DNA from: an uncultured Acetobacterium sp.
Lineage (GTDB): Bacteria; Bacillota; Clostridia; Eubacteriales; Eubacteriaceae
NCBI RefSeq assembly: GCF_963664135.1
Contig: NZ_OY760905.1
Span: 2,568,736 to 2,632,735, forward strand
Direction of reading: 5' to 3'
Length of the DNA stretch: 64,000 nt
Shown here: piece by piece, positions 1-64,000 of the stretch
Position numbering within the stretch: the first letter of the stretch is position 1
Layout of the letters: every line of letters begins with the position of its first letter
Position numbers and translations under genes: made by a program
Notes under the pieces: model-generated
What the model was told of the DNA's origin: nothing
Databases searched by the model: none
The model's input: the letters and a program-made list of their open reading frames with translations, nothing else

Positions 1-295
1 AAACTGAATTAAACAGTCCCGGTTTGTTGCAGTATTTCATGGACTCGATGCAAGTGTAGACATTGGGGCTGTCCACGGCGATGGGTACATCAGTGGTTTC
101 TTGAACAATGTCAATCAGCCATTTCATGGTTTCCAGTTCAATGTCATCATCAACTGAAGCACAGACATCAATGAAATTCGCTCCGGCTTCCGCCTGCTTA
201 ATCGCCAGATTTTTGATAAATTCTGCATCCTTGGCCGCAATGGCTTTGGCGGTTAATGGAATGGCACCGTTAATTTTTTCTCCAATAATAATCAC
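1..295 (-). CDS. pterin-binding corrinoid:tetrahydrofolate methyltransferase (MT II), 5' part only
   Basis: The gene runs off the left edge; only about 98 N-terminal codons are visible. The start is GTG at 295, preceded by a GGAGG ribosome binding site around 304-308. The protein opens MIIIGEKINGAIP and continues with the D-V-C-A-S-V-D-D-D and AVDSPN stretches of the pterin-binding TIM-barrel methyltransferases that move a methyl group from a corrinoid protein to tetrahydrofolate. It is almost the same, residue for residue, as the start of the complete gene at 3768-4565, so this is a second, nearby paralog of MT II. A strong promoter with a palindrome over its start site lies upstream. The family assignment is firm; the methyl donor of the system cannot be told from the fragment. 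Confidence 0.85.
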   Translation of the reverse strand, partial: MIIIGEKINGAIPLTAKAIAAKDAEFIKNLAIKQAEAGANFIDVCASVDDDIELETMKWLIDIVQETTDVPIAVDSPNVYTCIESMKYCNKPGLFNSV

Positions 296-396
296 TACTA
301 TTTCCTCCGTATAACTTTTTCTGCATCTGAATTTTTTATGCATTAATACTAGTGTAATCATTTCCTGCTCTTCATGATGTAAATGTTTTCTTTTGT

Positions 397-441
397 GTTA
401 CCATGGTAACTTCATTATACCCATATACCATAATTTGTCAA
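397..441 (-). promoter_or_regulatory. promoter of the left-edge methyltransferase operon with palindromic operator
   Basis: Reading the minus strand, TTGACA (441-436) and TATAAT (419-414) are separated by 16 bp, a good housekeeping promoter directed at the gene starting at 295. The perfect palindrome GTTACCATGGTAAC (397-410) lies just downstream of the -10 box, over the expected start site, where a repressor would block transcription. A partial copy, TTGGTAAC, occurs near 599-606, closer to the TetR gene at 714. The divergent TetR protein is the likely ligand-responsive repressor; this is inferred from position. The rest of the 296-713 spacer holds nothing else recognisable. Confidence 0.6.
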
Positions 442-713
442 CATATATTTGCAAATATTTTATTTTTACGATTATGTTTAAATTTTTTAAGTATTATAGA
501 TCTGAAAACTCGTTCTAGTCTAAATCTATTTTTTTACCAAACAACTTTCGGCATCAAAAAAACTCGTGCTTTTCAGTTGACCTTTTTTAGGCTATTATAT
601 TGGTAACACCTTTCTGGAAATATTTTAGCGAACGCTATTTTAAAATTAATTGATCGATTCAAACTGAAATTATTTTATTTCTAGGAAAACATCAAAAAGG
701 AGAGTCTAAGTCA

Positions 714-1382
714 ATGGAAAATCAGATTAGTACGAAGGATGAAATTATAAATAATGCAATTGAACTTTTTTACCAACAAGGATATAAGGCGTGTACCCTT
801 CGACAAATTGCACAAAAATGTAATATTACACATGTCAGTATTTTCAGGCATTTTAAAAACAAACATGAATTAGCAGCGATTCTGATTAATCGTTATCTTG
901 AGGGTTTGGTTGACATCACTCGTAAATTTAGCAGTCTTAATACAGAATCTTCAAATAAAACATTTGAAACCATGTTTTTCTATTGGAGTTATCACCATGA
1001 ATTCATGAAATATGATGAAAAATTCATGAAGTTTTATGTTGAGTATTATAATTACGATAGCTCATATTTTAATGAGAATCACGGCAAATATTTAGAATTC
1101 ATTTTTTCAAATATATTTGGGCTTGCTTATAAAAAAAGTGTACTCTTTCAGCACATCGATGAAGCTGCCTTGAGTGCTGCCGATGTTGAACTCATTAAAT
1201 TATGCAGTGAAAACAAAATTACTATTTATGAAGCAGTTCATTATATTATTGAACTGGTGATCATGTTAACAAATAATCAATCATCTACATCACTTCATGA
1301 AATCACAGCTTTTATTGATAAACATATTCAATCAACGGATGAACTTCTTTATGATGTATACCAGGATTTTCTTTCTTTGTAG
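714..1382 (+). CDS. TetR/AcrR family transcriptional regulator
   Basis: A 222-residue protein with an N-terminal TetR helix-turn-helix at about residues 10-55 (IIEL-type helix, then CTLRQIAQKCNITHVSIFRHF and a following K-H-E-L). The remaining residues are a helical ligand-binding domain that I cannot assign to a named subfamily. The start ATG has an AAGGAG site about 10 bases upstream. It is divergent from the methyltransferase gene at 1-295, and a perfect palindrome sits in the shared spacer, so it probably represses that operon and responds to a methylated substrate or a related effector. The family call is certain; the target is inferred from gene order. Confidence 0.85.
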   Translation: MENQISTKDEIINNAIELFYQQGYKACTLRQIAQKCNITHVSIFRHFKNKHELAAILINRYLEGLVDITRKFSSLNTESSNKTFETMFFYWSYHHEFMKYDEKFMKFYVEYYNYDSSYFNENHGKYLEFIFSNIFGLAYKKSVLFQHIDEAALSAADVELIKLCSENKITIYEAVHYIIELVIMLTNNQSSTSLHEITAFIDKHIQSTDELLYDVYQDFLSL

Positions 1383-1574
1383 GAGTAAAAACACGTGTTT
1401 TGCTTATCCCTATTTAGGAGCTGATACCTCTTTTTGCGATAACGACATTTCGGTTCAATGTTTGTTGTTGATATACCAAAACCAATCGAGACCATGTCAT
1501 TATTTTATCTGTTGCTTTCTTGTATATCGTCGGAAAACTGTCATCACTTTTGGAGGCTACCGGACTGAGTCAGA

Positions 1575-1757
1575 CGTTCTTTCCAATGCTACCGGCATTA
1601 CACTTTTTCATAATCATCCATCATGTAGCCCGAAACCTTCTCGGGAAGATATTGATATCACTGTTCGTCTTTAAGATGCCTGGAAAATTCTTGGAATCAT
1701 ATTATTTGGGTTTAGAAAACCTGTTTGTTAGTTTCACAGAGAAAAATATAACCTGAA
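1575..1757 (+). pseudogene. radC-type JAB domain relic
   Basis: One reading frame still spells the RadC/MPN catalytic core: LFHNHPSC, then SPKPSREDIDITVRL, an in-frame TAA, DAWKILGIILFGF, then K-P-V-C, a second stop (TAG) and F-H-R-E-K-Y-N-L-K. In intact RadC proteins the same order is HNHPSG, P-x-P-S-x-E-D, a short helix with the K-L-L-G-I motif, and a D-H-I-I-I-G segment, which is missing here. Upstream sequence from about 1400 may be a more degraded part of the same gene. It sits between the tetR gene and a two-way terminator. This is a dead fragment; RadC genes commonly travel with mobile DNA, so it may mark an old insertion or rearrangement. Confidence 0.6.
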
Positions 1758-1789
1758 GTTATTTCAAAAGTAAATCGATAAAAATAAAC

Positions 1790-1822
1790 AAAAGACCTCT
1801 TTTAATTTGAGGTCTTTTGCCA
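1790..1822. terminator. bidirectional intrinsic terminator
   Basis: The arms AAAAGACCTC (1790-1799) and GAGGTCTTTT (1809-1818) pair perfectly around a 9-base loop and are bordered by A and T runs on both sides. It separates the plus-strand tetR/radC-relic unit from the 3' end of the minus-strand methyltransferase operon at 1905. Confidence 0.75.
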
Positions 1823-1904
1823 GCAATTATCAATGATTTTGATTTTTTATCAAATTGCTGCTATGCTCGTATGAGTTTTAATTTACTCATTTATATAATA
1901 CTAT

Positions 1905-2972
1905 TTAGCTCTGACTTGCAGCGTATTTTTCGTTCTTTTTCTTCAACATTTCATTGAATTCAGATGCCATCTTGGCATTCCATTCCCAACCACAAGCATT
2001 AACTTCAGCAATTGTTGTTAAAACTGTATCTTCTGGAACATCCCCCAACACCATTGCTGGTGGAAATGCGAACATTAAAAAGTCATATCCATTGACGGAT
2101 TCCTCAATATTTTTTTTGACAAAATTGTAATAAGTATCTCGAACTTCTTTAACTGTCACTCCAGATCCTTGAGCCTTTGACTCCAAATTAAAATAAACAT
2201 CAGTTGGAGTAAACCCTACTTTTCCATGTGTAAATTCACGAATTGCTTGCCAGTCATTGATCGTTTGTATAAAGAGACTGTCGAACCCGCAGTCAAGAAT
2301 ATCCTTAAAAAACTCTTGGGATTTGCCACAACTGTGTAATTCTGCCGCTACACCATGTTTTTTTATTTCCTGGCAACAAGCTGTCCAGCTTGGTTTGATC
2401 AATTTATTCCATGTGTTCTTACTGTAAAAAGATGAATTTTTTGTTCCAGAATCATCATGAAACTGAATAACATCTGGTTTATAATATTTACATAGATAGC
2501 TGATTAATTTGCATTTCCATTCAGTCCATTTTTTAAAGAACGCTTCACATTCCTCTTCTTCTTCGACTAATGCCATAAGCGCCCCTTCAAAACCCATCAG
2601 TGAGTGAAGTCTTTCAAAAGGCCCATTTCCTAGCCAAAGTGAAAACACAAAGTTTTCACGATCTTTTAAATGAACTTCGTCAATACGTGCTGCTTCTTCC
2701 CAGTCCATACTATCCAAATCTGGCCATTTCACGACATCACGCCAATCACAAACATCTTCTAAAAGAGGTTTTTTTCGATGATCTGGGACAAATGAAGTAC
2801 CATCATATTCCCAATAGACCCCAAACCAATCCTGACCTGATTTATGAAAAGGTGGTCTTTCATGAAAACCCGAACATTCAAACGCCATTTGCACTGAATC
2901 AAAATAAGTAACGTACTGTTCCATTGGTTTGTGCTGATAGTAGTTTAACGCACTTTCTCTTATTATTGACAT
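1905..2972 (-). CDS. UroD-superfamily methyltransferase (MT I, substrate:corrinoid protein methyltransferase)
   Basis: A 355-residue protein of the uroporphyrinogen-decarboxylase-like TIM-barrel family that includes MtaA/MtbA and the MT I components of acetogen O-demethylases. It should transfer the methyl group of a methylated substrate to the corrinoid protein encoded upstream. Near residue 210 it has the H-S-C-G motif (AAELHSCGKS), which matches the H-x-C zinc-ligand motif of MtaA-type methyltransferases and UroD relatives that activate thiols. The start ATG has AAGGAGAG seven bases upstream. It is the last gene of the minus-strand order MT II (3768), corrinoid protein (3055), MT I. A hairpin with arms AATAAAC/GTTTATT (3023-3042) sits in the spacer before it. 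The substrate (a phenyl methyl ether, a methylamine or other) is not determinable from sequence alone. Confidence 0.75.
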   Translation of the reverse strand: MSIIRESALNYYQHKPMEQYVTYFDSVQMAFECSGFHERPPFHKSGQDWFGVYWEYDGTSFVPDHRKKPLLEDVCDWRDVVKWPDLDSMDWEEAARIDEVHLKDRENFVFSLWLGNGPFERLHSLMGFEGALMALVEEEEECEAFFKKWTEWKCKLISYLCKYYKPDVIQFHDDSGTKNSSFYSKNTWNKLIKPSWTACCQEIKKHGVAAELHSCGKSQEFFKDILDCGFDSLFIQTINDWQAIREFTHGKVGFTPTDVYFNLESKAQGSGVTVKEVRDTYYNFVKKNIEESVNGYDFLMFAFPPAMVLGDVPEDTVLTTIAEVNACGWEWNAKMASEFNEMLKKKNEKYAASQS

Positions 2973-3054
2973 TTTTTCTCTCCTTAATTTTTAATCATTT
3001 AATCCTGAAAATTTTTCAAGTAAATAAACTTAAGCGTTTATTCATATATCAATT

Positions 3055-3681
3055 CTAAGCTATCAATTCTTTAGCTTTTGCAGCTGAACTTCCTGCATCG
3101 GGAGCATAGCCATCTGCACCAATTTCGTTCGCATATTCCTGAGTAACCGGTGCGCCACCAACAATTACTTTCATATCCGGGTAAGCCGCTTTAATGGTTT
3201 GAACAGCTTCTTTAAGAGCTGGCATGGTCGTTGTCAAAAGACCGGAGCAGGCAACCAATATAACGTTGTTATTTTCTTTAACCGCTTCCACAAATCGTTC
3301 TGCTGGTACATCGACGCCTAAATCAACCATATCAAATCCGGCACTTTCCAGCATCATGACAACCAGATTTTTACCGATATCGTGAAGATCGCCAGCAACG
3401 GTTCCCATGATACAGGTTCCCAATGAGCTGGAGTTGTCTCCAGCCATCACTGGTTTTAAAACTTCCACACCTTTGGACATGGCTTTGGCAGCGATCAGCA
3501 TTTCTGGTACAAAAATTTCGCCAGATGAAAACTTATCCCCAACCACACCCATCGATGCAACCATCGCATCCAGAATATCCTGGGCTTTATCGCCAGCATC
3601 CAATGCTTCCTGAACGGCTGCAGCCACTTTCTTTGATTTACCAGTTTCGACCAAACCTTTTACTTCTTCAATTTTTGACAT
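3055..3681 (-). CDS. methyltransferase cognate corrinoid protein
   Basis: A 208-residue cobalamin-binding protein of the MtaC/MtbC/MttC/OdmA type. Residues 1-85 form the four-helix cap domain; the B12-binding Rossmann domain follows with the base-off His motif D98-L-H100-D-I-G103 and later S-G-L-L-T-T-T and GG-A-P-V motifs. It carries the methyl group from MT I (1905) to MT II (3768), both in the same operon. A clear AAGGAG site precedes the ATG. It is nearly identical to the protein at 33887-34516, indicating a recent duplication or gene conversion between two separate methyltransferase modules. Confidence 0.92.
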   Translation of the reverse strand: MSKIEEVKGLVETGKSKKVAAAVQEALDAGDKAQDILDAMVASMGVVGDKFSSGEIFVPEMLIAAKAMSKGVEVLKPVMAGDNSSSLGTCIMGTVAGDLHDIGKNLVVMMLESAGFDMVDLGVDVPAERFVEAVKENNNVILVACSGLLTTTMPALKEAVQTIKAAYPDMKVIVGGAPVTQEYANEIGADGYAPDAGSSAAKAKELIA

Positions 3682-3767
3682 GTTTTTCTCCTTTGATTTT
3701 TGATTTAATGCACTTATTTTTATTTAATCCACTCGCAACCTGTGTGAGTCCCGGGTTTTGTTGTAAC

Positions 3768-4565
3768 TTATTTTACAAAAATACCTTCGCGGAAGGCGCC
3801 GATGTATTCCATGCAGTATTCATCTTCGCCCATCATCGCTTCAGTGGCAAACAACATTCCCATCATATCCTTGTTTAAAGGATCCAGGATGAAGCTGTCC
3901 ATGCCGGCGCTCATGGCCAAAACGGCAAAGGCCTGGTTGGCAATCCGTCGGGCTGGCAAATTAAAGGAAATATTGCTGACGGCACCGGTAACGTGGATGG
4001 TGGGGTATTGGGCTTTGATGTCGCGGATGACCTCGGTAACCATGGTAATGCCATCTTCAGAGGTACACAGCATTTCAATCAAGGGATCAATATGCATTCT
4101 GGAGGGGGCGATGTTGTATTCTTTCACCTTCACCATCAGATCAGCAAAGACATCCAGACGGTCTTTAGCAGTTTTGGGAATCCCTTTGTCGCTGTTTAGC
4201 AGCGCCACACATTCCCATTTGGTATCTGCGATGGCTTTGAATGCCACATCGACCTTGTCACCTTCTAAGGAAACCGAATTAAACAGTCCTGGTTTGTTGC
4301 AATATTTCATCGACTCGATACAGGTGTAGACATTGGGGCTGTCCACGGAAATCGGTACATCGGTGGCTTCCTGAACGATATCGATTAACCATTTCATGGT
4401 TTCCAGTTCAATGTCGTCATCTACTGATGCACAAACATCAATAAAGTCTGCTCCGGCTTCGGCCTGTTTGATCACCAGGTTGCGGATAAATTCCGCATCT
4501 TTTTCAGTGATAGCTTTTGCCGTCGATGGAATCGCTCCATTTATTTTTTCACCAATAATTATCAA
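3768..4565 (-). CDS. pterin-binding methylcorrinoid:tetrahydrofolate methyltransferase (MT II)
   Basis: A 265-residue pterin-binding-domain methyltransferase, the MT II of a corrinoid three-component demethylase. It moves the methyl group from the corrinoid protein to tetrahydrofolate, feeding the methyl branch of the Wood-Ljungdahl pathway. Conserved blocks are IIIGEKINGAIP, ASVDDDIELETMKW, ISVDSPN, DPLIEML and GAVSNISFNLPARR. I place the start at TTG 4565, ten bases after AGGAGG; a longer reading from 4598 has no ribosome binding site and the paralog at 1-295 starts at the equivalent codon. It is the first gene of the operon and is divergent from the LysR gene at 4799. Confidence 0.85.
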   Translation of the reverse strand: MIIIGEKINGAIPSTAKAITEKDAEFIRNLVIKQAEAGADFIDVCASVDDDIELETMKWLIDIVQEATDVPISVDSPNVYTCIESMKYCNKPGLFNSVSLEGDKVDVAFKAIADTKWECVALLNSDKGIPKTAKDRLDVFADLMVKVKEYNIAPSRMHIDPLIEMLCTSEDGITMVTEVIRDIKAQYPTIHVTGAVSNISFNLPARRIANQAFAVLAMSAGMDSFILDPLNKDMMGMLFATEAMMGEDEYCMEYIGAFREGIFVK

Positions 4566-4647
4566 AAATCTATAACCTCCTAAATCAATTATTATCATAA
4601 TTCTAGTTATATTCTTCTGTTTTGTCCATTACCTCTAATTTACGAAT

Positions 4648-4665
4648 GTTAACAAAATTGTTAAC
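4648..4665. promoter_or_regulatory. palindromic operator in the MT II / LysR intergenic region
   Basis: GTTAACAA and TTGTTAAC are perfect inverted arms with a 2-base centre. The site lies in the spacer between the divergent MT II gene (start 4565) and the LysR gene (start 4799), a usual place for a LysR-type regulator to bind. Binding is inferred. Confidence 0.45.
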
Positions 4666-4798
4666 TATTTCTTTTATATCTTCTAGATTTAATTTATAAT
4701 TAGATAAGACATTTTTATTAAGTCAATTTTTTACTCAGAACACTCCAGTTGCTTTTTCAACATGCAGCAATAATATTGTAGAGAGGATCTTAATTTAT

Positions 4799-5716
4799 AT
4801 GAATATTAATCAAATGAAACAATTTCAAGTTATTGCCAAATATGATAGTATTTCGAAAGCTTCAGAAGAACTTTTTGTGTCCCCGCCTGCATTAAGCCGT
4901 TTGATTTCAGGCATTGAAAACGATCTCAACTGCAGACTTTTTGATCGGTCCGGCAGAAATATTTATCTTAACGATCATGGAAAAAGGCTCGTAAGTTATA
5001 TCGAAACAATTATTACAACTTACGATGAAATGTTAGAATACTTCAATAACATTAGTCTAGAACCAGATCAGCCGATCATTGTGACTGAACTTTGTGAAAA
5101 TTTTTTAGATGGAATCATTAATTCATTTAAACAAAAGCATCCTTATATACGAATCGAAAAAAAATTAACATCCTACGAAAAAGCCCTGCTCCTGCTTCTC
5201 AAAAAACAAGCCAATATTGTTTTCACAGATGAATTAAGTATCAAAAAACATCAGTCGCAAATGATTAACAAGCACATTGATACAACATTTCTTCTAAAAA
5301 ACAGTCTTTTTCTGGCCGTCTTACCTGATTCGCCTTACGCAAATCGGAAAAATATTATGTTAGAAGAATTAGCACACGAAAAATTTGTTACCATCGAACC
5401 AAACGATCAAAAAAATATCAATTATTTAAATTTTGTTGACTACGTATGTAAAGCCAACTCTTTTGATATCCGCTATCAGCGTTCTTATGATTCAGAAACA
5501 ATGGCTCAAATCGCCTTTTTTACGCCAGACTTACTCATCACAGATTCCCTCCATGTCGACTTTTATATGGAAGCTCGCAAGCATAAAAAATATATCAAAA
5601 TTAAAAATGAGAGCGCCAGCCAGAATATTTTTATTTGTCATCAACATTCCGATTTAAAAGCTAAACAACTCACCGATGAAATCAAGCGTTCTTTTTTTAA
5701 GATTTTCAATAAATAA
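4799..5716 (+). CDS. LysR family transcriptional regulator
   Basis: A 305-residue LysR-type regulator. The winged helix-turn-helix occupies about residues 1-60 (SISKASEELFVSPPALSRLI, then E-N-D-L-x-C-R-L-F-D-R). The rest is the two-lobed LysR substrate-binding domain. It is divergent from the MT II / corrinoid / MT I operon and most likely activates it in response to the methylated substrate; a palindrome in the shared spacer supports this. AT-rich codon use is like that of the neighbouring tetR. The target is inferred from position. Confidence 0.88.
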   Translation: MNINQMKQFQVIAKYDSISKASEELFVSPPALSRLISGIENDLNCRLFDRSGRNIYLNDHGKRLVSYIETIITTYDEMLEYFNNISLEPDQPIIVTELCENFLDGIINSFKQKHPYIRIEKKLTSYEKALLLLLKKQANIVFTDELSIKKHQSQMINKHIDTTFLLKNSLFLAVLPDSPYANRKNIMLEELAHEKFVTIEPNDQKNINYLNFVDYVCKANSFDIRYQRSYDSETMAQIAFFTPDLLITDSLHVDFYMEARKHKKYIKIKNESASQNIFICHQHSDLKAKQLTDEIKRSFFKIFNK

Positions 5717-5860
5717 ATAAATTATGTCTAAATACTATAAATACGCAATAACAAAAACAATCATATCTTTATGACACTGGTGTGATGTGGGGTCGCTTCG
5801 TTTGTCATGCCAACAAAAATGTGGTATATTGCAAAAAAATGACAGGCGGTGAAATCAGAA

Positions 5861-6073
5861 ATGGCCAGATCGGCATGGGTTAAGAGTACAACCGGAATTT
5901 ACCATGTAATACTGAAAGGTCTGGATGGACGTAGTATTTTTTTGAAACGTTCGATTTTTGACCAGATCATAGCTGCGCTTTTTTGTTCGGATTCGCCCTG
6001 TGCGACAAGGTTCATAACGCCAAGTGTAAACTCATTTTTACTTTCAATCGTATTCAAATTTCAACTACAATAA
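5861..6073 (+). pseudogene. IS200/REP-associated tyrosine transposase relic
   Basis: The first 30 codons read MARSAWVKSTTGIYHVILKG followed by L-D-G-R-S-I-F-L-K, which matches the N-terminus of Y1-type (IS200/REP-associated) transposases, usually M-x-R-x-x-R-x-x-S-x-T-G-I-Y-H-V-M-x-R-G. The resemblance stops soon after, and the catalytic HUH and tyrosine regions are absent. An A-rich run and a GGCGG stretch lie upstream. Only the 5' end remains, in the 620-base spacer between the LysR gene and the SDR; the rest of that spacer holds a terminator at 6148 and nothing else I recognise. Confidence 0.55.
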
Positions 6074-6147
6074 TGGGGCCAATACTGTTGCCTATTTCAG
6101 CATGGTTTTATTTAACGAAAAGAAGACCCAATAGCCACCAGCAAGAT

Positions 6148-6172
6148 CACACCGAATTTTCGGTGTTTTTTT
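6148..6172 (+). terminator. intrinsic terminator
   Basis: Arms ACACCG (6149-6154) and CGGTGT (6161-6166), extendable inward by A-T pairs, are followed by a run of seven T. It lies after the transposase relic and before the SDR gene. Confidence 0.65.
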
Positions 6173-6337
6173 GTGCAAAAAATTGTGAAAATGGTTACTT
6201 TAACACGAACTTAACAGAATATTAACGTTGAGGAATAGTTGAAGCGTAATATAAGGTTATCAAAAGGAATTAATAAGAAAGCAAGGCGAAAAGCCTTTGA
6301 GTAAGCAAAAGATTCATATTATAAGAAGGAGAACATG

Positions 6338-7135
6338 ATGAAAGTACAAGGAAAAAACATTGTTGTAACCGGCGGCGGAAATGGTGTGGGAAGAGAGCTG
6401 GTTTTGCAGCTACTCAACAAGGGCGCCATGGTCGTAGCAGTCGATATTAATCCAGAGGCATTGGAAGAAACGGTAACAATTGCCGGGAAAAATCCCCGAC
6501 TGTTTACTGAAATGGTCGATATTTCGAATAAGGAAGCAGTCTTTGCTTTTGCTAAGAATGCCATCGAAAAGTACGGAATGATCGATGGGATCATTAACAA
6601 TGCCGGCATCATTCAACCCTTTATTCATCTGGATGAATTGGAAATGAATCGCATTGAACGGGTTATGAATATCAATTTCTACGGTACCCTCTATATGGTC
6701 AAAGCATTTTTGCCATATTTGCTGAAATGTCCGGAGGCACATATTGTTAATGTTTCCAGTATGGGAGGCTTCTTACCGGTGCCAGGACAAAGTGTCTATG
6801 GGGCATCTAAAGCGGCAGTTAAACTACTGACCGAAGGTCTATCATCTGAACTGAAAGATACCAATGTCAATGTATCGGTGGTTATTCCCGGTGGGATTGC
6901 GACCGATATCAAGAAAAATTCCAATATTGCTCATCAAACATCGAGCGACAGCAGTAAAGCGAACAAAGTATTAACCCCAAAAAAAGCGGCTGAGTTAATC
7001 ATCAAAACCATGGAGAAGAAAAAGCTGCGATCCTATATTGGGAAAGATTGCAACTTGATGAAGATATTCTATAAAATCAACTCAGGGTTGGCAATGGGGA
7101 TGATTAATCGAGTGATGGCGGCCAATGCTCATTAA
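6338..7135 (+). CDS. short-chain dehydrogenase/reductase (SDR)
   Basis: A 265-residue classical SDR. It has the N-terminal cofactor motif TGGGNGVG (residues about 11-18), the NNAG motif (INNAGI), the catalytic Ser in VSSMGG and the Y-G-A-S-K active-site motif, followed by the PG-I-A-T-D region. It would oxidise or reduce an alcohol/carbonyl pair with NAD(P). Two consecutive ATG codons are possible (6335 and 6338); 6338 has the better spacing from GGAG. It is followed after about 130 bases by the SnoaL-like gene at 7264. Substrate unknown. Confidence 0.85.
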   Translation: MKVQGKNIVVTGGGNGVGRELVLQLLNKGAMVVAVDINPEALEETVTIAGKNPRLFTEMVDISNKEAVFAFAKNAIEKYGMIDGIINNAGIIQPFIHLDELEMNRIERVMNINFYGTLYMVKAFLPYLLKCPEAHIVNVSSMGGFLPVPGQSVYGASKAAVKLLTEGLSSELKDTNVNVSVVIPGGIATDIKKNSNIAHQTSSDSSKANKVLTPKKAAELIIKTMEKKKLRSYIGKDCNLMKIFYKINSGLAMGMINRVMAANAH

Positions 7136-7263
7136 TTAAAGTACGATTTAATAAAAATAAGGCTGTTTGAAAATCTTAAATATACGATTAACATTAGATT
7201 AGTTCTGGGTTTTTCGATACCTGGTTCAAATAAATAAATAAATAATTTTAAGGAGAAAAAACG

Positions 7264-7674
7264 ATGAATAATGTAAAAATGGAAGATGCCATTCGAGACA
7301 GATTGGAAAATGGGTTTGAAAATTGGAATGGCGGTTATGATGGATGGCTGACGTGGTGCAACACCTTATATGAACCGGATGCCCATTACAATATCCCCCT
7401 TGAAGGCACTCAGAAGCGTCTGACATTGCAGGAATACAAAGACATGATGGGAAAACTGTTTGAACACTTTACGATGGAACTTGGTGCTTTTAAAAACATG
7501 ATCATCAAGGATGACTGGTGTGCGATTCGCTATACCGTCAAGATCAAGAATCTTGATACGGGCAAGGAAGTAAGTCAAAATACAATGGAATTTGTTAAAT
7601 TCAAGGACAATGCCGGCGACATTGGGGTTCGTGTGGTTGAGGGCTGGGCTCTTTCCGATTCACCGCTCTGCTAA
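7264..7674 (+). CDS. SnoaL/NTF2-like fold protein
   Basis: A 136-residue single-domain protein with the pattern of the NTF2-like superfamily: an N-terminal helix with W-x-x-G-Y-D-G-W, an aromatic-rich strand (YEPDAHYNIPLEG), a helix with E-Y-K-D-M, and alternating strands ending in R-V-V-E-G-W-A-L. Such proteins act as small-molecule isomerases, hydrolases or binding proteins; no specific activity can be read here. AAGGAG precedes the ATG. It may share a transcript with the SDR upstream and is closed by a strong terminator at 7709. Confidence 0.6.
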   Translation: MNNVKMEDAIRDRLENGFENWNGGYDGWLTWCNTLYEPDAHYNIPLEGTQKRLTLQEYKDMMGKLFEHFTMELGAFKNMIIKDDWCAIRYTVKIKNLDTGKEVSQNTMEFVKFKDNAGDIGVRVVEGWALSDSPLC

Positions 7675-7708
7675 AAAAAACAAGGCGAGTAAAAAGTTTT
7701 ATAAATAT

Positions 7709-7757
7709 GAGAGCTGGTTTTACACTTTGCCTGTAAAATCGGCTCTCGTTTTAATTT
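7709..7757 (+). terminator. intrinsic terminator
   Basis: A 16-base arm (GAGAGC...TTTTACA, 7709-7724) pairs with 7732-7747 with a few mismatches around a 7-base loop and is followed by a T-rich tail. It ends the SDR/SnoaL unit. The remaining spacer up to 7981 shows nothing else recognisable. Confidence 0.75.
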
Positions 7758-7980
7758 TAGAGGAGTACCAAAACGATAAAAGAACTAAGATCAAACTGGA
7801 CCCGTAATCATTTAGCACTTTCAAACACACTGGAGGATGGAGTTGCTGACTGATTTGTCTTAATGCTTCTAAAAAGACTACCAATATTTATGTAACATCG
7901 TCTATTTAATAATGGTGTTTATTTAGTTTTGATGATAAACTAAAGTGGTTAAAATAGTGAATGATTTTCAGGAGAAGCAG

Positions 7981-9354
7981 ATGAATCAGAACAAACGTCT
8001 TTTTAAAAAGAAAATTGCAATCATCATTTCAATAGCGTTATCCCTTTTTCTCCTGACGGTTTTTTTACTGATCATTGGGATGTTTATGAATAACCTCAAA
8101 CAGCAGGAGATGTTAAAAACCACCGATAAATTTATTAATTTTAAAAGTCAGGTGGAACATTTAGTTTTCACAAATAAAACCCTGATTCAGGGTTTTGAGG
8201 CTTATATCCTAATGAATCCAGAGCTGGATGAATCAGAAGCCTATAGCTATCTTAATAATCTCTTATTTAAAAATGAAAACCAAATCAGAAACATTGGAGT
8301 TTGTCAGGATACGACCATCATCTGGAATTATCCGAAGGAAGGAAATGCCGTAGCCATTGGCGTTGACCTGTCCACGGTTGAGAGTCAGAAAGAGCTGGTG
8401 CTTAAGGTTAAGAATGAACAGGTGCCAATCTTGCAGGGGCCAGTGGAACTGATTCAGGGAGGAACGGGTTTTATTATCCGTCTGCCCATCGTCAGAAAGG
8501 ACACCGGCTATTGGGGGCAGATCAGTATCGTTCTCAAAGGCGATAAAATCATTGAAGATATCAATGCCTATGCTGAAGAGGCTGGCTTAAATGTCGCCAT
8601 TTTTAATGATCAAAACAAGACGCTTCCTTTTTATGGCTCAATGAGTGCAGTTGGAGAATCATCATTAACCTTTAATATTGATCCGGACTTTATTGACTGG
8701 AAGGTTGTGGTATCGCCTAAAGACGGTTGGAAAAATAATCAGTTTGTTTTATGGTCTGCTATTTTTCTAGCCGTTCTAATTGCTACCGGAGCCGGTTTGC
8801 TAACGTTTAGAGCTTTAAAAACAAATTATCAATTGCGGATCATGTCAAGTCATGATTCCCTTACCGGTCTTTACAACCGTCATTATCTAAATGACTATCA
8901 GTCCATGGTTTTGGCTTCAGCTAAAAGAAATAATCGGCAGGTTGGGTTTATGAGTATGGACTTGAACCATTTCAAAAATATCAATGACACTTACGAGCAC
9001 AATGTTGGTGATCTGGTGCTCGCGGAAACGGCACGGGTGTTAAAACAGAGCACCCGGACAAACGAAGCAGCTTTTCGATTGGGCGGCGATGAGTTTCTGA
9101 TTATCATGCCAGATATAGAAGATCGGACGGTATTGCAGCAGGCCCGGGAACGGCTTTCAAACAGTTTTAAAAATGACTTTCATCTGGCTGATTATCCCGC
9201 TAAAATTGCGGTGAGTATTGGGACGGCATTGTTTCCAGAAGATGGTGATAATATTGATATACTACTTCAAATTGCTGATGAAGAGATGTATTCGGATAAA
9301 AAAGAACAGAAAATGAAGCAAGCTGAAAATCAATCGGGTCAGCCATCGCGATAA
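7981..9354 (+). CDS. membrane CHASE-sensor diguanylate cyclase (GGDEF)
   Basis: A 457-residue protein that should make cyclic di-GMP. TM1 is at about residues 10-32 and TM2 at about 265-285; between them is an extracytoplasmic domain resembling CHASE (with the F-I-I-R-L-P-I-V and Y-W-G-Q-I-S-I-V-L stretches). The C-terminal GGDEF domain has the intact signature R-L-G-G-D-E-F and the SHDSLTGLYNRHYL entry motif; I see no R-x-x-D inhibitory-site motif immediately before GGDEF. I choose ATG 7981, six bases after AGGAG, over an upstream GTG at 7945. It stands alone between two terminators. The sensed ligand is unknown. Confidence 0.85.
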   Translation: MNQNKRLFKKKIAIIISIALSLFLLTVFLLIIGMFMNNLKQQEMLKTTDKFINFKSQVEHLVFTNKTLIQGFEAYILMNPELDESEAYSYLNNLLFKNENQIRNIGVCQDTTIIWNYPKEGNAVAIGVDLSTVESQKELVLKVKNEQVPILQGPVELIQGGTGFIIRLPIVRKDTGYWGQISIVLKGDKIIEDINAYAEEAGLNVAIFNDQNKTLPFYGSMSAVGESSLTFNIDPDFIDWKVVVSPKDGWKNNQFVLWSAIFLAVLIATGAGLLTFRALKTNYQLRIMSSHDSLTGLYNRHYLNDYQSMVLASAKRNNRQVGFMSMDLNHFKNINDTYEHNVGDLVLAETARVLKQSTRTNEAAFRLGGDEFLIIMPDIEDRTVLQQARERLSNSFKNDFHLADYPAKIAVSIGTALFPEDGDNIDILLQIADEEMYSDKKEQKMKQAENQSGQPSR

Positions 9355-9433
9355 CTTGTCAATCGGGTGATATTATGATAATATGGATGACTCGTACCCC
9401 GGTAAAAACCAATTATGAATGGAGAATAATAAA

Positions 9434-9775
9434 ATGGAACAATTGCCAAATTGCCCAAAATGCAATTCAGAATATACCTATGAAGACGGCGAGCTGTTGA
9501 TCTGCCCAGAATGCGCCCATGAATGGACAGTAGACGCAGCAAACGAAAACAGCGGCGATGAAAAGATCGTCAAAGATTCAAATGGAAATGTATTAACGAA
9601 TGGTGATACGGTTATTTTAATCAAAGACTTGAAAGTTAAAGGCAGTTCCCAGGATCTAAAAAAGGGAACTAAGGTAAAAAATATCCGTCTGGTTGATGGC
9701 GATCATAATATTGACTGTAAAATTGATGGTTTTGGAGCGATGTCCTTAAAATTGGAGTTTGTTAAAAAGGCATAA
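9434..9775 (+). CDS. PhnA/YjdM-like zinc-ribbon protein
   Basis: A 113-residue protein with an N-terminal zinc ribbon ([12 protein letters not shown], then C-P-E-C-A-H-E-W) and a C-terminal beta-barrel domain ([15 protein letters not shown], then D-L-K-V-K-G-S). This is the architecture of the PhnA-like family (E. coli YjdM), which despite the name is not a proven phosphonate enzyme. GGAG lies nine bases before ATG 9434; an ATG at 9419 overlaps that site and is less likely. Monocistronic, followed by a strong terminator. Confidence 0.85.
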
Positions 9776-9851
9776 AGTCCTGAAACAAAAAGCAATAATA
9801 GATTGACTGATTTTCATAAGATGTAAATAACTCAATAATGAATAGACGGAA

Positions 9852-9897
9852 AGCCCACTGATTTTCACGAAATGAAAATCAGGGGGCTGTTTTTTTT
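9852..9897 (+). terminator. intrinsic terminator
   Basis: Arms 9852-9867 (AGCCC..TGATTTTCA) and 9873-9888 pair around a 5-base loop and are followed by eight T. It ends the PhnA-like unit. Confidence 0.85.
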
Positions 9898-9922
9898 GAA
9901 AACGTCCATCATAAAAAAGAAA

Positions 9923-9954
9923 TTGTCTTAGAGTGAACTACCAAGTGTTAAGCT
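9923..9954 (+). promoter_or_regulatory. candidate MerR-type promoter (20-bp spacer) upstream of MATE gene
   Basis: TTGTCT and TAAGCT are separated by 20 bp. The spacer reads TAGAGTGAACTACCA, clearly related to the TGGAGT...ACTCCA operators at 11452, 13154 and 14494. Overlong spacers with an internal dyad are the mark of promoters activated by MerR-family regulators. The match is weaker than at the other sites. Confidence 0.45.
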
Positions 9955-10078
9955 TAATATATAAATCAGTCAAACAATCGTTGAAGCAGAAAAGGCTTCT
10001 AACCGATGGAAGTTAGACTACTTTAGAATTATAAAACAGAGCGTAGTGTTGTAGCAGAAAAGAAGGCAAGAATTAAAA

Positions 10079-11443
10079 TTGGAAAAAACAGCAGTATTAA
10101 AGATCAGAAAGTCAGAGTTGAGTCAGCATTTATTTACCAACAGGGATTTGTCTAAGTTATTTATCCCTTTAGTCATTGAGCAGTTTTTAGAATATTCGGT
10201 GGGACTAACCGCTTCCATCCTGGTGGCTCATGTCGGTGAGGCAGCAGCCTCCGGAGTATCCCTGGTAGAATTCGTAATGGCATTGCTGATCAGTATCTTT
10301 GCGGCATTAGCAACCGGTGGTGCCGTGATTGCCGGACAATATCTGGGCAGTCAACAGACTAAAGCGGCCAATCAGCTGGTGTGGTTTGCCGGGGTCACCT
10401 CGGTTAGCATCTTGGTGTTGATTTATCTGTTTCGGACAGCCATTCTGCATGGACTGTTTGGTCAGATTTCCAATGAGGTTTATGGTCATGCCAGTAGCTA
10501 TTTATTAATTGTTGCCGCATCGATTCCTTTTCTGGGCATATATAACGCCACGGCAGCTGTCTTTCGAACCATGGGAAATTCTAAATTACCGATGAAAATC
10601 ATGCTGGTGATGAATATCATTAATGTTTTCATTACAGCATTATTAATCTTTGGTTTCCACATGGGAACCGCCGGTGTTGCCATCCCCACGCTGGTTTCCC
10701 GGGTGGGCGCAGCGCTGCTGATTATTGGCTTTGCCTTTAATCAAGGAAATGTTCTCTATCTGAAAAAAACACTGCGGTTCAAATTTGATGGGTCGATGAT
10801 CAAACGGATTCTGAAAATTGGATTACCCTCAGGGTTTGAAAATGGCATGTTTTATTTTGGGCGGTTGATCATTCTAAGTCTGGTTTCCGCCTTTGGGACA
10901 GCAGCGATTGCGGCCAATTCGGTGGGCGGTACCATTGTGATGTTTGAGGTGCTGCCAGGTATGGCAGTGGGTCTTGGCTTGACGGTTGTCATATCCCACT
11001 GTGTCGGATTAGGTGATTACGAGCAGGCTAGGTATTACACCAAGAAAATCACCAGGGCGCTTTATGTGGCACAGATTATCAGTTCTGCGGTGGTGCTGGT
11101 ACTGCTGCCAGTGATTCTCAAAATTTATGCCCTTTCACCAGAAGCCACCCAGGGGACAATCGAAATTGTCTGGGGTCATGCCATCATGATGATTCTGATC
11201 TGGCCGCAGGCATATTCGTTACCAGTTACTTTTCGGGCCGCCGGAGATGCCAAGTTTCCAATGATCATCAGCATTCTGTCGATGGTCTTCTGCCGGATAT
11301 TTTTGGCCTATGTGTTTAGTATTTATTTCAATTTGGGAATGATTGGAACCTGGGCGGCCATGTTTGTGGACTGGATTGTCAAAGCCATCATTTTTGTCTG
11401 GCGATATTTTACCGGAAAATGGACAGAATACCGGGCAATTTAA
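10079..11443 (+). CDS. MATE family multidrug/cation efflux transporter
   Basis: A 454-residue polytopic membrane protein with about 12 hydrophobic segments and the internal two-fold repeat of MATE transporters. It probably exports an organic cation or drug using a Na+ or H+ gradient. The start is TTG at 10079 with AAGAAGG about 12 bases upstream, a rather long spacing. It is the first gene of the redox-enzyme region, and a MerR-type promoter-like site lies about 125 bases upstream, so it may belong to the same regulon as the AKR genes that follow. Confidence 0.85.
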   Translation: MEKTAVLKIRKSELSQHLFTNRDLSKLFIPLVIEQFLEYSVGLTASILVAHVGEAAASGVSLVEFVMALLISIFAALATGGAVIAGQYLGSQQTKAANQLVWFAGVTSVSILVLIYLFRTAILHGLFGQISNEVYGHASSYLLIVAASIPFLGIYNATAAVFRTMGNSKLPMKIMLVMNIINVFITALLIFGFHMGTAGVAIPTLVSRVGAALLIIGFAFNQGNVLYLKKTLRFKFDGSMIKRILKIGLPSGFENGMFYFGRLIILSLVSAFGTAAIAANSVGGTIVMFEVLPGMAVGLGLTVVISHCVGLGDYEQARYYTKKITRALYVAQIISSAVVLVLLPVILKIYALSPEATQGTIEIVWGHAIMMILIWPQAYSLPVTFRAAGDAKFPMIISILSMVFCRIFLAYVFSIYFNLGMIGTWAAMFVDWIVKAIIFVWRYFTGKWTEYRAI

Positions 11444-11451
11444 AAAAAGTC

Positions 11452-11482
11452 TTGACTTGGAGTCCACTCCAGATGATAAGGT
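11452..11482 (+). promoter_or_regulatory. MerR-type promoter with TGGAGT/ACTCCA operator
   Basis: TTGACT (11452-11457) and TAAGGT (11477-11482) are 19 bp apart. The spacer contains a perfect dyad, TGGAGT-CC-ACTCCA (11458-11471). It drives the AKR gene at 11529 and its merR partner at 12691. The 19-bp spacer is too long for unaided RNA polymerase and fits DNA-twisting activation by a MerR regulator. Confidence 0.8.
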
Positions 11483-11528
11483 GGAGTAGCAAATAAATGA
11501 CGAAGAAAGTCACAAGGAGAAAATAGAT

Positions 11529-12663
11529 ATGATACAGAAAAAACTAGGGTTTGGATTTATGCGCTTACCGGTAACCAATCCGGAAGATTCAACCAGCGTG
11601 GATATGGAGCAGCTGAATAAAATGGTTGATACCTTTTTAGAAAGAGGCTTTACCTATTTTGACACCGCATATATGTATCACAACTTTAAAAGTGAAATTG
11701 CGTTAAGAGAGGCATTGGTAAAACGATATCCAAGAGATTCATTTACAGTGGCGACCAAACTGCCGACGATGTTTTTAAAAAAGAAAGAAGATCAGGAGCG
11801 CATTTTTAATGAACAGCTGGAAAAATGCGGGGTTGATTATTTTGACTATTACCTGTTGCACAACCTGGGCGTTACCCATTATGAAATTGCCAAAAATATG
11901 GACAGTTTTGCCTTTATCCAGCAGAAAAAAGAGGCCGGAAAAATCAGAAATATCGGTTTTTCCTACCATGATCATGCCGATTTATTGGATGAAATCCTAA
12001 CTGCCCATCCGGAAGTCGATTTTGTCCAGCTGCAGTTAAATTACATGGATTGGAATAATGACAGCATCCAGTCCGCAAAATGCTATGATGTTGCCGTCAA
12101 ACATGGTAAAAAGGTGATCGTCATGGAACCCATCAAAGGCGGAACCCTGGCGACCATCCCCGCCAAAGCGGAAGCAGCATTAAAAGACTATCATCCGGAT
12201 ATGTCTGTTGCCTCCTGGGCGGTTCGCTATGCCGCCAGCCTGGAAGATGTGATGATCGTCTTAAGCGGGATGTCAAGTCAGGAGCAATTGCTCGATAACA
12301 CCGACTACATGGAGGATTTTAAGCCTTTTATTATAGCCGAATATGATATTATCGATAATGTCATCAACATCATCAATGAGGCCATCGCCATTCCCTGTAC
12401 GGCCTGTCAGTACTGTGTTGATGGATGCCCGAAAAACATTGCGATTCCCAAGTATTTTGCGCTTTATAATGCTGAAAAACAGTCAGTACCACAGATGTTT
12501 TCAGCTCAACGGGTTTACTATGATAATTTATATCAAAACCTATGGCAAGGCTTCAGACTGTATCGAATGTGGAAAATGCGAGGAAAGCTGTCCCCAGCAC
12601 ATTGAGATCATCAAAGGACTGAAAGATGTGGCTGAAGTATTTGAAGCCCCATTGAATTTCTAA
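11529..12663 (+). pseudogene. ferredoxin-type aldo/keto reductase, frameshifted before the last Fe-S motif
   Basis: The frame from 11529 encodes 358 residues: an AKR barrel with YFDTAYMYH (catalytic Asp and Tyr), ATKLP (Lys) and LLHN (His), then the first ferredoxin-like cysteine group [12 protein letters not shown]. The second cysteine group, [17 protein letters not shown], continues in another frame to a stop at 12663; a one-base shift near 12535-12545 would join them, as in the intact paralog at 13272. So the gene is either recently broken or carries a sequencing error. The intact product would be an NAD(P)H- or ferredoxin-linked carbonyl reductase with two 4Fe-4S clusters. It is followed 27 bases later by merR. 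Confidence 0.75.
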
Positions 12664-12690
12664 TATAAAAATTAACCGAGGTGGATTTTC

Positions 12691-13068
12691 ATGACCATAA
12701 CAGAAGTAAGTAAAAAATATGATATTTCCCAAGATACCCTGCGTTATTATGAGCGGATCGGACTAATTCCGGCAGTCAATCGAACCAAAGGCGGGATGCG
12801 GGACTATACCGAAGAATCCTGCGGCTGGATTGAGCTGGCAAAATGCATGCGTTCGGCCGGGATTCCTATCGAGGCCCTGATTGAATACTGCGCTCTGACC
12901 CAGCAGGGGGATCAGACCATTGTCGCCAGAAAAGAGCTGCTGGTTGAGGAACGAACCAAGCTGGTGGAAAAAATGGAAGACATGAAAAAGACCCTCGATA
13001 AACTTAATTACAAGATTGACATCTACGAAAAAGCCGAAGTGACCGGGGTTTTGTCCTGGAAGAAGTAG
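12691..13068 (+). CDS. MerR family transcriptional regulator
   Basis: A 125-residue MerR-type activator. The winged HTH is at residues 1-70 (SKKYDISQDTLRYYERIGLI, then P-A-V-N-R-T-K-G-G-M-R-D-Y), followed by a coiled coil with a heptad-like pattern (VEERTKLVEKMEDMKKTLDK). There is no metal-binding cysteine pair as in MerR/CueR, so it fits the small-molecule or redox branch that often regulates AKR genes. It is co-directional with the AKR at 11529 and ends at a terminator (13101). It likely acts on the TGGAGT/ACTCCA promoters at 9923, 11452, 13154 and 14494. Confidence 0.9.
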   Translation: MTITEVSKKYDISQDTLRYYERIGLIPAVNRTKGGMRDYTEESCGWIELAKCMRSAGIPIEALIEYCALTQQGDQTIVARKELLVEERTKLVEKMEDMKKTLDKLNYKIDIYEKAEVTGVLSWKK

Positions 13069-13100
13069 TACCAAAGTTTAACTGAATCAAATGAGTCACT

Positions 13101-13136
13101 AAAATCTCCGTACCTTAAGCGTATGGAGATTTTTTT
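13101..13136 (+). terminator. intrinsic terminator (ATCTCCGTAC family)
   Basis: Arms AAAATCTCCGTAC (13101-13113) and GTATGGAGATTTT (13121-13133) are followed by T. Nearly the same hairpin recurs at 14437, after the next AKR gene. Confidence 0.8.
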
Positions 13137-13153
13137 GAAAAAATTTAAAAATA

Positions 13154-13184
13154 TTGACTTGGTGTAAAGTCCAGATGGTAGTAT
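13154..13184 (+). promoter_or_regulatory. MerR-type promoter upstream of AKR gene
   Basis: TTGACT (13154-13159) and TAGTAT (13179-13184) are 19 bp apart; the spacer TGGTGTAAAGTCCA (13160-13173) is a partial dyad at the same position as in the sites at 11452 and 14494. The region downstream to the -10 box (CCAGATGG) is shared with 14494. Confidence 0.75.
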
Positions 13185-13271
13185 AGTAAGAGTAGATAAA
13201 TAATCCATTATAAATTAATTTGACTAAACAGTCTGTCACAGATTGTTTAAATCTAAAATTAGGGAGAATGA

Positions 13272-14426
13272 ATGATGTTGTATCGAAAATTCGGAAAAAC
13301 AAATGAAGAGGTTTCGGTTCTGGGGTTTGGTTGTATGCGCTTGCCGGTTATCGACGGGGATCAATCCAATATCGATGATGAGAAAGCCATTGAAATGATC
13401 CGCTACGCCATTGACCATGGCGTGAATTATATTGACACGGCTTATCCTTATCACGGCACCGGTTTTGACAAAGGGGGCGAGAGTGAACCTTTTGTGGCCC
13501 GAGCATTGAAGGACGGCTATCGCGAACAGGTTAAAATCGCCACCAAGCTACCGTCATGGCTGATTCAGTCTCGGGCGGATATGGAGCGTTTACTGGATGA
13601 ACAGCTCAAACGGCTGGAAACGGATGTCATTGATTTTTACCTGGTACATGGACTCAACAGAGGTTTCTGGCAAAACCTGAAAAACCTAGGCGTCGGTGAA
13701 TTTCTGGATCAGGCCATCAAAGACGGTAAAATCAAACATGCGGGTTTCTCGTTTCATGATGACTTTGATTTATTTGTTGAAATTGTCGATGCTTATGATT
13801 GGTCTTTTTGTCAAATCCAATACAATTATCTGGATGAAAACTATCAGGCCGGCACAAAAGGCCTGGAATATGCAGCCGGCAAAGGACTGGGAATAACCAT
13901 TATGGAACCAATCAGAGGCGGTGCGCTGGCTGATAAATTGCCTCAAGAAGTGTTAGCGGCCTGGGACCAAGCACCAATCAAAAGAACCCCGGCTCAATGG
14001 GCGCTGCGGTGGGTTATGAATCATCCCGAGGTTTCCGTGGTGCTCAGCGGCATGACGACGATGGATCAGGTGGTCGATAATATCAATACCGCCAATGAAG
14101 GTGCGGCCAATTCCTTAACCAACGAAGAACTGGGGTTAGTGGATTTTGCCAAGAAAACGATCAAAGAAAAGATGAAAGTCAACTGTACCGGCTGCCGATA
14201 TTGTATGCCATGTCCATCAGGAGTCGATATCCCAGGCCATTTTGCCCTTTATAATAATGCCTATCTATTTGATATGCTCCCCAGAGCCAAAGGTCAATAT
14301 GGGATGATGTTTCCACAAGATGCTAAAGCCTCAAATTGTGTTGAATGTGGAAAATGCGAAGAACATTGTCCGCAGAATATTGCCATTATCGAGAAATTGA
14401 AAAATGTCAGAGCAGCCTTAGAATAA
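13272..14426 (+). CDS. ferredoxin-type aldo/keto reductase with C-terminal 4Fe-4S domain
   Basis: A 384-residue protein. Residues 1-290 form an AKR barrel with MLYRKFGKTNEEVSVLGFG, YIDTAYPYHG (Asp, Tyr), IATKLP (Lys) and LVHGL (His), so the AKR tetrad is intact. The C-terminus is ferredoxin-like with CTGCRYCMPCPSGVDIP and NCVECGKCEEHCPQNI, giving two cysteine groups. Members of this family are putative oxidoreductases linking a carbonyl substrate to ferredoxin or NAD(P)H; the substrate is not known. ATG 13272 and 13275 are both possible. The gene stands alone between a MerR-type promoter (13154) and a terminator (14437). Confidence 0.88.
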   Translation: MMLYRKFGKTNEEVSVLGFGCMRLPVIDGDQSNIDDEKAIEMIRYAIDHGVNYIDTAYPYHGTGFDKGGESEPFVARALKDGYREQVKIATKLPSWLIQSRADMERLLDEQLKRLETDVIDFYLVHGLNRGFWQNLKNLGVGEFLDQAIKDGKIKHAGFSFHDDFDLFVEIVDAYDWSFCQIQYNYLDENYQAGTKGLEYAAGKGLGITIMEPIRGGALADKLPQEVLAAWDQAPIKRTPAQWALRWVMNHPEVSVVLSGMTTMDQVVDNINTANEGAANSLTNEELGLVDFAKKTIKEKMKVNCTGCRYCMPCPSGVDIPGHFALYNNAYLFDMLPRAKGQYGMMFPQDAKASNCVECGKCEEHCPQNIAIIEKLKNVRAALE

Positions 14427-14436
14427 AGTTGATGCT

Positions 14437-14474
14437 AAAAAATCTCCGTACCTTAAATGGACGGAGATTTTTTT
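14437..14474 (+). terminator. intrinsic terminator, second copy of the ATCTCCGT hairpin
   Basis: Arms AAAAAATCTCCGT (14437-14449) and ACGGAGATTTTTTT (14461-14474). It shares stem and loop sequence with the terminator at 13101; both are followed closely by a MerR-type promoter, so terminator plus promoter has been copied as a cassette. Confidence 0.8.
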
Positions 14475-14493
14475 AAGAAATAAATAAAGGGTA

Positions 14494-14524
14494 TTGACTT
14501 GGAGCGAACTCCAGATGGTACAGT
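14494..14524 (+). promoter_or_regulatory. MerR-type promoter upstream of larB-larC
   Basis: TTGACT (14494-14499) and TACAGT (14519-14524) are 19 bp apart with the dyad TGGAG-CGAA-CTCCA inside. It should drive larB, larC and the AKR-like gene at 16683 as one transcript. Confidence 0.78.
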
Positions 14525-14566
14525 TAATAGTATCAAAGCGATACACTCGTTAAACCAGAGGTGGAA

Positions 14567-15313
14567 ATGGAAACACAGGAAATATTAAAAAAAGTAAAAA
14601 CGGGAGAAATCTCTGTGGAGGAAGCAGAGCTTTTTTTTCGCCGACAGCCCTTTGAAGAAATGGGTTATGCCAAACTGGATACGCATCGAAAGATGCGGTC
14701 CGGCTTTGCCGAGGTGATCTTTTGCAGCGGCAAGGCAGATGCGCATTTGCTGAATATATTTGGAAAGCTTTATGAAGAAGATGGAGAGGTGATGGGAACC
14801 CAGGCCTCACATCATCAATATGAAATGATCAAAGCAGCTTATCCGGAGGTTGCGTACGACGAAATCTCCCGGATTATCAAAATCGAAAAACCGGGCAAGA
14901 AACGGGTCGGAAAAATTGCCGTCTGCTCAGCGGGTACTGCCGATATTCCGGTGGCCGAAGAGGCCGCTCAGACGGCTGAGTATTTTGGCTCTCATGTGGA
15001 ACGACTTTATGATGTTGGCGTTGCCGGGATTCACCGGATTCTTTCCCAATTGGATGTGATCCAGAGTGCCAACTGTGTGATTGCCGTGGCTGGGATGGAA
15101 GGGGCCTTGGCTAGTGTCATTGGCGGATTGGTCGACAAGCCGGTCATCGGGGTGCCCACCTCGGTTGGCTATGGTGCCAGCCTTGGTGGTATTTCAGCGT
15201 TGCTGACGATGATCAATTCCTGTGCCAACGGAATCTCGGTGGTTAACATCGACAATGGCTATGGTGCTGGCTACACGGCCACCCAGATTAACCGTTTGGG
15301 GGTGCGATCATGA
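14567..15313 (+). CDS. larB: LarB, nickel-pincer cofactor biosynthesis (pyridinium-3,5-biscarboxylate mononucleotide synthase)
   Basis: A 248-residue LarB protein. In the Lactobacillus Lar pathway LarB carboxylates and hydrolyses nicotinic acid adenine dinucleotide, the first step towards the nickel-pincer nucleotide cofactor. Features are the N-terminal helix pair (EILKKVKTGEISVEEAE), then the PurE-like domain with CSAGTADIPVAEEAA, YDVGVAGIHR, VAGMEGALASVIGGL and GVPTSVGYGASLGG. I prefer ATG 14567, five bases after GAGG, to the GTG at 14561 that overlaps it. Its stop overlaps the larC start by four bases. larE, needed for sulfur insertion, is not in this window. Confidence 0.92.
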   Translation: METQEILKKVKTGEISVEEAELFFRRQPFEEMGYAKLDTHRKMRSGFAEVIFCSGKADAHLLNIFGKLYEEDGEVMGTQASHHQYEMIKAAYPEVAYDEISRIIKIEKPGKKRVGKIAVCSAGTADIPVAEEAAQTAEYFGSHVERLYDVGVAGIHRILSQLDVIQSANCVIAVAGMEGALASVIGGLVDKPVIGVPTSVGYGASLGGISALLTMINSCANGISVVNIDNGYGAGYTATQINRLGVRS

Positions 15314-16665
15314 GCCAGACCTTATACCTGGAATGTTACTCGGGCATCAGTGGTGATATGACGGTGGCGGCGCTGCTCGATCTGGGGGCCGATCAGCGAG
15401 TGTTGGACAGTGCCCTGAAAAGCCTGCCGATCACCGGGTTTGAGACCATCATCAGCCGGGTGAAAAAGGCGGGGCTGGATGTCTGTGATTTTCAGGTCAT
15501 TCTGGATCACGACAACCATGACCATGATATGACCTATCTCCATGGTGATCATCACCACCATCATGGCGATGAACAGGGCTATTCTGATAATGTTTCGGAA
15601 CTGACGCATCACCATGACCATCAGGAAAAAAAGAGTCATTCACATGCTAATCGGGGCCTGTCGGAAATTGTCGAAATCATCAACCAGGCTCAGCTCACCG
15701 ATCACGCCAAGGAGCTGGCCATTCGGATCTTTTCAATTATTGCCGACGCCGAAGCTAAAGCCCATGGGGTCGGGCGGGAGCGGGTGCATTTTCACGAGGT
15801 GGGCGCGGTGGACTCGATTGTGGATATTGTGGCAGTGGCTGTCTGTCTGGACAATCTGGACATCCGGGAGGTGATTGTGCCGGAAGTTTATGAAGGCCGG
15901 GGCTTTGTCCGCTGTCAGCATGGCACCATCCCCATTCCTGTACCGACCGTGACCCATATCGCCGCCAGTCATCAGTTGAATTTACATATTACCAGTACGG
16001 TCGGGGAGCTGATTACCCCAACCGGGGCGGCGATTGTAGCGGCCATTAAAACCAGCGATCAGTTGCCCAAGCAGTTTGCTATTGAAAAAACTGGCATCGG
16101 CGCCGGCAAACGAACCTACGACCGGCCCAGCCTGCTGCGGGCGATGCTGATCACTGATAAAACAAAAAAACAGGACGGTATTTATAAGTTGGAAACCAAC
16201 ATTGATGACTGCGGCGGTGAAATTCTGGGCTTTGTCATGGAGCGGCTGTTTGAAGCTGGTGCAAGAGATGTCCATTATATCCCGGTTTATATGAAGAAAA
16301 ACCGGCCCGCCTATCTGCTCAATGTGATCTGTACCAAAGCCGATATTGAAACCTTGGAACAGATTATTTTTGAGGAAACTACCACCATCGGAATCAGACG
16401 GATTCAGATGGAAAGCATCGGCTTAAAGCGAACCATCAAAAGCATTCCCACCAGTCTGGGGGAAGCCCAGGTCAAGGTTTGCGAGCTGGAATCCGGCAAA
16501 CGGATTTATCCCGAATATGCCAGTGTGGTTGAACTTTGCGAAAAAAACAAAATGGCTTATCAGGATGCCTACCATATCATCAAAAAAGAGTGTGAAGCGA
16601 CTGAAGGAATAGGAGAACTCAAACTAGTTGAACTCAATCAGTTTGAGTTGCCATTATCCTCGTGA
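15310..16665 (+). CDS. larC: LarC, nickel insertion protein for the nickel-pincer cofactor
   Basis: A 451-residue LarC protein (pyridinium-3,5-bisthiocarboxylate mononucleotide nickel chelatase). It has the N-terminal CYSGISGDMTVAALLDLGA motif, a His-rich loop at about residues 70-115 (runs such as HGDHHHHHGDE and HHHDHQEK) that probably binds nickel, HFHEVGAVDSIVDIV, TPTGAAI and the C-terminal ETNIDD and ETTTIGIR motifs. It reads as a single frame, unlike the larC of Lactobacillus plantarum, which is split into two frames joined by programmed frameshifting. It is coupled to larB by a 4-base overlap and to the AKR-like gene downstream. Confidence 0.93.
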   Translation: MSQTLYLECYSGISGDMTVAALLDLGADQRVLDSALKSLPITGFETIISRVKKAGLDVCDFQVILDHDNHDHDMTYLHGDHHHHHGDEQGYSDNVSELTHHHDHQEKKSHSHANRGLSEIVEIINQAQLTDHAKELAIRIFSIIADAEAKAHGVGRERVHFHEVGAVDSIVDIVAVAVCLDNLDIREVIVPEVYEGRGFVRCQHGTIPIPVPTVTHIAASHQLNLHITSTVGELITPTGAAIVAAIKTSDQLPKQFAIEKTGIGAGKRTYDRPSLLRAMLITDKTKKQDGIYKLETNIDDCGGEILGFVMERLFEAGARDVHYIPVYMKKNRPAYLLNVICTKADIETLEQIIFEETTTIGIRRIQMESIGLKRTIKSIPTSLGEAQVKVCELESGKRIYPEYASVVELCEKNKMAYQDAYHIIKKECEATEGIGELKLVELNQFELPLSS

Positions 16666-16682
16666 CGAAGGGAGAATATTTA

Positions 16683-17837
16683 TTGGAATATCGAATTTTA
16701 GGACGAACTGGAATCAAAGTCAGTGAAATTGGCATCGGCGGCGAAGGCTTTGAGAATCGCAGTTTTGAAGATTGTGAAGCCCTGATTGATTGTGCCATGA
16801 AAAACGGCATCAATTTTTTTGATGTTTACAATTCCAATCCTGAGGTCAGAAATAATTTGGGTAAGGCCCTAAGCAAGTATCCACGAGATACCTTTGTCAT
16901 CGAAGGACATCTTGGTTCAGTTTGGGATGACGGCCAATACCGGCGCAGCCGAAAAATTAAAGAAATTGTTCCGGCCTTTATGGACTTGCTGGCAAGAATG
17001 CAGCTGGAATATATCGATGTCGGGATGATCCACTATGTGGATGAAAAAAGCGATTTCGATCAGATTTTTCATGGCGAGATCATTGTCTATGCTCAGGAAC
17101 TGAAACGACAGGGGCACATCAAAGCCTTGGGTCTATCCACCCATAATCCCGATATTGCCATGATGGCAGTGGATTCGGGACTGATTGATGTGATCTTGTT
17201 CAGCATCAATCCGGCCTATGATATGCTGCCGGCCAGTGAAGATGTGAACATTCTCTTTGAAGGCGATACCTTTACTGAGCGGACCTACGAAGGCATTGAT
17301 CTCAAACGGGAGCAGCTCTATCAGACCTGTGAAAATGCCGGGGTCGCCCTCACTGTCATGAAGGGTTATGCCGCCGGGGTGTTATTCAGTGAGGAAGAGT
17401 CGCCTTTTGGAAAGGCTCTGACACCGGTGCAATGCCTCCATTACGCATTAACCCGGCCGGCGGTGGCTTCCGTGATGGTAGGGGTATCCAGTCAGGAACA
17501 GATATTAGCGGCCGTTGCCTATGGAAAAGCCAGTGATACCGAAAAAGACTATAGTGAAGTGCTGGCAAACGCCCCTGACACTTCATTCCGAGGCCATTGC
17601 ATGTATTGCGGTCACTGTGCCCCCTGCACAAAAAAGATTGATATCGCTGCGGTGAATAAATATCTGGATCTGGCCTTGATTCAAGACGCCGTTCCGGAGA
17701 CTCTCAAAAATCATTATGAATTACTCAACCACCATGCCGGGGAATGTATTGAATGCGGTGAGTGTATGAAAAATTGCCCTTTTGGAGTGGAGATTATAAA
17801 GAAGATGAAGCAGGCCGTTGGGGTTTTTGGGGAATAA
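16683..17837 (+). CDS. divergent ferredoxin-type aldo/keto reductase-like protein, third gene of the lar operon
   Basis: A 384-residue AKR-fold protein with a C-terminal cysteine-rich ferredoxin-like part: CMYCGHCAPC and GECIECGECMKNCPFGV. I choose TTG 16683, eight bases after GGGAG, because the upstream GTG at 16662 lies inside the end of larC. The AKR tetrad looks incomplete: FFDVYNSN replaces the usual D-T-A-x-x-Y, and the Lys-bearing strand reads FVIEGHLG, without the Lys. Asp and the His of GMIHYVD remain. It may therefore have a changed chemistry. Its place behind larB-larC suggests, but does not prove, a link with nickel-pincer chemistry. A broken copy of the same family lies at 40361. 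Confidence 0.8.
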   Translation: MEYRILGRTGIKVSEIGIGGEGFENRSFEDCEALIDCAMKNGINFFDVYNSNPEVRNNLGKALSKYPRDTFVIEGHLGSVWDDGQYRRSRKIKEIVPAFMDLLARMQLEYIDVGMIHYVDEKSDFDQIFHGEIIVYAQELKRQGHIKALGLSTHNPDIAMMAVDSGLIDVILFSINPAYDMLPASEDVNILFEGDTFTERTYEGIDLKREQLYQTCENAGVALTVMKGYAAGVLFSEEESPFGKALTPVQCLHYALTRPAVASVMVGVSSQEQILAAVAYGKASDTEKDYSEVLANAPDTSFRGHCMYCGHCAPCTKKIDIAAVNKYLDLALIQDAVPETLKNHYELLNHHAGECIECGECMKNCPFGVEIIKKMKQAVGVFGE

Positions 17838-17874
17838 TTTTCATGCTCAAAATCAAATATCTGACAAAAAAATT

Positions 17875-17915
17875 AAACCCGTTTATCAAAGATTATCTCT
17901 AGGACAAACGGGTTT
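17875..17915. terminator. bidirectional intrinsic terminator
   Basis: AAACCCGTTT (17875-17884) pairs perfectly with AAACGGGTTT (17906-17915) around a 21-base loop, between the lar operon and the converging merR gene. Confidence 0.6.
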
Positions 17916-17923
17916 TGAAATGA

Positions 17924-18373
17924 TTAATGATTCTTTTTGGCAGGGTCGATGAATTTTCGGTAATGCTCGGGGAAGTCTTCAAGCGCCATTGTATCAAAAA
18001 TGGAGCAGGTGCCCGCATCTTTTGCGGTTTGATAATACCAGCATTTAAAATTGAGCATATCAAGCATCTCCTGCATTTCTTGCATTTGTTGGATGACGGA
18101 ATCCCGCTGTGATCCCATAATCGCCAGACGGTCATCAATGGTGGTATCCCCTTCCATACAGCAGTCCATGAAATGTTTGATGCCCTTGATGGACATCCCG
18201 GTTTTCTTTAGACAATCGATCATTTTTAACCAGGACATATCTTCATCTCTGAACATTCTAATCCCGCTGCCAGATCGCTCAAGAAAAGGCAATAATCCCT
18301 CTTTATCATAATATCTTAATGTCGAAGGCGCCACATTAATTTGCTTGGCGGCTTCGCCGACGGTATAAATCAT
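17924..18373 (-). CDS. MerR family transcriptional regulator
   Basis: A 149-residue MerR regulator: MIYTVGEAAKQINVAPSTLR, then YYDKEGLLPFLERSGSGIRMF, then a long dimerisation helix (QRDSVIQQMQEMQEMLDML). The C-terminal tail is longer than usual and includes Cys residues (FKCWYYQTAKDAGTC) that could sense redox state or a metal. GGAGG lies eight bases before ATG 18373. It is divergent from the acetyltransferase at 18532, and a MerR-type promoter with a perfect TAAAGT/ACTTTA dyad lies between them, so it probably controls that gene and itself. Confidence 0.9.
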   Translation of the reverse strand: MIYTVGEAAKQINVAPSTLRYYDKEGLLPFLERSGSGIRMFRDEDMSWLKMIDCLKKTGMSIKGIKHFMDCCMEGDTTIDDRLAIMGSQRDSVIQQMQEMQEMLDMLNFKCWYYQTAKDAGTCSIFDTMALEDFPEHYRKFIDPAKKNH

Positions 18374-18404
18374 AATAATTCCTCCCAAAATTTAAAAAAA
18401 AAGC

Positions 18405-18435
18405 TTGACTTAAAGTTGACTTTAGGTTGTACAAT
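18405..18435 (+). promoter_or_regulatory. MerR-type promoter with TAAAGT/ACTTTA operator
   Basis: TTGACT (18405-18410) and TACAAT (18430-18435) are 19 bp apart; the spacer holds the perfect dyad TAAAGT-TG-ACTTTA (18411-18424). It faces the acetyltransferase gene at 18532; the divergent merR (17924-18373) is the obvious activator. Confidence 0.8.
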
Positions 18436-18531
18436 GATGTTGAACTTACTGAACAGAGTATAGCACATTCAGATTTGAAATTCAATAGATGCAATAAATT
18501 AAAAAATAGGGTTAATGAGGTGACGTGAAAA

Positions 18532-19110
18532 ATGGATATTAATAATTTTCTGGAACAGTTGAATCGGGGAACGGTGGTTGAAGGTGGCTCGGAAGTGCAC
18601 CTGATGATGCATGCCATCTCCCAGGAAGCACTGAAACTGACAACTGACCTCAATGGCAGCTATCATCCGCCGGAAGAAATCCGCGAAATTTTTTCCCGAT
18701 TGATGAGAAAACCAGTAGACGAAACTTTTGGATTGTTTCCGCCATTTTCTACCGATTGTGGTAAAAATATTCACGTCGGCAAAAATGTGTTTATCAATTC
18801 AGGTTGCCGTTTTCAGGATCAGGGCGGCATCTTTATTGGGGATGGTGTTCTCATCGGCCATAATGTGGTGTTAGCTACCCTCAACCACGATAGTAATCCG
18901 CAAAAACGCGGCGATATGTATCCAGCTCCGATCCGAATTGGGAATAATGTCTGGATTGGTGCCCAGGTCACGGTGCTTCCCGGGGTTACCATTGGTGATG
19001 GCGCCATTGTTGCGGCCGGAGCGGTGGTAACCAGAGATGTGCAGGCTAATGTGATTGTCGGTGGAGTCCCGGCCAAGATCATCAAAAAGATTGAAGTTAA
19101 TCAGAAATAA
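18532..19110 (+). CDS. LacA/maltose O-acetyltransferase-like left-handed beta-helix acetyltransferase
   Basis: A 192-residue hexapeptide-repeat acyltransferase. The N-terminal helical part is followed by repeated hexapeptides ([79 protein letters not shown]). The His of the catalytic LNHD region is present. It should acetylate a sugar or other hydroxyl compound with acetyl-CoA. The start ATG is preceded by GAGGTG. Directly after its stop is a relic of an AKR 3' end, so the gene has replaced or been fused next to an AKR gene in this cluster. Confidence 0.87.
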
Positions 19111-19178
19111 ATAGCGATATTCCGGCAGCGCTGAAGGATTTTCAGAAAATGCAGGATGAAGGGCCAGCCTGGGGCTGA
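19110..19178 (+). pseudogene. 3'-terminal relic of a ferredoxin-type AKR gene
   Basis: Immediately after the acetyltransferase stop, one frame reads N-S-D-I-P-A then ALKDFQKMQDEGPAWG and a TGA stop. The intact AKR at 22588 ends DIPTALRDFQKMLDEAPAW and the decayed copy at 39786 ends DIPTALKDFQKMLDEGSAWG. So the last 22 codons of a lost AKR gene remain here, a scar of deletion or replacement. Confidence 0.8.
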
Positions 19179-19269
19179 TACCAGCTGGCTAGAGGATTCG
19201 GTGGTCTAAGTATGGGAACATTATATAAAATGATAAAAATGCAATAAATTAATTTATGGAGATTTTAAG

Positions 19270-20265
19270 ATGAATTTAAATAACAAAAAGAGAAATTATG
19301 TGGATGAAAGTGGTATGAACAAAAAGACTTTTACCGTTAGTGAAAAGGTAACAATTGAAAAGGTCACCTTTAACAACCGCTACGGGATTACGATTGCGGC
19401 AGATATGTACCGATCGAAAGAATTTGATCAAACCAGAAAATATCCGGCAATTATCGTCGGGACCCCTTTTGGTGGCGTTAAGGAGCAGGGGGCAGGGATT
19501 TATGCTCAAGAAATGGCACAGCGTGGTTTTGTAGCCATCGCTTTTGATGAATCCTACAACGGCGAAAGCAGCGGAGAGCCCCGCCGGATTTCATCGCCGG
19601 ATATCTTTACTGAAGATTTCAGTGCGGCTGTGGACTACATCGGTACCCGACCTTATGTGGACAGAAGCCGGATTGGCGTCATTGGAATTTGCGGCAGCGG
19701 TGGTTTCGCCTGCACGGCGGCTCAGGTTGACAGTCGGATTAAAGAGGTTGCAACTGTAAGTATGTACGATATGAGCAGAGTGATACGTAATGGATGGCAG
19801 GACTCAATGACGGATGCTGAACGCAAACAAGCCCTTGAGCAGCTCAGTGAACAACGCTGGAAAGATGTTGAAAGTGGAACACCGGCGTTAACACCCACTT
19901 ATCCGGATCAACCAATGGATGAGATGCCAGCGGGATTGGATCCCATTTCCAGTGAATTCTTTGGTTATTATGGAATGAAGCGTGGATTTCATCCTAATGC
20001 CAAAGGCGCATTTACGGTTACCAGTGCGATGTCATTTATGAATTTTCCACTGCTGAACTACATCAACACGATCTCACCAAGGCCAATTTTGTTTATAATT
20101 GGGGAACATGCCAACTCCCGATATTTTAGTGAAGATGCCTATAAAATGGCGGCGGAACCGAAAGAATTGTATGTCGTTTCAGAGGCTGGGCATGTCGATC
20201 TTTATGATCGAACAGAGCTAATTCCATTTGATAAATTAGAATCCTTTTTTATAGAAAGTTTATAG
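19270..20265 (+). CDS. alpha/beta hydrolase (dienelactone-hydrolase-like, Cys nucleophile candidate)
   Basis: A 331-residue cytoplasmic alpha/beta hydrolase. It has a conserved GTPFGGVKEQGAG loop, the AFDESYNGESSGEPR segment, and a nucleophile elbow G-I-C-G-S-G-G. At the elbow centre is Cys rather than Ser, as in dienelactone hydrolases; the acid and His (EAGHVDLYD) follow near the C-terminus. GGAG is eight bases before ATG 19270. It lies between the acetyltransferase and a lipoprotein gene in the AKR region. The substrate is unknown. Confidence 0.75.
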   Translation: MNLNNKKRNYVDESGMNKKTFTVSEKVTIEKVTFNNRYGITIAADMYRSKEFDQTRKYPAIIVGTPFGGVKEQGAGIYAQEMAQRGFVAIAFDESYNGESSGEPRRISSPDIFTEDFSAAVDYIGTRPYVDRSRIGVIGICGSGGFACTAAQVDSRIKEVATVSMYDMSRVIRNGWQDSMTDAERKQALEQLSEQRWKDVESGTPALTPTYPDQPMDEMPAGLDPISSEFFGYYGMKRGFHPNAKGAFTVTSAMSFMNFPLLNYINTISPRPILFIIGEHANSRYFSEDAYKMAAEPKELYVVSEAGHVDLYDRTELIPFDKLESFFIESL

Positions 20266-20365
20266 TCAGGATTAGGATAATTAACATTCGATAACACTTG
20301 AACCGTAGTGAAAGGGTTGTTGGCGAGGTTCTGGCAACCTTGAATGAAAGTAAGGAGGAAACCGG

Positions 20366-20911
20366 TTGCGCAATATGAAAAAGATATTTTTAATTTTGGG
20401 TTTATTGACCTTGTGCTTGTGTTTGGTGGCCTGCGATAGTGGGCAAACCCAGAAAAGCGAGTCGGTTAATCAAGAAAATACAGCGACAGTTAGTGATCCG
20501 GAAACAACTGAAGAAAAAGTGGCGGTAAATCTACCAGCGATGAATAATATAAAGATAACAGTAAATGGCCAGGAATTTTCAGCGACGCTTTATGATAATC
20601 AGACAACCCAGAATTTCGTCAAAAAACTGCCGTTGACCATTGACATGAGTGAACTCAACGGCAATGAAAAGTTTTATTATTTGGAGGAGCCTTTACCTGT
20701 AGCAGCTGAACAGATTGGAGAAATCCGAGCGGGTGATCTGATGCTGTATGGTGATGATTGTCTTGTTTTATTCTATGAAAATTTTTCAAGCGCTTATCGT
20801 TATACCCGAATCGGAGCTATTGAAAATGCAGAAGGGTTAGCCGAAGCGGTTGGGGATGGAGCGGTTAAAATTGCGTTCAGTTTATCTGGCGATCAATCGG
20901 CGGGAGAATAA
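20366..20911 (+). CDS. lipoprotein with cyclophilin-like domain
   Basis: A 181-residue exported lipoprotein. The signal peptide ends in the lipobox L-V-A-C (Cys near residue 23), followed by an acidic, Ser/Thr-rich linker to about residue 55 and a globular domain (IKITVNGQEFSATLYDN, then T-T-Q-N-F-V-K-K-L-P-L-T-I-D-M and GDLMLYGDDCLVLFY). This matches the small cyclophilin-like family often found beside flavodoxins and AKRs in Clostridia. The start is TTG 20366, seven bases after AGGAGG; ATG 20375 is too far. It should sit on the outer face of the membrane. Precise function unknown. Confidence 0.75.
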   Translation: MRNMKKIFLILGLLTLCLCLVACDSGQTQKSESVNQENTATVSDPETTEEKVAVNLPAMNNIKITVNGQEFSATLYDNQTTQNFVKKLPLTIDMSELNGNEKFYYLEEPLPVAAEQIGEIRAGDLMLYGDDCLVLFYENFSSAYRYTRIGAIENAEGLAEAVGDGAVKIAFSLSGDQSAGE

Positions 20912-20929
20912 AAAAAGGAGTAAAACAAC

Positions 20930-21031
20930 ATGGAAAAACAAGCACTGGAAAAGGTATCCGATTTTGCATTAGGTGAGGAAAACCTGGAACCGGTGACTGA
21001 TGAGGCGTATAACAAACTAAAAATCCAGTAA
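20930..21031 (+). CDS. small ORF, 33 residues, unknown
   Basis: A short frame MEKQALEKVSDFALGEENLE ending at TAA 21031, preceded by AAAGGAG nine bases upstream of the ATG. It follows the lipoprotein stop by 18 bases, so it would be cotranscribed. The good ribosome site argues that it is or was translated; its acidic, uninterrupted sequence may be the start of a decayed larger gene. No function can be assigned. Confidence 0.4.
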   Translation: MEKQALEKVSDFALGEENLEPVTDEAYNKLKIQ

Positions 21032-21107
21032 AAACAGAACCATCAATTGTGGGGGAATTCCTTGATTCATCGTCTTTTTCTATTGTTTAAAAAAATAATA
21101 AATTCGC

Positions 21108-21138
21108 TTGACCTGAAGTTGAGTTAAGGGTTTATAGT
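21108..21138 (+). promoter_or_regulatory. MerR-type promoter of the flavoprotein/tautomerase/merR/AKR cluster, copy 1
   Basis: TTGACC (21108-21113) and TATAGT (21133-21138) are 19 bp apart; the spacer is TGAAGTTGAGTTAAGGGTT. The same element, with few changes, precedes the second copy of the cluster at 37156. The merR at 22011 in the same unit is the expected regulator. Confidence 0.75.
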
Positions 21139-21179
21139 GGAAATATCAAATAAATACCATTGATGATAGGAGAAAAACG

Positions 21180-21713
21180 ATGAAATTAACCGTGATTACA
21201 GGAAGTCCTCATAAAAAAGGAACAACCGCTTTATTGGCCGATAAATTTATTGAAGGAGCAAAGGAAGCCGGACATGAGGTGATTCGCTTTGACGCTGCCT
21301 TTGAAAATGTCAAACCTTGTCTAGCCTGTGAGTATTGTGCCAGCCATGATGGGGAGTGTATTCACAAAGATACAATGAATGACTTGAGCAAGCAGCTGGT
21401 GGAAACCGAACTGATTGTATTTGTTACGCCGCTTTACTATTTTGGTATGTCAGCCCAGATCAAAGCCGTCATCGACCGTTTCCATGCCAGCAATGCCAAA
21501 ATTGTCGGGAATAAAAAAGCGATGCTGTTGGCGGCTGCCTATGGCGCCGATGATTGGACGATGGAAGGGTTGGAGAAAACGTACGAATCGATGTTGCGTT
21601 TTCTGGCCTGGGAAGATGCCGGAAAACTCATGGCAATTGGATGCCCGGTTCGAGAGTTGCTGGGACAAACCGATTACCCTCAGCAGGCTTATGAAATGGG
21701 AAAAAAATTATAA
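21180..21713 (+). CDS. iron-sulfur flavoprotein (NADPH-dependent FMN reductase family)
   Basis: A 177-residue flavodoxin-fold protein. It opens MKLTVITGSPHKKGTTALLA (FMN phosphate loop), then has the compact cluster motif C-L-A-C-E-Y-C-x6-C, typical of Isf-type iron-sulfur flavoproteins binding one 4Fe-4S cluster, and TPLYYFGMSAQIKAVIDRF. It should shuttle electrons, for instance from ferredoxin or NADPH to a quinone-like or other acceptor. AGGAG precedes the ATG. First gene of the MerR-controlled unit; an intact duplicate is at 37222. Confidence 0.88.
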   Translation: MKLTVITGSPHKKGTTALLADKFIEGAKEAGHEVIRFDAAFENVKPCLACEYCASHDGECIHKDTMNDLSKQLVETELIVFVTPLYYFGMSAQIKAVIDRFHASNAKIVGNKKAMLLAAAYGADDWTMEGLEKTYESMLRFLAWEDAGKLMAIGCPVRELLGQTDYPQQAYEMGKKL

Positions 21714-21734
21714 TGAAATTTGGAGAATAAAACT

Positions 21735-21923
21735 ATGCCAGTGATTACATTAGAATCAGGAAAACTGAATACGGATCAAAAGAGACAATTGGTCAAAGAA
21801 TTTACCGATACCGCCGCAAAAGTAATGCAAATACCGGAACAGGCCTTTTTCGTCTTCTTGAAGGAAAATGAAATGGAGAATATCGGAGTTGGCGGGGCGC
21901 TTCTGTCTGAACGACAGTCCTAA
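21735..21923 (+). CDS. 4-oxalocrotonate tautomerase family protein
   Basis: A 62-residue tautomerase. After removal of Met the catalytic Pro1 is exposed (M-P-V-I-T-L-E), which fixes the start at 21735 rather than the upstream ATG at 21720; GGAG lies eight bases before it. The rest (QKRQLVKEFTDTAAKVMQIP, then F-V-F-L-K-E-N-E-M-E-N-I-G-V-G-G) follows the family pattern. It forms small oligomers that catalyse keto-enol tautomerisation. Cotranscribed with the flavoprotein; duplicate at 37777. Confidence 0.87.
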   Translation: MPVITLESGKLNTDQKRQLVKEFTDTAAKVMQIPEQAFFVFLKENEMENIGVGGALLSERQS

Positions 21924-22010
21924 AGAAAGACCGTTTTTAAAAACTGTTGATTATTTCGACCGGAATGATGCCATATATGCTAAAAAAGCATGGTGAAAGG
22001 AGAAAAATCG

Positions 22011-22409
22011 ATGACGATTAAGGAAGCCGCTGAAAGAACCGGCATTTCGATTGACAATTTGCGTTATTACGAGCGGATTGGCTTGTTTCCGGAAATCCCG
22101 AGAAATTCATCTGGGATGAGGGATTATGATGAGATGTCATTGAACTGGATTGACTTTGCCATGCGCTTTAAACGCGGCGGCATGTCGCTGGAAGCTATTC
22201 GGGAATATATTCAACTGGCGCTGCGGGGAGAAGCCACAAAGCCAGCCAGAAAAGAGATCTTGCTGGACGCAAAAAAAGACTTGGAGAAAAAAATGGCTGA
22301 AATTCTGGAAAGTCTGGATGTCATCAACTATAAACTGGATACCTACGAGCAGAAATGTGAACCAATTACGATGGACATGGTGAATGCCTGGAAAGAACAG
22401 CAGCATTAA
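22011..22409 (+). CDS. MerR family transcriptional regulator
   Basis: A 132-residue MerR regulator: MTIKEAAERTGISIDNLRYY, then ERIGLFPEIPRNSSGMRDYD, then a coiled coil (KKDLEKKMAEILESLDVINY) and a short tail with one Cys. AGGAG precedes ATG 22011. It sits inside the unit it most likely activates through the promoter at 21108. About 60 bases upstream of it (21947-22010) are kept in the second copy of the cluster although neither copy encodes a common frame there. Confidence 0.9.
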   Translation: MTIKEAAERTGISIDNLRYYERIGLFPEIPRNSSGMRDYDEMSLNWIDFAMRFKRGGMSLEAIREYIQLALRGEATKPARKEILLDAKKDLEKKMAEILESLDVINYKLDTYEQKCEPITMDMVNAWKEQQH

Positions 22410-22468
22410 ATAGTGATGAGTCATTGCGAAGATGCCATTAAATCAGGTAGTAGTTGTGACTGGGTTTT

Positions 22469-22509
22469 ATGCCACCGAATATCATTGACGGTGGCATTTC
22501 TGGCCAGAA
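22469..22509 (+). other. hairpin plus palindrome between merR and AKR genes
   Basis: ATGCCACCG (22469-22477) pairs with CGGTGGCAT (22489-22497), directly followed by the perfect palindrome TTCTGGCCAGAA (22498-22509). There is only a short T run, so it is a weak terminator or an mRNA-processing or operator element. In the second cluster copy the palindrome is kept (near 38539) while the hairpin stem has decayed. The 178-base spacer 22410-22587 holds nothing else. Confidence 0.45.
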
Positions 22510-22587
22510 TCATTAAAAGATCGAAAGCGATCCCAAAAATGAAGTGGCCAGATAAACAAAATAGCGATTGAAAAATTGGAGGAAATA

Positions 22588-23727
22588 ATGATTTATCAGG
22601 ATTTTAAAGACAAAAAACTGTCAGCTCTGGGTTTTGGGGGGATGCGATTACCCACCATCGGTGAAGGCTATTTTGCCCCGGTTAATCAGGAAGAAGCGGC
22701 CAAGATGGTCGATGTTGCCATCAAGAACGGGGTGAACTACTTTGATACCGCCTATGCCTATCATGGTGGTGACTCGGAACGGGCGATGGGAGAAATTCTT
22801 AAAAATTATTCCCGGGACAGTTTCTATCTGGCCAGCAAGTTCCCCGGCTATGAGGTTCGGGAAAGCTGGGATGCGAAAGCTCAGTTTGAAGAGCAATTGG
22901 AAAAATGCGGCGTCGATTATTTTGACTTTTATCTGATCCATAACGTTTATGAGCGAAACATCGATGTTTATTTTGACGAACGTTGGGGCATTGTTGAATA
23001 TCTGATTGAGCAGAAGAAAAAAGGCCGCATTAAACATCTGGGTTTCTCGACCCATGGTCTCAAACCAACCATTGAGCGTTTCCTTGGGCGCTACGGGGAA
23101 GATATGGAATTCTGCCAGATTCAGCTCAATTATCTGGACTGGAAGCTACAGAAAGCGAATGAAGTTTATGAAATGCTGGTCGAAAAAAACATACCAATTT
23201 GGGTGATGGAACCAGTGCGAGGCGGAGCTCTGGCCAACTTTTCCGACGACCAGACTAAAAAACTGCGTGAACTACGGCCAGATGAAAGCAGCGCTGCCTG
23301 GGCTTTCCGTTTTCTGCAGGGGCTTTCTGGCATCAAGATGATTTTATCCGGGATGTCAAACATGGAACAGCTGAAGGACAACCTGAAAACCTTTGAGGAT
23401 TTAAAACCTCTGACTGAAAAAGAACTGGTGGTGGTTGAGGAAATTAGAGACGGCATGTTGACGATGCTGCCCTGTACCGGCTGTAAATACTGCTGTGCGG
23501 AATGTCCGCAAGAGCTGGACATTCCAACACTGTTGCATCATTACAATGACCACAAATTCCAGCCGGGCTTCATCGCACCAATGGCCATTGCCGGAATGGA
23601 CGAGGAAAAGCGACCGGGTTCCTGCATTGAATGTGGCCAATGCAAACAGGTCTGCCCGCAAAATATTGATATCCCCACAGCTTTGAGAGATTTCCAGAAA
23701 ATGCTTGATGAAGCACCGGCCTGGTAA
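22588..23727 (+). CDS. ferredoxin-type aldo/keto reductase with C-terminal 4Fe-4S domain
   Basis: A 379-residue protein. The AKR barrel has LSALGFGGMRLP, YFDTAYAYHGG (Asp, Tyr), LASKFP (Lys) and LIHNVYERN (His); the C-terminus has CTGCKYCCAECPQELDIP and SCIECGQCKQVCPQNIDIP, two ferredoxin-like cysteine groups. GGAGG is five bases before ATG 22588. It probably reduces a carbonyl or unsaturated compound using electrons passed by the flavoprotein or flavodoxin of the same unit. The second copy (38633) is inactivated by a frameshift and a stop codon. Confidence 0.88.
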   Translation: MIYQDFKDKKLSALGFGGMRLPTIGEGYFAPVNQEEAAKMVDVAIKNGVNYFDTAYAYHGGDSERAMGEILKNYSRDSFYLASKFPGYEVRESWDAKAQFEEQLEKCGVDYFDFYLIHNVYERNIDVYFDERWGIVEYLIEQKKKGRIKHLGFSTHGLKPTIERFLGRYGEDMEFCQIQLNYLDWKLQKANEVYEMLVEKNIPIWVMEPVRGGALANFSDDQTKKLRELRPDESSAAWAFRFLQGLSGIKMILSGMSNMEQLKDNLKTFEDLKPLTEKELVVVEEIRDGMLTMLPCTGCKYCCAECPQELDIPTLLHHYNDHKFQPGFIAPMAIAGMDEEKRPGSCIECGQCKQVCPQNIDIPTALRDFQKMLDEAPAW

Positions 23728-23785
23728 GACTGTCGGCTTAAATCGTCACGAAAGCACAAAATAATATACATAGGAGGGATCAGGT

Positions 23786-24268
23786 ATGAGTAAAGAATTA
23801 GTCGCCTATTTTTCAGCCAGCGGTGTAACTGCACAGGTTGCCAAGACATTGGCAGAGGCTGTCAACGCGGATATTTATCAAATTAAACCGGCAGTACCCT
23901 ATACACCGGCGGATTTAAACTGGAGGGATAAAAAGAGCCGCAGTACCTTGGAAATGGAAGATCCGACCTCACGACCGGAGCTAGAGGATAAGAATACGGA
24001 TGTAGAAAATTATGACGTTATTTTCCTGGGGTTTCCCATTTGGTGGTATGTCGCACCGCATCTCGTTAACACTTTTCTGGAGACTTACGATTTTTCGAAC
24101 AAGACCATTGTGCTGTTTGCAACTTCCGGCGGCAGCGGCTTTGGAAAAACCATTAAAAACCTGAAAGATAGTGTTTCAGCAATAACAACCATTAAAGAAG
24201 GCAGACTGCTTAATAAAAGAATGTCACCAGATGAGCTGGCCACATGGGTTAAGCAACTGGAGTTATAA
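23786..24268 (+). CDS. flavodoxin
   Basis: A 160-residue flavodoxin. It begins MSKELVAYFSASGVTAQVAK (FMN phosphate loop S-x-S-G-x-T) and has the LGFPIWWYVAP and FATSGGSGFGKT loops. The sequence includes the P-Y-T-x-A-D-L-N-W segment seen in flavodoxins of this clostridial cluster type. GGAGG lies eight bases before the ATG. Likely electron carrier for the AKR upstream; it closes the unit before the terminator at 24287. The second copy at 39870 has a stop codon near residue 26. Confidence 0.9.
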   Translation: MSKELVAYFSASGVTAQVAKTLAEAVNADIYQIKPAVPYTPADLNWRDKKSRSTLEMEDPTSRPELEDKNTDVENYDVIFLGFPIWWYVAPHLVNTFLETYDFSNKTIVLFATSGGSGFGKTIKNLKDSVSAITTIKEGRLLNKRMSPDELATWVKQLEL

Positions 24269-24286
24269 AGAAAACGAAACGAAATT

Positions 24287-24330
24287 AAAAAATCAGCCCA
24301 TTGTGCCGATACACAATGAGCTGATTTTTG
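24287..24330. terminator. bidirectional intrinsic terminator
   Basis: AAAAAATCAGC...ATTGTG (24287-24305) pairs with CACAAT..GCTGATTTTT (24312-24329) with a small internal bulge, flanked by A and T runs, between the flavodoxin gene and the converging minus-strand unit. Confidence 0.8.
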
Positions 24331-24419
24331 TCATTAAGTTTTTATACCATCTTTGACAATTCCCAGAAATATCATATTACAAATGCAAAACGCATTGAAT
24401 CATTTTCAGCGCACTTAGT

Positions 24420-24542
24420 TCAGAACAGCATCGATAAAAGCAGTTCGTTAATAACAATCTCCAGGGTTTCGTCATCCATTTCCGGTTGATGTTGTTTTTT
24501 CAATTCTTCGATTAATTGTTCAACTGTTTTTTCTGTTTCCAT
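24420..24542 (-). CDS. small acidic protein, 40 residues, coupled to the UroD-like gene
   Basis: The frame METEKTVEQLIEELKKQHQP continues with E-M-D-D-E-T-L-E-I-V-I-N-E-L-L-L-S-M-L-F and stops at 24420. Its ribosome site GAGGTG overlaps the stop codon of the UroD-like gene (24551), with ATG eight bases after that stop, so translation would be coupled. The two predicted amphipathic helices suggest a small accessory or structural protein. Too short for usual gene finders. Function unknown. Confidence 0.55.
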   Translation of the reverse strand: METEKTVEQLIEELKKQHQPEMDDETLEIVINELLLSMLF

Positions 24543-24550
24543 CAGGCACC

Positions 24551-25711
24551 TCAGTATTTGGCGTAGTCGTGGACAAATTCATGAACGGCTTTGATATTTT
24601 CGTATTGACCGTCATTTAAAGAGAGTAGAATTTTATCGGTCGCGAAGATAAATCCGCCACCAGGGGCACAATCGTCAATGATTCGTTTAGCCTTATCAAG
24701 GCAGTGTTGTCGGGTGCCATAGGACAATAAAGAAATCGGCATGCCACCAGCAACACAAATCCGGTTACCGACCCGTTTTTTTATTTCTTTAAGATCCCCA
24801 TATTCAAAAATTCCGACGATATTACCGTCGGGAAACTCCTGGATATAATCCAAATAAGGGGTCCAGTCACTTTCCAGAAAAAGACAGACCGTATAACCGG
24901 CCTGGCAATAGATATCAAGAACCTGAATCAGAAAAGGCAGATAAAAGGTCTCAAAATCCTTCGGCTTCAGACAGGTGCCAAAATGGAGGGGGATAAATAC
25001 ATAATGACCATCACCGGGGGTGGGATAACTCTTCATTTTTATTTCGGCGACAAAAGCGGTCAATACTGCCGAAGCTTCAAGGAAAAGCTGAGGATGACGG
25101 TAGATATCCGTAATCACGCCCTGAAATCCCCGGAAAAAATCATGAAGCATATCTGGGCCAAAACAAGTGCCGATATCTGTTAAAACGGGCAGCGAAAGAA
25201 TCTGCTCTGTTTTTGTGATTAATTCCTTGTTCTTGTTCCGGTAGTCATTAAAAATTTCAAACGCCTGATTCAGAGCATTGAATGAAGTGGAATCACCGTT
25301 TTTGAGAACTTCGAATTTTTTCGGGAAAAACCGGTTCAATATAAAATTGCGGGGATTTTTTATCAGCGAGTCATAATCAGAAATGTTCATAAAGACACTA
25401 TTTCGCGTTTCATAATTGATGATCCCATCTTTAAGAACATAGCTTCCGGTGTTACTTAAGGCCTTGAAAAGGGGTTCAATCCAGAGATTTCCTAATCCAT
25501 AAAGACCATCAACATAAATATCTGAAAACGTTTTTTCAAAAGCTTCAAAAAAAAGCAGGGGATTATTCAGAACGTCACTGGGAGAGAGACCGCAATAGTG
25601 TACCGGCCACATTTCAGATAAAAATATAATCGGAACCCGATCAGGAGTTTGACGCCTGAAGGCAAGATTAAAACGCTTGATTCTCTGTTCATATAATTCG
25701 GATCTGGACAA
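24551..25711 (-). CDS. UroD-superfamily protein, divergent (methyltransferase-like)
   Basis: A 386-residue UroD-fold protein with the N-terminal FRRQTPDRVPIIFLSEM motif, the usual R-x-P-D-R-V-P of the family. At the place where the MT I at 1905 has H-S-C-G, this protein has FLESDWTPYL, so the thiol-type zinc ligands are absent; either a different metal site is used or the substrate differs. The start is TTG 25711, eight bases after GAGGGGG. It is followed by a coupled 40-residue ORF. There is no corrinoid protein gene next to it, so its partner is unclear. Confidence 0.7.
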   Translation of the reverse strand: MSRSELYEQRIKRFNLAFRRQTPDRVPIIFLSEMWPVHYCGLSPSDVLNNPLLFFEAFEKTFSDIYVDGLYGLGNLWIEPLFKALSNTGSYVLKDGIINYETRNSVFMNISDYDSLIKNPRNFILNRFFPKKFEVLKNGDSTSFNALNQAFEIFNDYRNKNKELITKTEQILSLPVLTDIGTCFGPDMLHDFFRGFQGVITDIYRHPQLFLEASAVLTAFVAEIKMKSYPTPGDGHYVFIPLHFGTCLKPKDFETFYLPFLIQVLDIYCQAGYTVCLFLESDWTPYLDYIQEFPDGNIVGIFEYGDLKEIKKRVGNRICVAGGMPISLLSYGTRQHCLDKAKRIIDDCAPGGGFIFATDKILLSLNDGQYENIKAVHEFVHDYAKY

Positions 25712-25803
25712 ATCCTACACCCCCTCATTGACGTTGTTGAGATTATAACATATTATTCAAAAGAATTGGAGGATACCAATAAATTTCGCAACGTGATTTT
25801 GAT

Positions 25804-25851
25804 AAAAACAGCTTCAGAATAAATATAGAGATTTATTCTAAAGCTGTTTTT
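25804..25851. terminator. intrinsic terminator, related to the one at 32790
   Basis: AAAAACAGCTTCAGAATAAAT (written 25804-25824) pairs with 25831-25851 with one mismatch. It ends the minus-strand transporter operon that begins at 31905. The stem and the following TTATTTGGTGG are shared with the terminator at 32790. Confidence 0.85.
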
Positions 25852-25944
25852 ATTTGGTGGATGAATTGTTTTCGCTGAGAAATTTTGCATGCTCAGCTGC
25901 TAATGCGGTCAGTTATAATCGGGATGGTCTACCTTAGATTAAGG

Positions 25945-27348
25945 CTATTTCTCGTGGTTCTGTGCATAGGTTGCACCTTTGCGATACTTGCCTTTGATAA
26001 GATCAGAAATGATAGTATCATAGTACTTATCCAGCTTGTAGAGAAACATGATGATGATGGTAATTATCGCAAGAATTGCCGGAGCCCATAGATACAAAAA
26101 ACTAATCATGTTCATTGCCGACTGAGATTGCATCATCAATGAGCCATCATATCCGGCCATCCCCAAAAGCAGGGTCAGAATACCGGAGCCGAGCAAAACA
26201 CCGAGCTTGTTACCAATACCAACAGCTGAATAGGTGGTGCTTTCAGCACGGTGTCCCGTAAACCAGTGGCCATACTCGATCGCATCGGTCGCCATAGCAA
26301 ACATACAAGCGCCCATACAGCCAAAACCAACACTTCGAATGATGGTACCAATGATAATGATCGTATAATTAAGGGGACTGGAGATCAAGATGATCTGTCC
26401 AACAAATGAAATCACCATCGTGAATTTTAAAATAGTGCTCTTTTCTAACTTCCTAGTTAACCAATAGCATGAAAATGCACAAAGCGCCATGGTGATCGAT
26501 TGGGCATTGTTCACTGAAGTGGTAATTAAGTCATTGTTCAAAAAATACTTTGTATAGTAGGGCGTCAATGTTGCGGTTGCAACCGAGAAAGTGTTCCAGA
26601 CAAAGGTAATCAGAATCGCAACCCACCAGTAGGGATTGCGAAGAGCGGATGGAATATCCTTACGATTATCGTGCTGTTCCTTAGGTTTTTCACTGACAAC
26701 ACGCTCTTTGATGACAATCACGGCAAAGATATTGCAGATGATGCCAACCAAAGCCAGAATGCTCATAACTACAATCCAATCCCGTTGTTCGCCACCCATA
26801 GCACTAATCAGAGGAAGTGCGGTAGAAACACCAATGGCACTGCCAAGCGGACTTGCAAGCATACGGACAGAATGCATTTGTGAACGTTGCACCTTGTCAT
26901 GAGACATCAGCGCTGGAAGCGAACCCCAGGGAATGTTCTCAGCGGTATAACAGACGGTAACAGCCAAGTTGTAAGTGATGATGATATAGGCAATTTGATG
27001 TCCTGCCGTCCATGTTGCCGGCAAACAGTACATCAGCATCATTGCCAAAGCATATGGAACCGTCGAAAATAAAACCCAGGGTCGCGCTTTTCCCCACCTT
27101 GTATGCGTTCGATCAACCAACGAGCCGACTATTAAATCAGAAAGCACATCAAACAAGCGCGACCCGATAATGATAGCCCCTAATGCTATTGGCGAAACAT
27201 GCATAATATCAGTAAAGAAAAAAGTAGAAAGGGTGATGGTCAGATAGTAAAACATACCACAGCTTCCACACTCACCAATAAAATAAGCTATTTTTTCCCG
27301 CATCGGTATTGCTGCAAATTCTTGCATATTATTTGGCTTTGTATTCAT
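25945..27348 (-). CDS. GPH-family (MelB-like) sugar:cation symporter
   Basis: A 467-residue membrane protein with 12 predicted helices, of the glycoside-pentoside-hexuronide:cation symporter family. Typical features are the early G-x-x-x-x-x-F-Y segment, RLFDVLSDLIVGSLVDRTHT-type loop 2-3 with the conserved D-R-T and G-K-x-R-P-W motif, and the C-terminal cytoplasmic tail. It probably imports a glycoside or related compound. GAGG precedes the ATG. It is the last gene of the unit OYE-like reductase, MFS, Fe-alcohol dehydrogenase, GPH. Confidence 0.85.
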   Translation of the reverse strand: MNTKPNNMQEFAAIPMREKIAYFIGECGSCGMFYYLTITLSTFFFTDIMHVSPIALGAIIIGSRLFDVLSDLIVGSLVDRTHTRWGKARPWVLFSTVPYALAMMLMYCLPATWTAGHQIAYIIITYNLAVTVCYTAENIPWGSLPALMSHDKVQRSQMHSVRMLASPLGSAIGVSTALPLISAMGGEQRDWIVVMSILALVGIICNIFAVIVIKERVVSEKPKEQHDNRKDIPSALRNPYWWVAILITFVWNTFSVATATLTPYYTKYFLNNDLITTSVNNAQSITMALCAFSCYWLTRKLEKSTILKFTMVISFVGQIILISSPLNYTIIIIGTIIRSVGFGCMGACMFAMATDAIEYGHWFTGHRAESTTYSAVGIGNKLGVLLGSGILTLLLGMAGYDGSLMMQSQSAMNMISFLYLWAPAILAIITIIIMFLYKLDKYYDTIISDLIKGKYRKGATYAQNHEK

Positions 27349-27424
27349 GTTCTTTCCTCACTTGTGCTCCTCAAACTAATTTTTAAAATTTATATGTGAT
27401 CCATAAAGATATAGACGATTCTGC

Positions 27425-28600
27425 TTATAAGCAAAGTTTAAAGATATTTTCAACATCTTCAACGGTCAAGGTGGTAATACTGTTTAAGGTTCCACCGGTA
27501 CGTTCACAAGCTTTGATAGCCATATCATGAAGTCGATCTGCTGTGACGCCAAAATCTGAAAGCTGACTCTGCAAGTTTAAAGTAACGTAGAACCAGTCAC
27601 TTAAGGTAGCAATTGTCTGTTTTGCACCTTCCATCGCATCAAGTGAGGCATCAATATTGAAACATTTCACACCAAAACGATAAAAGTCCGGGGCAGTCTG
27701 CTCATCCAGAACATAGCTCATCCATCTTGGCATCAGAATCGCAATACCGTGGCCATGAGGAATCTCATAGAAAGCGGCAATTCCATATTCTGTCAGATGA
27801 AGAACCATATCGGTTTTTCCGCCAACGTCCATAATTCCACCGGTAATCATCGTCGAAATCCAGGATAGATTTTCTCTTGCTTCAGCATTGGTGGGATCTT
27901 TAACTGCAATGGGCCCATATTTGATGACATTGGCAGCCATTACTTCCATCATTTCATTGACAAATTCAATTTTGTGCTCTTTAATAAAATATCGGCAGTC
28001 GGTGATATGAGAAAGCGTGTCTGCTGCTCCGACTGCGGTCTGGTACGCACCGACAGAATAGGTAATTTCCGGATTAACGAAAGATAAGGTGGGTTGATAG
28101 TTTTTGCCCCAGGGATCAAGCTTAACATTTTCATCTTTATTAGAGATCACTGCCCAGGCATCATTTTCAGAGCCGGCAGATGCCATTGTGACGATGGTAA
28201 TGAGGGGGAGTGACTGATCTACGGCTACTTTTTGGGTAATCAGATCCCAGCAATCACCATCATAGTAATTTGCCTGCGCAATAACCTTTGCGGCATCAAT
28301 AACTGAGCCGCCACCGACGCCTAAGACGACATCACAATTGTTTTTTCGGCACAGTTCGGCAGCCCGGTTTACCGTCGAATACTGGGGATTTGGTTCGATT
28401 CCCTGGAACTCGGTAATCTCAACACCGGCGTCATTTAATACCTTTATGATGTTGTCATAGAGACCATTATTCTTGATCGAACCTTCACCATATGCCAATA
28501 ACACATGGCTGCCATACTTCTTAATTTCCTCGCCAAGATGAACGAGTTGTTCATTACCAAAATAAATTTTTGTCGTGTTCTGAAAAACGAAATTAGCCAT
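27425..28600 (-). CDS. iron-containing alcohol dehydrogenase (YqhD/BDH-type)
   Basis: A 391-residue group III Fe-dependent alcohol dehydrogenase. It has GVGGGSVIDAAKVIA (nucleotide binding) and the metal-ligand region D-T-L-S-H, then H-L-T-E-Y-G-I-A-A-F and H-G-H-G-I-A, giving the usual Asp and His ligands. It closely follows the butanol dehydrogenase/YqhD pattern and should reduce an aldehyde with NAD(P)H or oxidise an alcohol. AAGGAG precedes the ATG. It lies between two transporter genes in the same operon; its substrate is presumably released from the imported compound. Confidence 0.9.
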   Translation of the reverse strand: MANFVFQNTTKIYFGNEQLVHLGEEIKKYGSHVLLAYGEGSIKNNGLYDNIIKVLNDAGVEITEFQGIEPNPQYSTVNRAAELCRKNNCDVVLGVGGGSVIDAAKVIAQANYYDGDCWDLITQKVAVDQSLPLITIVTMASAGSENDAWAVISNKDENVKLDPWGKNYQPTLSFVNPEITYSVGAYQTAVGAADTLSHITDCRYFIKEHKIEFVNEMMEVMAANVIKYGPIAVKDPTNAEARENLSWISTMITGGIMDVGGKTDMVLHLTEYGIAAFYEIPHGHGIAILMPRWMSYVLDEQTAPDFYRFGVKCFNIDASLDAMEGAKQTIATLSDWFYVTLNLQSQLSDFGVTADRLHDMAIKACERTGGTLNSITTLTVEDVENIFKLCL

Positions 28601-28629
28601 TTTTATTCTCCTTTGAGTTGTTAATATTA

Positions 28630-28652
28630 TTAGGCGTTTGTGAAACGCCTAA
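28630..28652 (-). other. intercistronic hairpin
   Basis: TTAGGCGTTT (28630-28639) pairs perfectly with AAACGCCTAA (28643-28652) around a 3-base loop, between the MFS gene and the alcohol dehydrogenase gene. There is no clear T run on the minus strand, so it is more likely an mRNA-stability or partial-termination element than a full terminator. Confidence 0.5.
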
Positions 28653-28714
28653 CCTGTATAATTACAGGATTTTTTACCATATCAGGACATCAGCAGCCTT
28701 TAACCGCTGATTGA

Positions 28715-29944
28715 TTAATCTTGTTCTGTTATCGCAATTGACTGGGTGTTAATTGCATTAGATCGTTTACGTTTGATTTCTACCGTTGACCAAATAGCTG
28801 CGAAAATAATGACAATTGCCAGTCCAATGATACACGGTAATCGAGGGCTTTCATTTCCGGTGACAATAGCAACTGTTACAATAAAGAAGGTCGTACAAAA
28901 ACAGCCAATATTCATACCGCTGACAAACAGTGCTGAGGCCATGCTCTGTTTGCTTTTGGGAACATATTCGGAAAAACTGTTGATCGTTCCCGGCCACACA
29001 ATCTGGATGGCAACACCAGCCAAAAATATACCGATGGCAATCATCGGAATGCTATGTCCGAAAGCAAAGATTGCTGTACCTAAAGCCCAAAAAGATAATC
29101 CAACGGGGATGATATATTTGCCTGTTTTCTTATAAAGCGGGGCAAATATCAAACCAGCGCAGGCATTTCCAATTGTGAAAATGGAAGAAATCGTTCCAGC
29201 TAATGCCGCGGTACCAAGACCTTCAACATCAACAATTGCGGACATATTTAACAGTACCGGATAGAATGCGAAGAAAATAATCATGAACATCGCGGAAGCA
29301 AATATCGCCATAGCTGGCAATTTTTCGCCGCTATTAAGTTTAGCTAGTTTTTGTGTGTTTGCTGAAGTCGCAGTATCTTCGACGGGTTCCTTTAAAAAGA
29401 TCAGTACCAGAATTAATGGGATGATGACGATTGCGTGGAGCAACCAGGGAAAAGCGGCATTCATATCGCAAACAATACCAGAAAGCTGCATATAAGTAAT
29501 GGAACCAAGTGCCATCACAAATGTGGCCCATCCGAGAACTTTAGGACGCTCATCATCATTGAACAATTTAAGCGCCAGAGTACTCTGAAGGGGAAATCCC
29601 AAACCGATACAAAATCCGACAATGGCTCTCATAACCAGAACAAAGACGATGTCTCTGATAAAGAATGGCAGGACTCCGGCGATAATAATACCGCCCATGG
29701 AAAGAATCGCCATCTGCTTGAAATTTATCTGCTTGCCAATAACGGCGCCAGCTACCAGTGAGCCAGGAATCATAAATAATGATGATAGGGTTGAAATTAA
29801 TAATACAGTCGAATAGGGAATATCCGGATATAATTCGGTTGAAATTGTTTGTAGTGCCGGACCTAAAATAAAGATGACATTAGCTGCAAAATAAACAGCT
29901 AAAACACTGATTAACTTTGCTGTTTTGGGGTTTATATTTTTCAT
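28715..29944 (-). CDS. MFS transporter
   Basis: A 409-residue major facilitator superfamily protein with 12 predicted membrane helices, starting MKNINPKTAKLISVLAVYFA. The cytoplasmic loop between helices 2 and 3 (G-A-V-I-G-K-Q-I-N-F-K) and the charged mid-loop (KEPVEDTATSANTQKLAKL) are as expected. It may import or export the substrate or product of the neighbouring reductase. The ribosome site is weak (GTGAGAG). It follows the OYE-like gene by 20 bases on the same strand. Confidence 0.85.
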   Translation of the reverse strand: MKNINPKTAKLISVLAVYFAANVIFILGPALQTISTELYPDIPYSTVLLISTLSSLFMIPGSLVAGAVIGKQINFKQMAILSMGGIIIAGVLPFFIRDIVFVLVMRAIVGFCIGLGFPLQSTLALKLFNDDERPKVLGWATFVMALGSITYMQLSGIVCDMNAAFPWLLHAIVIIPLILVLIFLKEPVEDTATSANTQKLAKLNSGEKLPAMAIFASAMFMIIFFAFYPVLLNMSAIVDVEGLGTAALAGTISSIFTIGNACAGLIFAPLYKKTGKYIIPVGLSFWALGTAIFAFGHSIPMIAIGIFLAGVAIQIVWPGTINSFSEYVPKSKQSMASALFVSGMNIGCFCTTFFIVTVAIVTGNESPRLPCIIGLAIVIIFAAIWSTVEIKRKRSNAINTQSIAITEQD

Positions 29945-29964
29945 GACGGTCTCTCACTTTCTTT

Positions 29965-31905
29965 TTATAGAATCATCGCAACATCGACGGCTTCGTGTGT
30001 TGCTTCATATACTTTACCGGCTTTTTTCGCATCACCAATGACATAAACTTCGGTTGCAAGGTCTTTCAAAGAATCGCCAAAAGGATTATTGTTTTTAGTT
30101 CCAAGTGCCAGCACGATACTGTTAAATCCATTCAATGGTTTCACTTCGGCGTTTGCTTTGCTAACCTCTTTATAGGTAACGCCATCGGTCAAAAATTCTT
30201 GAATAGCGGCATTCGTTAGCATGACCACATCATGCTTTTTCAGTTCATTGAGCAACATTGGTTTTCCGTATGGGTCTAAATCTGCACCAATCTCGGTTTT
30301 CATCTCAATGATCGTGACATCTCGACCCTGTTCGGCTAGAAAATCGGCGGTTTCAGCACCAATTAGTCCACCCCCGGCAACGAGTACCCGTTGACCAGTT
30401 ACTACTTTTCCAAGCAGTACATCACAAGGATTTAGATAATCCACCTGATCAAGACCTTTTATCGGTGGCACCATATTCTTGCTACCGGTTGCGATTATAA
30501 CTGCATCCGGGTTAATCGCTTTAATTTTTTCAGTTGTCAATTCGGTATTTAGAGTGATATTGACACCATATTTTTCGCACTGTCTGATATAATAACCAAT
30601 CATTTTTGTAAGACCACTTTTGGATGGCGGATAAGAAGCTGGAAGAAATGCACCACCAAGGTAACTTTCTCGCTCCATCAAATCAACTTTATGCCCACGT
30701 GCTGCTAAAATCCAGGCTGCCTCCAATCCTCCGGGACCGCCGCCTGCGACAAGTACATGCTTTGATTTTTTGGCTTTATGTGCAATGTACTCTTCTTCGG
30801 TACTATTATTCGGATTTACAACACAACTGATTGGATCATCAGAGAACAAGTGCATGATACAACCTTGTCCGCAACTGATACAGGGAATAATATCATCCTG
30901 CCTTTGATTAAGTACTTTATTGGGAAAATGAGGGTCTGCAATTGATTGTCGTCCGAAAGCCACCATATCAGCACTGCCGTCACGAATAATCGTTTCTGCC
31001 ATCTCAGGATCCGTAAATCGACCAACTGTAATCACAGGAATAGTTACCGCTTTTTTGATTACCTCCGCTGCCGCGGTTTCATAGCCAGGGGCCAGATAGG
31101 TAGAGCCGATGCAGTATGAAAGACTTCCATAGGTAGAAATACTTACATGTATTGCATTTGCTCCAGATTCTTCGCACATTTGACAAATAGCCTTTGTTTC
31201 CTGAATCTCACGGCCACCGGTAATCATTTCAGAACCGCTGATTCGAACAATGACGGGAAAATCAGCACCTGTTTTTTGTCTGATATCGCTCAAAATTAGT
31301 TTTAAGAAACGCATTCTGTTGCAAAGCGACCCACCAAATTCATCAGTTCTCTTGTTTGCATGTCCAGACAGAAACTGTGCGACTAAATAGCCGTGTGAAG
31401 CATGAAGCTCTATGGCATCAAATCCGGATTTTTTTCCTCGCAGGGCAGCGTCACCAAAAGTTTCAACCATTTTATAAACTTCTTCGGTTGTCATTTCATG
31501 AGGCATACTCTGACAAGCTGGACATGGTACTTGTGATGGTGCCAGAATTTTTCTCCCATCAGTATACTTTGGATTGGTCTCTCTGCCACAGTGTCTTAGC
31601 TGAACAGCAATTTTTGCGTCTGTTGCATGAACAGAACTTGTCAGTCTTTGGTAACTTGGAATAAGGGAGTCATCCCATAGTCCACATTCATTGATCAATG
31701 AACGTCCTTCAATGCTAACTGCAGAACATTCCATGATAATTAAACCAAATCCTCCTTTTGCTCTTTCCGTGTAGTAAGAAATCAGTGCTTCACCGGCTTC
31801 ACCATTATGTTCGGCCAGATTCGTTCCCATTGCGGGGACTACCAGTCTGTTACTCACTTCCATTGACCCAATTTTTATGGGTGAAAATAACGTTTTCATA
31901 CTCAT
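29965..31905 (-). CDS. OYE-like NADH:flavin oxidoreductase / 2,4-dienoyl-CoA reductase family, FMN/Fe-S/FAD
   Basis: A 646-residue three-domain flavoprotein. Residues 1-340 are an old-yellow-enzyme barrel (LFSPIKIGSMEVSNRLVVPAMG, HASHGYLVAQFLS, GRQSIADPHFPNK); residues about 345-370 bind 4Fe-4S through C-I-S-C-G-Q-G-C and a Cys 12 residues on; the C-terminus has two dinucleotide folds (VLVAGGGPGGLEAAWILA and VLVAGGGLIGAETADFLA). Relatives reduce enoates, enoyl-CoAs or trimethylamine-type substrates. It is the first gene of an operon with two transporters and an alcohol dehydrogenase and is divergent from tetR at 32169. Substrate unknown. Confidence 0.88.
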   Translation of the reverse strand: MSMKTLFSPIKIGSMEVSNRLVVPAMGTNLAEHNGEAGEALISYYTERAKGGFGLIIMECSAVSIEGRSLINECGLWDDSLIPSYQRLTSSVHATDAKIAVQLRHCGRETNPKYTDGRKILAPSQVPCPACQSMPHEMTTEEVYKMVETFGDAALRGKKSGFDAIELHASHGYLVAQFLSGHANKRTDEFGGSLCNRMRFLKLILSDIRQKTGADFPVIVRISGSEMITGGREIQETKAICQMCEESGANAIHVSISTYGSLSYCIGSTYLAPGYETAAAEVIKKAVTIPVITVGRFTDPEMAETIIRDGSADMVAFGRQSIADPHFPNKVLNQRQDDIIPCISCGQGCIMHLFSDDPISCVVNPNNSTEEEYIAHKAKKSKHVLVAGGGPGGLEAAWILAARGHKVDLMERESYLGGAFLPASYPPSKSGLTKMIGYYIRQCEKYGVNITLNTELTTEKIKAINPDAVIIATGSKNMVPPIKGLDQVDYLNPCDVLLGKVVTGQRVLVAGGGLIGAETADFLAEQGRDVTIIEMKTEIGADLDPYGKPMLLNELKKHDVVMLTNAAIQEFLTDGVTYKEVSKANAEVKPLNGFNSIVLALGTKNNNPFGDSLKDLATEVYVIGDAKKAGKVYEATHEAVDVAMIL

Positions 31906-32058
31906 TAAAGTTAGCCCTTCTCCTTTAAATTTTTATTTTGATAGTTCATATGCTAAACTTTGTTAAAAATTTATTCAATTTACAAACATGGTATAAAGTC
32001 TATTTACGGATAAGGGGATTATGTTCGTCTGTATACAGGCATTATCGTAACGTTATCT

Positions 32059-32092
32059 ATATATGGACATTTAAGGTTAAACGTCCATATAT
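32059..32092. promoter_or_regulatory. 34-bp palindromic operator between the OYE operon and tetR
   Basis: ATATATGGACATTTAA (32059-32074) and TTAAACGTCCATATAT (32077-32092) are inverted with one mismatch around a 2-base centre. A further half-site, AAACGTTCATAT, lies at about 32111-32122. Such a long palindrome in a divergent spacer is a good candidate site for the TetR protein encoded at 32169. Confidence 0.65.
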
Positions 32093-32102
32093 TCTTTTTA
32101 TA

Positions 32103-32131
32103 TTACAAAAAAAACGTTCATATGTTATAAT
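32103..32131 (+). promoter_or_regulatory. tetR promoter with operator half-site inside the spacer
   Basis: TTACAA (32103-32108) and TATAAT (32126-32131) are 17 bp apart, 38 bases before the TetR start. The spacer contains AAACGTTCATAT, a copy of one arm of the palindrome at 32059, which suggests self-repression. Confidence 0.6.
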
Positions 32132-32168
32132 ATGTCGTATTATTTAGGATTAAGGTGAAGTGAAAAAT

Positions 32169-32738
32169 ATGGCAATTGATATCCATAATCTACTGGCTGA
32201 AGCACTTTTAGAGCTGTGTGAGGCAAAACCACTTAATACAATTACGATCAAAGATTTACTTAAAAAGACAGGAATCAGCCGACAGACTTTCTATAATCGT
32301 TTTCGAGATAAAAACGATTTAATCCAATGGACCTATGAGCATAAAGTTTTAAACATTTTTTTAAGTAATGATCCGGAAAGTACCTACTATAAAAATACGC
32401 TGAGCTATTATAAAAACATTGAAGCGCATCGTAATTTTTTGAAACAGGCCTGTGCAATCCGAGACCAAAACTGCCTGATCGATTTTATTGTCCAGTTTGC
32501 CATTGATTATGATTTAAAATGGCATCAACTCCACTATGGCGAAAAACCGCTTTCACCAGAGTTTGTTTTTGCATCAAGATATCATTCGGTTGCTTCGATC
32601 AATGCGGCAATCGAATGGATTTCCAGTGATAACCCGGAACCGGCCGAAGTAATGGCCAGCCGTATTACTAATTTAAGAAAAATTAGTTTGAGTAATACCT
32701 TGTTTGGAGTCAATAACGAAATCTATAGTTGTAATTAA
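32169..32738 (+). CDS. TetR/AcrR family regulator
   Basis: A 189-residue regulator. The N-terminal HTH is LNTITIKDLLKKTGISRQTF followed by Y-N-R-F-R-D-K-N-D-L; the C-terminal half resembles the TetR_C domain of DhaS-like regulators (W-T-Y-E-H, then F-V-F-A-S-R-Y-H-S-V). ATG 32169 is my choice; GTG 32160 immediately follows the AAGGTGA site and is also possible. It is divergent from the OYE/transporter/dehydrogenase operon, and the 34-bp palindrome between them is its probable binding site. Confidence 0.85.
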   Translation: MAIDIHNLLAEALLELCEAKPLNTITIKDLLKKTGISRQTFYNRFRDKNDLIQWTYEHKVLNIFLSNDPESTYYKNTLSYYKNIEAHRNFLKQACAIRDQNCLIDFIVQFAIDYDLKWHQLHYGEKPLSPEFVFASRYHSVASINAAIEWISSDNPEPAEVMASRITNLRKISLSNTLFGVNNEIYSCN

Positions 32739-32789
32739 TCGTTGAATAATCCCATGGTTTCAAAATGTGCCAAAAAAGTGCAAATAAAA

Positions 32790-32840
32790 AACAGCTCCAG
32801 AATAAACCATAGCGTTTTATTCTGGAGCTGTTATTATTTG
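32790..32840. terminator. bidirectional intrinsic terminator
   Basis: AACAGCTCCAGAATAAA (32790-32806) pairs perfectly with 32816-32832; A and T runs flank both sides. It separates tetR from the converging MT I gene. Its stem is a close copy of the terminator at 25804. Confidence 0.88.
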
Positions 32841-32872
32841 GTGGGTGAATTTTCTTTTGGAAATTTAAAATG

Positions 32873-33856
32873 TTAGAACATTTCTTTGCTCAATTGGTCA
32901 ATAACTTCGTTGGTAGCTTCATAAACCCCAGGAAATGAGCTGGCGTTGGTTCCTTGACTAAGATTTGGAATAAAATAGAGCTTGCCACATTCATCACATG
33001 ACTTTTTCACAACGGCTTGGATTTTTTCTCGGCTCCAATCAGGTGTGTCCACAAGCCCACTATCAATAGCACCCATAAAAGTGAGTTTTCCACCATATTC
33101 TTTAATCAGTTTGGGGATATCATTAGTTGTCATAACCCCCTGCCAGATATCCATTCCCATTTCAATCATTTCTGGCACAAGATTGGCGCCATAGCTGTCA
33201 CTGTGATGAACAATCAGTTCAACTCCATTAGCCTTCCAGTAGCCATAGACTTTTTTGTAGGCAGGAAGAAAAAATTCATCGAACATCTCCGGAGAAATAA
33301 ACGAAGAGATCTGACTGCCCCAATCATCATGATGATACAAAGCATCAGGATGGATGCGATCAATGAATTCTTTGGCATAAGCCAATTCATACTCAACGAT
33401 ATAGTCAAGCAGTTCTTTCATGGCTTCTGGTTCCTCATACAAAGCCATTAGAGAATCTTGCATACTCATCAGATGATGGGTCATCTCAAAAATGCCCGGG
33501 AAAATAAAAGCGGTTACATATTTTTCATTGCGATCCACAGCATTGGCATGAGCAATGGCAGGAGCCCATTCTTCATCGGAATAGAACACTGAGGGAGCCT
33601 TGATCACTTCTTTCCACTTGGTAATGTCTTTTAAAACCTTGTGTTCATCATCATGTAATGGGAAAGAGCCAATTTGACCTTCAGGCCACTCAAAGGTAAT
33701 TCCCCATTTATTTTTAAACTGAGTTCCCGGACCAGGGGCAAGCGGTAAATCCATTGGGGCATCGAGAATAAATTCGAGAAATTCAAACTGGTTCACAAAA
33801 CGATCCGGTTTGCCGCCTTTTAAAACTTCTTGTAAATTCTGTTTAATAGTTAACAT
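32873..33856 (-). CDS. UroD-superfamily methyltransferase (MT I)
   Basis: A 327-residue UroD-fold methyltransferase, cotranscribed with the corrinoid protein at 33887 and so probably its substrate-specific methyl donor enzyme. Conserved blocks are the N-terminal L-K-G-G-K-P-D-R-F segment, LYHHDDWGSQISSFISPEMF and GVELIVHHSDSYGANLVPEM. Where the MT I at 1905 has H-S-C-G, this one has H-H-S-D, so the metal site differs. GAGGAG precedes the ATG. The known substrates of such acetogen systems include phenyl methyl ethers such as vanillate; the actual one is not deducible. Confidence 0.78.
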   Translation of the reverse strand: MLTIKQNLQEVLKGGKPDRFVNQFEFLEFILDAPMDLPLAPGPGTQFKNKWGITFEWPEGQIGSFPLHDDEHKVLKDITKWKEVIKAPSVFYSDEEWAPAIAHANAVDRNEKYVTAFIFPGIFEMTHHLMSMQDSLMALYEEPEAMKELLDYIVEYELAYAKEFIDRIHPDALYHHDDWGSQISSFISPEMFDEFFLPAYKKVYGYWKANGVELIVHHSDSYGANLVPEMIEMGMDIWQGVMTTNDIPKLIKEYGGKLTFMGAIDSGLVDTPDWSREKIQAVVKKSCDECGKLYFIPNLSQGTNASSFPGVYEATNEVIDQLSKEMF

Positions 33857-33886
33857 TTTTTGATCTCCTCGTATAAATTAAATTTT

Positions 33887-34516
33887 TTAAGCAGTGACTA
33901 ATTCCTTAGCTTTGACAGTAGCACTGCCAGCATCTGGCGCATAGCCGTCGGCACCAACTTCTTCAGCATATTCTGGTGTTACAGGAGCGCCACCAACGAT
34001 GACTTTCAGATCCGGGTAAGCACCTTTAATGGTTTGTACGGCTTCTTTTAAAGCTGGCATGGTGGTAGTTAATAGTCCGGAACAGGCAACCAGAACCACA
34101 TTCTTATTGTTTTCAACCGCATTGACAAAGTGATCAGCGGGAACGTCAACCCCAAGGTCAACCATGTCAAATCCGGCACTTTCGATCATCATAGAAACCA
34201 GGTTTTTTCCAATATCGTGTAAATCTCCAGCAACAGTTCCGATAATACAAGTACCCAATGAGGTGGAACCGTCTCCTGCCATCAATGGTTTTAGTACTTC
34301 TACCCCTTTTGCCATGGCCTTGGCGGCGATTAGCATTTCCGGCACAAAAATTTCGCCAGCTGAAAACTTATCGCCAACAACACTCATGGAATCAACCATG
34401 GCCTGAAGGATATTGGCGGGTTGATCACCAGCATCCAATGCTTCCTGAACCAGTCCGGGTACCAGCTTTGATTTCCCAGCTTCCACTTTTACTTTTACTT
34501 CTTCAATTTTTGACAT
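33887..34516 (-). CDS. methyltransferase cognate corrinoid protein
   Basis: A 209-residue cobalamin-binding protein: helical cap (1-85), then the B12 domain with GDLHDIGKN and the downstream CSGLLTTTMPALKEAVQTIK and VIVGGAPVTPEYAEE blocks. AGGAGG lies seven bases before ATG 34516; the longer frame from 34543 would include that site and is rejected. It is almost identical to the protein at 3055-3681. It is followed by MT I (32873) but has no MT II gene next to it, so it may share the MT II of the 3768 operon. Expression starts from a promoter about 250 bases upstream, leaving a long structured leader. Confidence 0.92.
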   Translation of the reverse strand: MSKIEEVKVKVEAGKSKLVPGLVQEALDAGDQPANILQAMVDSMSVVGDKFSAGEIFVPEMLIAAKAMAKGVEVLKPLMAGDGSTSLGTCIIGTVAGDLHDIGKNLVSMMIESAGFDMVDLGVDVPADHFVNAVENNKNVVLVACSGLLTTTMPALKEAVQTIKGAYPDLKVIVGGAPVTPEYAEEVGADGYAPDAGSATVKAKELVTA

Positions 34517-34552
34517 TTTTTTTCCTCCTGCAGTTTGATTCAAAATTTTTTC

Positions 34553-34760
34553 TTAGCCTTCTGAATGGATTAATCAGAAGGCTAAAGGAATCAATGAATT
34601 ATTAAATGGGATTAAGCATAATGATTCATTGAGATTAACCGATTACAAAGAGATGAGCTGTGTTACCTGCTATGACAAGCGGGAAGCTCATGAACAAGTT
34701 TGGAATTTACTTGTATACACCAGAAACCCTTTAAAAAATGAGACAACAAATTATCTCATT
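34553..34760 (-). promoter_or_regulatory. structured 5' leader of the corrinoid protein / MT I operon
   Basis: The leader between the promoter and the corrinoid start contains four inverted repeats: AATGAGA/TCTCATT (34737-34743, 34754-34760), ACAAGT/ACTTGT (34694-34699, 34709-34714), ATGAGCT/AGCTCAT (34653-34659, 34685-34691) and TTAGCCTTCTGA/TCAGAAGGCTAA (34553-34564, 34574-34585). The first straddles the expected transcription start and may be a GntR operator. None has a good T run in the minus direction. I see no cobalamin-riboswitch B12 box. Function is inferred only. Confidence 0.5.
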
Positions 34761-34764
34761 TCAG

Positions 34765-34793
34765 ATATTATCACTGATTTTACGAAATGTCAA
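34765..34793 (-). promoter_or_regulatory. promoter of the corrinoid protein / MT I operon
   Basis: On the minus strand TTGACA (34793-34788) and TAATAT (34770-34765) are 17 bp apart, a near-consensus housekeeping promoter. It lies just beyond the 3' end of the GntR gene (34866) and gives a leader of about 240 bases before the corrinoid start at 34516. Confidence 0.7.
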
Positions 34794-34865
34794 TTGACAT
34801 TTAAAATATTTTTAGGCAGATCCTTGCTGATGAGCTCTATTTTCGCAAGGTGTTGTGCGCCGTTA

Positions 34866-35588
34866 CTAAAAGTCAGTCGGGTATGTTTGGGCAGAAATCC
34901 CATTGAGTTGCATATACTCTTGGCGGTAATAAATGAGCAGGGTACCAATTGGTTTTTCATACTGATCAAAAAATGATTTTTCGACTGTGAAAACGGCGGT
35001 ATCAGTTGGAAGCTTTAAAAACTCGGCAACGATGGGGGGGGGCGTTTCACCATATACTTTCAGTTTTTGATGATAAGTGAAGGATTTCAGAAAGCCCTCG
35101 ATTTTATCAGGAGCTGAAAATGACGAGGATGGTCTATTGCTAGTTGGCTCCAGATTTTTTTGCGAGAAAATTTTATAGAGTAAAAAACCGGCCGGTATTT
35201 TTCCAACGACAATCAGTTGCGGAAGAAAAAGGATTTTTGTAGCTGACGGATCACTCGGCGACGGCGGAAAAGACCAGCTATTGCCAGTTAGCGGTTCAAT
35301 ACCGATGGTCGTGATTTTTTCACCCTGATAGATTAATTCAAATGGATTAAAAGCAATCATGTAATTATTGTATTTGGGAATGCTGACATAGTAGCCAATG
35401 CGCTGAATCGCATAGAGATAGCCCTTGCTGACAAGCTGATTGAGTGCTTTTTTTACAGAAGATTTGCTAGTGCCGTAAAGTTCTGAAAACTCGGATTCAG
35501 TAGGCAATTTATCGCCAGGATGGAGAGCGCCAGATTTTATTTTTTTGATGATATCTTCCTGAATTAGCTGATAGATTTGTTGCTTCAT
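34866..35588 (-). CDS. GntR family regulator (HutC/UTRA type)
   Basis: A 240-residue regulator with an N-terminal GntR winged helix (KIKSGALHPGDKLPTESEFS, then T-S-K-S-S-V-K-K-A-L) and a C-terminal UTRA-like ligand domain ending in GTLLIYYRQEYMQ. It directly abuts a second GntR gene (35589) with no spacer, and the two are not close copies. It ends just before the promoter of the corrinoid/MT I operon, which it probably controls. GxG and Pro-rich stretches at residues 110-120 are unusual for the family. Confidence 0.85.
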   Translation of the reverse strand: MKQQIYQLIQEDIIKKIKSGALHPGDKLPTESEFSELYGTSKSSVKKALNQLVSKGYLYAIQRIGYYVSIPKYNNYMIAFNPFELIYQGEKITTIGIEPLTGNSWSFPPSPSDPSATKILFLPQLIVVGKIPAGFLLYKIFSQKNLEPTSNRPSSSFSAPDKIEGFLKSFTYHQKLKVYGETPPPIVAEFLKLPTDTAVFTVEKSFFDQYEKPIGTLLIYYRQEYMQLNGISAQTYPTDF

Positions 35589-36296
35589 TTATTCTCCTAA
35601 GATTGAATCGCCTTCAATGAGGAAATATTGATGATGGCAATAGAGTCGTCCCCAACCAATGGGATGGCCATCGGGATTCAGTATTTTTTGTTCAATGATG
35701 AAGACGGGGGCGGGGGAATCCATTTTAAGCACCTGCTGAACGTCTGTTGCGGGAAGTTCCATACGTATGGAGACTTCACGATGGATATCAAAAACTGAGG
35801 TGCGATTGGCAATGATTTCCGGAAAGGTGATGTAGTTAATTTCTTTTTCGACAATGGGAATTCCGGTAAAATAGGGAATATATTTGATATCAAAAGCAAC
35901 TGGTTTTTGGTCGGAATAGAGGAGATGTTTAATCACAACAATGCGTTTATCTGGTGAGATTCGTAGTTGATAGATCAACTCGGCATCCGGTTTGACAATA
36001 TCTACCTCGATCAACTGACTTTCTTTGATTTTGCCCTTAATGATTTCCAGTTCATTCAAGGTAAATTGAAATTGATCGATGTTAAGTTTGCGGGCAAAGT
36101 ATCCTTTTCCGGGGACAGTGTATAGGATTTTTTCATGAACCAGAATACTCAAGGCCTTACGAACAGTCATGCGGCTGACCTGATATTGTTTTGCCAGCGA
36201 ATTCTCTGAAGGAAGCGGGGCATTGGCAGCAATAAAACCTTGAAGAATCTGGGCACGTATATCTTCTGAAATCTTTATATATATAGGTGTCGCCAT
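35589..36296 (-). CDS. GntR family regulator (HutC/UTRA type)
   Basis: A 235-residue GntR regulator. The winged helix reads ISEDIRAQILQGFIAANAPL, then P-S-E-N-S-L-A-K-Q-Y-Q-V-S-R-M-T-V-R-K-A-L, followed by the UTRA domain (IRMELPATDVQQVLKMDSPA and the W-G-R-L-Y-C-H region). ATG 36296 is chosen; a longer GTG frame from 36323 overlaps the corrinoid gene upstream. Its stop is directly followed by the start of the next GntR gene. Two UTRA regulators in series beside corrinoid genes suggest that two different effectors are sensed. Confidence 0.85.
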   Translation of the reverse strand: MATPIYIKISEDIRAQILQGFIAANAPLPSENSLAKQYQVSRMTVRKALSILVHEKILYTVPGKGYFARKLNIDQFQFTLNELEIIKGKIKESQLIEVDIVKPDAELIYQLRISPDKRIVVIKHLLYSDQKPVAFDIKYIPYFTGIPIVEKEINYITFPEIIANRTSVFDIHREVSIRMELPATDVQQVLKMDSPAPVFIIEQKILNPDGHPIGWGRLYCHHQYFLIEGDSILGE

Positions 36297-36307
36297 AATG
36301 TTCTCAC

Positions 36308-36940
36308 TTATTTCTTTATCCACGATTGAATGATTCCCTGACCTTCGGAAGCATCACGGGAGAAGGCATCAGCCCCGATAAACTGAAATGTTTCCGGAGT
36401 TAAAGGGTTGCCGCCGATGATGATTTTTAAGTTTTTCCGCAAATGATGCATCTCGATGAGATCAACTGTTTCCTTCATGCTTTTGATGGCGATATGCAAA
36501 ACACCGCTGAGCGCAAGAATGTCGGGTTTGTGTTTGATAATCTCGTCAACAAAGGTCTGAGGCGATACATCAACACCAAGGTCAATGACACGAAAGCCAC
36601 CTGATTTAGCGAGACTTGCGAAAAGATCCTTCCCGATATCGTGGAGATCCCCTTTGACAGTACCGATCAGGAGCGTCGCAATAGTCGTTTGACTGGCGGT
36701 GTTTTGAGCAGGTTGCATTCGTTCCTGGGAAAGAATTTCTTTAAAAATAATCCCGGACATCATTAAATCGGCAATAAAATAATTTCCGATTTCATATTCT
36801 TTGCCCACATAGTCCATGCCAATTTTAAGGATTTCAATGATTTCATTAGCCGACAGACCAGCGTCAAAAGCCTGATCAACCAGCATTAATATTTCTTTTT
36901 CTTTGACTTCCCGGACTGCTTGTATCAGCAAATCTTTCAT
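36308..36940 (-). CDS. corrinoid (B12-binding) protein, divergent
   Basis: A 210-residue methyltransferase corrinoid protein with the same two-domain plan: helical cap, then TVKGDLHDIGKDLFASLAKS (base-off His motif intact), DLGVDVSPQTFVDEI and IIGGNPLTPETFQFIGADAF. It is clearly more distant from the near-identical pair at 3055 and 33887. In place of the usual T-T-T after the S-G-x-L strand it has LSGVLHIAIKSMKE. It is the first gene of a unit with two GntR regulators and has no methyltransferase of its own nearby; it may work with an enzyme elsewhere or have a sensing role. Confidence 0.85.
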   Translation of the reverse strand: MKDLLIQAVREVKEKEILMLVDQAFDAGLSANEIIEILKIGMDYVGKEYEIGNYFIADLMMSGIIFKEILSQERMQPAQNTASQTTIATLLIGTVKGDLHDIGKDLFASLAKSGGFRVIDLGVDVSPQTFVDEIIKHKPDILALSGVLHIAIKSMKETVDLIEMHHLRKNLKIIIGGNPLTPETFQFIGADAFSRDASEGQGIIQSWIKK

Positions 36941-36970
36941 GAAAAACCCTCAACTTCTACGATTTATCAC

Positions 36971-36999
36971 AGTATAACAAAAAATAACCGTTCACACAA
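36971..36999 (-). promoter_or_regulatory. candidate promoter of the corrinoid/GntR/GntR unit
   Basis: TTGTGT (36999-36994) and TATACT (36976-36971) on the minus strand are 17 bp apart, about 30 bases before ATG 36940. Confidence 0.4.
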
Positions 37000-37155
37000 A
37001 TGATTCATCAGCAATCATTCAATTACAACTGTAAACTGAAAAAATAATTAAATCAATGGTCTTAATATTTTGTAGATTAAGCACTTGATTTGTAGTTTTT
37101 TATAGGCCGAAATGAAACAAAAAAACTATGGGAGTTAAAAAGCTAAATATTACGC

Positions 37156-37186
37156 TTGGCATGAAGTTGACCTAAGGGTTTATAGT
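37156..37186 (+). promoter_or_regulatory. MerR-type promoter of the duplicated cluster, copy 2
   Basis: TTGGCA (37156-37161) and TATAGT (37181-37186) are 19 bp apart; the spacer TGAAGTTGACCTAAGGGTT differs from copy 1 (21108) at only two or three positions. The -35 box is slightly weaker than in copy 1. Confidence 0.72.
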
Positions 37187-37221
37187 GGGTTTATAGATAA
37201 AATACTGATTGGAGAAAAACG

Positions 37222-37755
37222 ATGAAATTAGCAGTAATAACGGGTAGTCCTCATAAAAAAGGAACAACGGCTTTATTGGCCGATAAATTTATACAAGGGG
37301 CAAAAGAAGCGGGACATGAGGTATTCCGATTTGATGCCGCTTTTGAAAATGTCAAACCATGTTTGGCTTGTGAGTATTGTTCAAGTCACGATGGGGAATG
37401 TATTCACAAAGATTCGATGAATGACTTGAGTAAGCAGCTGGTGGAAACCGAACTGATTATCTTTGTGACGCCGCTGTACTATTTTGGTATGTCAGCCCAG
37501 ATCAAAGCCGTCATCGACCGATTCCATGCCAGCAATGCCAAAATTGCTGGCAATAAAAAAACGATGCTGTTAGCCGCTACCTATGGCGCCGATGATTGGA
37601 CGATGGAAGGGTTGGAGAAAATGTACGAATCGATGTTGCGTTTTCTTGCCTGGGAAGATGCCGGACAACTCATTGCAATTGGATGCCCTGCTCGAGAGGT
37701 GCTGGAACAAACCGATTACCCTCAGCAGGCTTATGAAATGGGGAAAAAATTATAA
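37222..37755 (+). CDS. iron-sulfur flavoprotein (NADPH-dependent FMN reductase family), copy 2
   Basis: A 177-residue protein, nearly identical to the one at 21180, with the same GSPHKKGTTALLA loop and C-L-A-C-E-Y-C-x6-C cluster motif. The frame is fully open and the ribosome site is kept, so it is probably still functional, unlike the last three genes of this copy. Amino-acid differences from copy 1 are scattered and mostly conservative. Confidence 0.86.
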   Translation: MKLAVITGSPHKKGTTALLADKFIQGAKEAGHEVFRFDAAFENVKPCLACEYCSSHDGECIHKDSMNDLSKQLVETELIIFVTPLYYFGMSAQIKAVIDRFHASNAKIAGNKKTMLLAATYGADDWTMEGLEKMYESMLRFLAWEDAGQLIAIGCPAREVLEQTDYPQQAYEMGKKL

Positions 37756-37776
37756 TAAATTTTGGAGGATAAAATT

Positions 37777-37965
37777 ATGCCAGTGATTACATTAGAAGCG
37801 GGAAAACTGAATACGGATCAAAAGAGACAATTGGTCAGGGAATTTACCGATACCGCCGCAAAAGTGATGCAAATACCGGAACAGGCTTTCATCGTCTTCT
37901 TGAAAGAAAATGAAATGGAGAATATCGGAGCTGGCGGTGAGCTGCTATCAGAAAGACAAGCCTAA
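37777..37965 (+). CDS. 4-oxalocrotonate tautomerase family protein, copy 2
   Basis: A 62-residue tautomerase with the catalytic Pro directly after Met (M-P-V-I-T-L-E-A-G-K), preceded by GGAGG. It is a near-copy of the protein at 21735 and appears intact. It is the last intact gene of the second cluster copy. Confidence 0.85.
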   Translation: MPVITLEAGKLNTDQKRQLVREFTDTAAKVMQIPEQAFIVFLKENEMENIGAGGELLSERQA

Positions 37966-38051
37966 AAAAACGATAATTTTCTGATATGCTTGATTATTTC
38001 GATCGAATGATGCCATATATGCTAAAAAAGCATGGTGAAAGGAGAAAACCG

Positions 38052-38484
38052 ATGACGATTAAGGAAGCCGCTGAAAGAACCGGCATTTCGATTGACAATT
38101 TGCGTTATTACGAGCGGATGGGCTTGTTTCCGGAAATCCCGAGAAATTCATCTGGGATGAGGGATTATGATGAGATGTCATTGCACTGGATTGACTTTGC
38201 CATGCGCTTTAAACGCGGCGGCATGTCGTTGGAGGCTATTCGGGAATATATTCAACTGGGCGCTGCAGGGTGAAGTCACAAAGCCAGCAAGAAAAGAAAT
38301 CTTACTGGATGCAAAAAAAGACTCGGAGAAAAAAATGGCTGAAATCCAGGAAAGTCTGGATGTCATCAACTATAAACTGGATACCTACAAACAGAAATGC
38401 GAACCGATTACGATGGAAATGGTCAATGCCTGGAAAGAACACAAGCATCAAATAAACGATGAATCATTGCGAAGATGCCATTAA
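38052..38484 (+). pseudogene. merR family regulator, copy 2, frameshifted
   Basis: The frame is the same as the merR at 22011 through MSLEAIREYIQL, then an extra G in the run at about 38258-38260 shifts it and a stop follows within four codons (38271-38273). The remainder, EVTKPARKEILLDAKKDSEK to the C-terminus, is open in the other frame up to 38484. The DNA-binding domain could still be made, but the coiled coil is lost, so the product should not dimerise. Confidence 0.88.
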
Positions 38485-38632
38485 ATCAGGTAGTGGTTGT
38501 GCTTGGGGTTATGACACAGAATGTCATTATCGGTGACTTTTCTGGCCAGAAGAATCGGAAAGATCGCAAGCGATCTGAAAAATGAATTGACCAAATAAAT
38601 GAAAATAACGATTTAAAAAAATGGAGGAAACG

Positions 38633-39786
38633 ATGATTTGCAATAATTTTCAGGACAAAAAACTCTCAGCCCTTGGTTTTGGGGGCATGCGTCTCCCAAC
38701 AATTGGTGAAGGCTTTAGTGCTCCGATCAATGAGGAGTCAATGAGGAAGAAACAGCAAAGATGGTAGATTATGCCATTAAGAATGGAGTGAACTACTTTG
38801 ATACGGCTTATGCCTACCATGGCGGCGTATCCGAAACCGTGTTGGGAAAGATTCTCGAAAATTATCCCCGGGACAGCTATTATCTGGCCAGTAAATTTCC
38901 GGGATATGAAGTCAGAGAAAGCTGGGATGCAAAAGCCCAGTTTGAGGAGCAGCTGGAAAAATGTGGCGTCGATTATTTTGACTTTTATCTGATCCATAAC
39001 GTCTATGAACGAAACATCGATGTCTATTTTGACGAACGCTGAGGAATTGTTGAGTATCTGATTGAACAGAAGAAAAACGGCCGGATCAAGCATCTGGGTT
39101 TTTCGACCCATGGGCTGAAGCCAACCATTGAGCGTTTTATTGAACGCTACGGCGAACACATGGAATTTTGTCAGATTCAGCTGAATTATCTGGACTGGAA
39201 ATTACAGAAGGCCAATGAAATCTATGCGATGCTGGTCGAAAAGAATATACCCATTTGGGTGATGGAGCCGGTTCGAGGCGGGGCTCTGGCCAATTTTGAC
39301 GATGAAAAAACAGCTAAGCTTCGTGAACTGCGACCAGATGAAAACACCGCAGCCTGGGCCTTCCGCTTTCTCCAGGGATTATCGGGTGTGGTAGTGACCC
39401 TGTCAGGAATGTCAACGCTGGAACAGGTGGAGGAAAACATCAAAACCTATAAATCGATTAAACCGCTGACAGAACAGGAACAATCTGTGATTGCAGAAAT
39501 CAGAGATAGTATGCTCGAGATGCTGCCCTGTACGGCCTGTAAATATTGCTGTTCAGAGTGTCCCAAAGAACTGGATATTCCAACTCTTCTGCATCATTAT
39601 AATGATCATAAATTCCAGCCGGGCTTTATTGCACCGATGGCCATTGCCGGAATGCCGGAGGAAAAACGACCGGGTGCTTGCATTGAATGTGGTCAATGTA
39701 AACAGGTCTGCCCGCAGAATATTGATATCCCCACAGCTTTGAAAGATTTCCAGAAAATGCTGGATGAAGGATCGGCCTGGGGTTGA
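38633..39786 (+). pseudogene. ferredoxin-type AKR, copy 2, inactivated
   Basis: It begins like the AKR at 22588 (QDKKLSALGFGGMRLP) but an 11-bp tandem duplication, TCAATGAGGAG (38727-38737) then TCAATGAGGAA (38738-38748), throws it out of frame. The correct frame resumes (KMVDYAIKNGVNYFDTAYAY) and is stopped again by TGA at 39040-39042, where copy 1 has TGG (E-R-W-G-I-V). The rest, including both ferredoxin cysteine groups, is open to 39786. Two separate lesions show that the gene is not under selection. Confidence 0.92.
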
Positions 39787-39869
39787 TGCTTTTTCAGTTT
39801 GACAAAAGAGCAGCTGATGAAGCAAAAGCATCAAGTAGAATAAAAAAACAGTAGAAAGAAGGAAAAAAT

Positions 39870-40352
39870 ATGAACAATAAGAAAATTTTAGTAGCCTATT
39901 TTTCAGCAAGTGGGGTAACTGCTAAAGTCGCTAAGACACTTGCCTAGGCGACCAATGCAGATATTTTCGAAATCAGACCAGAAGTACCCTATACACAGGC
40001 AGACCTAAACTGGATGGATAAAAAAGCCCGCAGTACCATCGAAATGAAGGATGAAAAGTCCAGACCAGTCATTGCTGAGAAGCTTTCGAATATGGATGAC
40101 TATGATGTGGTGTTTTTAGGCTTTCCAATCTGGTGGTATGTTGCGCCAACGATTATCAATACGTTTCTGGAGGAATATGATTTGGCAGGAAAGACCATCG
40201 TTCTTTTCGCAACATCAGGTGGTAGTCAATTTGGAAAGACCGTCGCCAACCTCAAAGGCAGCTGCTCTGATTCAACAAAGATGATTGAAGGAAAGATTCT
40301 CACAGGCAGCGCTTCCAAAGAAGAACTGACTGTCTGGGTAGAAAGTCTTTAA
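39870..40352 (+). pseudogene. flavodoxin, copy 2, with a nonsense codon
   Basis: The frame matches the flavodoxin at 23786, but codon 26 is TAG (39945-39947) where copy 1 has GAG (T-L-A-E-A-V). No other lesion is seen; the L-G-F-P-I-W-W-Y and ATSGGSQFGK loops are kept. The stop removes nearly the whole protein. Confidence 0.9.
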
Positions 40353-40360
40353 TTGTAAAT

Positions 40361-40585
40361 TTGAAAATCAGGATATTGCAATGATGGCCGTGGAATCAGG
40401 CACTTATCGACGACGTTTTGTTCAGTATCAATCTGGCCGATGATACCATGAGAAAGACTAACATGAGATATTGGCCAATGCCCCGGAGAGTTCATTCCGG
40501 GGCATTGGCATGTATTGTAGCCATTGCGCCCTCTGTTCAAAAAAATTGGTACTGCCGAAGTGAACAAAAATATCAGAAATGAGAA
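40361..40585 (+). pseudogene. relic of a lar-operon-type AKR gene
   Basis: Directly after the flavodoxin relic, fragments of the AKR-like gene at 16683 can be read: DIAMMAVESG, then in another frame LIDDVLFSINLADD, then after an internal deletion ILANAPESSFRGIGMYCSHC, followed by A-L-C-S-K-K-I-G-T-A-E-V-N-K. The 16683 protein has DIAMMAVDSGLIDVILFSIN and VLANAPDTSFRGHCMYCGHC at the same places. So this is an internally deleted, frameshifted copy. The rest of the 40353-40757 spacer contains a palindrome and the sigma-54 promoter. Confidence 0.8.
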
Positions 40586-40637
40586 AAAAGAAAGGCTGTT
40601 TTTCACTTTTGGGGATAATGACTTCTGCAAAATTTAA

Positions 40638-40653
40638 AAAAACAGCTGTTTTT
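40638..40653. promoter_or_regulatory. perfect palindrome upstream of the sigma-54 promoter
   Basis: AAAAACAGCTGTTTTT is a perfect 16-bp palindrome ending 35 bases before the -24 element. It could be an activator (UAS) site, although such sites are often further upstream. Confidence 0.35.
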
Positions 40654-40688
40654 CCATCGTTCTTTGGAAATTTTTGATCAGAAAAAGC

Positions 40689-40704
40689 TGGCACGCTTAT
40701 TGCT
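40689..40704 (+). promoter_or_regulatory. sigma-54 (-24/-12) promoter of the corrinoid protein gene
   Basis: TGGCACG (40689-40695) and TTGCT (40700-40704) have exact sigma-54 spacing: the GG (40690-40691) and GC (40702-40703) pairs are separated by 10 bp. The element matches the consensus TGGCACG-N4-TTGCW. It lies 54 bases before GTG 40758. Transcription would need RpoN and an AAA+ activator, neither of which is encoded in the window. Confidence 0.85.
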
Positions 40705-40757
40705 ATGTATAAATAATGATATAAATAGGCATAAGTGCAGTAAGGAAGGTTATTCAA

Positions 40758-41393
40758 GTGCTGGATTTAAGAATTTTAACACAGTCTGTTGGTGATTTGG
40801 AAGAAGCAAAGGTTATGGATCTGCTCGATGATTTTATTACGGAGAATCCATCTGAATTGGAAGTTCGAGAAGCCATAGCAGCCTGTCAAAGTGGTATGGC
40901 CCTGGTTGGGAATCACTTTGAAAAAGGGGACTATTTTGTCGCCGATCTGATTTTTGCCGGTGAATTATTGACTGAAGCCATCAATCGGCTAAAACCAATT
41001 TTAAGCGAGCATGAATCCATGACCTCTGGAACAATTGTCCTGGGGACAGTTTATGGAGATCTTCACGATATCGGCAAAAACATCTTTAAAATCATGTCAG
41101 AAGCAGCTGGTTTTAAGGTCATTGATATGGGAATCGATGTTGACCCTGACGATTTTGTTGAAAAAGCAAAAAGCTGTATGCCATCAATTATTGGAATGAG
41201 TGGGATTCTGACGATGTCCATTGATTCAATGAAAGCCACTATTACCGCATTAAGAGCTGCCGACATCACCGCCAGAATAATTATTGGCGGACATCCTTTG
41301 ACGGCAGAAGTCTGCCAACTCATTGGTGCTGACGGATATACCACAAACGCGGCTGAAGGTGTGAAAATATGTCAGCGTTGGATGGCAGGTTGA
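40758..41393 (+). CDS. corrinoid (B12-binding) protein under sigma-54 control
   Basis: A 211-residue methyltransferase corrinoid protein. The helical cap is followed by TVYGDLHDIGKNIFKIMSEA (intact base-off His motif), DMGIDVDPDDFVEKA, GMSGILTMSIDSMKATITAL and IIIGGHPLTAEVCQLIGADG. The GTG start is preceded by AAGGAAGG. It is closest in style to the protein at 36308, sharing the S-M-K after the S-G-x-L strand. No methyltransferase gene is adjacent; the next gene is an unrelated GNAT. Its own sigma-54 promoter sets it apart from the other corrinoid genes here. Confidence 0.87.
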   Translation: MLDLRILTQSVGDLEEAKVMDLLDDFITENPSELEVREAIAACQSGMALVGNHFEKGDYFVADLIFAGELLTEAINRLKPILSEHESMTSGTIVLGTVYGDLHDIGKNIFKIMSEAAGFKVIDMGIDVDPDDFVEKAKSCMPSIIGMSGILTMSIDSMKATITALRAADITARIIIGGHPLTAEVCQLIGADGYTTNAAEGVKICQRWMAG

Positions 41394-41584
41394 TTCTATT
41401 CTTAAAATAGAACATTGCAAAAATTGTTGTTTCTGAAAACTAAATTATAGTATAATATCATCAAGATACCAGTGTGTCCAAATCAACTTATCATGGTTCG
41501 AAAAATAAACAAGATTCCAGAATCATTTATGATTAAGGTTTGGAGTCTTTTTTTAATGAGTTTGATTTTGAAAGGAGCAAAGAA

Positions 41585-42082
41585 ATGAGTGTTGAAGTAA
41601 AACAGGGGTTAACCTTCAGAATAGCAGAAGAAAAGGATGTACGTCTCATTCTTTATTTCATAAAAGAACTGGCCAGCTATGAAAAAATGCTTGATCAGGT
41701 TGTCGCGACAGAAGCATTGCTTACAGAATGGTTGTTTCAAAAGAAAACAGCTGAGGTTATTTTTGCAGAGCTCGGCCGAACAGAAATTGGTTTTGCATTA
41801 TACTTCCATAATTTTTCAACGTTTCTGGGACAGGCCGGGCTTTATCTGGAAGATTTATATGTTTTGCCAGCGTATCGGGGCAATGGTTATGGAAAAGCGA
41901 TTTTAAACCATCTTGCCCAAATCGCTGTTGAACGGGGCTGTGGTCGTCTGGAATGGTGGTGTCTTGATTGGAATCAACCAAGTATTGATTTTTACCTTTC
42001 GCTTGGAGCAAAAGCAATGGATGAATGGACGGTTTACCGGATTACTGGGGATACCTTATTAAAAATGGCAAGTGAGAATTAG
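41585..42082 (+). CDS. GNAT family N-acetyltransferase (diamine acetyltransferase-like)
   Basis: A 165-residue GNAT enzyme resembling spermidine/spermine acetyltransferases: FRIAEEKDVRLILYFIKELA, then the acetyl-CoA loop LEDLYVLPAYRGNGYGKAIL and the C-terminal LEWWCLDWNQPSIDFYLSLG. It would transfer acetyl from acetyl-CoA to an amine. AGGAG lies nine bases before ATG 41585; the longer frame from 41540 lacks a site. It is separated from the corrinoid gene by about 190 bases with a TATAAT-like box near 41452, so it probably has its own promoter. Confidence 0.87.
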   Translation: MSVEVKQGLTFRIAEEKDVRLILYFIKELASYEKMLDQVVATEALLTEWLFQKKTAEVIFAELGRTEIGFALYFHNFSTFLGQAGLYLEDLYVLPAYRGNGYGKAILNHLAQIAVERGCGRLEWWCLDWNQPSIDFYLSLGAKAMDEWTVYRITGDTLLKMASEN

Positions 42083-42219
42083 ACAATTTACGTATTACCA
42101 CACTGCTATGATCAATACACAACTTAAATGGGTGATACAATAAAACTTCCTACAGTTTATGGTGACAAGCTCAGTTTTAACGGCGTTTCATAGGCGATGA
42201 CAAAATAATTAAAAAAGAC

Positions 42220-42248
42220 TTACAAAAATTTTGCATTTCAGATATAAT
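42220..42248 (+). promoter_or_regulatory. promoter upstream of the DUF2798 gene
   Basis: TTACAA (42220-42225) and TATAAT (42243-42248) are 17 bp apart. The predicted start, near 42255, is only about 30 bases before a strong terminator-like hairpin. Confidence 0.6.
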
Positions 42249-42283
42249 ACAGTTATTGAAATTTTTAGCGCGTATAATTGTTC

Positions 42284-42318
42284 AGCGTGAGACCAACTAG
42301 GTCTCACGCTTATTTTTT
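42284..42318 (+). terminator. terminator-like hairpin in the DUF2798 leader (possible attenuator)
   Basis: AGCGTGAGACC (42284-42294) pairs perfectly with GGTCTCACGCT (42300-42310) around AACTA, followed by TTATTTTTT. It is a complete intrinsic terminator located between a promoter and the gene at 42354. It could attenuate that gene or end a transcript of about 60 bases. Confidence 0.75.
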
Positions 42319-42353
42319 GCCTAAAATTCAAAAAATAGAAAATGAGGAAATGA

Positions 42354-42857
42354 ATGATGGAATTTTACATGAAACTGCCCCGGAACAAGAAAGAATTTAC
42401 ACTGTTTATGGCGGTAATCTCAGTGATTTCGGTGAATATTATTGCCCCGCTAATTACCTGTTTTGAAGTTGGTTTTCGAATGGACGTCTGGGCTGAAGCA
42501 ATCAAAATAATTCCTTTTATTTGGATTGCCGTGATAGGACTGGTTTTAATTACCTATAAACCGGCGGGCTGGATGACTGGCAAGATTATTGAAAAGGATG
42601 ATAGCTTTGCTGCTCATATGGTGGTAAACATTTTATGCAACGTCTTTTTAATGTCGATCTTTCTGACCGTTATCGGCACCTGGATTGGCAGTCGCCAAGT
42701 GAGTATGGAACCGATGGTACTGTTTTTTTATAAATGGCCGCGAAACTTCGCAATTTCATTGGCAGTGGAAGCGTTGATTGCCCAGCCCATTGCCCGACTG
42801 GTGATATTAAAGCTGCATCAGTTAAAAGATGGCAGTCCTGGGATCGAAAATATCTAG
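42354..42857 (+). CDS. DUF2798 membrane protein
   Basis: A 167-residue integral membrane protein with four predicted helices, arranged as two DUF2798-like halves (each with an N-x-x-x-P-L-I/P-I-A-R turn). It starts MMEFYMKLPRNKKEFTLFMA; GAGGA precedes. The family has no established function. It is preceded by a promoter and a terminator-like hairpin. Confidence 0.75.
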   Translation: MMEFYMKLPRNKKEFTLFMAVISVISVNIIAPLITCFEVGFRMDVWAEAIKIIPFIWIAVIGLVLITYKPAGWMTGKIIEKDDSFAAHMVVNILCNVFLMSIFLTVIGTWIGSRQVSMEPMVLFFYKWPRNFAISLAVEALIAQPIARLVILKLHQLKDGSPGIENI

Positions 42858-42891
42858 GTTTTTACTTGTCTAGGATTCAGCAACAAAAGAA

Positions 42892-42924
42892 TACCGCCAA
42901 TCACAAAGAATCTGATTGGCGGTA
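42892..42924 (-). terminator. intrinsic terminator for the marR/ygiD unit
   Basis: TACCGCCAATCA (42892-42903) pairs perfectly with TGATTGGCGGTA (42913-42924). A T-rich stretch follows on the minus strand, so it mainly serves the converging marR gene, and may also slow plus-strand transcription. Confidence 0.65.
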
Positions 42925-43012
42925 CTTGGGCGTCATTTCGCACTCAACATAGCCGACCACCTTGCTGCTGAGCTTTACTTTTAGTTTAGTAAAGATTGGA
43001 ATATTTGATAGA

Positions 43013-43456
43013 TTACTTTACAGGGCTTTTTACCGCCAGCTTCTTTAAGAGATCAAGCAATTGTTCTTTTTCATCTTCGGAGTAAACAGAGAAGCATTCT
43101 TTTAAGTCCAGAAGATGGGGCGGGAAGATTTCTTCAACCCGGCTGCGGCCTCTTTCTGAAATAGCAATCAGAGCGGAACGTCGATCTTTGGGATTGACAT
43201 AGCGGTTGATTAACTGCTCTTTTTCCAGATTATTGATGACAACGGTCATATTGCCACTGGTGGAGAGAAGGCTTTCGATGATTTCGTTAATGGTCATATC
43301 GCCCTTATGATATAAGGCTTCAAGAACTCCAAATTGAGTAATCGTTAAGCCGTTGTCTTTTAAAATAGCTGCTGACCGCCGTTGGATCATTTGTGTTGAT
43401 CGGCTCAAGGCAATTAAAATGGAAAGATCCAGTTTATCTTCTTGTTGATAAAGCAT
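43013..43456 (-). CDS. MarR family transcriptional regulator
   Basis: A 147-residue MarR protein: winged helix with LTITQFGVLEALYHKGDMTI, INEIIESLLSTSGNMTVVIN, N-L-E-K-E-Q-L-I and the wing N-P-K-D-R-R-S-A-L. ATG 43456 follows AAGGTG; it begins 10 bases after the stop of the extradiol dioxygenase gene, so both are cotranscribed. The 26-bp palindrome at 44320, over the operon promoter, is its likely operator (self-regulation). Confidence 0.9.
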   Translation of the reverse strand: MLYQQEDKLDLSILIALSRSTQMIQRRSAAILKDNGLTITQFGVLEALYHKGDMTINEIIESLLSTSGNMTVVINNLEKEQLINRYVNPKDRRSALIAISERGRSRVEEIFPPHLLDLKECFSVYSEDEKEQLLDLLKKLAVKSPVK

Positions 43457-43465
43457 CAGCACACC

Positions 43466-44251
43466 TTAAATAGTATTTTTATCGGAGATCAAATAACTGG
43501 TCATCGACATGGAACCTAAGGTGCGTGAATCATTAAACACGGTAATGGTGTCAGCATCACTCGAAGCGCCCAATACATACAAAAGCGGATAAAAGTGATC
43601 CGGTGTGAAAAAGGCCAGCTTGGATGACTCACCCGCTAAATGGTAATTAATGACATCCTGATGTTGGTGATTTAAAATTTTATCTTTAATGTAGGCATCA
43701 AACTCGTCAGCCCATGGGTAACCACCATTGAGTTCCCAATTCACTCGAGACAGATTGTGAACAATATTTCCACTACCAAAAATAAGAACACCCTGATCCC
43801 GCAGGGAATGGAGTTCCTGTCCGATCTGATAATGGCTTTCTGGTGGTGCGTTGAGGTCAATGCTGAGCTGAAAGACGGGAATATCCGCAGCCGGATACAT
43901 GCGATGGAGCACCGACCAGGTGCCATGATCAATGCCCCAGGTATTGTCAATGGCGACAGCTTTGGTGATCATATTTTGGGTCAGATGGGCCAACTCTGGT
44001 GCACCGGGAGCGTCATAAACAACCCGGTAAAGTTCTTCTGGAAAACCATACATATCATAGATCGTTTCGGGTTTAGTTGAATCATTTGTTTTTGTTCCGT
44101 TTGTGTACCAATGGGCAGAGATGGATAGAATTGCTTTTGGCTTGGGGATTTTTGCAGCAATTTCTTCCCAGCCTCGGGTATATTCGTTGTTTTCAATGGC
44201 ATTCATCGGGGAACCATGACCGACAAACAAGACAGGCATTTTTTTATTCAT
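43466..44251 (-). CDS. DODA-type extradiol ring-cleavage dioxygenase (YgiD-like)
   Basis: A 261-residue LigB-superfamily protein with the motifs MPVLFVGHGSPMNAI and SISAHWYT, which carry the metal-binding His residues, and HGTWSVLHRMYP. It matches the 4,5-DOPA-extradiol-dioxygenase/YgiD pattern. Such enzymes need oxygen, so its role in a strict anaerobe is unclear: detoxification of oxygen or catechols, or a different reaction, are possible. GGAG precedes the ATG. First gene of a two-gene unit with marR. Confidence 0.88.
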   Translation of the reverse strand: MNKKMPVLFVGHGSPMNAIENNEYTRGWEEIAAKIPKPKAILSISAHWYTNGTKTNDSTKPETIYDMYGFPEELYRVVYDAPGAPELAHLTQNMITKAVAIDNTWGIDHGTWSVLHRMYPAADIPVFQLSIDLNAPPESHYQIGQELHSLRDQGVLIFGSGNIVHNLSRVNWELNGGYPWADEFDAYIKDKILNHQHQDVINYHLAGESSKLAFFTPDHFYPLLYVLGASSDADTITVFNDSRTLGSMSMTSYLISDKNTI

Positions 44252-44319
44252 ATTAGCGCACTCCTTTATTTTTAAATGTGTTCAAGCATTTCTGAAAATT
44301 AGAATTATTCGTTATTATG

Positions 44320-44348
44320 ATTATATCACTAACTAGTGATATAATCAA
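44320..44348 (-). promoter_or_regulatory. ygiD-marR promoter embedded in a 26-bp palindrome
   Basis: ATTATATCACTA (44320-44331) and TAGTGATATAAT (44334-44345) are perfect inverted arms. On the minus strand TTGATT (44348-44343) and TATAAT (44325-44320) are 17 bp apart, so the palindrome covers the promoter almost exactly, ideal for MarR repression. The rest of the 402-base spacer (44252-44653) contains only the terminator at 44552. Confidence 0.75.
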
Positions 44349-44551
44349 TGGTCGCATCTAATCTTTAAGTTTTTGTTCAGGTTAGCTATTTTCAAAATGT
44401 TGGCTGATGTTTTTTTCGATTCTGTTAAGTAGCAAAAACAGCTGATCTAAAAATAACAAATATCAATGTCATCAGCACATGTAGAAGTAGTGGCAGAGGG
44501 GTGCTTGCAGTTAAATATTAAACCATAGTTGATAAAATCAATCGAGTTACT

Positions 44552-44584
44552 AAAAAATCCAGAATCGTTGATTCTGGATTTTTT
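44552..44584. terminator. bidirectional intrinsic terminator
   Basis: AAAAAATCCAGAATC (44552-44566) pairs perfectly with GATTCTGGATTTTTT (44570-44584). It follows the minus-strand gene at 44654. Confidence 0.85.
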
Positions 44585-44653
44585 AGATAGAAAGACGATA
44601 TAGGGAACCTTAAAAGAGATTAGCTTAAGGTGATTTCAAAGGTTCTGGTAAAA

Positions 44654-45058
44654 TTAATCTCTTTTTTTAAGTTCTAATTTTTTAAATTCAAACTTCTTTT
44701 TGTAATAACAGGCGTAGACTTGTGCATTTTGTTCTTGTTGCTCAGCCACTGAAAGCAAACGACACTTATTGATGACCATCATTTGGCCTTTGAAAATAAG
44801 ATAGATATCTTCAACATCTCTAAGGGTTTTGTTTCCATCTGACAATTGATTGATTGTTTCTTCAGCCAAAATTGACAACTGTTTTTTTATTTCGGCATCT
44901 GATAATTTCACCGATAGATCGACTTTAAGTTTAGGTTTTTTAGGAAGCTCGGATGAAGTGCTCAAGGGTATTTCGTTAGCAGTTTCATGAGCGGTTTCTT
45001 TTTTATCTTTTTTGGTTATTTTTGTAAGTCCATGAAATTCGTCTCTGGTAATTCGCAA
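44654..45058 (-). CDS. hypothetical protein, charged, 134 residues
   Basis: No family recognised. The start is TTG 45058, nine bases after GGAGG. The N-terminal 55 residues are low-complexity and Lys/Glu/Thr-rich (TKKDKKETAHETANEIPLST); the remainder is predicted helical with L-S-D-A-E-I-K-K-Q-L-S-I-L and ends KKKFEFKKLELKKRD. No signal peptide or membrane segment. It stands alone between a terminator and the MATE gene. The strong ribosome site supports a real gene. Confidence 0.6.
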   Translation of the reverse strand: MRITRDEFHGLTKITKKDKKETAHETANEIPLSTSSELPKKPKLKVDLSVKLSDAEIKKQLSILAEETINQLSDGNKTLRDVEDIYLIFKGQMMVINKCRLLSVAEQQEQNAQVYACYYKKKFEFKKLELKKRD

Positions 45059-45187
45059 GATGGGTTACCTCCGTTAGTATAGGGATTATTCAGATTATTT
45101 AAAACCGTTGTCTGGATAAAAATTACACGTGATAATTATTTTATCACTTTTCTAAAGAAATGACTATCAATATATTTGAAATAGTCC

Positions 45188-46561
45188 CTATTGAATTTGA
45201 TCCACTGGATAATTCGCAATCTTTTTAATCCATTTTCGGCTCCGTAACCGATAAATGCACCAGATGGCTTTGATAACCTGATCAATTTTCAGCAGTGTGT
45301 AAATCCAAAAGGCCGGCCAATGCCAGACCAAACCGGCCATTGCGCCAAGTGGAACCGAGACAACCCATAAGAAGATAATATCTGCAATCATTAAAAACCG
45401 GGTGTCACCGCCGCCGCGGAGAACTCCCTTGGTTAGGATGCTGTTGGCCGACTGAAAGATAACGATAAATCCGATGGCAAGCATCAGTTGATAGGTAATT
45501 TGTTGGGTTGCTGGGGTCAGATTGTAAAAACTGATCATCGGTTTGCTGGCGATCCAGATAAGCACCGCACCGCAGATTCCCACGGCAATACCCAGATATA
45601 AAAAAGTGAACCCTTGTTGTTGGGCCGTTTCCTCATCGCCCCGACCCAGAGTATGGCCGGTAATAATCGCACTGGCATTGGCAATTCCCTGGATGAAGAC
45701 GGTGCTGAGTTGCTGAAGAACCACTGTAATGGCATTAGCGGAAACAAAGCTGACGCCCATATGTCCGATAACCATGACGACAGCGTTATTCCCGAGGGCC
45801 AAAAGAACATCACTGATCAGCACTGGAATAGCTATTTTAACATATTCTTTTAAGATATCTCGGCAGCGCATCAAGAGATGACGAAGACGATAATTTATTT
45901 TTTTATCAACAAAAAATAAATAACCACAAATAAAAGAGAACTCAAAAACTCTGGCAATTAATGTAGATATGGCAGACCCTTCAATTCCCATCCGGGGGGC
46001 GCCCCAATTGCCAAAGATAAGCAGATAATTAAAAATGATATTGATGATAAAAGCACAAATCGACGAAATTAAGGGGAGTCGCACCTGTCCGACGCTTCGC
46101 AGTACGATGGTGGATGTCAGCGAGAGGCCCAGCAGCAGATAACAGGGAATGGACCATTTGAAAAATAGCGCTCCTTCACGAATAATTTCCGGATCTGTTG
46201 TATAAATGCGCATGATCGCTTCAGGGGCAAAAAAGGTCACCAGCGAAAAAAACAGTGCGAAACCAAGACAAATACGCAGCATGATGGTAATGGCTTTTTT
46301 TAAAGCATCCAGGTTTTTCATTCCCCAGAAACGGGAGGTGAGGACCGAAGCGCCCATCCCAATCCCCATGCAGCAGATCTGAAAAACCATAATGAACTGA
46401 TTGGCTAGGGAAGCGCCGGACAAGGGCACTTCGCCCAGCGCTCCTACCATCATCGTATCGGTCATGTTCACGCCAATGGTGATCAGGCTTTGTAAGGTGA
46501 TCGGAATGGCAATGGCGGCTACCAGTTTATAAAAGGATGTATCTTTGATAATATGATTGAT
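45188..46561 (-). CDS. MATE family efflux transporter with a non-standard start codon
   Basis: A MATE transporter with about 12 helices. The conserved N-terminal helix, with IAIPITLQSLITIGVNMTDT, is encoded upstream of the first standard start codon (GTG 46471), so that GTG would delete TM1. The open frame extends back to a GGAGG site at 46569-46573; the codon with ideal spacing (7 bases) is ATC at 46561, followed by AAT CAT ATT ATC. So translation either begins at ATC (or ATT 46552), or the start codon has been mutated. With the ATC start the protein has 457 residues. It is cotranscribed with a metallo-hydrolase and a TetR gene. Confidence 0.7.
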   Translation of the reverse strand: MNHIIKDTSFYKLVAAIAIPITLQSLITIGVNMTDTMMVGALGEVPLSGASLANQFIMVFQICCMGIGMGASVLTSRFWGMKNLDALKKAITIMLRICLGFALFFSLVTFFAPEAIMRIYTTDPEIIREGALFFKWSIPCYLLLGLSLTSTIVLRSVGQVRLPLISSICAFIINIIFNYLLIFGNWGAPRMGIEGSAISTLIARVFEFSFICGYLFFVDKKINYRLRHLLMRCRDILKEYVKIAIPVLISDVLLALGNNAVVMVIGHMGVSFVSANAITVVLQQLSTVFIQGIANASAIITGHTLGRGDEETAQQQGFTFLYLGIAVGICGAVLIWIASKPMISFYNLTPATQQITYQLMLAIGFIVIFQSANSILTKGVLRGGGDTRFLMIADIIFLWVVSVPLGAMAGLVWHWPAFWIYTLLKIDQVIKAIWCIYRLRSRKWIKKIANYPVDQIQ

Positions 46562-46579
46562 TGGTCTACCTCCAAAAAT

Positions 46580-47173
46580 TTACAGTTCTATTTCTTCATT
46601 CGGCTCTAAAATCAAGCGTCCCTCAGCCACAAAGGTTTCAGCTATTTTACGATCAAACAAGGCGCCCGGTTTCATATGAATGGGAATGGTATGGGCGGCA
46701 CCAATGATGGCGGCGCAGGCAGAGGCTTCGGCAGGATCCATGTTATAAAAACCATCGATTGGTAGCAAGGCATAATCAATTTTTTCTTTTGACAATACGT
46801 CTTGCATATAGTCGGTGGTTGAGGTATCGCCGGAAGCATAGATTTTAATACCATCAGCTTCAATTAGATAACCAACACACTTGTTTTTATCATGGCCGGA
46901 ATTATAGGCGGGCACTGCCTGGAGGGCAATTTCATCAATTGTCACATTCCCATAAACCCCATTGATCAGGATGGTTTCCGGTCTAAGGATCGTACAGTTG
47001 TCGTTTTGGTGAAGTAGTGCCAAGTTATTATGGTCAGGATGCTCGTGGGTGATCAGGACAATGTCGGCAGGCAGATCGTAACCTGCCCCCGCAAATGGAT
47101 CGACGTATATCACAATCCCCTTGTCTGAAACAATCCGGTAACTGCCATGACCTTGATAAAATAATTTTCCCAT
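46580..47173 (-). CDS. metallo-beta-lactamase-fold hydrolase
   Basis: A 197-residue protein of the UlaG-like MBL branch. The metal motif is intact: THEHPDH, plus later H (YNSGHD), D (ASGDTS) and a C-terminal H (IPIHMKPG). It begins MGKLFYQGHGSYRIVSDKG, the usual opening of this group. It hydrolyses an unknown, probably small, substrate. AAGGAG precedes the ATG. It lies between tetR (47203) and the MATE gene (45188), suggesting a detoxification unit. Confidence 0.85.
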   Translation of the reverse strand: MGKLFYQGHGSYRIVSDKGIVIYVDPFAGAGYDLPADIVLITHEHPDHNNLALLHQNDNCTILRPETILINGVYGNVTIDEIALQAVPAYNSGHDKNKCVGYLIEADGIKIYASGDTSTTDYMQDVLSKEKIDYALLPIDGFYNMDPAEASACAAIIGAAHTIPIHMKPGALFDRKIAETFVAEGRLILEPNEEIEL

Positions 47174-47202
47174 TGAATTTTCTCCTTCTATTAAAAATAA
47201 TT

Positions 47203-47772
47203 TTAAGTATGATAACCATTTAGGAGTAGAATATAGCCAGTGATCATTTTTTTATAGCTTTCATCGATATTGGCATCATGTCTGCGAAAAAATCCCGCTT
47301 CTTCCATTTCGACAAATCCGTGGATGGCACTTCTTAGGGCTCTGGAAAGATGAATCATTTCCGGTCCATCCAGGTCATAGCGTTTAAGAACCTTAATAAT
47401 TGGTTCAACTACCTCCGCACCTGATTCTTTCAACTGATCATCCGCTGAGGATGGTAAGCGAATGACGGCTTTGTATAATTCGGGATTGTCTTTGGCAAAG
47501 TTTCGGTAGCTCATCGCCAGCGACATCAGAGCCTGATCACGGTTTTTTTCGAAAATTGCATTTTCCAGGATCTGGTGCAATCGGCTGACTGCCAACCGTG
47601 AAATTTTCGAATTAACTTCCCGAATGCTTTCAATATGATTATAAAGAGAAGCCGTCTTTACACCAAGTTTGGCGGCAAGCTCATTTAAAGAAAAATTGGC
47701 GTAGCCCTTTTCTTCAACCAGTTGTGCTGCGGTTGCGATAATCATTTCCGAATCTAAGCCTTTTCTTGCCAT
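47203..47772 (-). CDS. TetR family regulator with WHG-type C-terminal domain
   Basis: A 189-residue regulator. The HTH is YANFSLNELAAKLGVKTASL followed by Y-N-H-I; the C-terminal domain resembles the WHG class (L-R-S-A-I-H-G-F-V-E-M-E-E-A-G-F-F). AAGGAG precedes the ATG. It is the first gene of the tetR/MBL/MATE unit; nested inverted repeats directly upstream (47788-47820) are its probable operator, so it should repress its own operon. Confidence 0.88.
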   Translation of the reverse strand: MARKGLDSEMIIATAAQLVEEKGYANFSLNELAAKLGVKTASLYNHIESIREVNSKISRLAVSRLHQILENAIFEKNRDQALMSLAMSYRNFAKDNPELYKAVIRLPSSADDQLKESGAEVVEPIIKVLKRYDLDGPEMIHLSRALRSAIHGFVEMEEAGFFRRHDANIDESYKKMITGYILLLNGYHT

Positions 47773-47787
47773 TGATGATGCTCCTTT

Positions 47788-47820
47788 GCATAAACTAATG
47801 CTATTAGTTTCAGTTTATGC
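47788..47820. promoter_or_regulatory. nested inverted repeats upstream of tetR
   Basis: An outer pair GCATAAACT (47788-47796) / AGTTTATGC (47812-47820) overlaps an inner pair AAACTAAT (47792-47799) / ATTAGTTT (47803-47810). Sharing of AAACT allows two alternative dyads, 4.5 to 5 bp off-centre from each other only slightly; one or two TetR dimers could bind. Confidence 0.5.
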
Positions 47821-47941
47821 CAATTCCTTAGTTTTGTCAAATATATTATCGATATTAAAAGTGGTGAATATTGAGCATTGTATAATATTGTTGAGAAAAG
47901 TTGTTTCTATGGCAGAAAAAGGAAGTCGCAAAAAATAAAAA

Positions 47942-47966
47942 CAACGGCTCTTCGACGAGACCGTTG
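47942..47966 (-). terminator. minus-strand terminator with no gene before it
   Basis: CAACGGCTC (47942-47950) pairs with GAGACCGTTG (47957-47966) with one bulge; the run of T lies on the minus strand (A-rich stretch at 47929-47941). No minus-strand coding frame lies upstream of it, so it may end a small RNA. Confidence 0.5.
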
Positions 47967-48400
47967 CTTTCATGAAAGGTTAGGATAGTTTAAGTGTTTG
48001 ATGATGCTTTGCTTGTTTATAATATACGCTGATAAGCTTAAATGTATCTTGAAATGATTCTTGATTAAGAAAAGTTAAAGAAATGAAAAATTGTATATCA
48101 ATAATCAAAAAGCCAGATGTAAAATCTCGGGATTTCTTTCATGTAAAATAAAACTGTTCATGTTTAAATTTATAAAAAATATCACAACTAAATACATAAA
48201 TCCTCGACAAATAAGGAAGATTATATGCTATAATAGCCTCGTATAACATTTTTCTGATTAAGCAATTTTGTTTGCGATGAATCATTTAAAAATAATCAAC
48301 GAGAATTTGTTTGACAACAGAAAAGTTAAAATGGATTGTTTAGCTGTGCCATTGGGCTCAGTTGAGTATGATTGAAAAGGAGACCGTGAGAGAGGGCACA
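47967..48400. other. 434-base spacer before the MATE-ATPase operon
   Basis: AT-rich, with no convincing frame. TATAAT occurs on the plus strand at 48229-48234 with a poor -35 region, and the surrounding TTATATGCTATAA is nearly symmetrical, so a minus-strand TATAAT overlaps it. The promoter of the operon at 48401 is probably here, but I cannot fix it. Confidence 0.4.
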
Positions 48401-50128
48401 ATGAATAATCAACATTTTGTTAATAAGGCATTTCGAGTATTTGTCATCAACAGCATCCTTTCTTCAGCCGGGGTGGTTCTGGGCACCTTTGTGGATGCCA
48501 TCATCCTGGGAAATGCATTGGGCGAAATCGGACTTTCGGTATTGGCGGTTTCAATGCCAGTGTACATGGTTTATAACTTGTTCGGCTATGCTTTTGGAGT
48601 GGGCGGATCGTTAAAAATATCAGAGTGCATTGGTGCTGAAGATAAAGACGGTGCCAATGCCCATTTTACCCGGACGATGTTTTTTACGTCGGTAATCGGT
48701 GTGCTGATTGCAGTTTTTGGAATGATGCTTCTCCCAGAAATCATCAATCTTACCGGAGGTTCTGGGATTGATGCCGCCATTGATTATCTGTGGCCGATTG
48801 TTTTGACAGCACCGATATTTATTCTGGCGCCGGTCATGTCACTGGTCATTCGCAGTGATGCTGATCCATTCTTGTCAACTTTGGGTATTAGTGTTTCGGT
48901 AGTAGTCAACTTGGTCTTAGATCTGGTGCTCATTTTCGGATTGAATATGGGCGTCTTTGGAGCAGCGCTGGCAATGGCAATTGGCCAGCTTTCAGCCGTT
49001 GTAGTATATGCCAGTCACTTTTTTAAAAAAAATAATCATCTCAAGTTACGCCGAGTTTCCCTGAATCCAAAAGAAGGTTTTCGCCTTTTTCACGGTGGTT
49101 TTGGAATCGCATCCGCTTTTATCTATCAAGGAATTGCCCTAGTTGTCATCAATAATCTGTTAAGTGTGACAGTGGGGTTAGGGGGACTGGCAGTCTATAA
49201 TATCCTTTTTAATGTTTCCTTATTTGCTTATGCAATATTTGATGGAATTTCCCTGGCATTGGCCCCACTGGTGGCAACTTTCGCGGGTGAAAAGGATACC
49301 GAAGGCGTGTATGATACCATGCGTTTATCATTGAAGACGGCCTTGTTACTCAGTGTTTTGTGTGCAGCGATGCTGCTTATCTTCGCCGGACCGATTGCCT
49401 CAATGTTTGGAGTGACTGAAAATTTGGCGCTAGTGGAGCAGACAATCCGGATTTTTGCCTTCGGGGTTGTGCAGACCTGCTTTAACTGCGTGATGGCCCA
49501 TTTCTATCAGACAACCAAACGGCCAACTCTGGCAGGAGTTATTTATTTTATGCGGGGTTTTTTGCTGCTGATTGCATTTTCCGCATGGTTTATCTCAGGA
49601 TTTGGCGTTTTAGGCACGGCCATGGCCATTGTCGCGGCAGAAACCATCACCATGATGTTGTTACTGTTTGCCGCGGTTATTCTCAAAAATCAGGGAGGAT
49701 ATCGAAATATTTTACTGTTTCGGGAACCGATCATCGCTAAAGATAATTTATATGAAACCACCCTTTCTTCTGATATTAAAGAATTGACAACCTGTGTTGA
49801 AGAAATCGAAGCCTTTTGTGAACGGTTGGAGATTGGTCAAAAGAATGCTTACTTCATTAATTTGACTATTGAAGAATTGGCAGCCAATATAATTACTTTC
49901 GGATTTAATGATGGTAAATCCCATTATATTAATATAAAAATTGCCCTTTTTGAAGAGGACATCTATATTCGGATCAGGGACGACAGCACCAGCTACAACC
50001 CTTTTGAAGAATCTGAAAAACCCGATGAAGCTCTGGACTATCTAGGCGTTTCCATTGTTCGCAAGAAAGCAAAATCGTTTGCCTATAATCGAACGCTTGT
50101 ATTTAATAATCTTCTTATAATTTTGTAG
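48401..50128 (+). CDS. MATE transporter fused to an RsbW-like histidine-kinase-type ATPase domain
   Basis: A 575-residue fusion. Residues 1-445 are a full MATE transporter (about 12 helices; N-terminal INSILSSAGVVLGTFVDAII). Residues about 455-575 are a HATPase_c_2 (RsbW/SpoIIAB-type) domain: the N box E-E-L-A-A-N, the G1-like region IRDDSTSYNPFEE and the G2-like DYLGVSIVRKKA. ATG 48401 is chosen (AGAGGG before it). It is the first gene of a unit with an RsbU-type phosphatase (50144), two GNATs and a free RsbW-like kinase. A cytoplasmic RsbW-like domain on a transporter suggests that transport or substrate occupancy is coupled to partner-switching phosphorylation. Inference; the fusion itself is read directly. 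Confidence 0.85.
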   Translation: MNNQHFVNKAFRVFVINSILSSAGVVLGTFVDAIILGNALGEIGLSVLAVSMPVYMVYNLFGYAFGVGGSLKISECIGAEDKDGANAHFTRTMFFTSVIGVLIAVFGMMLLPEIINLTGGSGIDAAIDYLWPIVLTAPIFILAPVMSLVIRSDADPFLSTLGISVSVVVNLVLDLVLIFGLNMGVFGAALAMAIGQLSAVVVYASHFFKKNNHLKLRRVSLNPKEGFRLFHGGFGIASAFIYQGIALVVINNLLSVTVGLGGLAVYNILFNVSLFAYAIFDGISLALAPLVATFAGEKDTEGVYDTMRLSLKTALLLSVLCAAMLLIFAGPIASMFGVTENLALVEQTIRIFAFGVVQTCFNCVMAHFYQTTKRPTLAGVIYFMRGFLLLIAFSAWFISGFGVLGTAMAIVAAETITMMLLLFAAVILKNQGGYRNILLFREPIIAKDNLYETTLSSDIKELTTCVEEIEAFCERLEIGQKNAYFINLTIEELAANIITFGFNDGKSHYINIKIALFEEDIYIRIRDDSTSYNPFEESEKPDEALDYLGVSIVRKKAKSFAYNRTLVFNNLLIIL

Positions 50129-50143
50129 AACAAGGTGGCATTT

Positions 50144-51766
50144 ATGAAAGAACCAAAAAGTATCCGAAGAATAAGTCTTAAAACCAAGTTTGCATCAGCA
50201 AGTATGATTCTGGCAATTTTACTTTGTGTGATTATCGTTCTGATCTCCTACTTCAGTTACCGTGATTCCATGTTCCAACGGTATGAAGATAATATTTCAT
50301 CACTGGTACATACGGCATCTGCGATCGTACCGGTGGATAAAGTGAACAATTATTTTGAAACCCAGGAAAAAGATGCGGATTATGATCTGCTGATCAAGCA
50401 GTTTCAAAACATTCAGAAACAAAACCATCTTGAATACCTGTATGCTTATGTTCCTACGGCAAACGGCTTTAAAGTGTTTGGACAGGGAACCCAACCTGGG
50501 GATGAGGGTCACTTTGTTCTGGGTGATTTTTTAGGCACTGACTATTATCCTCAGGAAGATATCAATGCCGCCAACAGACTCTTAACTAATCCCGACGCTC
50601 CTAAAGTCGTGATTACAAAAAATAGCGATTTTGGTTATCTGATTTCCGCTTTTGACGTATTAAAAGATTCGGCGGGGAATCCGGTATTAATCGTTGGGGC
50701 GGATATGTCCATGAAAACTATCAATGATACGCTTAATAGGTATATTATGCTGGTATCAGCGATTGCACTGCTGATCTTTGGATTATTTATCACTGTTTAT
50801 CTGCTCTTCTTGAATAAATCAATTATCAATCCGCTTCAGGTTATTGTGGATAACGCTACCGATTTTGTAAACATCAATATGGATGATAATTTAGGTGAGA
50901 TTGTCGCCTTGAATATTGATGTTAAAACGGGTGATGAAATCGAAATTCTGGCCGAGGCCTTTAATAAAATGACCAGCGATATCAGTCGCTATATTAAAGA
51001 ACTTACCAGTGTCACCTCGGAGCGAGAGCGGATTGAAACCGAGCTTCGGATTGCCACCCTGATTCAGGAAGGGATGTTGCCAAAGAATTTTGACTATCCT
51101 GATCGAAACGAATTTACCCTTTATGCTTCCATGCGAGCTGCTAAAAATGTCGGGGGCGACTTTTATGATTTCTTCTTTGTGGATGATGACCATTTTTGTA
51201 TTACCATCGGGGATGTTTCCGGCAAAGGGGTTCCCGCGGCTTTATTTATGGCCATGACCAAAGCGACGGTAAAAGATCTGGTTCTCCGACGATTGCCGGT
51301 CGACGAGGTTATGACCGAAGCGAATATCAGTTTGTGTAAAAACAATGAACAGAGTATGTTTGTCACCTTGCTGATTGCGATTATCAATGTGAAGACCGGC
51401 GTCTTCCAATGGTGTGATGCTGGACATGATCCGGCGATTATCTGGAAAAAGGATGGTACCGTTGAGATGCTCACCGGCAAAAAAGGCTTTGTCTGTGCCG
51501 GGATGGAAACCGCTAAATATAAAATGAATGAATCGCAAATCGAAAAAGGCGATATTATCTATCTTTATACCGATGGGATTCCTGAGGCCAATAATACCAC
51601 CAGTGAGTTTTATGGACTGGATCGGTTGACGGCATTGGTCGCTTCAAAAGAAAAGCACGATATTAAATCCCTTTGTGCCGATATCTTAGCAGATGTTGAT
51701 CGATTTGCCGATAAAGAACCTCAGTTTGATGACATCACCATGCTCGGTTTTAAACTTGAGGAGTAG
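50144..51766 (+). CDS. membrane sensor SpoIIE/RsbU-type PP2C phosphatase
   Basis: A 540-residue membrane phosphatase. TM1 is at about residues 20-40, an extracytoplasmic sensor with Cache-like features spans 42-195, TM2 is at about 198-222, followed by a HAMP-like linker and a short coiled coil (SERERIETELRIATLIQEGM). The PP2C SpoIIE domain (about 310-540) keeps the metal motifs VGGDFYDF, IGDVSGKGVPAALFMA, AGHDP, YTDGIPEA and D-D-I-T. ATG 50144 lies five bases after AAGGTGG. It would dephosphorylate a Ser/Thr-phosphorylated antagonist controlled by the RsbW-like proteins of the same operon. Confidence 0.9.
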   Translation: MKEPKSIRRISLKTKFASASMILAILLCVIIVLISYFSYRDSMFQRYEDNISSLVHTASAIVPVDKVNNYFETQEKDADYDLLIKQFQNIQKQNHLEYLYAYVPTANGFKVFGQGTQPGDEGHFVLGDFLGTDYYPQEDINAANRLLTNPDAPKVVITKNSDFGYLISAFDVLKDSAGNPVLIVGADMSMKTINDTLNRYIMLVSAIALLIFGLFITVYLLFLNKSIINPLQVIVDNATDFVNINMDDNLGEIVALNIDVKTGDEIEILAEAFNKMTSDISRYIKELTSVTSERERIETELRIATLIQEGMLPKNFDYPDRNEFTLYASMRAAKNVGGDFYDFFFVDDDHFCITIGDVSGKGVPAALFMAMTKATVKDLVLRRLPVDEVMTEANISLCKNNEQSMFVTLLIAIINVKTGVFQWCDAGHDPAIIWKKDGTVEMLTGKKGFVCAGMETAKYKMNESQIEKGDIIYLYTDGIPEANNTTSEFYGLDRLTALVASKEKHDIKSLCADILADVDRFADKEPQFDDITMLGFKLEE

Positions 51767-51770
51767 GGAA

Positions 51771-52325
51771 ATGGAGATTATATTAAAAAACGGCAGGGAT
51801 TTATCGCTAGCAGATTTTGATGCTGTTCTTGCTCTCGATTGTAAGATTTTCGGAGATTCAATTTTAATAAATGAAGGGATGGCCGAAAAACGGTTTTTGA
51901 AGTTCAAAGACGGCGTTATTGCTGCCTACACAGGGAATACTCTGATGGGCTTTATCAGTTTTTTTAGTGTTGACGCTTCAGTTTATGAGCGGGCCGTATT
52001 TAAACAGGAATACATTGACGATAATCTGAATGAAAGTGAAGTGGTGCCACTGGAAAAAGGAAAGGCAAACACGATCCTGATATTAGATTTGGCTGTTGAT
52101 GAAGCTTTCCGCCATCTGGGCGTTTCAAAACGGTTGCATGAGTCACTCTGGAATTATCTCAGGCAAAAACATAATCAAGACTATCTGATTGAGCACGTAT
52201 TTTGTTTTGCCATCACAACTGAAGGATTCAATAGTATGTTATTTCTTGGTGGTAGAGAGCGCTGGACAAGAGATGATATGACCCTTTTTGAACTTGATAA
52301 AGAAGTATTTTTGAGGCAGGTATGA
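51771..52325 (+). CDS. GNAT family acetyltransferase
   Basis: A 184-residue GNAT-fold protein. The acetyl-CoA region is ILDLAVDEAFRHLGVSKRLH (with R-H-L-G-V in place of R-x-x-G-x-G/A), so the pyrophosphate loop is slightly unusual. It starts four bases after the phosphatase stop and overlaps the next GNAT by four bases (ATGA), so translation is coupled. Substrate unknown; regulatory protein acetylation is one possibility given the context. Confidence 0.7.
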   Translation: MEIILKNGRDLSLADFDAVLALDCKIFGDSILINEGMAEKRFLKFKDGVIAAYTGNTLMGFISFFSVDASVYERAVFKQEYIDDNLNESEVVPLEKGKANTILILDLAVDEAFRHLGVSKRLHESLWNYLRQKHNQDYLIEHVFCFAITTEGFNSMLFLGGRERWTRDDMTLFELDKEVFLRQV

Positions 52326-52918
52326 TAACAATATGGGACCGAAAACTAGACAAAAATAACCTGAAAGCGGCGGCCGATGTTTTGTGCCAAGCCTTCAAAA
52401 ACGATCCATTATACAATATCGTTTTTCAGAATAGCAAGGATCTTTGCCGGTATATCAAACTGATGGTGGACTACTATAATCGCAATGGCGAAATTCATGT
52501 CGCTGTTTCAGAAGACCAAATCGTCGGAGCATCTATTTGGAATCACAAAGGAACACCATTTTTCAGCATGCGCAGTGTGCTGACAAGTGGTATGTTTGGC
52601 GAAATACTCAAATTTTCAATGCTGATTCAGATTAAAAGCATGATTAAGCTTAAGAATGAAACGCTGATAACTGAGCGCTATCATTATAATAAGGAGCATC
52701 ATTATATCTTTATGCTTGGCTCCGTGGCTAAAGGCGCGGGTCGGGCGTTGATGGAATATGATATAAAAAAGTTCAGTGACTGCCCCATTTATCTTGAAAA
52801 CAGCAATATAAAAGATAACCAGAACTTTTATGAGAAGCTCGGATTTCATTCGATCAAAACGATTGATGTGATGGGAGTTTCGGTGGATTTGTTGACAAAT
52901 AGTAAAGGAGACCAGTGA
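52322..52918 (+). CDS. GNAT family acetyltransferase
   Basis: A 198-residue GNAT-like protein; N-terminal A-D-V-L-C-Q-A-F-K-N-D-P, then a VGASIWN strand, the LGSVAKGAGRALME loop (atypical CoA loop G-A-G-R-A) and C-terminal ENSNIKDNQNFYEKLGFHSI, the usual end of the fold. ATG overlaps the previous stop. It is not closely similar to the GNAT upstream. It precedes the RsbW-like gene by one base. Confidence 0.75.
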   Translation: MITIWDRKLDKNNLKAAADVLCQAFKNDPLYNIVFQNSKDLCRYIKLMVDYYNRNGEIHVAVSEDQIVGASIWNHKGTPFFSMRSVLTSGMFGEILKFSMLIQIKSMIKLKNETLITERYHYNKEHHYIFMLGSVAKGAGRALMEYDIKKFSDCPIYLENSNIKDNQNFYEKLGFHSIKTIDVMGVSVDLLTNSKGDQ

Positions 52919-52919
52919 T

Positions 52920-53330
52920 ATGAAAAAATTAACCGTTAATGCATCTACGGATAATCTGTCCAGGGTACTTGAATTTATCGATGCCGAATTGGAGGCAGTC
53001 GGAGCCAGCATGAAAATGATCTTTCAGATTGATCTTGCGGTGGAGGAATTATATGTAAACATTGCTCACTACGCCTATACTCCTGAAGATGGCAATGTTA
53101 TCATCAAATTTGATTCTTATGGTGATCCGCCACTGGTGGAAATTCAGTTTATCGACCAGGGAAATCCCTTTAATCCATTGGAAAATGCAGAACCGGATAT
53201 AACGCTGACAGCGGAAGAACGACAGATCGGCGGTTTGGGTGTTTTAATGGTTAAAAAGACCATGGATGAGGTGAACTATCGTTTCGAAAAGAATGAAAAT
53301 ATTCTAACAATCAAAAAATCCTTATCCTAA
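52920..53330 (+). CDS. RsbW/SpoIIAB-like serine kinase (HATPase_c_2)
   Basis: A 136-residue stand-alone ATPase of the anti-sigma-factor kinase type. It has DLAVEELYVNIAHYAY (N box E43, N47), IQFIDQGNPFNPLE (G1) and QIGGLGVLMVKKTMDEV (G2), all intact. Kinases of this family phosphorylate a STAS-domain antagonist and may bind a sigma factor; neither partner is encoded nearby. AAGGAG overlaps the upstream stop. A terminator overlaps its 3' end. Confidence 0.88.
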   Translation: MKKLTVNASTDNLSRVLEFIDAELEAVGASMKMIFQIDLAVEELYVNIAHYAYTPEDGNVIIKFDSYGDPPLVEIQFIDQGNPFNPLENAEPDITLTAEERQIGGLGVLMVKKTMDEVNYRFEKNENILTIKKSLS

Positions 53331-53350
53331 CTGGAATAAGGATTTTTTTT
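53313..53350 (+). terminator. intrinsic terminator overlapping the rsbW-like gene end
   Basis: The stem ATCCTTAT (53318-53325) / ATAAGGAT (53336-53343), extendable by A-T pairs, is followed by T. The left arm lies in the last codons of the gene. It separates the MATE/phosphatase unit from the ABC unit. Confidence 0.8.
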
Positions 53351-53482
53351 CAAACCTTCAATATAAGACAAAGCGGAGTATGATTGATCGTTTTATTAAG
53401 ATGAGCCAGAAATGGGCCCAGCTTTTTTAATAGATTATTAACCAGGAAGCAAAGTGATCAGGATTATGAATGGAGGATATTA

Positions 53483-54271
53483 ATGAAAAGAGTTTTTGTA
53501 AGCTTATGCCTACTTATTACCTTATTTCTTGCGGGGTGTAGCCAGACGGCAGCCACCCTTCCCCCAGTTGAAATGGCCAAAATCGGAACGATGATCGGGA
53601 CAGTCAGTGAGATCATTGCTCCGAGTAAGTACCCCGATGCCAAAATCAGCCGTTTCAATAATTATGTGGATGAGTCGGCGGCACTGATGGCGGGAAAAAT
53701 TGACTATGCCATTATGGATTACGCATCGGCAAAAAACTACACCAAAAATAATGATAAGGTGGTTATTTTACCGGACCCTCTTACGGATGAGGTGACGGCG
53801 ATGGCTCTGAATAAAGAGAATACCGAGTTGAATCAGAAAATCAATGCGGTTCTGAATCGCTTTTTAAGTGACGGCACCATGGACGAAATTATTACCCGTT
53901 GGTTTCCGGAAACCGGCGGGGACTATCAGATCGTTAATGTCCCCCAAAATGACAGTGGGCCAGTACTGAATGTTGCGGTGACATCGCTGACCGAGCCCCG
54001 TTGTTTTGTTAAAGACGGTGAGCTCACCGGCATGAACGTGGAACTGATGGACCGAATCGCCGCTGAGCTGGGAATGCGAACCGAATATCAAGATATGGAT
54101 TTTTCCGCGATGATTGACAGCCTGCAGTCCGGGAAGAGTGATGTCATCGCAGCCATGTATAATACCCCCGAACGCGCTCAGCGGGTGGATTTTACGAAAG
54201 GTTATTTTCCCAATCCCCAGGTGTTTGTGGTCAGAAAAGACCGCGTAGAGGAGGCCGACAATGTCAACTAA
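53483..54271 (+). CDS. lipoprotein with half solute-binding (SBP_bac_3) domains in reversed order
   Basis: A 262-residue lipoprotein (lipobox L-A-G-C, Cys near 19). Residues about 35-140 match the second half of an amino-acid-type SBP (KIGTMIGTVSEI, D-A-K-I-S-R-F, L-M-A-G-K-I-D-Y-A-I-M-D, then the final helix DGTMDEIITRWF). Residues about 155-262 match the first half (LNVAVTSLTEPRCFVKDGEL, TGMNVELMDRIAAELGM, DFSAMIDSLQSGKSDVIAAM, T-P-E-R-A-Q-R-V-D-F). So the usual order is inverted. It overlaps the next gene by 11 bases, whose first domain is a second half. GGAGG precedes the ATG. Confidence 0.8.
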   Translation: MKRVFVSLCLLITLFLAGCSQTAATLPPVEMAKIGTMIGTVSEIIAPSKYPDAKISRFNNYVDESAALMAGKIDYAIMDYASAKNYTKNNDKVVILPDPLTDEVTAMALNKENTELNQKINAVLNRFLSDGTMDEIITRWFPETGGDYQIVNVPQNDSGPVLNVAVTSLTEPRCFVKDGELTGMNVELMDRIAAELGMRTEYQDMDFSAMIDSLQSGKSDVIAAMYNTPERAQRVDFTKGYFPNPQVFVVRKDRVEEADNVN

Positions 54272-56546
54272 GAAGCGAATTCTGGCCCTGCTATTAGGTA
54301 TTAGCATGATGCTAATGATTTGCGGCTGTTCGGCCGCAGATGAAGCGAAAATCAGCAGTACCAGTGACTTGAATCAGGCCGGCTATATCATCGGCGTCCC
54401 TGAAGGAACACCGCCGGAAGAAGTGGCGAAAGAGTACACGCCCAATGCCGAAATTTCTTATTTTACCCAGTTTATCGATGGGGTGGCGGCGCTTAAAAGC
54501 GGTAAGGCCACCGCCGTCATTTATGACAGCTCCGGAGTTGACCGCATTCTGCTCAGCAATCCCGATCTGGTCAAGCTGCCCGAGGAACTGGGTAATATTG
54601 AAATCGCCACGGTGGTGGGGTTGAATAATACGGCACTCAATGATCAGGTCAATGCTTTTATCAAACAGATTCATGAAGATGGCACTGCCGATCAAATGGT
54701 TACCCGCTGGATTGATAATATCGGCGGGGTGATGCCAGATATTCCCAAACCACAGAACCCGGAAAAGAAGCTGACGATCATTACCAATGGCATGACGGAA
54801 CCGATGAATTACTACGAAAACGGTGAGCTCACTGGATACGATATCGAGTTTATCAAACGTTTTGCCAATTATGCTAATATTGATTATGAAATTATTACCA
54901 TGGATTATGCGGCCATGATCCCGGCGCTCCAAAGCGGTAAAGGCGATATTATCATCTCCGACTTCTTTAAAACTGATGAGCGGGGACAGGAAGTCCTTTA
55001 TAGTGACGCCTATGTGGTACTGCATAACAGTGTGCTGGTGCGAAAAACGATGTATGCGGGCAATACCGAAGCTGCCACCATCAAGACCAACGATGATCTC
55101 AATGGGAAACGGGTGGGCTTCATTACCGGGATGGTTCACATTGAAGGATTTCGCCCCAATTACAAGGCGGAGGAATATGAATTCAAAGATTTTTCATCGA
55201 TAATGGAAGCATTAAAATCAGGTCGGGTTGATGCGATGCTGACCAGCCAGTCCAAGGTTCAGGAAATTCTCGATAATAACCCGGATCTGGCGGCGCTACC
55301 GCCTTACTATGAGTTTTTTTCATCCGTCGGTGTCAGCAAGGCGAATACCGCACTGGGCGATAAGCTTGATCCGGTCATTAAACGAATGGTTGATGATGGA
55401 TCGTTTACGGCCCTGGAAGCCAAATGGTTTGGCGCAGATGAAGCGGCAAAGGTGCTTACCCCGGTTAATTTGAGTGGCGGCAACGGAACCCTTGCTGTCG
55501 GGGTACTGGGCGATGATTATCCTTTTTCTTATTATAAAGACAATGAACTGGTCGGACTGGAAGTCGATCTGGCCCGAATTCTAGCCTCGGAATTGGGGAT
55601 GGATTTGAAAGTAGACGTCATGGATTTTTCAGCGGTTATTCCGGCCGTGGCATCCGGGAAGATTGATTTGGCTTTTTCCCTGGCCTATACACCGGAACGG
55701 GCCGAGTCGATTCGATTTCTGACACCGATGACCTCGGATAGCTCCGCGGCAATTATCAAAAATCAGGCCTATTCGCAAAATACGGTCAGTAGCGGCAATG
55801 CGATAACTGCTTTTTTCGGATCGATTCAAGAGAGCTACAACAAGACCTTTATTGTTGAGGATCGCTATAAGCTGGTGTTAGAAGGGCTGTGGACAACCAT
55901 TGTCATTTCAATGTTGTCACTGTTATTCGGCAGTATCCTGGGGGCTGTGATCTGTGCTATGCGGAAGTCCCGATCAAAGCTGCTGTCAGGGATTGCCATT
56001 GTTTATATCCGGTTGATTCAGGGGGTTCCGATTGTTTTAACCCTGATGATCCTGTACTATATTTTATTTGCCTCAGTGGATATTGACCCGATCCTGATTG
56101 CCGTGGTAGGCTTTTCGATTAACTTTGCCGCCTATTCGGCAGAGATCTTCAGAACCGCCATTGATGCCACCGACAAAGGCCAGTTGGAAGCGGCTTATGC
56201 CCTGGGATTCACCAAGGTGTCCAGCTTTTTTAAGGTCACATTGCCCCAGGCCTTGCGACACATCTTGCCGATTTTCAAGGGCGAATTTATCAGCATGGTA
56301 AAAATGACCTCGGTGGTGGGTTATATTGCGATTCAGGATTTGACCAAGATGACAGATATCATTCGAAGCCGAACCTTTGATGCATTTTTCCCGCTGTTTG
56401 TGACCGCCTTTATCTATTTTGTGATCACCTACCTGTTTATTATCGTACTGGGAAAAATTGAAGTACGGGTCGATCCCAAACGTCGCAAACGAGTGGTCAA
56501 AGGGATTGTGGATCCAGAAGTGAGAGATGCGGAGGTGGTGAAATGA
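54261..56546 (+). CDS. lipoprotein-type SBP half-domains fused to an amino-acid ABC permease
   Basis: A 761-residue protein with a signal sequence ending M-I-C-G-C. Order of SBP parts: second half (about 38-150), first half (165-265), second half (275-390), first half (400-500), then an amino-acid-type permease (about 530-745; RLIQGVPIVLTLMILYYILF, EIFRTAIDATDKGQLEAAYALGF as the EAA-like loop). Because the preceding lipoprotein ends in a first half, the first domain here completes it across the gene border. SBP-permease fusions are known (GlnP type); the half-domain phase shift is unusual. Gene ends overlap the ATPase gene by four bases. Confidence 0.85.
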   Translation: MSTKKRILALLLGISMMLMICGCSAADEAKISSTSDLNQAGYIIGVPEGTPPEEVAKEYTPNAEISYFTQFIDGVAALKSGKATAVIYDSSGVDRILLSNPDLVKLPEELGNIEIATVVGLNNTALNDQVNAFIKQIHEDGTADQMVTRWIDNIGGVMPDIPKPQNPEKKLTIITNGMTEPMNYYENGELTGYDIEFIKRFANYANIDYEIITMDYAAMIPALQSGKGDIIISDFFKTDERGQEVLYSDAYVVLHNSVLVRKTMYAGNTEAATIKTNDDLNGKRVGFITGMVHIEGFRPNYKAEEYEFKDFSSIMEALKSGRVDAMLTSQSKVQEILDNNPDLAALPPYYEFFSSVGVSKANTALGDKLDPVIKRMVDDGSFTALEAKWFGADEAAKVLTPVNLSGGNGTLAVGVLGDDYPFSYYKDNELVGLEVDLARILASELGMDLKVDVMDFSAVIPAVASGKIDLAFSLAYTPERAESIRFLTPMTSDSSAAIIKNQAYSQNTVSSGNAITAFFGSIQESYNKTFIVEDRYKLVLEGLWTTIVISMLSLLFGSILGAVICAMRKSRSKLLSGIAIVYIRLIQGVPIVLTLMILYYILFASVDIDPILIAVVGFSINFAAYSAEIFRTAIDATDKGQLEAAYALGFTKVSSFFKVTLPQALRHILPIFKGEFISMVKMTSVVGYIAIQDLTKMTDIIRSRTFDAFFPLFVTAFIYFVITYLFIIVLGKIEVRVDPKRRKRVVKGIVDPEVRDAEVVK

Positions 56547-57622
56547 TAACAATCAATGGTTTATCCAAAAGCTTCGGCGAGTTAAGCGTGCTGGAAAATA
56601 TCAGTACCGAGATAAAAGAGGGCGAAGTGATTTCGATCATCGGGCCATCAGGTTGCGGAAAGTCAACCTTTCTGCGCTGCATTAACCTATTGGAAACACC
56701 GACTAACGGCGAGATTGTCATTGATGGCCAGAACATTCTGGCTAAAAATGCCGACGTCTCTGGACTGCGCCAGAAAATGGGGATGGTGTTTCAATCCTTC
56801 AATCTGTTTTCCCATCTGATGATTATTGAAAACCTGATGCTGGGACCGGTTAATTTGTTGAAAATCCCCAAACAGCAAGCCTATGATGAAGGGCTGCAAT
56901 ATCTGGAGATGGTCGGGCTCCGATCAAAAGCCCTGGCCTTTCCCGACGAGTTGTCCGGTGGACAAAAGCAGCGGGCAGCGATCGCCAGAACCCTGGCGAT
57001 GAAACCGGAAATCGTCTTGTTTGACGAACCCACCTCCGCCCTCGATCCCACCATGGTCAGCGAGGTGCTGGGAGTTATCCGCAAACTGGCATCAACGGGG
57101 ATGACAATGATGATTGTGACCCATGAGATGAAGTTTGCCAGGGATGTCTCCAGTCGGGTGTTCTATATGGATGAAAAGGGAATCTATGAAGATGGATCGC
57201 CGGCTGAAATTTTTGATCATCCTCAAAATGCCAAGACCCGAGCGTTCATCCGAAAAATTTCCGCATTTGAATATACCGCCGATGGCAGTGGTTTTGACCT
57301 CTATGAGCTCAATGCCAAAATTGAGGAGTTCCTCAAAAAGCAGATGTTTACCGATCGGCAGATTATGAATGTCCAATTGGTCTGCGAGGAAATTGTTTTG
57401 GCCATCCTGCTCCGGGCATTTCCCAAAGCCAGTGTATCCTTACTGGTTGAGTATTCCGATTTAAGCGGTGAGATTACCCTCCAGGTAAGCTTTGCCGGTG
57501 AAGCCTATGAGCTGGAAAAAGCCGAAGAAAATGAAATATCACTGGCCATCATTAATACCTATGCAAAATCGTTGGCCATTACAAATGAAAACGGCAGAAA
57601 CACGGTAAAAATAATCATTTAA
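56543..57622 (+). CDS. amino-acid ABC transporter ATPase fused to a degenerate RsbW-like domain
   Basis: A 359-residue fusion. Residues 1-240 are a GlnQ-type ATPase: Walker A G-P-S-G-C-G-K-S-T, Q-loop VFQSFNLF, signature LSGGQKQRAA, Walker B IVLFDEPTSALDP, then H-loop VTHEM. Residues about 255-359 have the outline of a HATPase_c_2 domain: E-E at 281-282 (VCEEIVLAILLRAF), strands (VSLLVEYSDLSGEITLQVSF) and an end like R-N-T-V-K-I-I. The N-box Asn and the G1/G2 glycine motifs are missing, so this domain probably does not bind ATP and may be a binding platform for a signalling partner. It is the last gene before a strong terminator. Confidence 0.82.
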   Translation: MITINGLSKSFGELSVLENISTEIKEGEVISIIGPSGCGKSTFLRCINLLETPTNGEIVIDGQNILAKNADVSGLRQKMGMVFQSFNLFSHLMIIENLMLGPVNLLKIPKQQAYDEGLQYLEMVGLRSKALAFPDELSGGQKQRAAIARTLAMKPEIVLFDEPTSALDPTMVSEVLGVIRKLASTGMTMMIVTHEMKFARDVSSRVFYMDEKGIYEDGSPAEIFDHPQNAKTRAFIRKISAFEYTADGSGFDLYELNAKIEEFLKKQMFTDRQIMNVQLVCEEIVLAILLRAFPKASVSLLVEYSDLSGEITLQVSFAGEAYELEKAEENEISLAIINTYAKSLAITNENGRNTVKIII

Positions 57623-57634
57623 CCAGTTATATAT

Positions 57635-57680
57635 AAAATTAAAGGGCTATTACAAAAGAATGTAATAGCCCTTTAATTTT
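57635..57680. terminator. bidirectional intrinsic terminator, 20-bp perfect stem
   Basis: AAAATTAAAGGGCTATTACA (57635-57654) pairs perfectly with 57661-57680 around AAAGAA. It separates the ABC unit from the converging satP gene. Confidence 0.92.
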
Positions 57681-57703
57681 AACAAGTTTCAGAAATATGA
57701 TAA

Positions 57704-58258
57704 TTATAATGGCATGATTGTTTTGTCGAACTCTTGATTGATGATCTGCCCTACAGCATTGTAAATAGCTGAAAGACCACAGAAAATTCCAACATATCCG
57801 GCAATGATATGTACAGATGCTGACTCTGTAAAGTTGGCCATCGCAAGAAGAAAGAACAAGGCGGTTAGGGAACCAAATACTATTTGGGTAGCCCGGTTAT
57901 GCTTCAGTGTTCCAATGAACATAAATCCACTGAATATACACCATAAGCCCAAGTAAAATCCCATGCTCATAGGATCGGCTTTTGCTATTCCGGTAAATGG
58001 GTTAATCCAGATGATGATCAATGACCACCAGAAGAATCCATAAGCGGTGAATGCAGTTGCTCCAAAGGTATTGTTTTTCTTGAATTCCATGACGCCTGCA
58101 ATGATTTGAGCTGCGCCACCGAGAGCAAATCCCATCGAAATAATAACGATTGACAGCGGGATAAAGCCAGCGTTGCACAAATTCAGCAATACGGTGGTCA
58201 TACCAAACCCTAAAAGACCAAGGGGGGCCGGATTGGCAATGCTTGATTGATTTGACAT
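57704..58258 (-). CDS. satP: SatP/YaaH-type acetate (succinate-acetate) transporter
   Basis: A 184-residue membrane protein with six predicted helices and the signature N-P-A-P-L-G-L-L-G-F of the GPR1/FUN34/YaaH family, residues about 9-18. It probably carries acetate with protons across the membrane, fitting acetogenic metabolism. It is monocistronic between a terminator and an AT-rich spacer. GGA-type ribosome site (AAGGACGTG) precedes the ATG. Confidence 0.9.
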   Translation of the reverse strand: MSNQSSIANPAPLGLLGFGMTTVLLNLCNAGFIPLSIVIISMGFALGGAAQIIAGVMEFKKNNTFGATAFTAYGFFWWSLIIIWINPFTGIAKADPMSMGFYLGLWCIFSGFMFIGTLKHNRATQIVFGSLTALFFLLAMANFTESASVHIIAGYVGIFCGLSAIYNAVGQIINQEFDKTIMPL

Positions 58259-58780
58259 TTTTATTCACGTCCTTTCTTATTTTTTATTTGAGTGAAACCA
58301 CTCGACATAGGTTATCATCTTTTAGCTGTAAATTCAATAATTATTAAAAAAAATTGCTATAATATTTATAAAATTTGCATTGCAATAGGATGATTTTGGA
58401 TAATAGTTGCCACAAGGTCTCTATTTTGTACTTATATGGTAAAATTATAGTTGTGAATAATAAAAGACATTATCGAAAATATATTATTGTAACGCTAAAT
58501 GGAGTGAGGATTCCTTTGGATATAAAAATTCTGCAAGAAGCTTTGTTTCTGAACCAGAACAGCGGGGTATCATTAAAGAAATGAGTGAAACAGAAAAAAA
58601 TAATGATTGAAGCTAGGGTGGATAGCTTGTAATAAAATATTGAAAGTGAAAAGCTGGGTCAAAATCAATATTTAATTCAACAGACGAATATCGTTATACT
58701 CATGAACAAACAAATAGACAGTCAAGTACTAAGGCACTATTTAAATTACCCAATCGATTGATTCTTAGGGGGATAAAAAA
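58259..58780. other. 522-base AT-rich spacer
   Basis: No convincing gene. A frame at 58375-58584 lacks a ribosome site and resembles nothing; another frame near 58540-58600 reads SEPEQRGIIKEMSETEK, perhaps a relic. A GGGGG stretch at 58770 (TTAGGGGGAT) is the ribosome site of the next gene. TATAAT at about 58359-58364 could belong to a plus-strand promoter. Confidence 0.4.
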
Positions 58781-61700
58781 ATGGCTAACGTGTTTTCTTC
58801 CAAGGCTTTAGAAGCTAATCTTAATGAGACTCGGGAAACCAATATCGAGATTCCGGAAATTCAACAATGGTTTGGAGAATTATCAAAAGACTACTGGGGG
58901 ATTCATAAACGCACCCAGGAATTTCTGATGGAACTCAATCATAAGTATCGGAACAACCGCTACGTCATCGAATCACTGCAGACTATTTGTCTTGGCGATA
59001 TCTGGCTGTACCATTCACTCAAAGACTCGGAAAAGGCTTTCACCGTGCTGGTGGAGATCATTCAATCGGTTTTGCAGACAAAACTGAAAGACAGTCAGCG
59101 GGCGCTGCTCAGTCAGGTTCTGATCCGGTTTATGGATCGGTTGGCAAATCTTGAAAACGTTCCTAAAACAATTATTTTTCAGTGCATCGAGGTTCTCAAA
59201 AAGGATATGGCTCAGCATGAGCTTCTCTATGTAAAAAATTCAGGCGTATTTAAAATATATTTAAATAAGGTAGTGGAATATCCCGAATTTGCCGCAACGC
59301 TGGAAGAAATCACTGCCGATCTGCTCGATCATTGCATTGATTATTGGGATCGTACTTCACAGGCTGATACGTGGTTTGATTCCCGGCAAAAACTATTTCC
59401 CCAGCTGAAACAAGCAGACATTCAAGAAATCGGCCATGCTTTTTTTGAGAATCTCAGAGATCAGCGAAAACAGGCGACGGAGTGGAGTGGGCTTCAGCAG
59501 CAACTGTTTTTTAATGACATTGCCAACTATTTCCGCGGTTTTTCAGAAAAATTTCCGACCCATCTGGAAACCATCTATTATTTGTATTATCTGCTTCATT
59601 TGCCGGGCATGGAAACGTTGAACGATCACCTGATCTATGACATCAATCGGAATCTGCGCAATATTTTTGATGAATTGGATTCGGAAGATATCACGGATTT
59701 TCTCAACACCATTATGACTGAGTTTCAGGATCTCAATACCGAGCATAGTGGCACGGTGCTGGATTGTCTTCTCACCCTGGGTAAAGAGATCATTGCCAAA
59801 GGGGATCTGGCTAATATTGATTATTTCATCAAAGCGCTGATTAATCTGGGTTTTAACTATCCGGGAAAATTGAGTCTCAACACCGACTGGCAGATTCTCA
59901 TTGATTCCAATCATGTTAAAAATATTCGGGTGTGGCTGGAACTGATTGAAGCAGACCCCAAAGCCATGCGGGAACTGCTGGCGGCGCTGATTGTGAACCT
60001 CAAACTGGGGGGGATCTTTATTTCCGACACCGATCTTTTCCAACGGGACATTACCAAGTTGCTCAATGGCGAAATCACTCCGGTGTATCGGGAAATCAAG
60101 CAATTGGCCCGGATCTTTCCGGTTTATTTTAGGGAAATCGGAGCCGAGGGCGAACTACGGGATGTGACCACCACCATTGACGAGGCATCCCGGCGAAAAG
60201 ACCGGCTGATCCATTTTATGCGAAAGCAGATTCACATTGAAAGTAACAACACCCACATTGATCTGACTAGAAAGATTATCAACTACTGGTATGACGGAGA
60301 CAAGGGACCGCTAAAAGATGTCATTCCCCATGAAATTTTTGCAGATTTGAACACAGCGAGTGAATGGTTTATCAGACCTCATCAAACCATCAAAATTCTT
60401 TGTGATGAACTTGAATCCAATCCCGAAGAATTGATGACCCTGGATATTGAAGTCATTAGAGACGCCTTGTTGCGACTTCAAGCTGAATCCAATCTGGATG
60501 CCAAACGAGTGGTGGCAATTTTCCGGGTTTATTTTCTGTTGCTGGAAAAGTATTCCTTTGAATTCGAGGATGTACTGGCGATGCTCAGCGGTTATAGTTT
60601 TCATATTACCGGTAACTTAACCGAGCTCAAGAAAAGCCTGAAAGATAACCAGAAAGAAACATCGATTCGACAAATTTATGAGCTAATGAACCATCTCAAG
60701 GAAATTATCTTAGATCCAAACCAGAGTGAAGCCACCGAAAACATTTATTACAAACGGCACATTGCCGCCGATATTCCGTCCATGTACGGGCAGTATGCGG
60801 AAGCAAAGTTTGATGCCTTGGGTCTGATGTATCGGCTGGAAAGAACTGCCACCAAGCTAATGACGCAGGTCACCCAGCCTTTTAATTCCGAATATATAAC
60901 CGCCAAAACCTTTAGGCAGATTTACCATGTGCTGGTTTTGTTTAAGGATGGTTTGGAACTTGATGGTATCTATAATCAAGGCTTTAATTCCCATGTGGAT
61001 ATGCTTAAGTTCGGGCTGGCCTCACCCAGCTTTTCGATTCACCAGTACATTAATATTTTCCAGTTTATGGCCAATGATATTAAGCAGATTATCAGTGAAT
61101 ACTTTTTTGATCTTTTTGAGCGCCCGATGAAGGCCATTATTCCTCAGGTTCTGGTCGCAAAAGAAGTCAGGATGGAAGGGGATAGCCGAAAATTTTACCA
61201 TATCGAATCGGAAAAATTTTTGCGGGACAATCTTGCGACGGCCTTTCTGGTTCAGGATCTGGACAACTTTATCACCGATACCATCAGTGGGCTGAGAAGT
61301 ATGATGAAGAATTATTCCAGTGCCTTTATTGAAAGCATGATGACCTATGATCCAGATATTACCTTCAGTTTACTAACTGAAAGCACCCCGGAAATTGATA
61401 ACCCGGTATTTTTGGGAGCCAAAGCCTATTTCTTAAAAAAATTGCTTACCTACGGTTTTCACGTTCCCCCGGGCTTTGTCATTACCACCGAAGTTTTTCG
61501 TCACAAGGAAACTATCGAAGGCCATCCGGACATGATGCACGATATGGATCTGCTGATTGCGAGCCACATTGCCATTGTAGAAAGACTGACCGGCCAAGCT
61601 TTTGGGAAAGCTGACAACCCGCTGTTTTTCTCGATTCGGTCCGGCTCATCCATTTCGCTCCCCGGGGCCATGAAAACATTTTTGAATGTCGGGATCAACG

Positions 61701-62869
61701 ACGAAATTGCGGAAGCCTATAGTCAGCAAGATGGTTTTGGTTGGACCGCATGGGATTGCTACCGGCGTTTTCTCCAGAGTTGGGGAATGGCCTATGGAAT
61801 TGACCGGGATATTTTTGATCAGGTAATGCGGGAATATAAGGAACAATGGGATGTGGATTTAAAAATCCATTTTACCCCGGACCAGATGAAACAAATTGCC
61901 TACAGTTATAAAATGGTATTGACTGACTTTTGTATCGAAATTGAAAGTGATCCATTTCAGCAATTAAAACAGGCGATCCGCTCGGTTTTGGACTCCTGGT
62001 TCTCTGAAAGCGCAGTTTATTACCGGGATCATTTGCAGATTGCCGATGATTGGGGAACAGCCGTGGTGGTTCAAAAGATGGTACTGGGCAACCGGTCCGC
62101 CCGATCAGGCACTGGCGTGGTCTTTACCAGCAGTCCCTTTAACGGTTGTTCGGGAATTAATTTATACGGCGATTTTGCCCTCTGCAGTCAGGGTGAGGAT
62201 GTGGTTTCGGGTTTGGTTAATACCCTGCCGATTAGCGAAACCCAAAGAAATCGGGATTATCGGGACAGCAGTTTATCGCTGGAATCGGGCTTTCCGAAAA
62301 TTTATGCTGCTCTCGTCAACTATGCGAGACGACTCATCGAGGAGTATGGATTTGTTCACCAGGAAATTGAATTTACCTTTGAATCAGAGAACGCCGAAGA
62401 TTTATATATTCTCCAGACCCGAAACCAGAATCTGAAAAAACAGACTTCCTTTTCGACTTTTCTGCCAACTCCCAACGAGATGGAACTGGTGGGACATGGC
62501 ATTGGCATGAGCAGCGAAGTGCTGTCAGGTCTGCTGGCCTTTGATATGGCCGATATGGAAGCCTTAAAAAAAGCTTGTCCAGATGCGAAAATCATCCTTG
62601 TTCGACCGGACACAGTACCGGATGATATTCCGTTAATTTTTGTTTGTGATGGGCTAATTACCGCCAAGGGCGGGGTCACCTCCCATGCCGCTGTGGCAGC
62701 CGCCAGCGTGGGTAAGGTGTGTATTGTAAAATGCAAGGGTCTGGAAGTCAACGACTTCAGGAAGGAATGCACCATTAATGGTCATTTTTTCAAATCCGGG
62801 GATCCCATTTCCATTGATGGCGGGTTGGGGAATATTTATAAAGGGAATTATGAGATTGGGACAATATAA
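58781..62869 (+). CDS. large PPDK-like ATP-grasp/phosphohistidine protein with long unassigned N-terminus
   Basis: A 1362-residue cytoplasmic protein. Residues 1-870 are mostly helical and not recognised. Residues about 875-1240 are a PPDK_N ATP-binding domain (LGAKAYFLKKLLTYGFHVPP, FFSIRSGSSISLPGAMKTFL, AVVVQKMVLGNRSARSGTGV, EFTFESENAEDLYILQTRNQ). Residues about 1270-1355 are a PEP-utiliser mobile domain with the phospho-His motif GGVTSHAAVAAA. The C-terminal PEP/pyruvate barrel of PPDK/PpsA is absent. So it can probably pass phosphate from ATP to His and on to an acceptor bound by another domain, as in glucan-water dikinase or rifampicin phosphotransferase. Acceptor unknown. Monocistronic. 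Confidence 0.8.
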   Translation: MANVFSSKALEANLNETRETNIEIPEIQQWFGELSKDYWGIHKRTQEFLMELNHKYRNNRYVIESLQTICLGDIWLYHSLKDSEKAFTVLVEIIQSVLQTKLKDSQRALLSQVLIRFMDRLANLENVPKTIIFQCIEVLKKDMAQHELLYVKNSGVFKIYLNKVVEYPEFAATLEEITADLLDHCIDYWDRTSQADTWFDSRQKLFPQLKQADIQEIGHAFFENLRDQRKQATEWSGLQQQLFFNDIANYFRGFSEKFPTHLETIYYLYYLLHLPGMETLNDHLIYDINRNLRNIFDELDSEDITDFLNTIMTEFQDLNTEHSGTVLDCLLTLGKEIIAKGDLANIDYFIKALINLGFNYPGKLSLNTDWQILIDSNHVKNIRVWLELIEADPKAMRELLAALIVNLKLGGIFISDTDLFQRDITKLLNGEITPVYREIKQLARIFPVYFREIGAEGELRDVTTTIDEASRRKDRLIHFMRKQIHIESNNTHIDLTRKIINYWYDGDKGPLKDVIPHEIFADLNTASEWFIRPHQTIKILCDELESNPEELMTLDIEVIRDALLRLQAESNLDAKRVVAIFRVYFLLLEKYSFEFEDVLAMLSGYSFHITGNLTELKKSLKDNQKETSIRQIYELMNHLKEIILDPNQSEATENIYYKRHIAADIPSMYGQYAEAKFDALGLMYRLERTATKLMTQVTQPFNSEYITAKTFRQIYHVLVLFKDGLELDGIYNQGFNSHVDMLKFGLASPSFSIHQYINIFQFMANDIKQIISEYFFDLFERPMKAIIPQVLVAKEVRMEGDSRKFYHIESEKFLRDNLATAFLVQDLDNFITDTISGLRSMMKNYSSAFIESMMTYDPDITFSLLTESTPEIDNPVFLGAKAYFLKKLLTYGFHVPPGFVITTEVFRHKETIEGHPDMMHDMDLLIASHIAIVERLTGQAFGKADNPLFFSIRSGSSISLPGAMKTFLNVGINDEIAEAYSQQDGFGWTAWDCYRRFLQSWGMAYGIDRDIFDQVMREYKEQWDVDLKIHFTPDQMKQIAYSYKMVLTDFCIEIESDPFQQLKQAIRSVLDSWFSESAVYYRDHLQIADDWGTAVVVQKMVLGNRSARSGTGVVFTSSPFNGCSGINLYGDFALCSQGEDVVSGLVNTLPISETQRNRDYRDSSLSLESGFPKIYAALVNYARRLIEEYGFVHQEIEFTFESENAEDLYILQTRNQNLKKQTSFSTFLPTPNEMELVGHGIGMSSEVLSGLLAFDMADMEALKKACPDAKIILVRPDTVPDDIPLIFVCDGLITAKGGVTSHAAVAAASVGKVCIVKCKGLEVNDFRKECTINGHFFKSGDPISIDGGLGNIYKGNYEIGTI

Positions 62870-62900
62870 AGTCTAGAATGAATAAATTTAAAATAGATTA

Positions 62901-62950
62901 CGATATAACGAAAACTAACATAGATAAACGAGATGGTTTTCGTTATATCG
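62901..62950. repeat. 14-bp perfect inverted repeat
   Basis: CGATATAACGAAAA (62901-62914) and TTTTCGTTATATCG (62937-62950) are perfectly inverted around 22 bases; CGAAAACTAA follows each arm in the same direction (62909 and 62949). No T run follows, so it may be an operator or a weak terminator of the large gene upstream. Confidence 0.6.
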
Positions 62951-63143
62951 AAAACTAATGTTGAGAACTGGTTGTTTAGTTCTGTTTGTTGGTGAAATTT
63001 AAAAACTGATAGGGGTGAAAGCTTCTAAGATAGATTATTTATCAATTAATATCGATCCAATGTACTGAAGAGATAAAACTCGACGGAGCGTTGATTGAAT
63101 AGTCAGTGACAATTGGTTAAGATAGATTCATGGAGGTAAGAAA

Positions 63144-63746
63144 ATGGATTGCATTAAGGTGGGAACGCTGCTGCGGGCGCTACGAAAAGAAAAAGAACTG
63201 ACCCAAAAACAGGTTGCCGATCAGATGCACATCAGTGATAAAACGATCTCCAAATGGGAGCGGGGTTTGGGGTGTCCGGATGTATCCCTGCTGGGTGAGC
63301 TTTCGGAACTATTTAAAGTGAATATTGAAAAAATACTATTAGGAGATCTGGAATCAAATGACATGGAAACGGGAAATCTGAAGAAGATGAAATTTTATGT
63401 TTGTCCAAACTGTGGAAACGTGATTAGCACGACTGGCGATGCGGAACTTTCTTGTTGTGGACGCAAACTGACAGCATTAGTGGCCAAACCGGCAGATGAA
63501 AAACATGCGGCCACGGTAGAAGATGCCGATGGGGAATACTACATCACCTTTGATCATGACATGATCAAAACCCATTTTCTTTCCTTTGTGGCCTATGTAA
63601 CAAGTGATAGAAGCTTGTTCATCAAGCTCTATCCGGAGCAAAATGCGTCAGTCCATCTGCCTAAAATAGTTGGTGGAAACTTGATGAAAAAGAGCAGCAG
63701 TCGTCTGTATTATTATTGTAGCCAGCATGGATTATGGGTAGTGTAA
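63144..63746 (+). CDS. XRE regulator fused to a desulforedoxin/superoxide-reductase-like domain
   Basis: A 200-residue protein. Residues 1-66 are an XRE helix-turn-helix (LLRALRKEKELTQKQVADQM, then I-S-D-K-T-I-S-K-W-E-R-G). Residues about 82-112 read MKFYVCPNCGNVISTTGDAE followed by L-S-C-C-G-R-K-L, the CxxC...CC iron site of desulforedoxin/desulfoferrodoxin. The remainder (YITFDHDMIKTHFLSFVAYV, Y-P-E-Q-N-A, Y-Y-C-S-Q-H-G-L-W) has the outline of a superoxide-reductase-like domain. It may sense redox state or iron. GGAGG precedes the ATG. It is followed 12 bases later by the DUF2087 gene. Confidence 0.85.
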   Translation: MDCIKVGTLLRALRKEKELTQKQVADQMHISDKTISKWERGLGCPDVSLLGELSELFKVNIEKILLGDLESNDMETGNLKKMKFYVCPNCGNVISTTGDAELSCCGRKLTALVAKPADEKHAATVEDADGEYYITFDHDMIKTHFLSFVAYVTSDRSLFIKLYPEQNASVHLPKIVGGNLMKKSSSRLYYYCSQHGLWVV

Positions 63747-63758
63747 GCGGAGGTAAAA

Positions 63759-64000
63759 ATGGAGAAATGTAATATCAATCAATTTCTAGATGATTCTGGG
63801 AGAATCGCACAATTATCAGAAAATAGCCAGAAGCGTCGGGCGTTACTGGCGTATCTGGCCGAAAAGTTCGAGCTTGATTGCAATTATAACGAACGTGAGG
63901 TCAATGAAATCTGTAGTAAATGGCATACCTTTGGGGATTATTTTTTATTGAGACGGGAACTGGTTGATTATGGTTTATTGCGTCGTGAGCAAGATGGATC
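63759..64000 (+). CDS. DUF2087 domain protein, cut by the right edge
   Basis: The visible 80 residues contain RRALLAYLAEKFELDCNYNE, then R-E-V-N-E-I-C and DYFLLRRELVDYGLLRREQD-G-S, the DUF2087 pattern (a winged-helix-like domain often found in regulators). GGAGG precedes the ATG. It is cotranscribed with the XRE regulator. The 3' end lies outside the window. Confidence 0.8.
   Translation, partial: MEKCNINQFLDDSGRIAQLSENSQKRRALLAYLAEKFELDCNYNEREVNEICSKWHTFGDYFLLRRELVDYGLLRREQDG

Follow-up and report, generated by a model that had tools for sequence, protein, structure and literature searches.

Among the closest described systems, RsbU/RsbV/RsbW-SigB and SpoIIE/SpoIIAA/SpoIIAB-SigF share a PP2C phosphatase, a STAS antagonist and a serine kinase of the GHKL fold, and partner switching of this kind is the textbook route to freeing a sigma factor. 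To our knowledge, the output of the SiaABCD system of Pseudomonas, with its SpoIIE-like SiaA and SpoIIAB-like SiaB, is not a sigma factor, and that system is without a transporter fusion. Among transporters, the MetN, MalK and OpuA ATPases carry C-terminal regulatory domains, and we know of no described case of such a domain on a MATE transporter. The STAS protein MlaB binds the ABC ATPase MlaF; a threonine lies at the interface, and binding is weakened by a phosphomimetic change (PMC7367683).

We analysed a stretch of 64,000 nucleotides from an uncultured Acetobacterium sp., referred to below as the window, in which RsbW-like domains are fused to two transport proteins. Our main reading, to which we give a probability of about 0.55, is that a partner-switching phosphoswitch has transporters among its targets at this locus, whether in place of a sigma factor or in addition to one.

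Results

The frames and Pfam gave, between positions 48401 and 57622, the gene order MATE-H, SpoIIE, GNAT1, GNAT2 and free RsbW (unit 1), followed by SBP, SBP-SBP-permease and ABC-H (unit 2; Table 1). The MATE-H frame extends from 48362 to 50128, is read from the ATG at 48401 as before, and matches PF01554 in two stretches, which makes the protein a MATE transporter. All three RsbW-like domains of the original prediction were recovered, the MATE-fused and free ones by Pfam and the degenerate ABC-fused one by its fold, as were the membrane SpoIIE/RsbU-type phosphatase and the two GNAT-like proteins, of which GNAT2 scored slightly below the Pfam cut-off (25.8 instead of 27 bits). The closest NCBIfam model of the ABC-H ATPase was GlnQ, below the cut-off of that model. 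The terminator-like hairpin at the rsbW end supports the predicted division into two transcription units; a promoter and terminator pattern scan, which gave 12 terminator-like sites compared with 10.5 by shuffling, missed this hairpin. An anti-phage defence role was rejected after PADLOC had been run on seven proteins, with matches for the ABC protein alone; it matched eight models (best mad3, 5e-34), which we read as general ATPase likeness.

Table 1. Features of the two transcription units (window coordinates)
Feature	Position	Strand	Evidence
MATE transporter carrying an RsbW-like domain at its C-terminus (MATE-H)	48401..50128	+	575 aa from ATG 48401; MatE 8.3e-27, HATPase_c_2 8.8e-8
RsbW-like (HATPase_c_2) domain of MATE-H	49754..50119	+	motif reading, hhalign to free RsbW, dN/dS
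Membrane SpoIIE/RsbU-type PP2C phosphatase, N-terminal membrane/sensor part	50135..51766	+	SpoIIE 1.5e-47, residues 350-540
GNAT-like acetyltransferase 1	51771..52325	+	Acetyltransf_1 6e-5, above cut-off; 10/10 Acetobacterium loci
GNAT-like acetyltransferase 2	52322..52918	+	Acetyltransf_7 1.4e-5; 6/10 Acetobacterium loci
Free RsbW-like kinase, complete N, D, GxG motifs	52920..53330	+	HATPase_c_2 1.2e-20; motif ENDGGG; 10/10 Acetobacterium loci
Terminator-like hairpin with T run, overlapping rsbW end	53313..53348	+	RNA fold -15.1 kcal/mol, z -5.25
Amino-acid-type solute-binding protein (SBP_bac_3)	53483..54271	+	1.4e-32
Tandem SBP_bac_3 domains fused to ABC permease	54261..56546	+	SBP_bac_3 3.1e-59 (3 stretches), BPD_transp_1 3.2e-20
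Amino-acid ABC ATPase carrying a degenerate RsbW-fold domain at its C-terminus (ABC-H)	56543..57622	+	ABC_tran 2.1e-35
Degenerate RsbW-fold domain of ABC-H	57269..57619	+	motif reading, AF2 + Foldseek to SpoIIAB/RsbW, dN/dS

The original prediction stood or fell with the C-terminal parts of both transport proteins being HATPase_c_2-like, and this is what was found, for MATE-H by Pfam (32.7 bits, cut-off 27.4) and for ABC-H by fold. The MATE-H domain aligned with the free RsbW by hhalign at a probability of 95.9% (E 5.8e-9), and a sequence search of the PDB gave weak matches, the best to SpoIIAB (0.005), with RsbW at 0.013. The HATPase_c_2 match of ABC-H was below the Pfam cut-off both in the whole protein (0.018) and for the C-terminal piece alone (0.0012, 19.3 bits), and hhalign with the Acetobacterium copies alone was weak, giving 2.8% (E 0.016) with the free RsbW and 7.8% (E 0.0045) with MATE-H; in one relative (L213) the domain was barely above the cut-off (27.6 vs 27.4). 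AF2 modelled residues 241-359 of ABC-H at a block pLDDT of 70-88, and Foldseek matched this part to SpoIIAB (1tid, E 4.6e-6) and RsbW (6m36_A, TM by target 0.79). Judged from this model, the degenerate domain has the SpoIIAB/RsbW fold. As functional proof the AF2 models were rejected, that of MATE-H for its mean pLDDT of 55.5 and that of the ABC half of ABC-H for its poor quality, and no interface can therefore be judged from them.

A frameshift artefact or a chance fusion was rejected, since the architecture was identical in 10/10 Acetobacterium loci and in 18 genera. MATE-H, SpoIIE, GNAT1 and RsbW occurred together in all 10 of these loci. A survey had been proposed of whether the two units occur together in other genomes, on which the prediction also depended; unit 2 adjoined in 8 of the 10 loci, among which the separate SBP_bac_3 gene was not found in two (L029 and L031). 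MATE-H was present in at least 34 of 393 genomes and at least 18 of 219 genera sampled in the class, counts that are lower bounds because up to 10 candidates were scored per genome, and it was present outside the class too. Both fused domains are under purifying selection, with a dN/dS of 0.02-0.05 for the MATE-H domain (8 computable of 10 pairs) and of 0.04-0.11 for the ABC-H domain (8 pairs).

Comparison of the ATP-site motifs showed the first Gly of GxG in 36 of the 39 separate kinases (18/18 SpoIIE-fused, 2/2 STAS-APH-fused and 16/19 free) and in 2 of 58 transporter-fused copies (2/45 MATE-H and 0/13 ABC-H). The complete RsbW/SpoIIAB kinase motifs present in the free RsbW of the window were found neither in its MATE-H, where the first Gly is replaced by Tyr while the N-box Glu and Asn, the G1 Asp and the second Gly of GxG are kept, nor in its ABC-H, where the N-box Asn is changed to Ala, the G1 Asp to Phe and GxG is lost. 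The N, D and second G were kept in the MATE-H of the window and in 28 of 45 MATE-H copies; in the ABC-H copies the N was missing from 12/13 and the D from 13/13, and the second G was kept in 5/13.

These counts bear on the earlier idea that the transporter is the sensor, its fused RsbW-like domain being a kinase that follows transport and sets the phosphorylation of an antagonist encoded elsewhere. The loss of the first GxG Gly from 43/45 MATE-H and all ABC-H copies and its retention in the separate kinases argue against the transporter as a sensor and for the transporter as a receiver. The missing N and D of ABC-H and the presence here of a separate complete RsbW in the same operon also count against the sensor idea. 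On the other side, the window MATE-H and the 28 copies with these three residues intact may still bind ATP or act as kinases, and many MATE-H loci, such as the NRPS-linked L085, L086, L088 and L090, have no other RsbW-like gene within five genes. We consider it unlikely that the transporters act as sensors with their RsbW-like domains as the kinases, and the original prediction was not upheld on this point.

The neighbourhoods of the fusions, counted with profiles that we built and a simple gene caller, showed a STAS, SpoIIE or RsbW gene at most five genes away in 17 of the 35 MATE-H loci other than that of the window; for plain MATEs the figure was 3 of 38 (p 1.5e-4). The fusion at L134 was found through the GH3 search alone and the tests were therefore repeated without it, giving 16 of 34 MATE-H loci (p 3.2e-4). 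L035 derived from the search of the own genome (its 4683-6107, which we had taken for HATPase-GNAT, matches HATPase_c_2 alone in Pfam), L106 was counted despite a broken MATE frame, and L099 is a partial frame of 348 aa. The plain-MATE controls were 39 regions (27/28 genomes), hand-picked among the top-scoring matches listed; we excluded one match adjacent to unit 1 of Acetobacterium (G385), one at a distance of about 13 kb from a MATE-H (G374) and one long frame (G313), L185 was dropped because the gene caller found no MATE, which left 38, and the fusion genomes G355, G161 and G273 were without a control.

STAS, SpoIIE and a further RsbW were all within five genes of MATE-H at 5 of the 35 loci (L092, L096, L105, L106 and L115). 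The seven out-of-class MATE-H loci for which 13-20 kb was read all had SpoIIE within this distance, accompanied by STAS in four and by a free RsbW in the other three. L113 carries the single run STAS-GH3-MATE-H-SpoIIE, and at L121 ABC-H belongs to the same run as STAS-APH, STAS and SpoIIE+RsbW, of which STAS and SpoIIE+RsbW are more than five genes off. A 2405-aa gene at L142 was rejected as an NRPS, its Pfam match being Calx-beta. The predicted tie between transporters and partner switching was supported, in that the fusions recur in many genera and about half of them lie beside STAS, SpoIIE or RsbW genes. Counting against the docking that we propose are the 18/35 MATE-H loci and the 8/11 ABC-H loci outside Acetobacterium with no partner-switching gene within five genes, and the case of one out-of-class genus (L204 and L205), where MATE-H has a sigma-like gene at most five genes away.

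The same 18 loci, like the degenerate ATP-site residues, would suit fused domains that are structural leftovers or stabilisers without a link to partner switching. This is very unlikely given the purifying selection, the MATE-H domain being more constrained than the transporter part in 8/8 computable pairs, the enrichment of partner-switching genes near MATE-H relative to plain MATEs, and the co-occurrence of MATE-H and ABC-H in other genomes.

As the original prediction had it, neither a STAS protein nor a sigma factor is encoded locally: none of the six STAS matches that a genome-wide search gave at E up to 1, and none of the three sigma factors detected by a region-3 search, lies in the window. 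The window encodes the phosphatase and the kinase together, and a candidate STAS antagonist lies elsewhere in the genome, again as predicted. The antagonist is probably the orphan 100-aa SSAGLR-type STAS of a GH3 operon (G000:C1:1420826-1421128). Among the collected loci, 43 of the 46 STAS proteins had the SSAG[LI]R signature, and the other three are of the stressosome-like and sigma-operon types of the own genome. In genomes G359 and G385 no more than two STAS matches reached E 0.01, one of them GH3-linked and the second corresponding, by score and frame length, to the sigma-operon STAS. In G159 the GH3 genes are without STAS, a gap that counts against our main reading, yet the genome has another SSAGLR STAS. 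The STAS tree was poorly resolved (16/33 inner branches open) and so does not establish orthology between GH3-linked and other MATE-H-linked STAS proteins.

Near 1.335 Mb the genome also encodes a STAS-RsbW-sigma operon (L036), which by its sequence likeness we take to be of the RsbV/RsbW/sigma type, an earlier reading as spoIIAA/AB having been dropped. Unit 1 could feed this operon by ordinary sigma control, with the fused domains as minor additions, and partner-switching proteins can cross-talk. However, the phosphosite context of its STAS is YMDSTGMG, different from the SSAGLR type of MATE-H neighbourhoods, MATE-H in other genera adjoins its own STAS and SpoIIE, and none of the three sigma factors from the region-3 search lies in the window; we regard ordinary sigma control as quite unlikely.

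Discussion

In the reading that we prefer, a phosphoswitch acting on transporters, the membrane SpoIIE phosphatase would sense an outside signal and dephosphorylate an SSAGLR-type STAS antagonist, which the free RsbW (52920-53330), a predicted kinase, would phosphorylate. The unphosphorylated STAS would dock on the RsbW-like domain of MATE-H, and also on the RsbW-fold domain of the unit 2 ABC importer ATPase, and gate transport; we infer the docking, the direction in which information flows, whether docking opens or closes the transporter, and which STAS is the partner. More natural as a sensor than the transporter would be the extracytoplasmic part of SpoIIE, a protein with a sub-threshold HAMP match (0.0012), and one relative has a neighbour with dCache+HAMP. 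The enzymes linked to MATE-H are GNATs in the window and NRPS, GH3, ATP-grasp or lysyl-PG-synthase-like proteins elsewhere, and the probable role of the MATE is to export or flip a small compound that such enzymes make. The phosphoswitch may in this way turn transport on and off directly and not via gene expression.

Tentatively, and with some doubt, we extend this to a post-translational control layer that would be widespread in the Bacillota. RsbW-fold receivers would sit on transporters (MATE, amino-acid ABC ATPases and perhaps an SDF symporter), and biosynthetic enzymes (NRPS condensation domains and APH-type kinases) would carry STAS domains, so that one STAS phosphoswitch controlled by SpoIIE and RsbW would coordinate how specialised metabolites are made, exported and taken up, with no need for transcription. 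Searches of an open-access library brought up no account of fusions of the MATE-RsbW, ABC-RsbW or STAS-condensation kind. If our main reading is true, a phosphoswitch docking on exporters and importers would gate transport and secondary metabolism directly, MATE transporters would gain a regulatory domain, and the STAS, SpoIIE and RsbW genes in some of the NRPS and GH3 clusters that we found in anaerobic Firmicutes would be explained. The predictions are concrete (one antagonist, two transporter targets and one phosphatase), and A. woodii, of the same genus, is genetically tractable.

Compared with the SigB and SigF systems, the locus has a complete free RsbW and SpoIIE; it differs in having no adjoining sigma factor and in carrying RsbW-like domains within transporters, mostly without the first GxG Gly. 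The likeness to SiaABCD lies in SiaA, the closest NCBIfam model of the SpoIIE protein, and in SiaB, which is in the Foldseek list of the ABC-H domain, but the SpoIIE protein is far below the SiaA cut-off (75 vs 700 bits). Like MetN, MalK and OpuA, ABC-H has a domain C-terminal to an importer ATPase, whereas its fold is RsbW/SpoIIAB-like. In MlaFB a STAS protein controls an ABC ATPase, which is a precedent for our proposal; MlaB binds the ATPase domain itself (PMC7367683), whereas here an RsbW-fold domain is appended and the switch has its phosphatase and kinase encoded next door.

Genes of the window and their conservation

Reading frames and Pfam bore out every gene that the original prediction had named in the window (G000:C1:2568736-2632735, on a single-contig genome of 4.08 Mb).

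Genes of the window and the basis of their assignment
Feature	Position	Basis
MATE transporter with HATPase_c_2 domain (MATE-H)	48401-50128	frames and Pfam
SpoIIE phosphatase	50135-51766	frames and Pfam
Two GNAT-like proteins (GNAT1, GNAT2)	between SpoIIE and free HATPase_c_2	frames and Pfam; one slightly below the Pfam cut-off
Free HATPase_c_2 (rsbW)	52920-53330	frames and Pfam
SBP, then SBP-SBP-permease fusion, then ABC ATPase with weak HATPase_c_2 tail (ABC-H)	downstream of free HATPase_c_2	frames and Pfam

The 3' end of rsbW carries a hairpin with a T run, which suggests that the genes probably form two transcription units, unit 1 ending with rsbW and unit 2 with ABC-H; in a relative lacking the separate SBP gene (locus L029) the gap is just about 50 bases. 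The order MATE-H, SpoIIE, GNAT1, RsbW was kept in all 10 Acetobacterium loci found, GNAT2 was present in six, and unit 2 came next after unit 1 in eight; in the remaining two, L032 (A. bakii) and L033 (A. fimetarium), it was not seen adjoining unit 1. The window MATE-H is 99% identical to the copy in a MAG named A. woodii.

Comparison of the window copy with its orthologues (8 computable pairs of 10, dS being close to saturation in many) gave a dN/dS of 0.02-0.05 for the MATE-H domain and 0.03-0.09 for the MATE part, the domain being lower in each pair. The ABC-H tail gave 0.04-0.11 (8/8 pairs) versus 0.02-0.05 for the ATPase, and these values indicate that the degenerate domain is maintained under a weaker constraint than the ATPase.

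The same genome holds a second MATE-H (L035 2887-6107; G000:C1 about 202886-206106), followed by an RsbW domain with a C-terminal part of about 350 aa to which Pfam assigns no domain, and a close paralogue of the window's free RsbW (74% identity; L040 8245-8655, G000:C1 about 3730244-3730654), located after two genes for large, repetitive proteins that may lie at the cell surface. A SpoIIE-type phosphatase frame (L041 4057-4839; G000:C1 597245-597829) is broken by one TGA.

The degenerate domain and the spread of the fusions

The ABC-H domain was weak in sequence-only tests and, in a relative outside the class Clostridia (L213), lay narrowly above the Pfam cut-off (27.6 vs 27.4 bits). As modelled, it is an RsbW fold: AF2 with nine sequences gave a good model for this domain alone (residues 241-359, block means 70-88), the ABC part being poor, and Foldseek against the PDB matched SpoIIAB and RsbW, with ABC ATPases for the remainder.

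The MATE-H domain profile matched in at least 44 of 393 class genomes, partly in other proteins. The fusion itself occurred in at least 34 genomes and 18 of 219 genera, counting frames long enough for the fusion, a split copy (G273) and a later find (G098). The ABC-H profile matched in 11 of the 393 genomes, nine of which also had MATE-H (Fisher p 4.5e-9); at the genus level, which handles relatedness in part, MATE-H was found in 5 of 7 ABC-H genera (p 4.0e-5). Without G098 as a MATE-H genome these values became 1.5e-7 and 7.7e-4. A phylum search of 378 genomes gave 32 with any match, and more fusions were found outside the class. At L155 and L156 a single polypeptide (996 and 1151 aa, respectively) spans an entire ABC importer, in the order SBP-SBP-permease-ATPase-degenerate RsbW domain.

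Neighbourhoods of MATE-H and plain MATE genes

We compared 35 MATE-H loci, excluding the window locus and its orthologues, with 38 plain-MATE loci picked, a few exclusions apart, blind to their neighbours and largely from the same genomes. Within five genes, MATE-H had SpoIIE in 14/35 loci versus 1/38 for plain MATE, a further RsbW-like gene in 9/35 versus 0/38, STAS in 9/35 versus 2/38, APH in 5/35 versus 0/38 and NRPS in 10/35 versus 2/38, while GH3 (2/35 versus 0/38) was not significant. Any partner-switching gene was present in 17/35 versus 3/38 (p 1.5e-4), and partner switching or NRPS/GH3 in 26/35 versus 5/38 (p 1e-7), with at least one such MATE-H locus in 16 of 18 genera. No partner-switching gene lay within five genes at 18 of the 35 MATE-H loci, and at nine there was neither such a gene nor NRPS/GH3. 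Outside the class, SpoIIE was within five genes at all seven MATE-H loci with a fetched neighbourhood, an eighth (L222, read from translation) being left out since its region was too short. These neighbourhoods support the predicted wiring of transporters into partner switching. Among 11 ABC-H loci outside Acetobacterium, STAS or SpoIIE was within five genes in L121, L155 and L213 and in none of the other eight, some of which are on short contigs.

Amide- or ester-bond-forming enzymes (NRPS, GH3, ATP-grasp, LPG synthase, acyltransferase) adjoin some MATE-H genes. STAS is fused to an NRPS condensation domain at L208 (3355-4947) and L219 (6787-8391), both with SpoIIE and MATE-H in the same run of genes, and to APH-type kinases in L092, L093, L096 and L121. 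STAS-APH kinase-RsbW triple fusions were seen in L092 (7139-8701), L096 (10252-11841) and L223 (238-1821, from translation only), and STAS-RsbW-NRPS-phosphopantetheinyl transferase-SpoIIE in G372, of the same family (L162 9369-19613). In an SDF dicarboxylate symporter (L214 4151-5773, minus strand), whose gene is separated by about 4 kb from one for ABC-H, the N-terminal domain matched the RsbW-like profile (1.9e-10); Pfam reported no RsbW-like domain there.

Sensors or receivers

An alignment of 101 RsbW-like domains was scored for four ATP-site residues, namely N, D and the two glycines of GxG. All four were kept in the SpoIIE-fused (18/18), STAS-APH-fused (2/2) and most free domains (16/19; two exceptions are divergent or gapped, and the third, L161, whose contig is short, falls with the ABC-H copies), versus 1/45 MATE-H and 0/13 ABC-H domains. 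N, D and the second glycine were kept in 28/45 MATE-H domains, including the window copy, and the second glycine in 5/13 ABC-H domains. In a tree of 79 domains, built on few columns and with many forks open, the ABC-H copies formed one supported group (100/99) with the L161 fragment inside, while separate kinases were largely one other group (90/94, under the starred level); MATE-H was spread over several lineages, with two divergent free rows placed among them. We read the loss of ATP-site residues as selection of the fused domains to bind STAS rather than to act as kinases, most clearly in ABC-H. The proposal that the transporters are sensors was not supported, and information probably flows in the reverse direction.

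A candidate STAS antagonist

Of the four STAS matches above the cut-off in the source genome, two (L034) are stressosome-like and a third belongs to a STAS-RsbW-sigma operon (L036); the fourth is an orphan of 100 aa, first in an operon (L037) that also encodes two GH3-family proteins and a pair of ABC exporters. The orphan adjoins GH3 in 5/6 Acetobacterium genomes; the sixth (G159) has a different STAS of the SSAGLR type (L220) and a STAS-APH protein adjoining a second MATE-H (L093). G359 and G385 have just two STAS matches each, one being the GH3-linked STAS. The gene order was STAS-GH3-MATE-H-SpoIIE in G140 (L113) and MATE-H-ATP-grasp-GH3-SpoIIE in G098 (L134). GH3 is rare in the class (29/393 genomes, 13 genera), and MATE-H was found in 7 of these 13 genera (p 9.5e-6; 6/13, p 1.1e-4 without G098). 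The majority of GH3 loci fetched had no STAS or MATE-H close by. Because of the linkage of GH3, STAS and MATE-H and the STAS inventories, the GH3-linked STAS is the leading candidate, rather than the proven antagonist, for the window system.

Comparison with known systems

Searches of an open-access library, covering few subscription journals and no bioRxiv preprints, listed no description of these fusions. Within the literature searched, the window system is a combination without a description, made of known parts.
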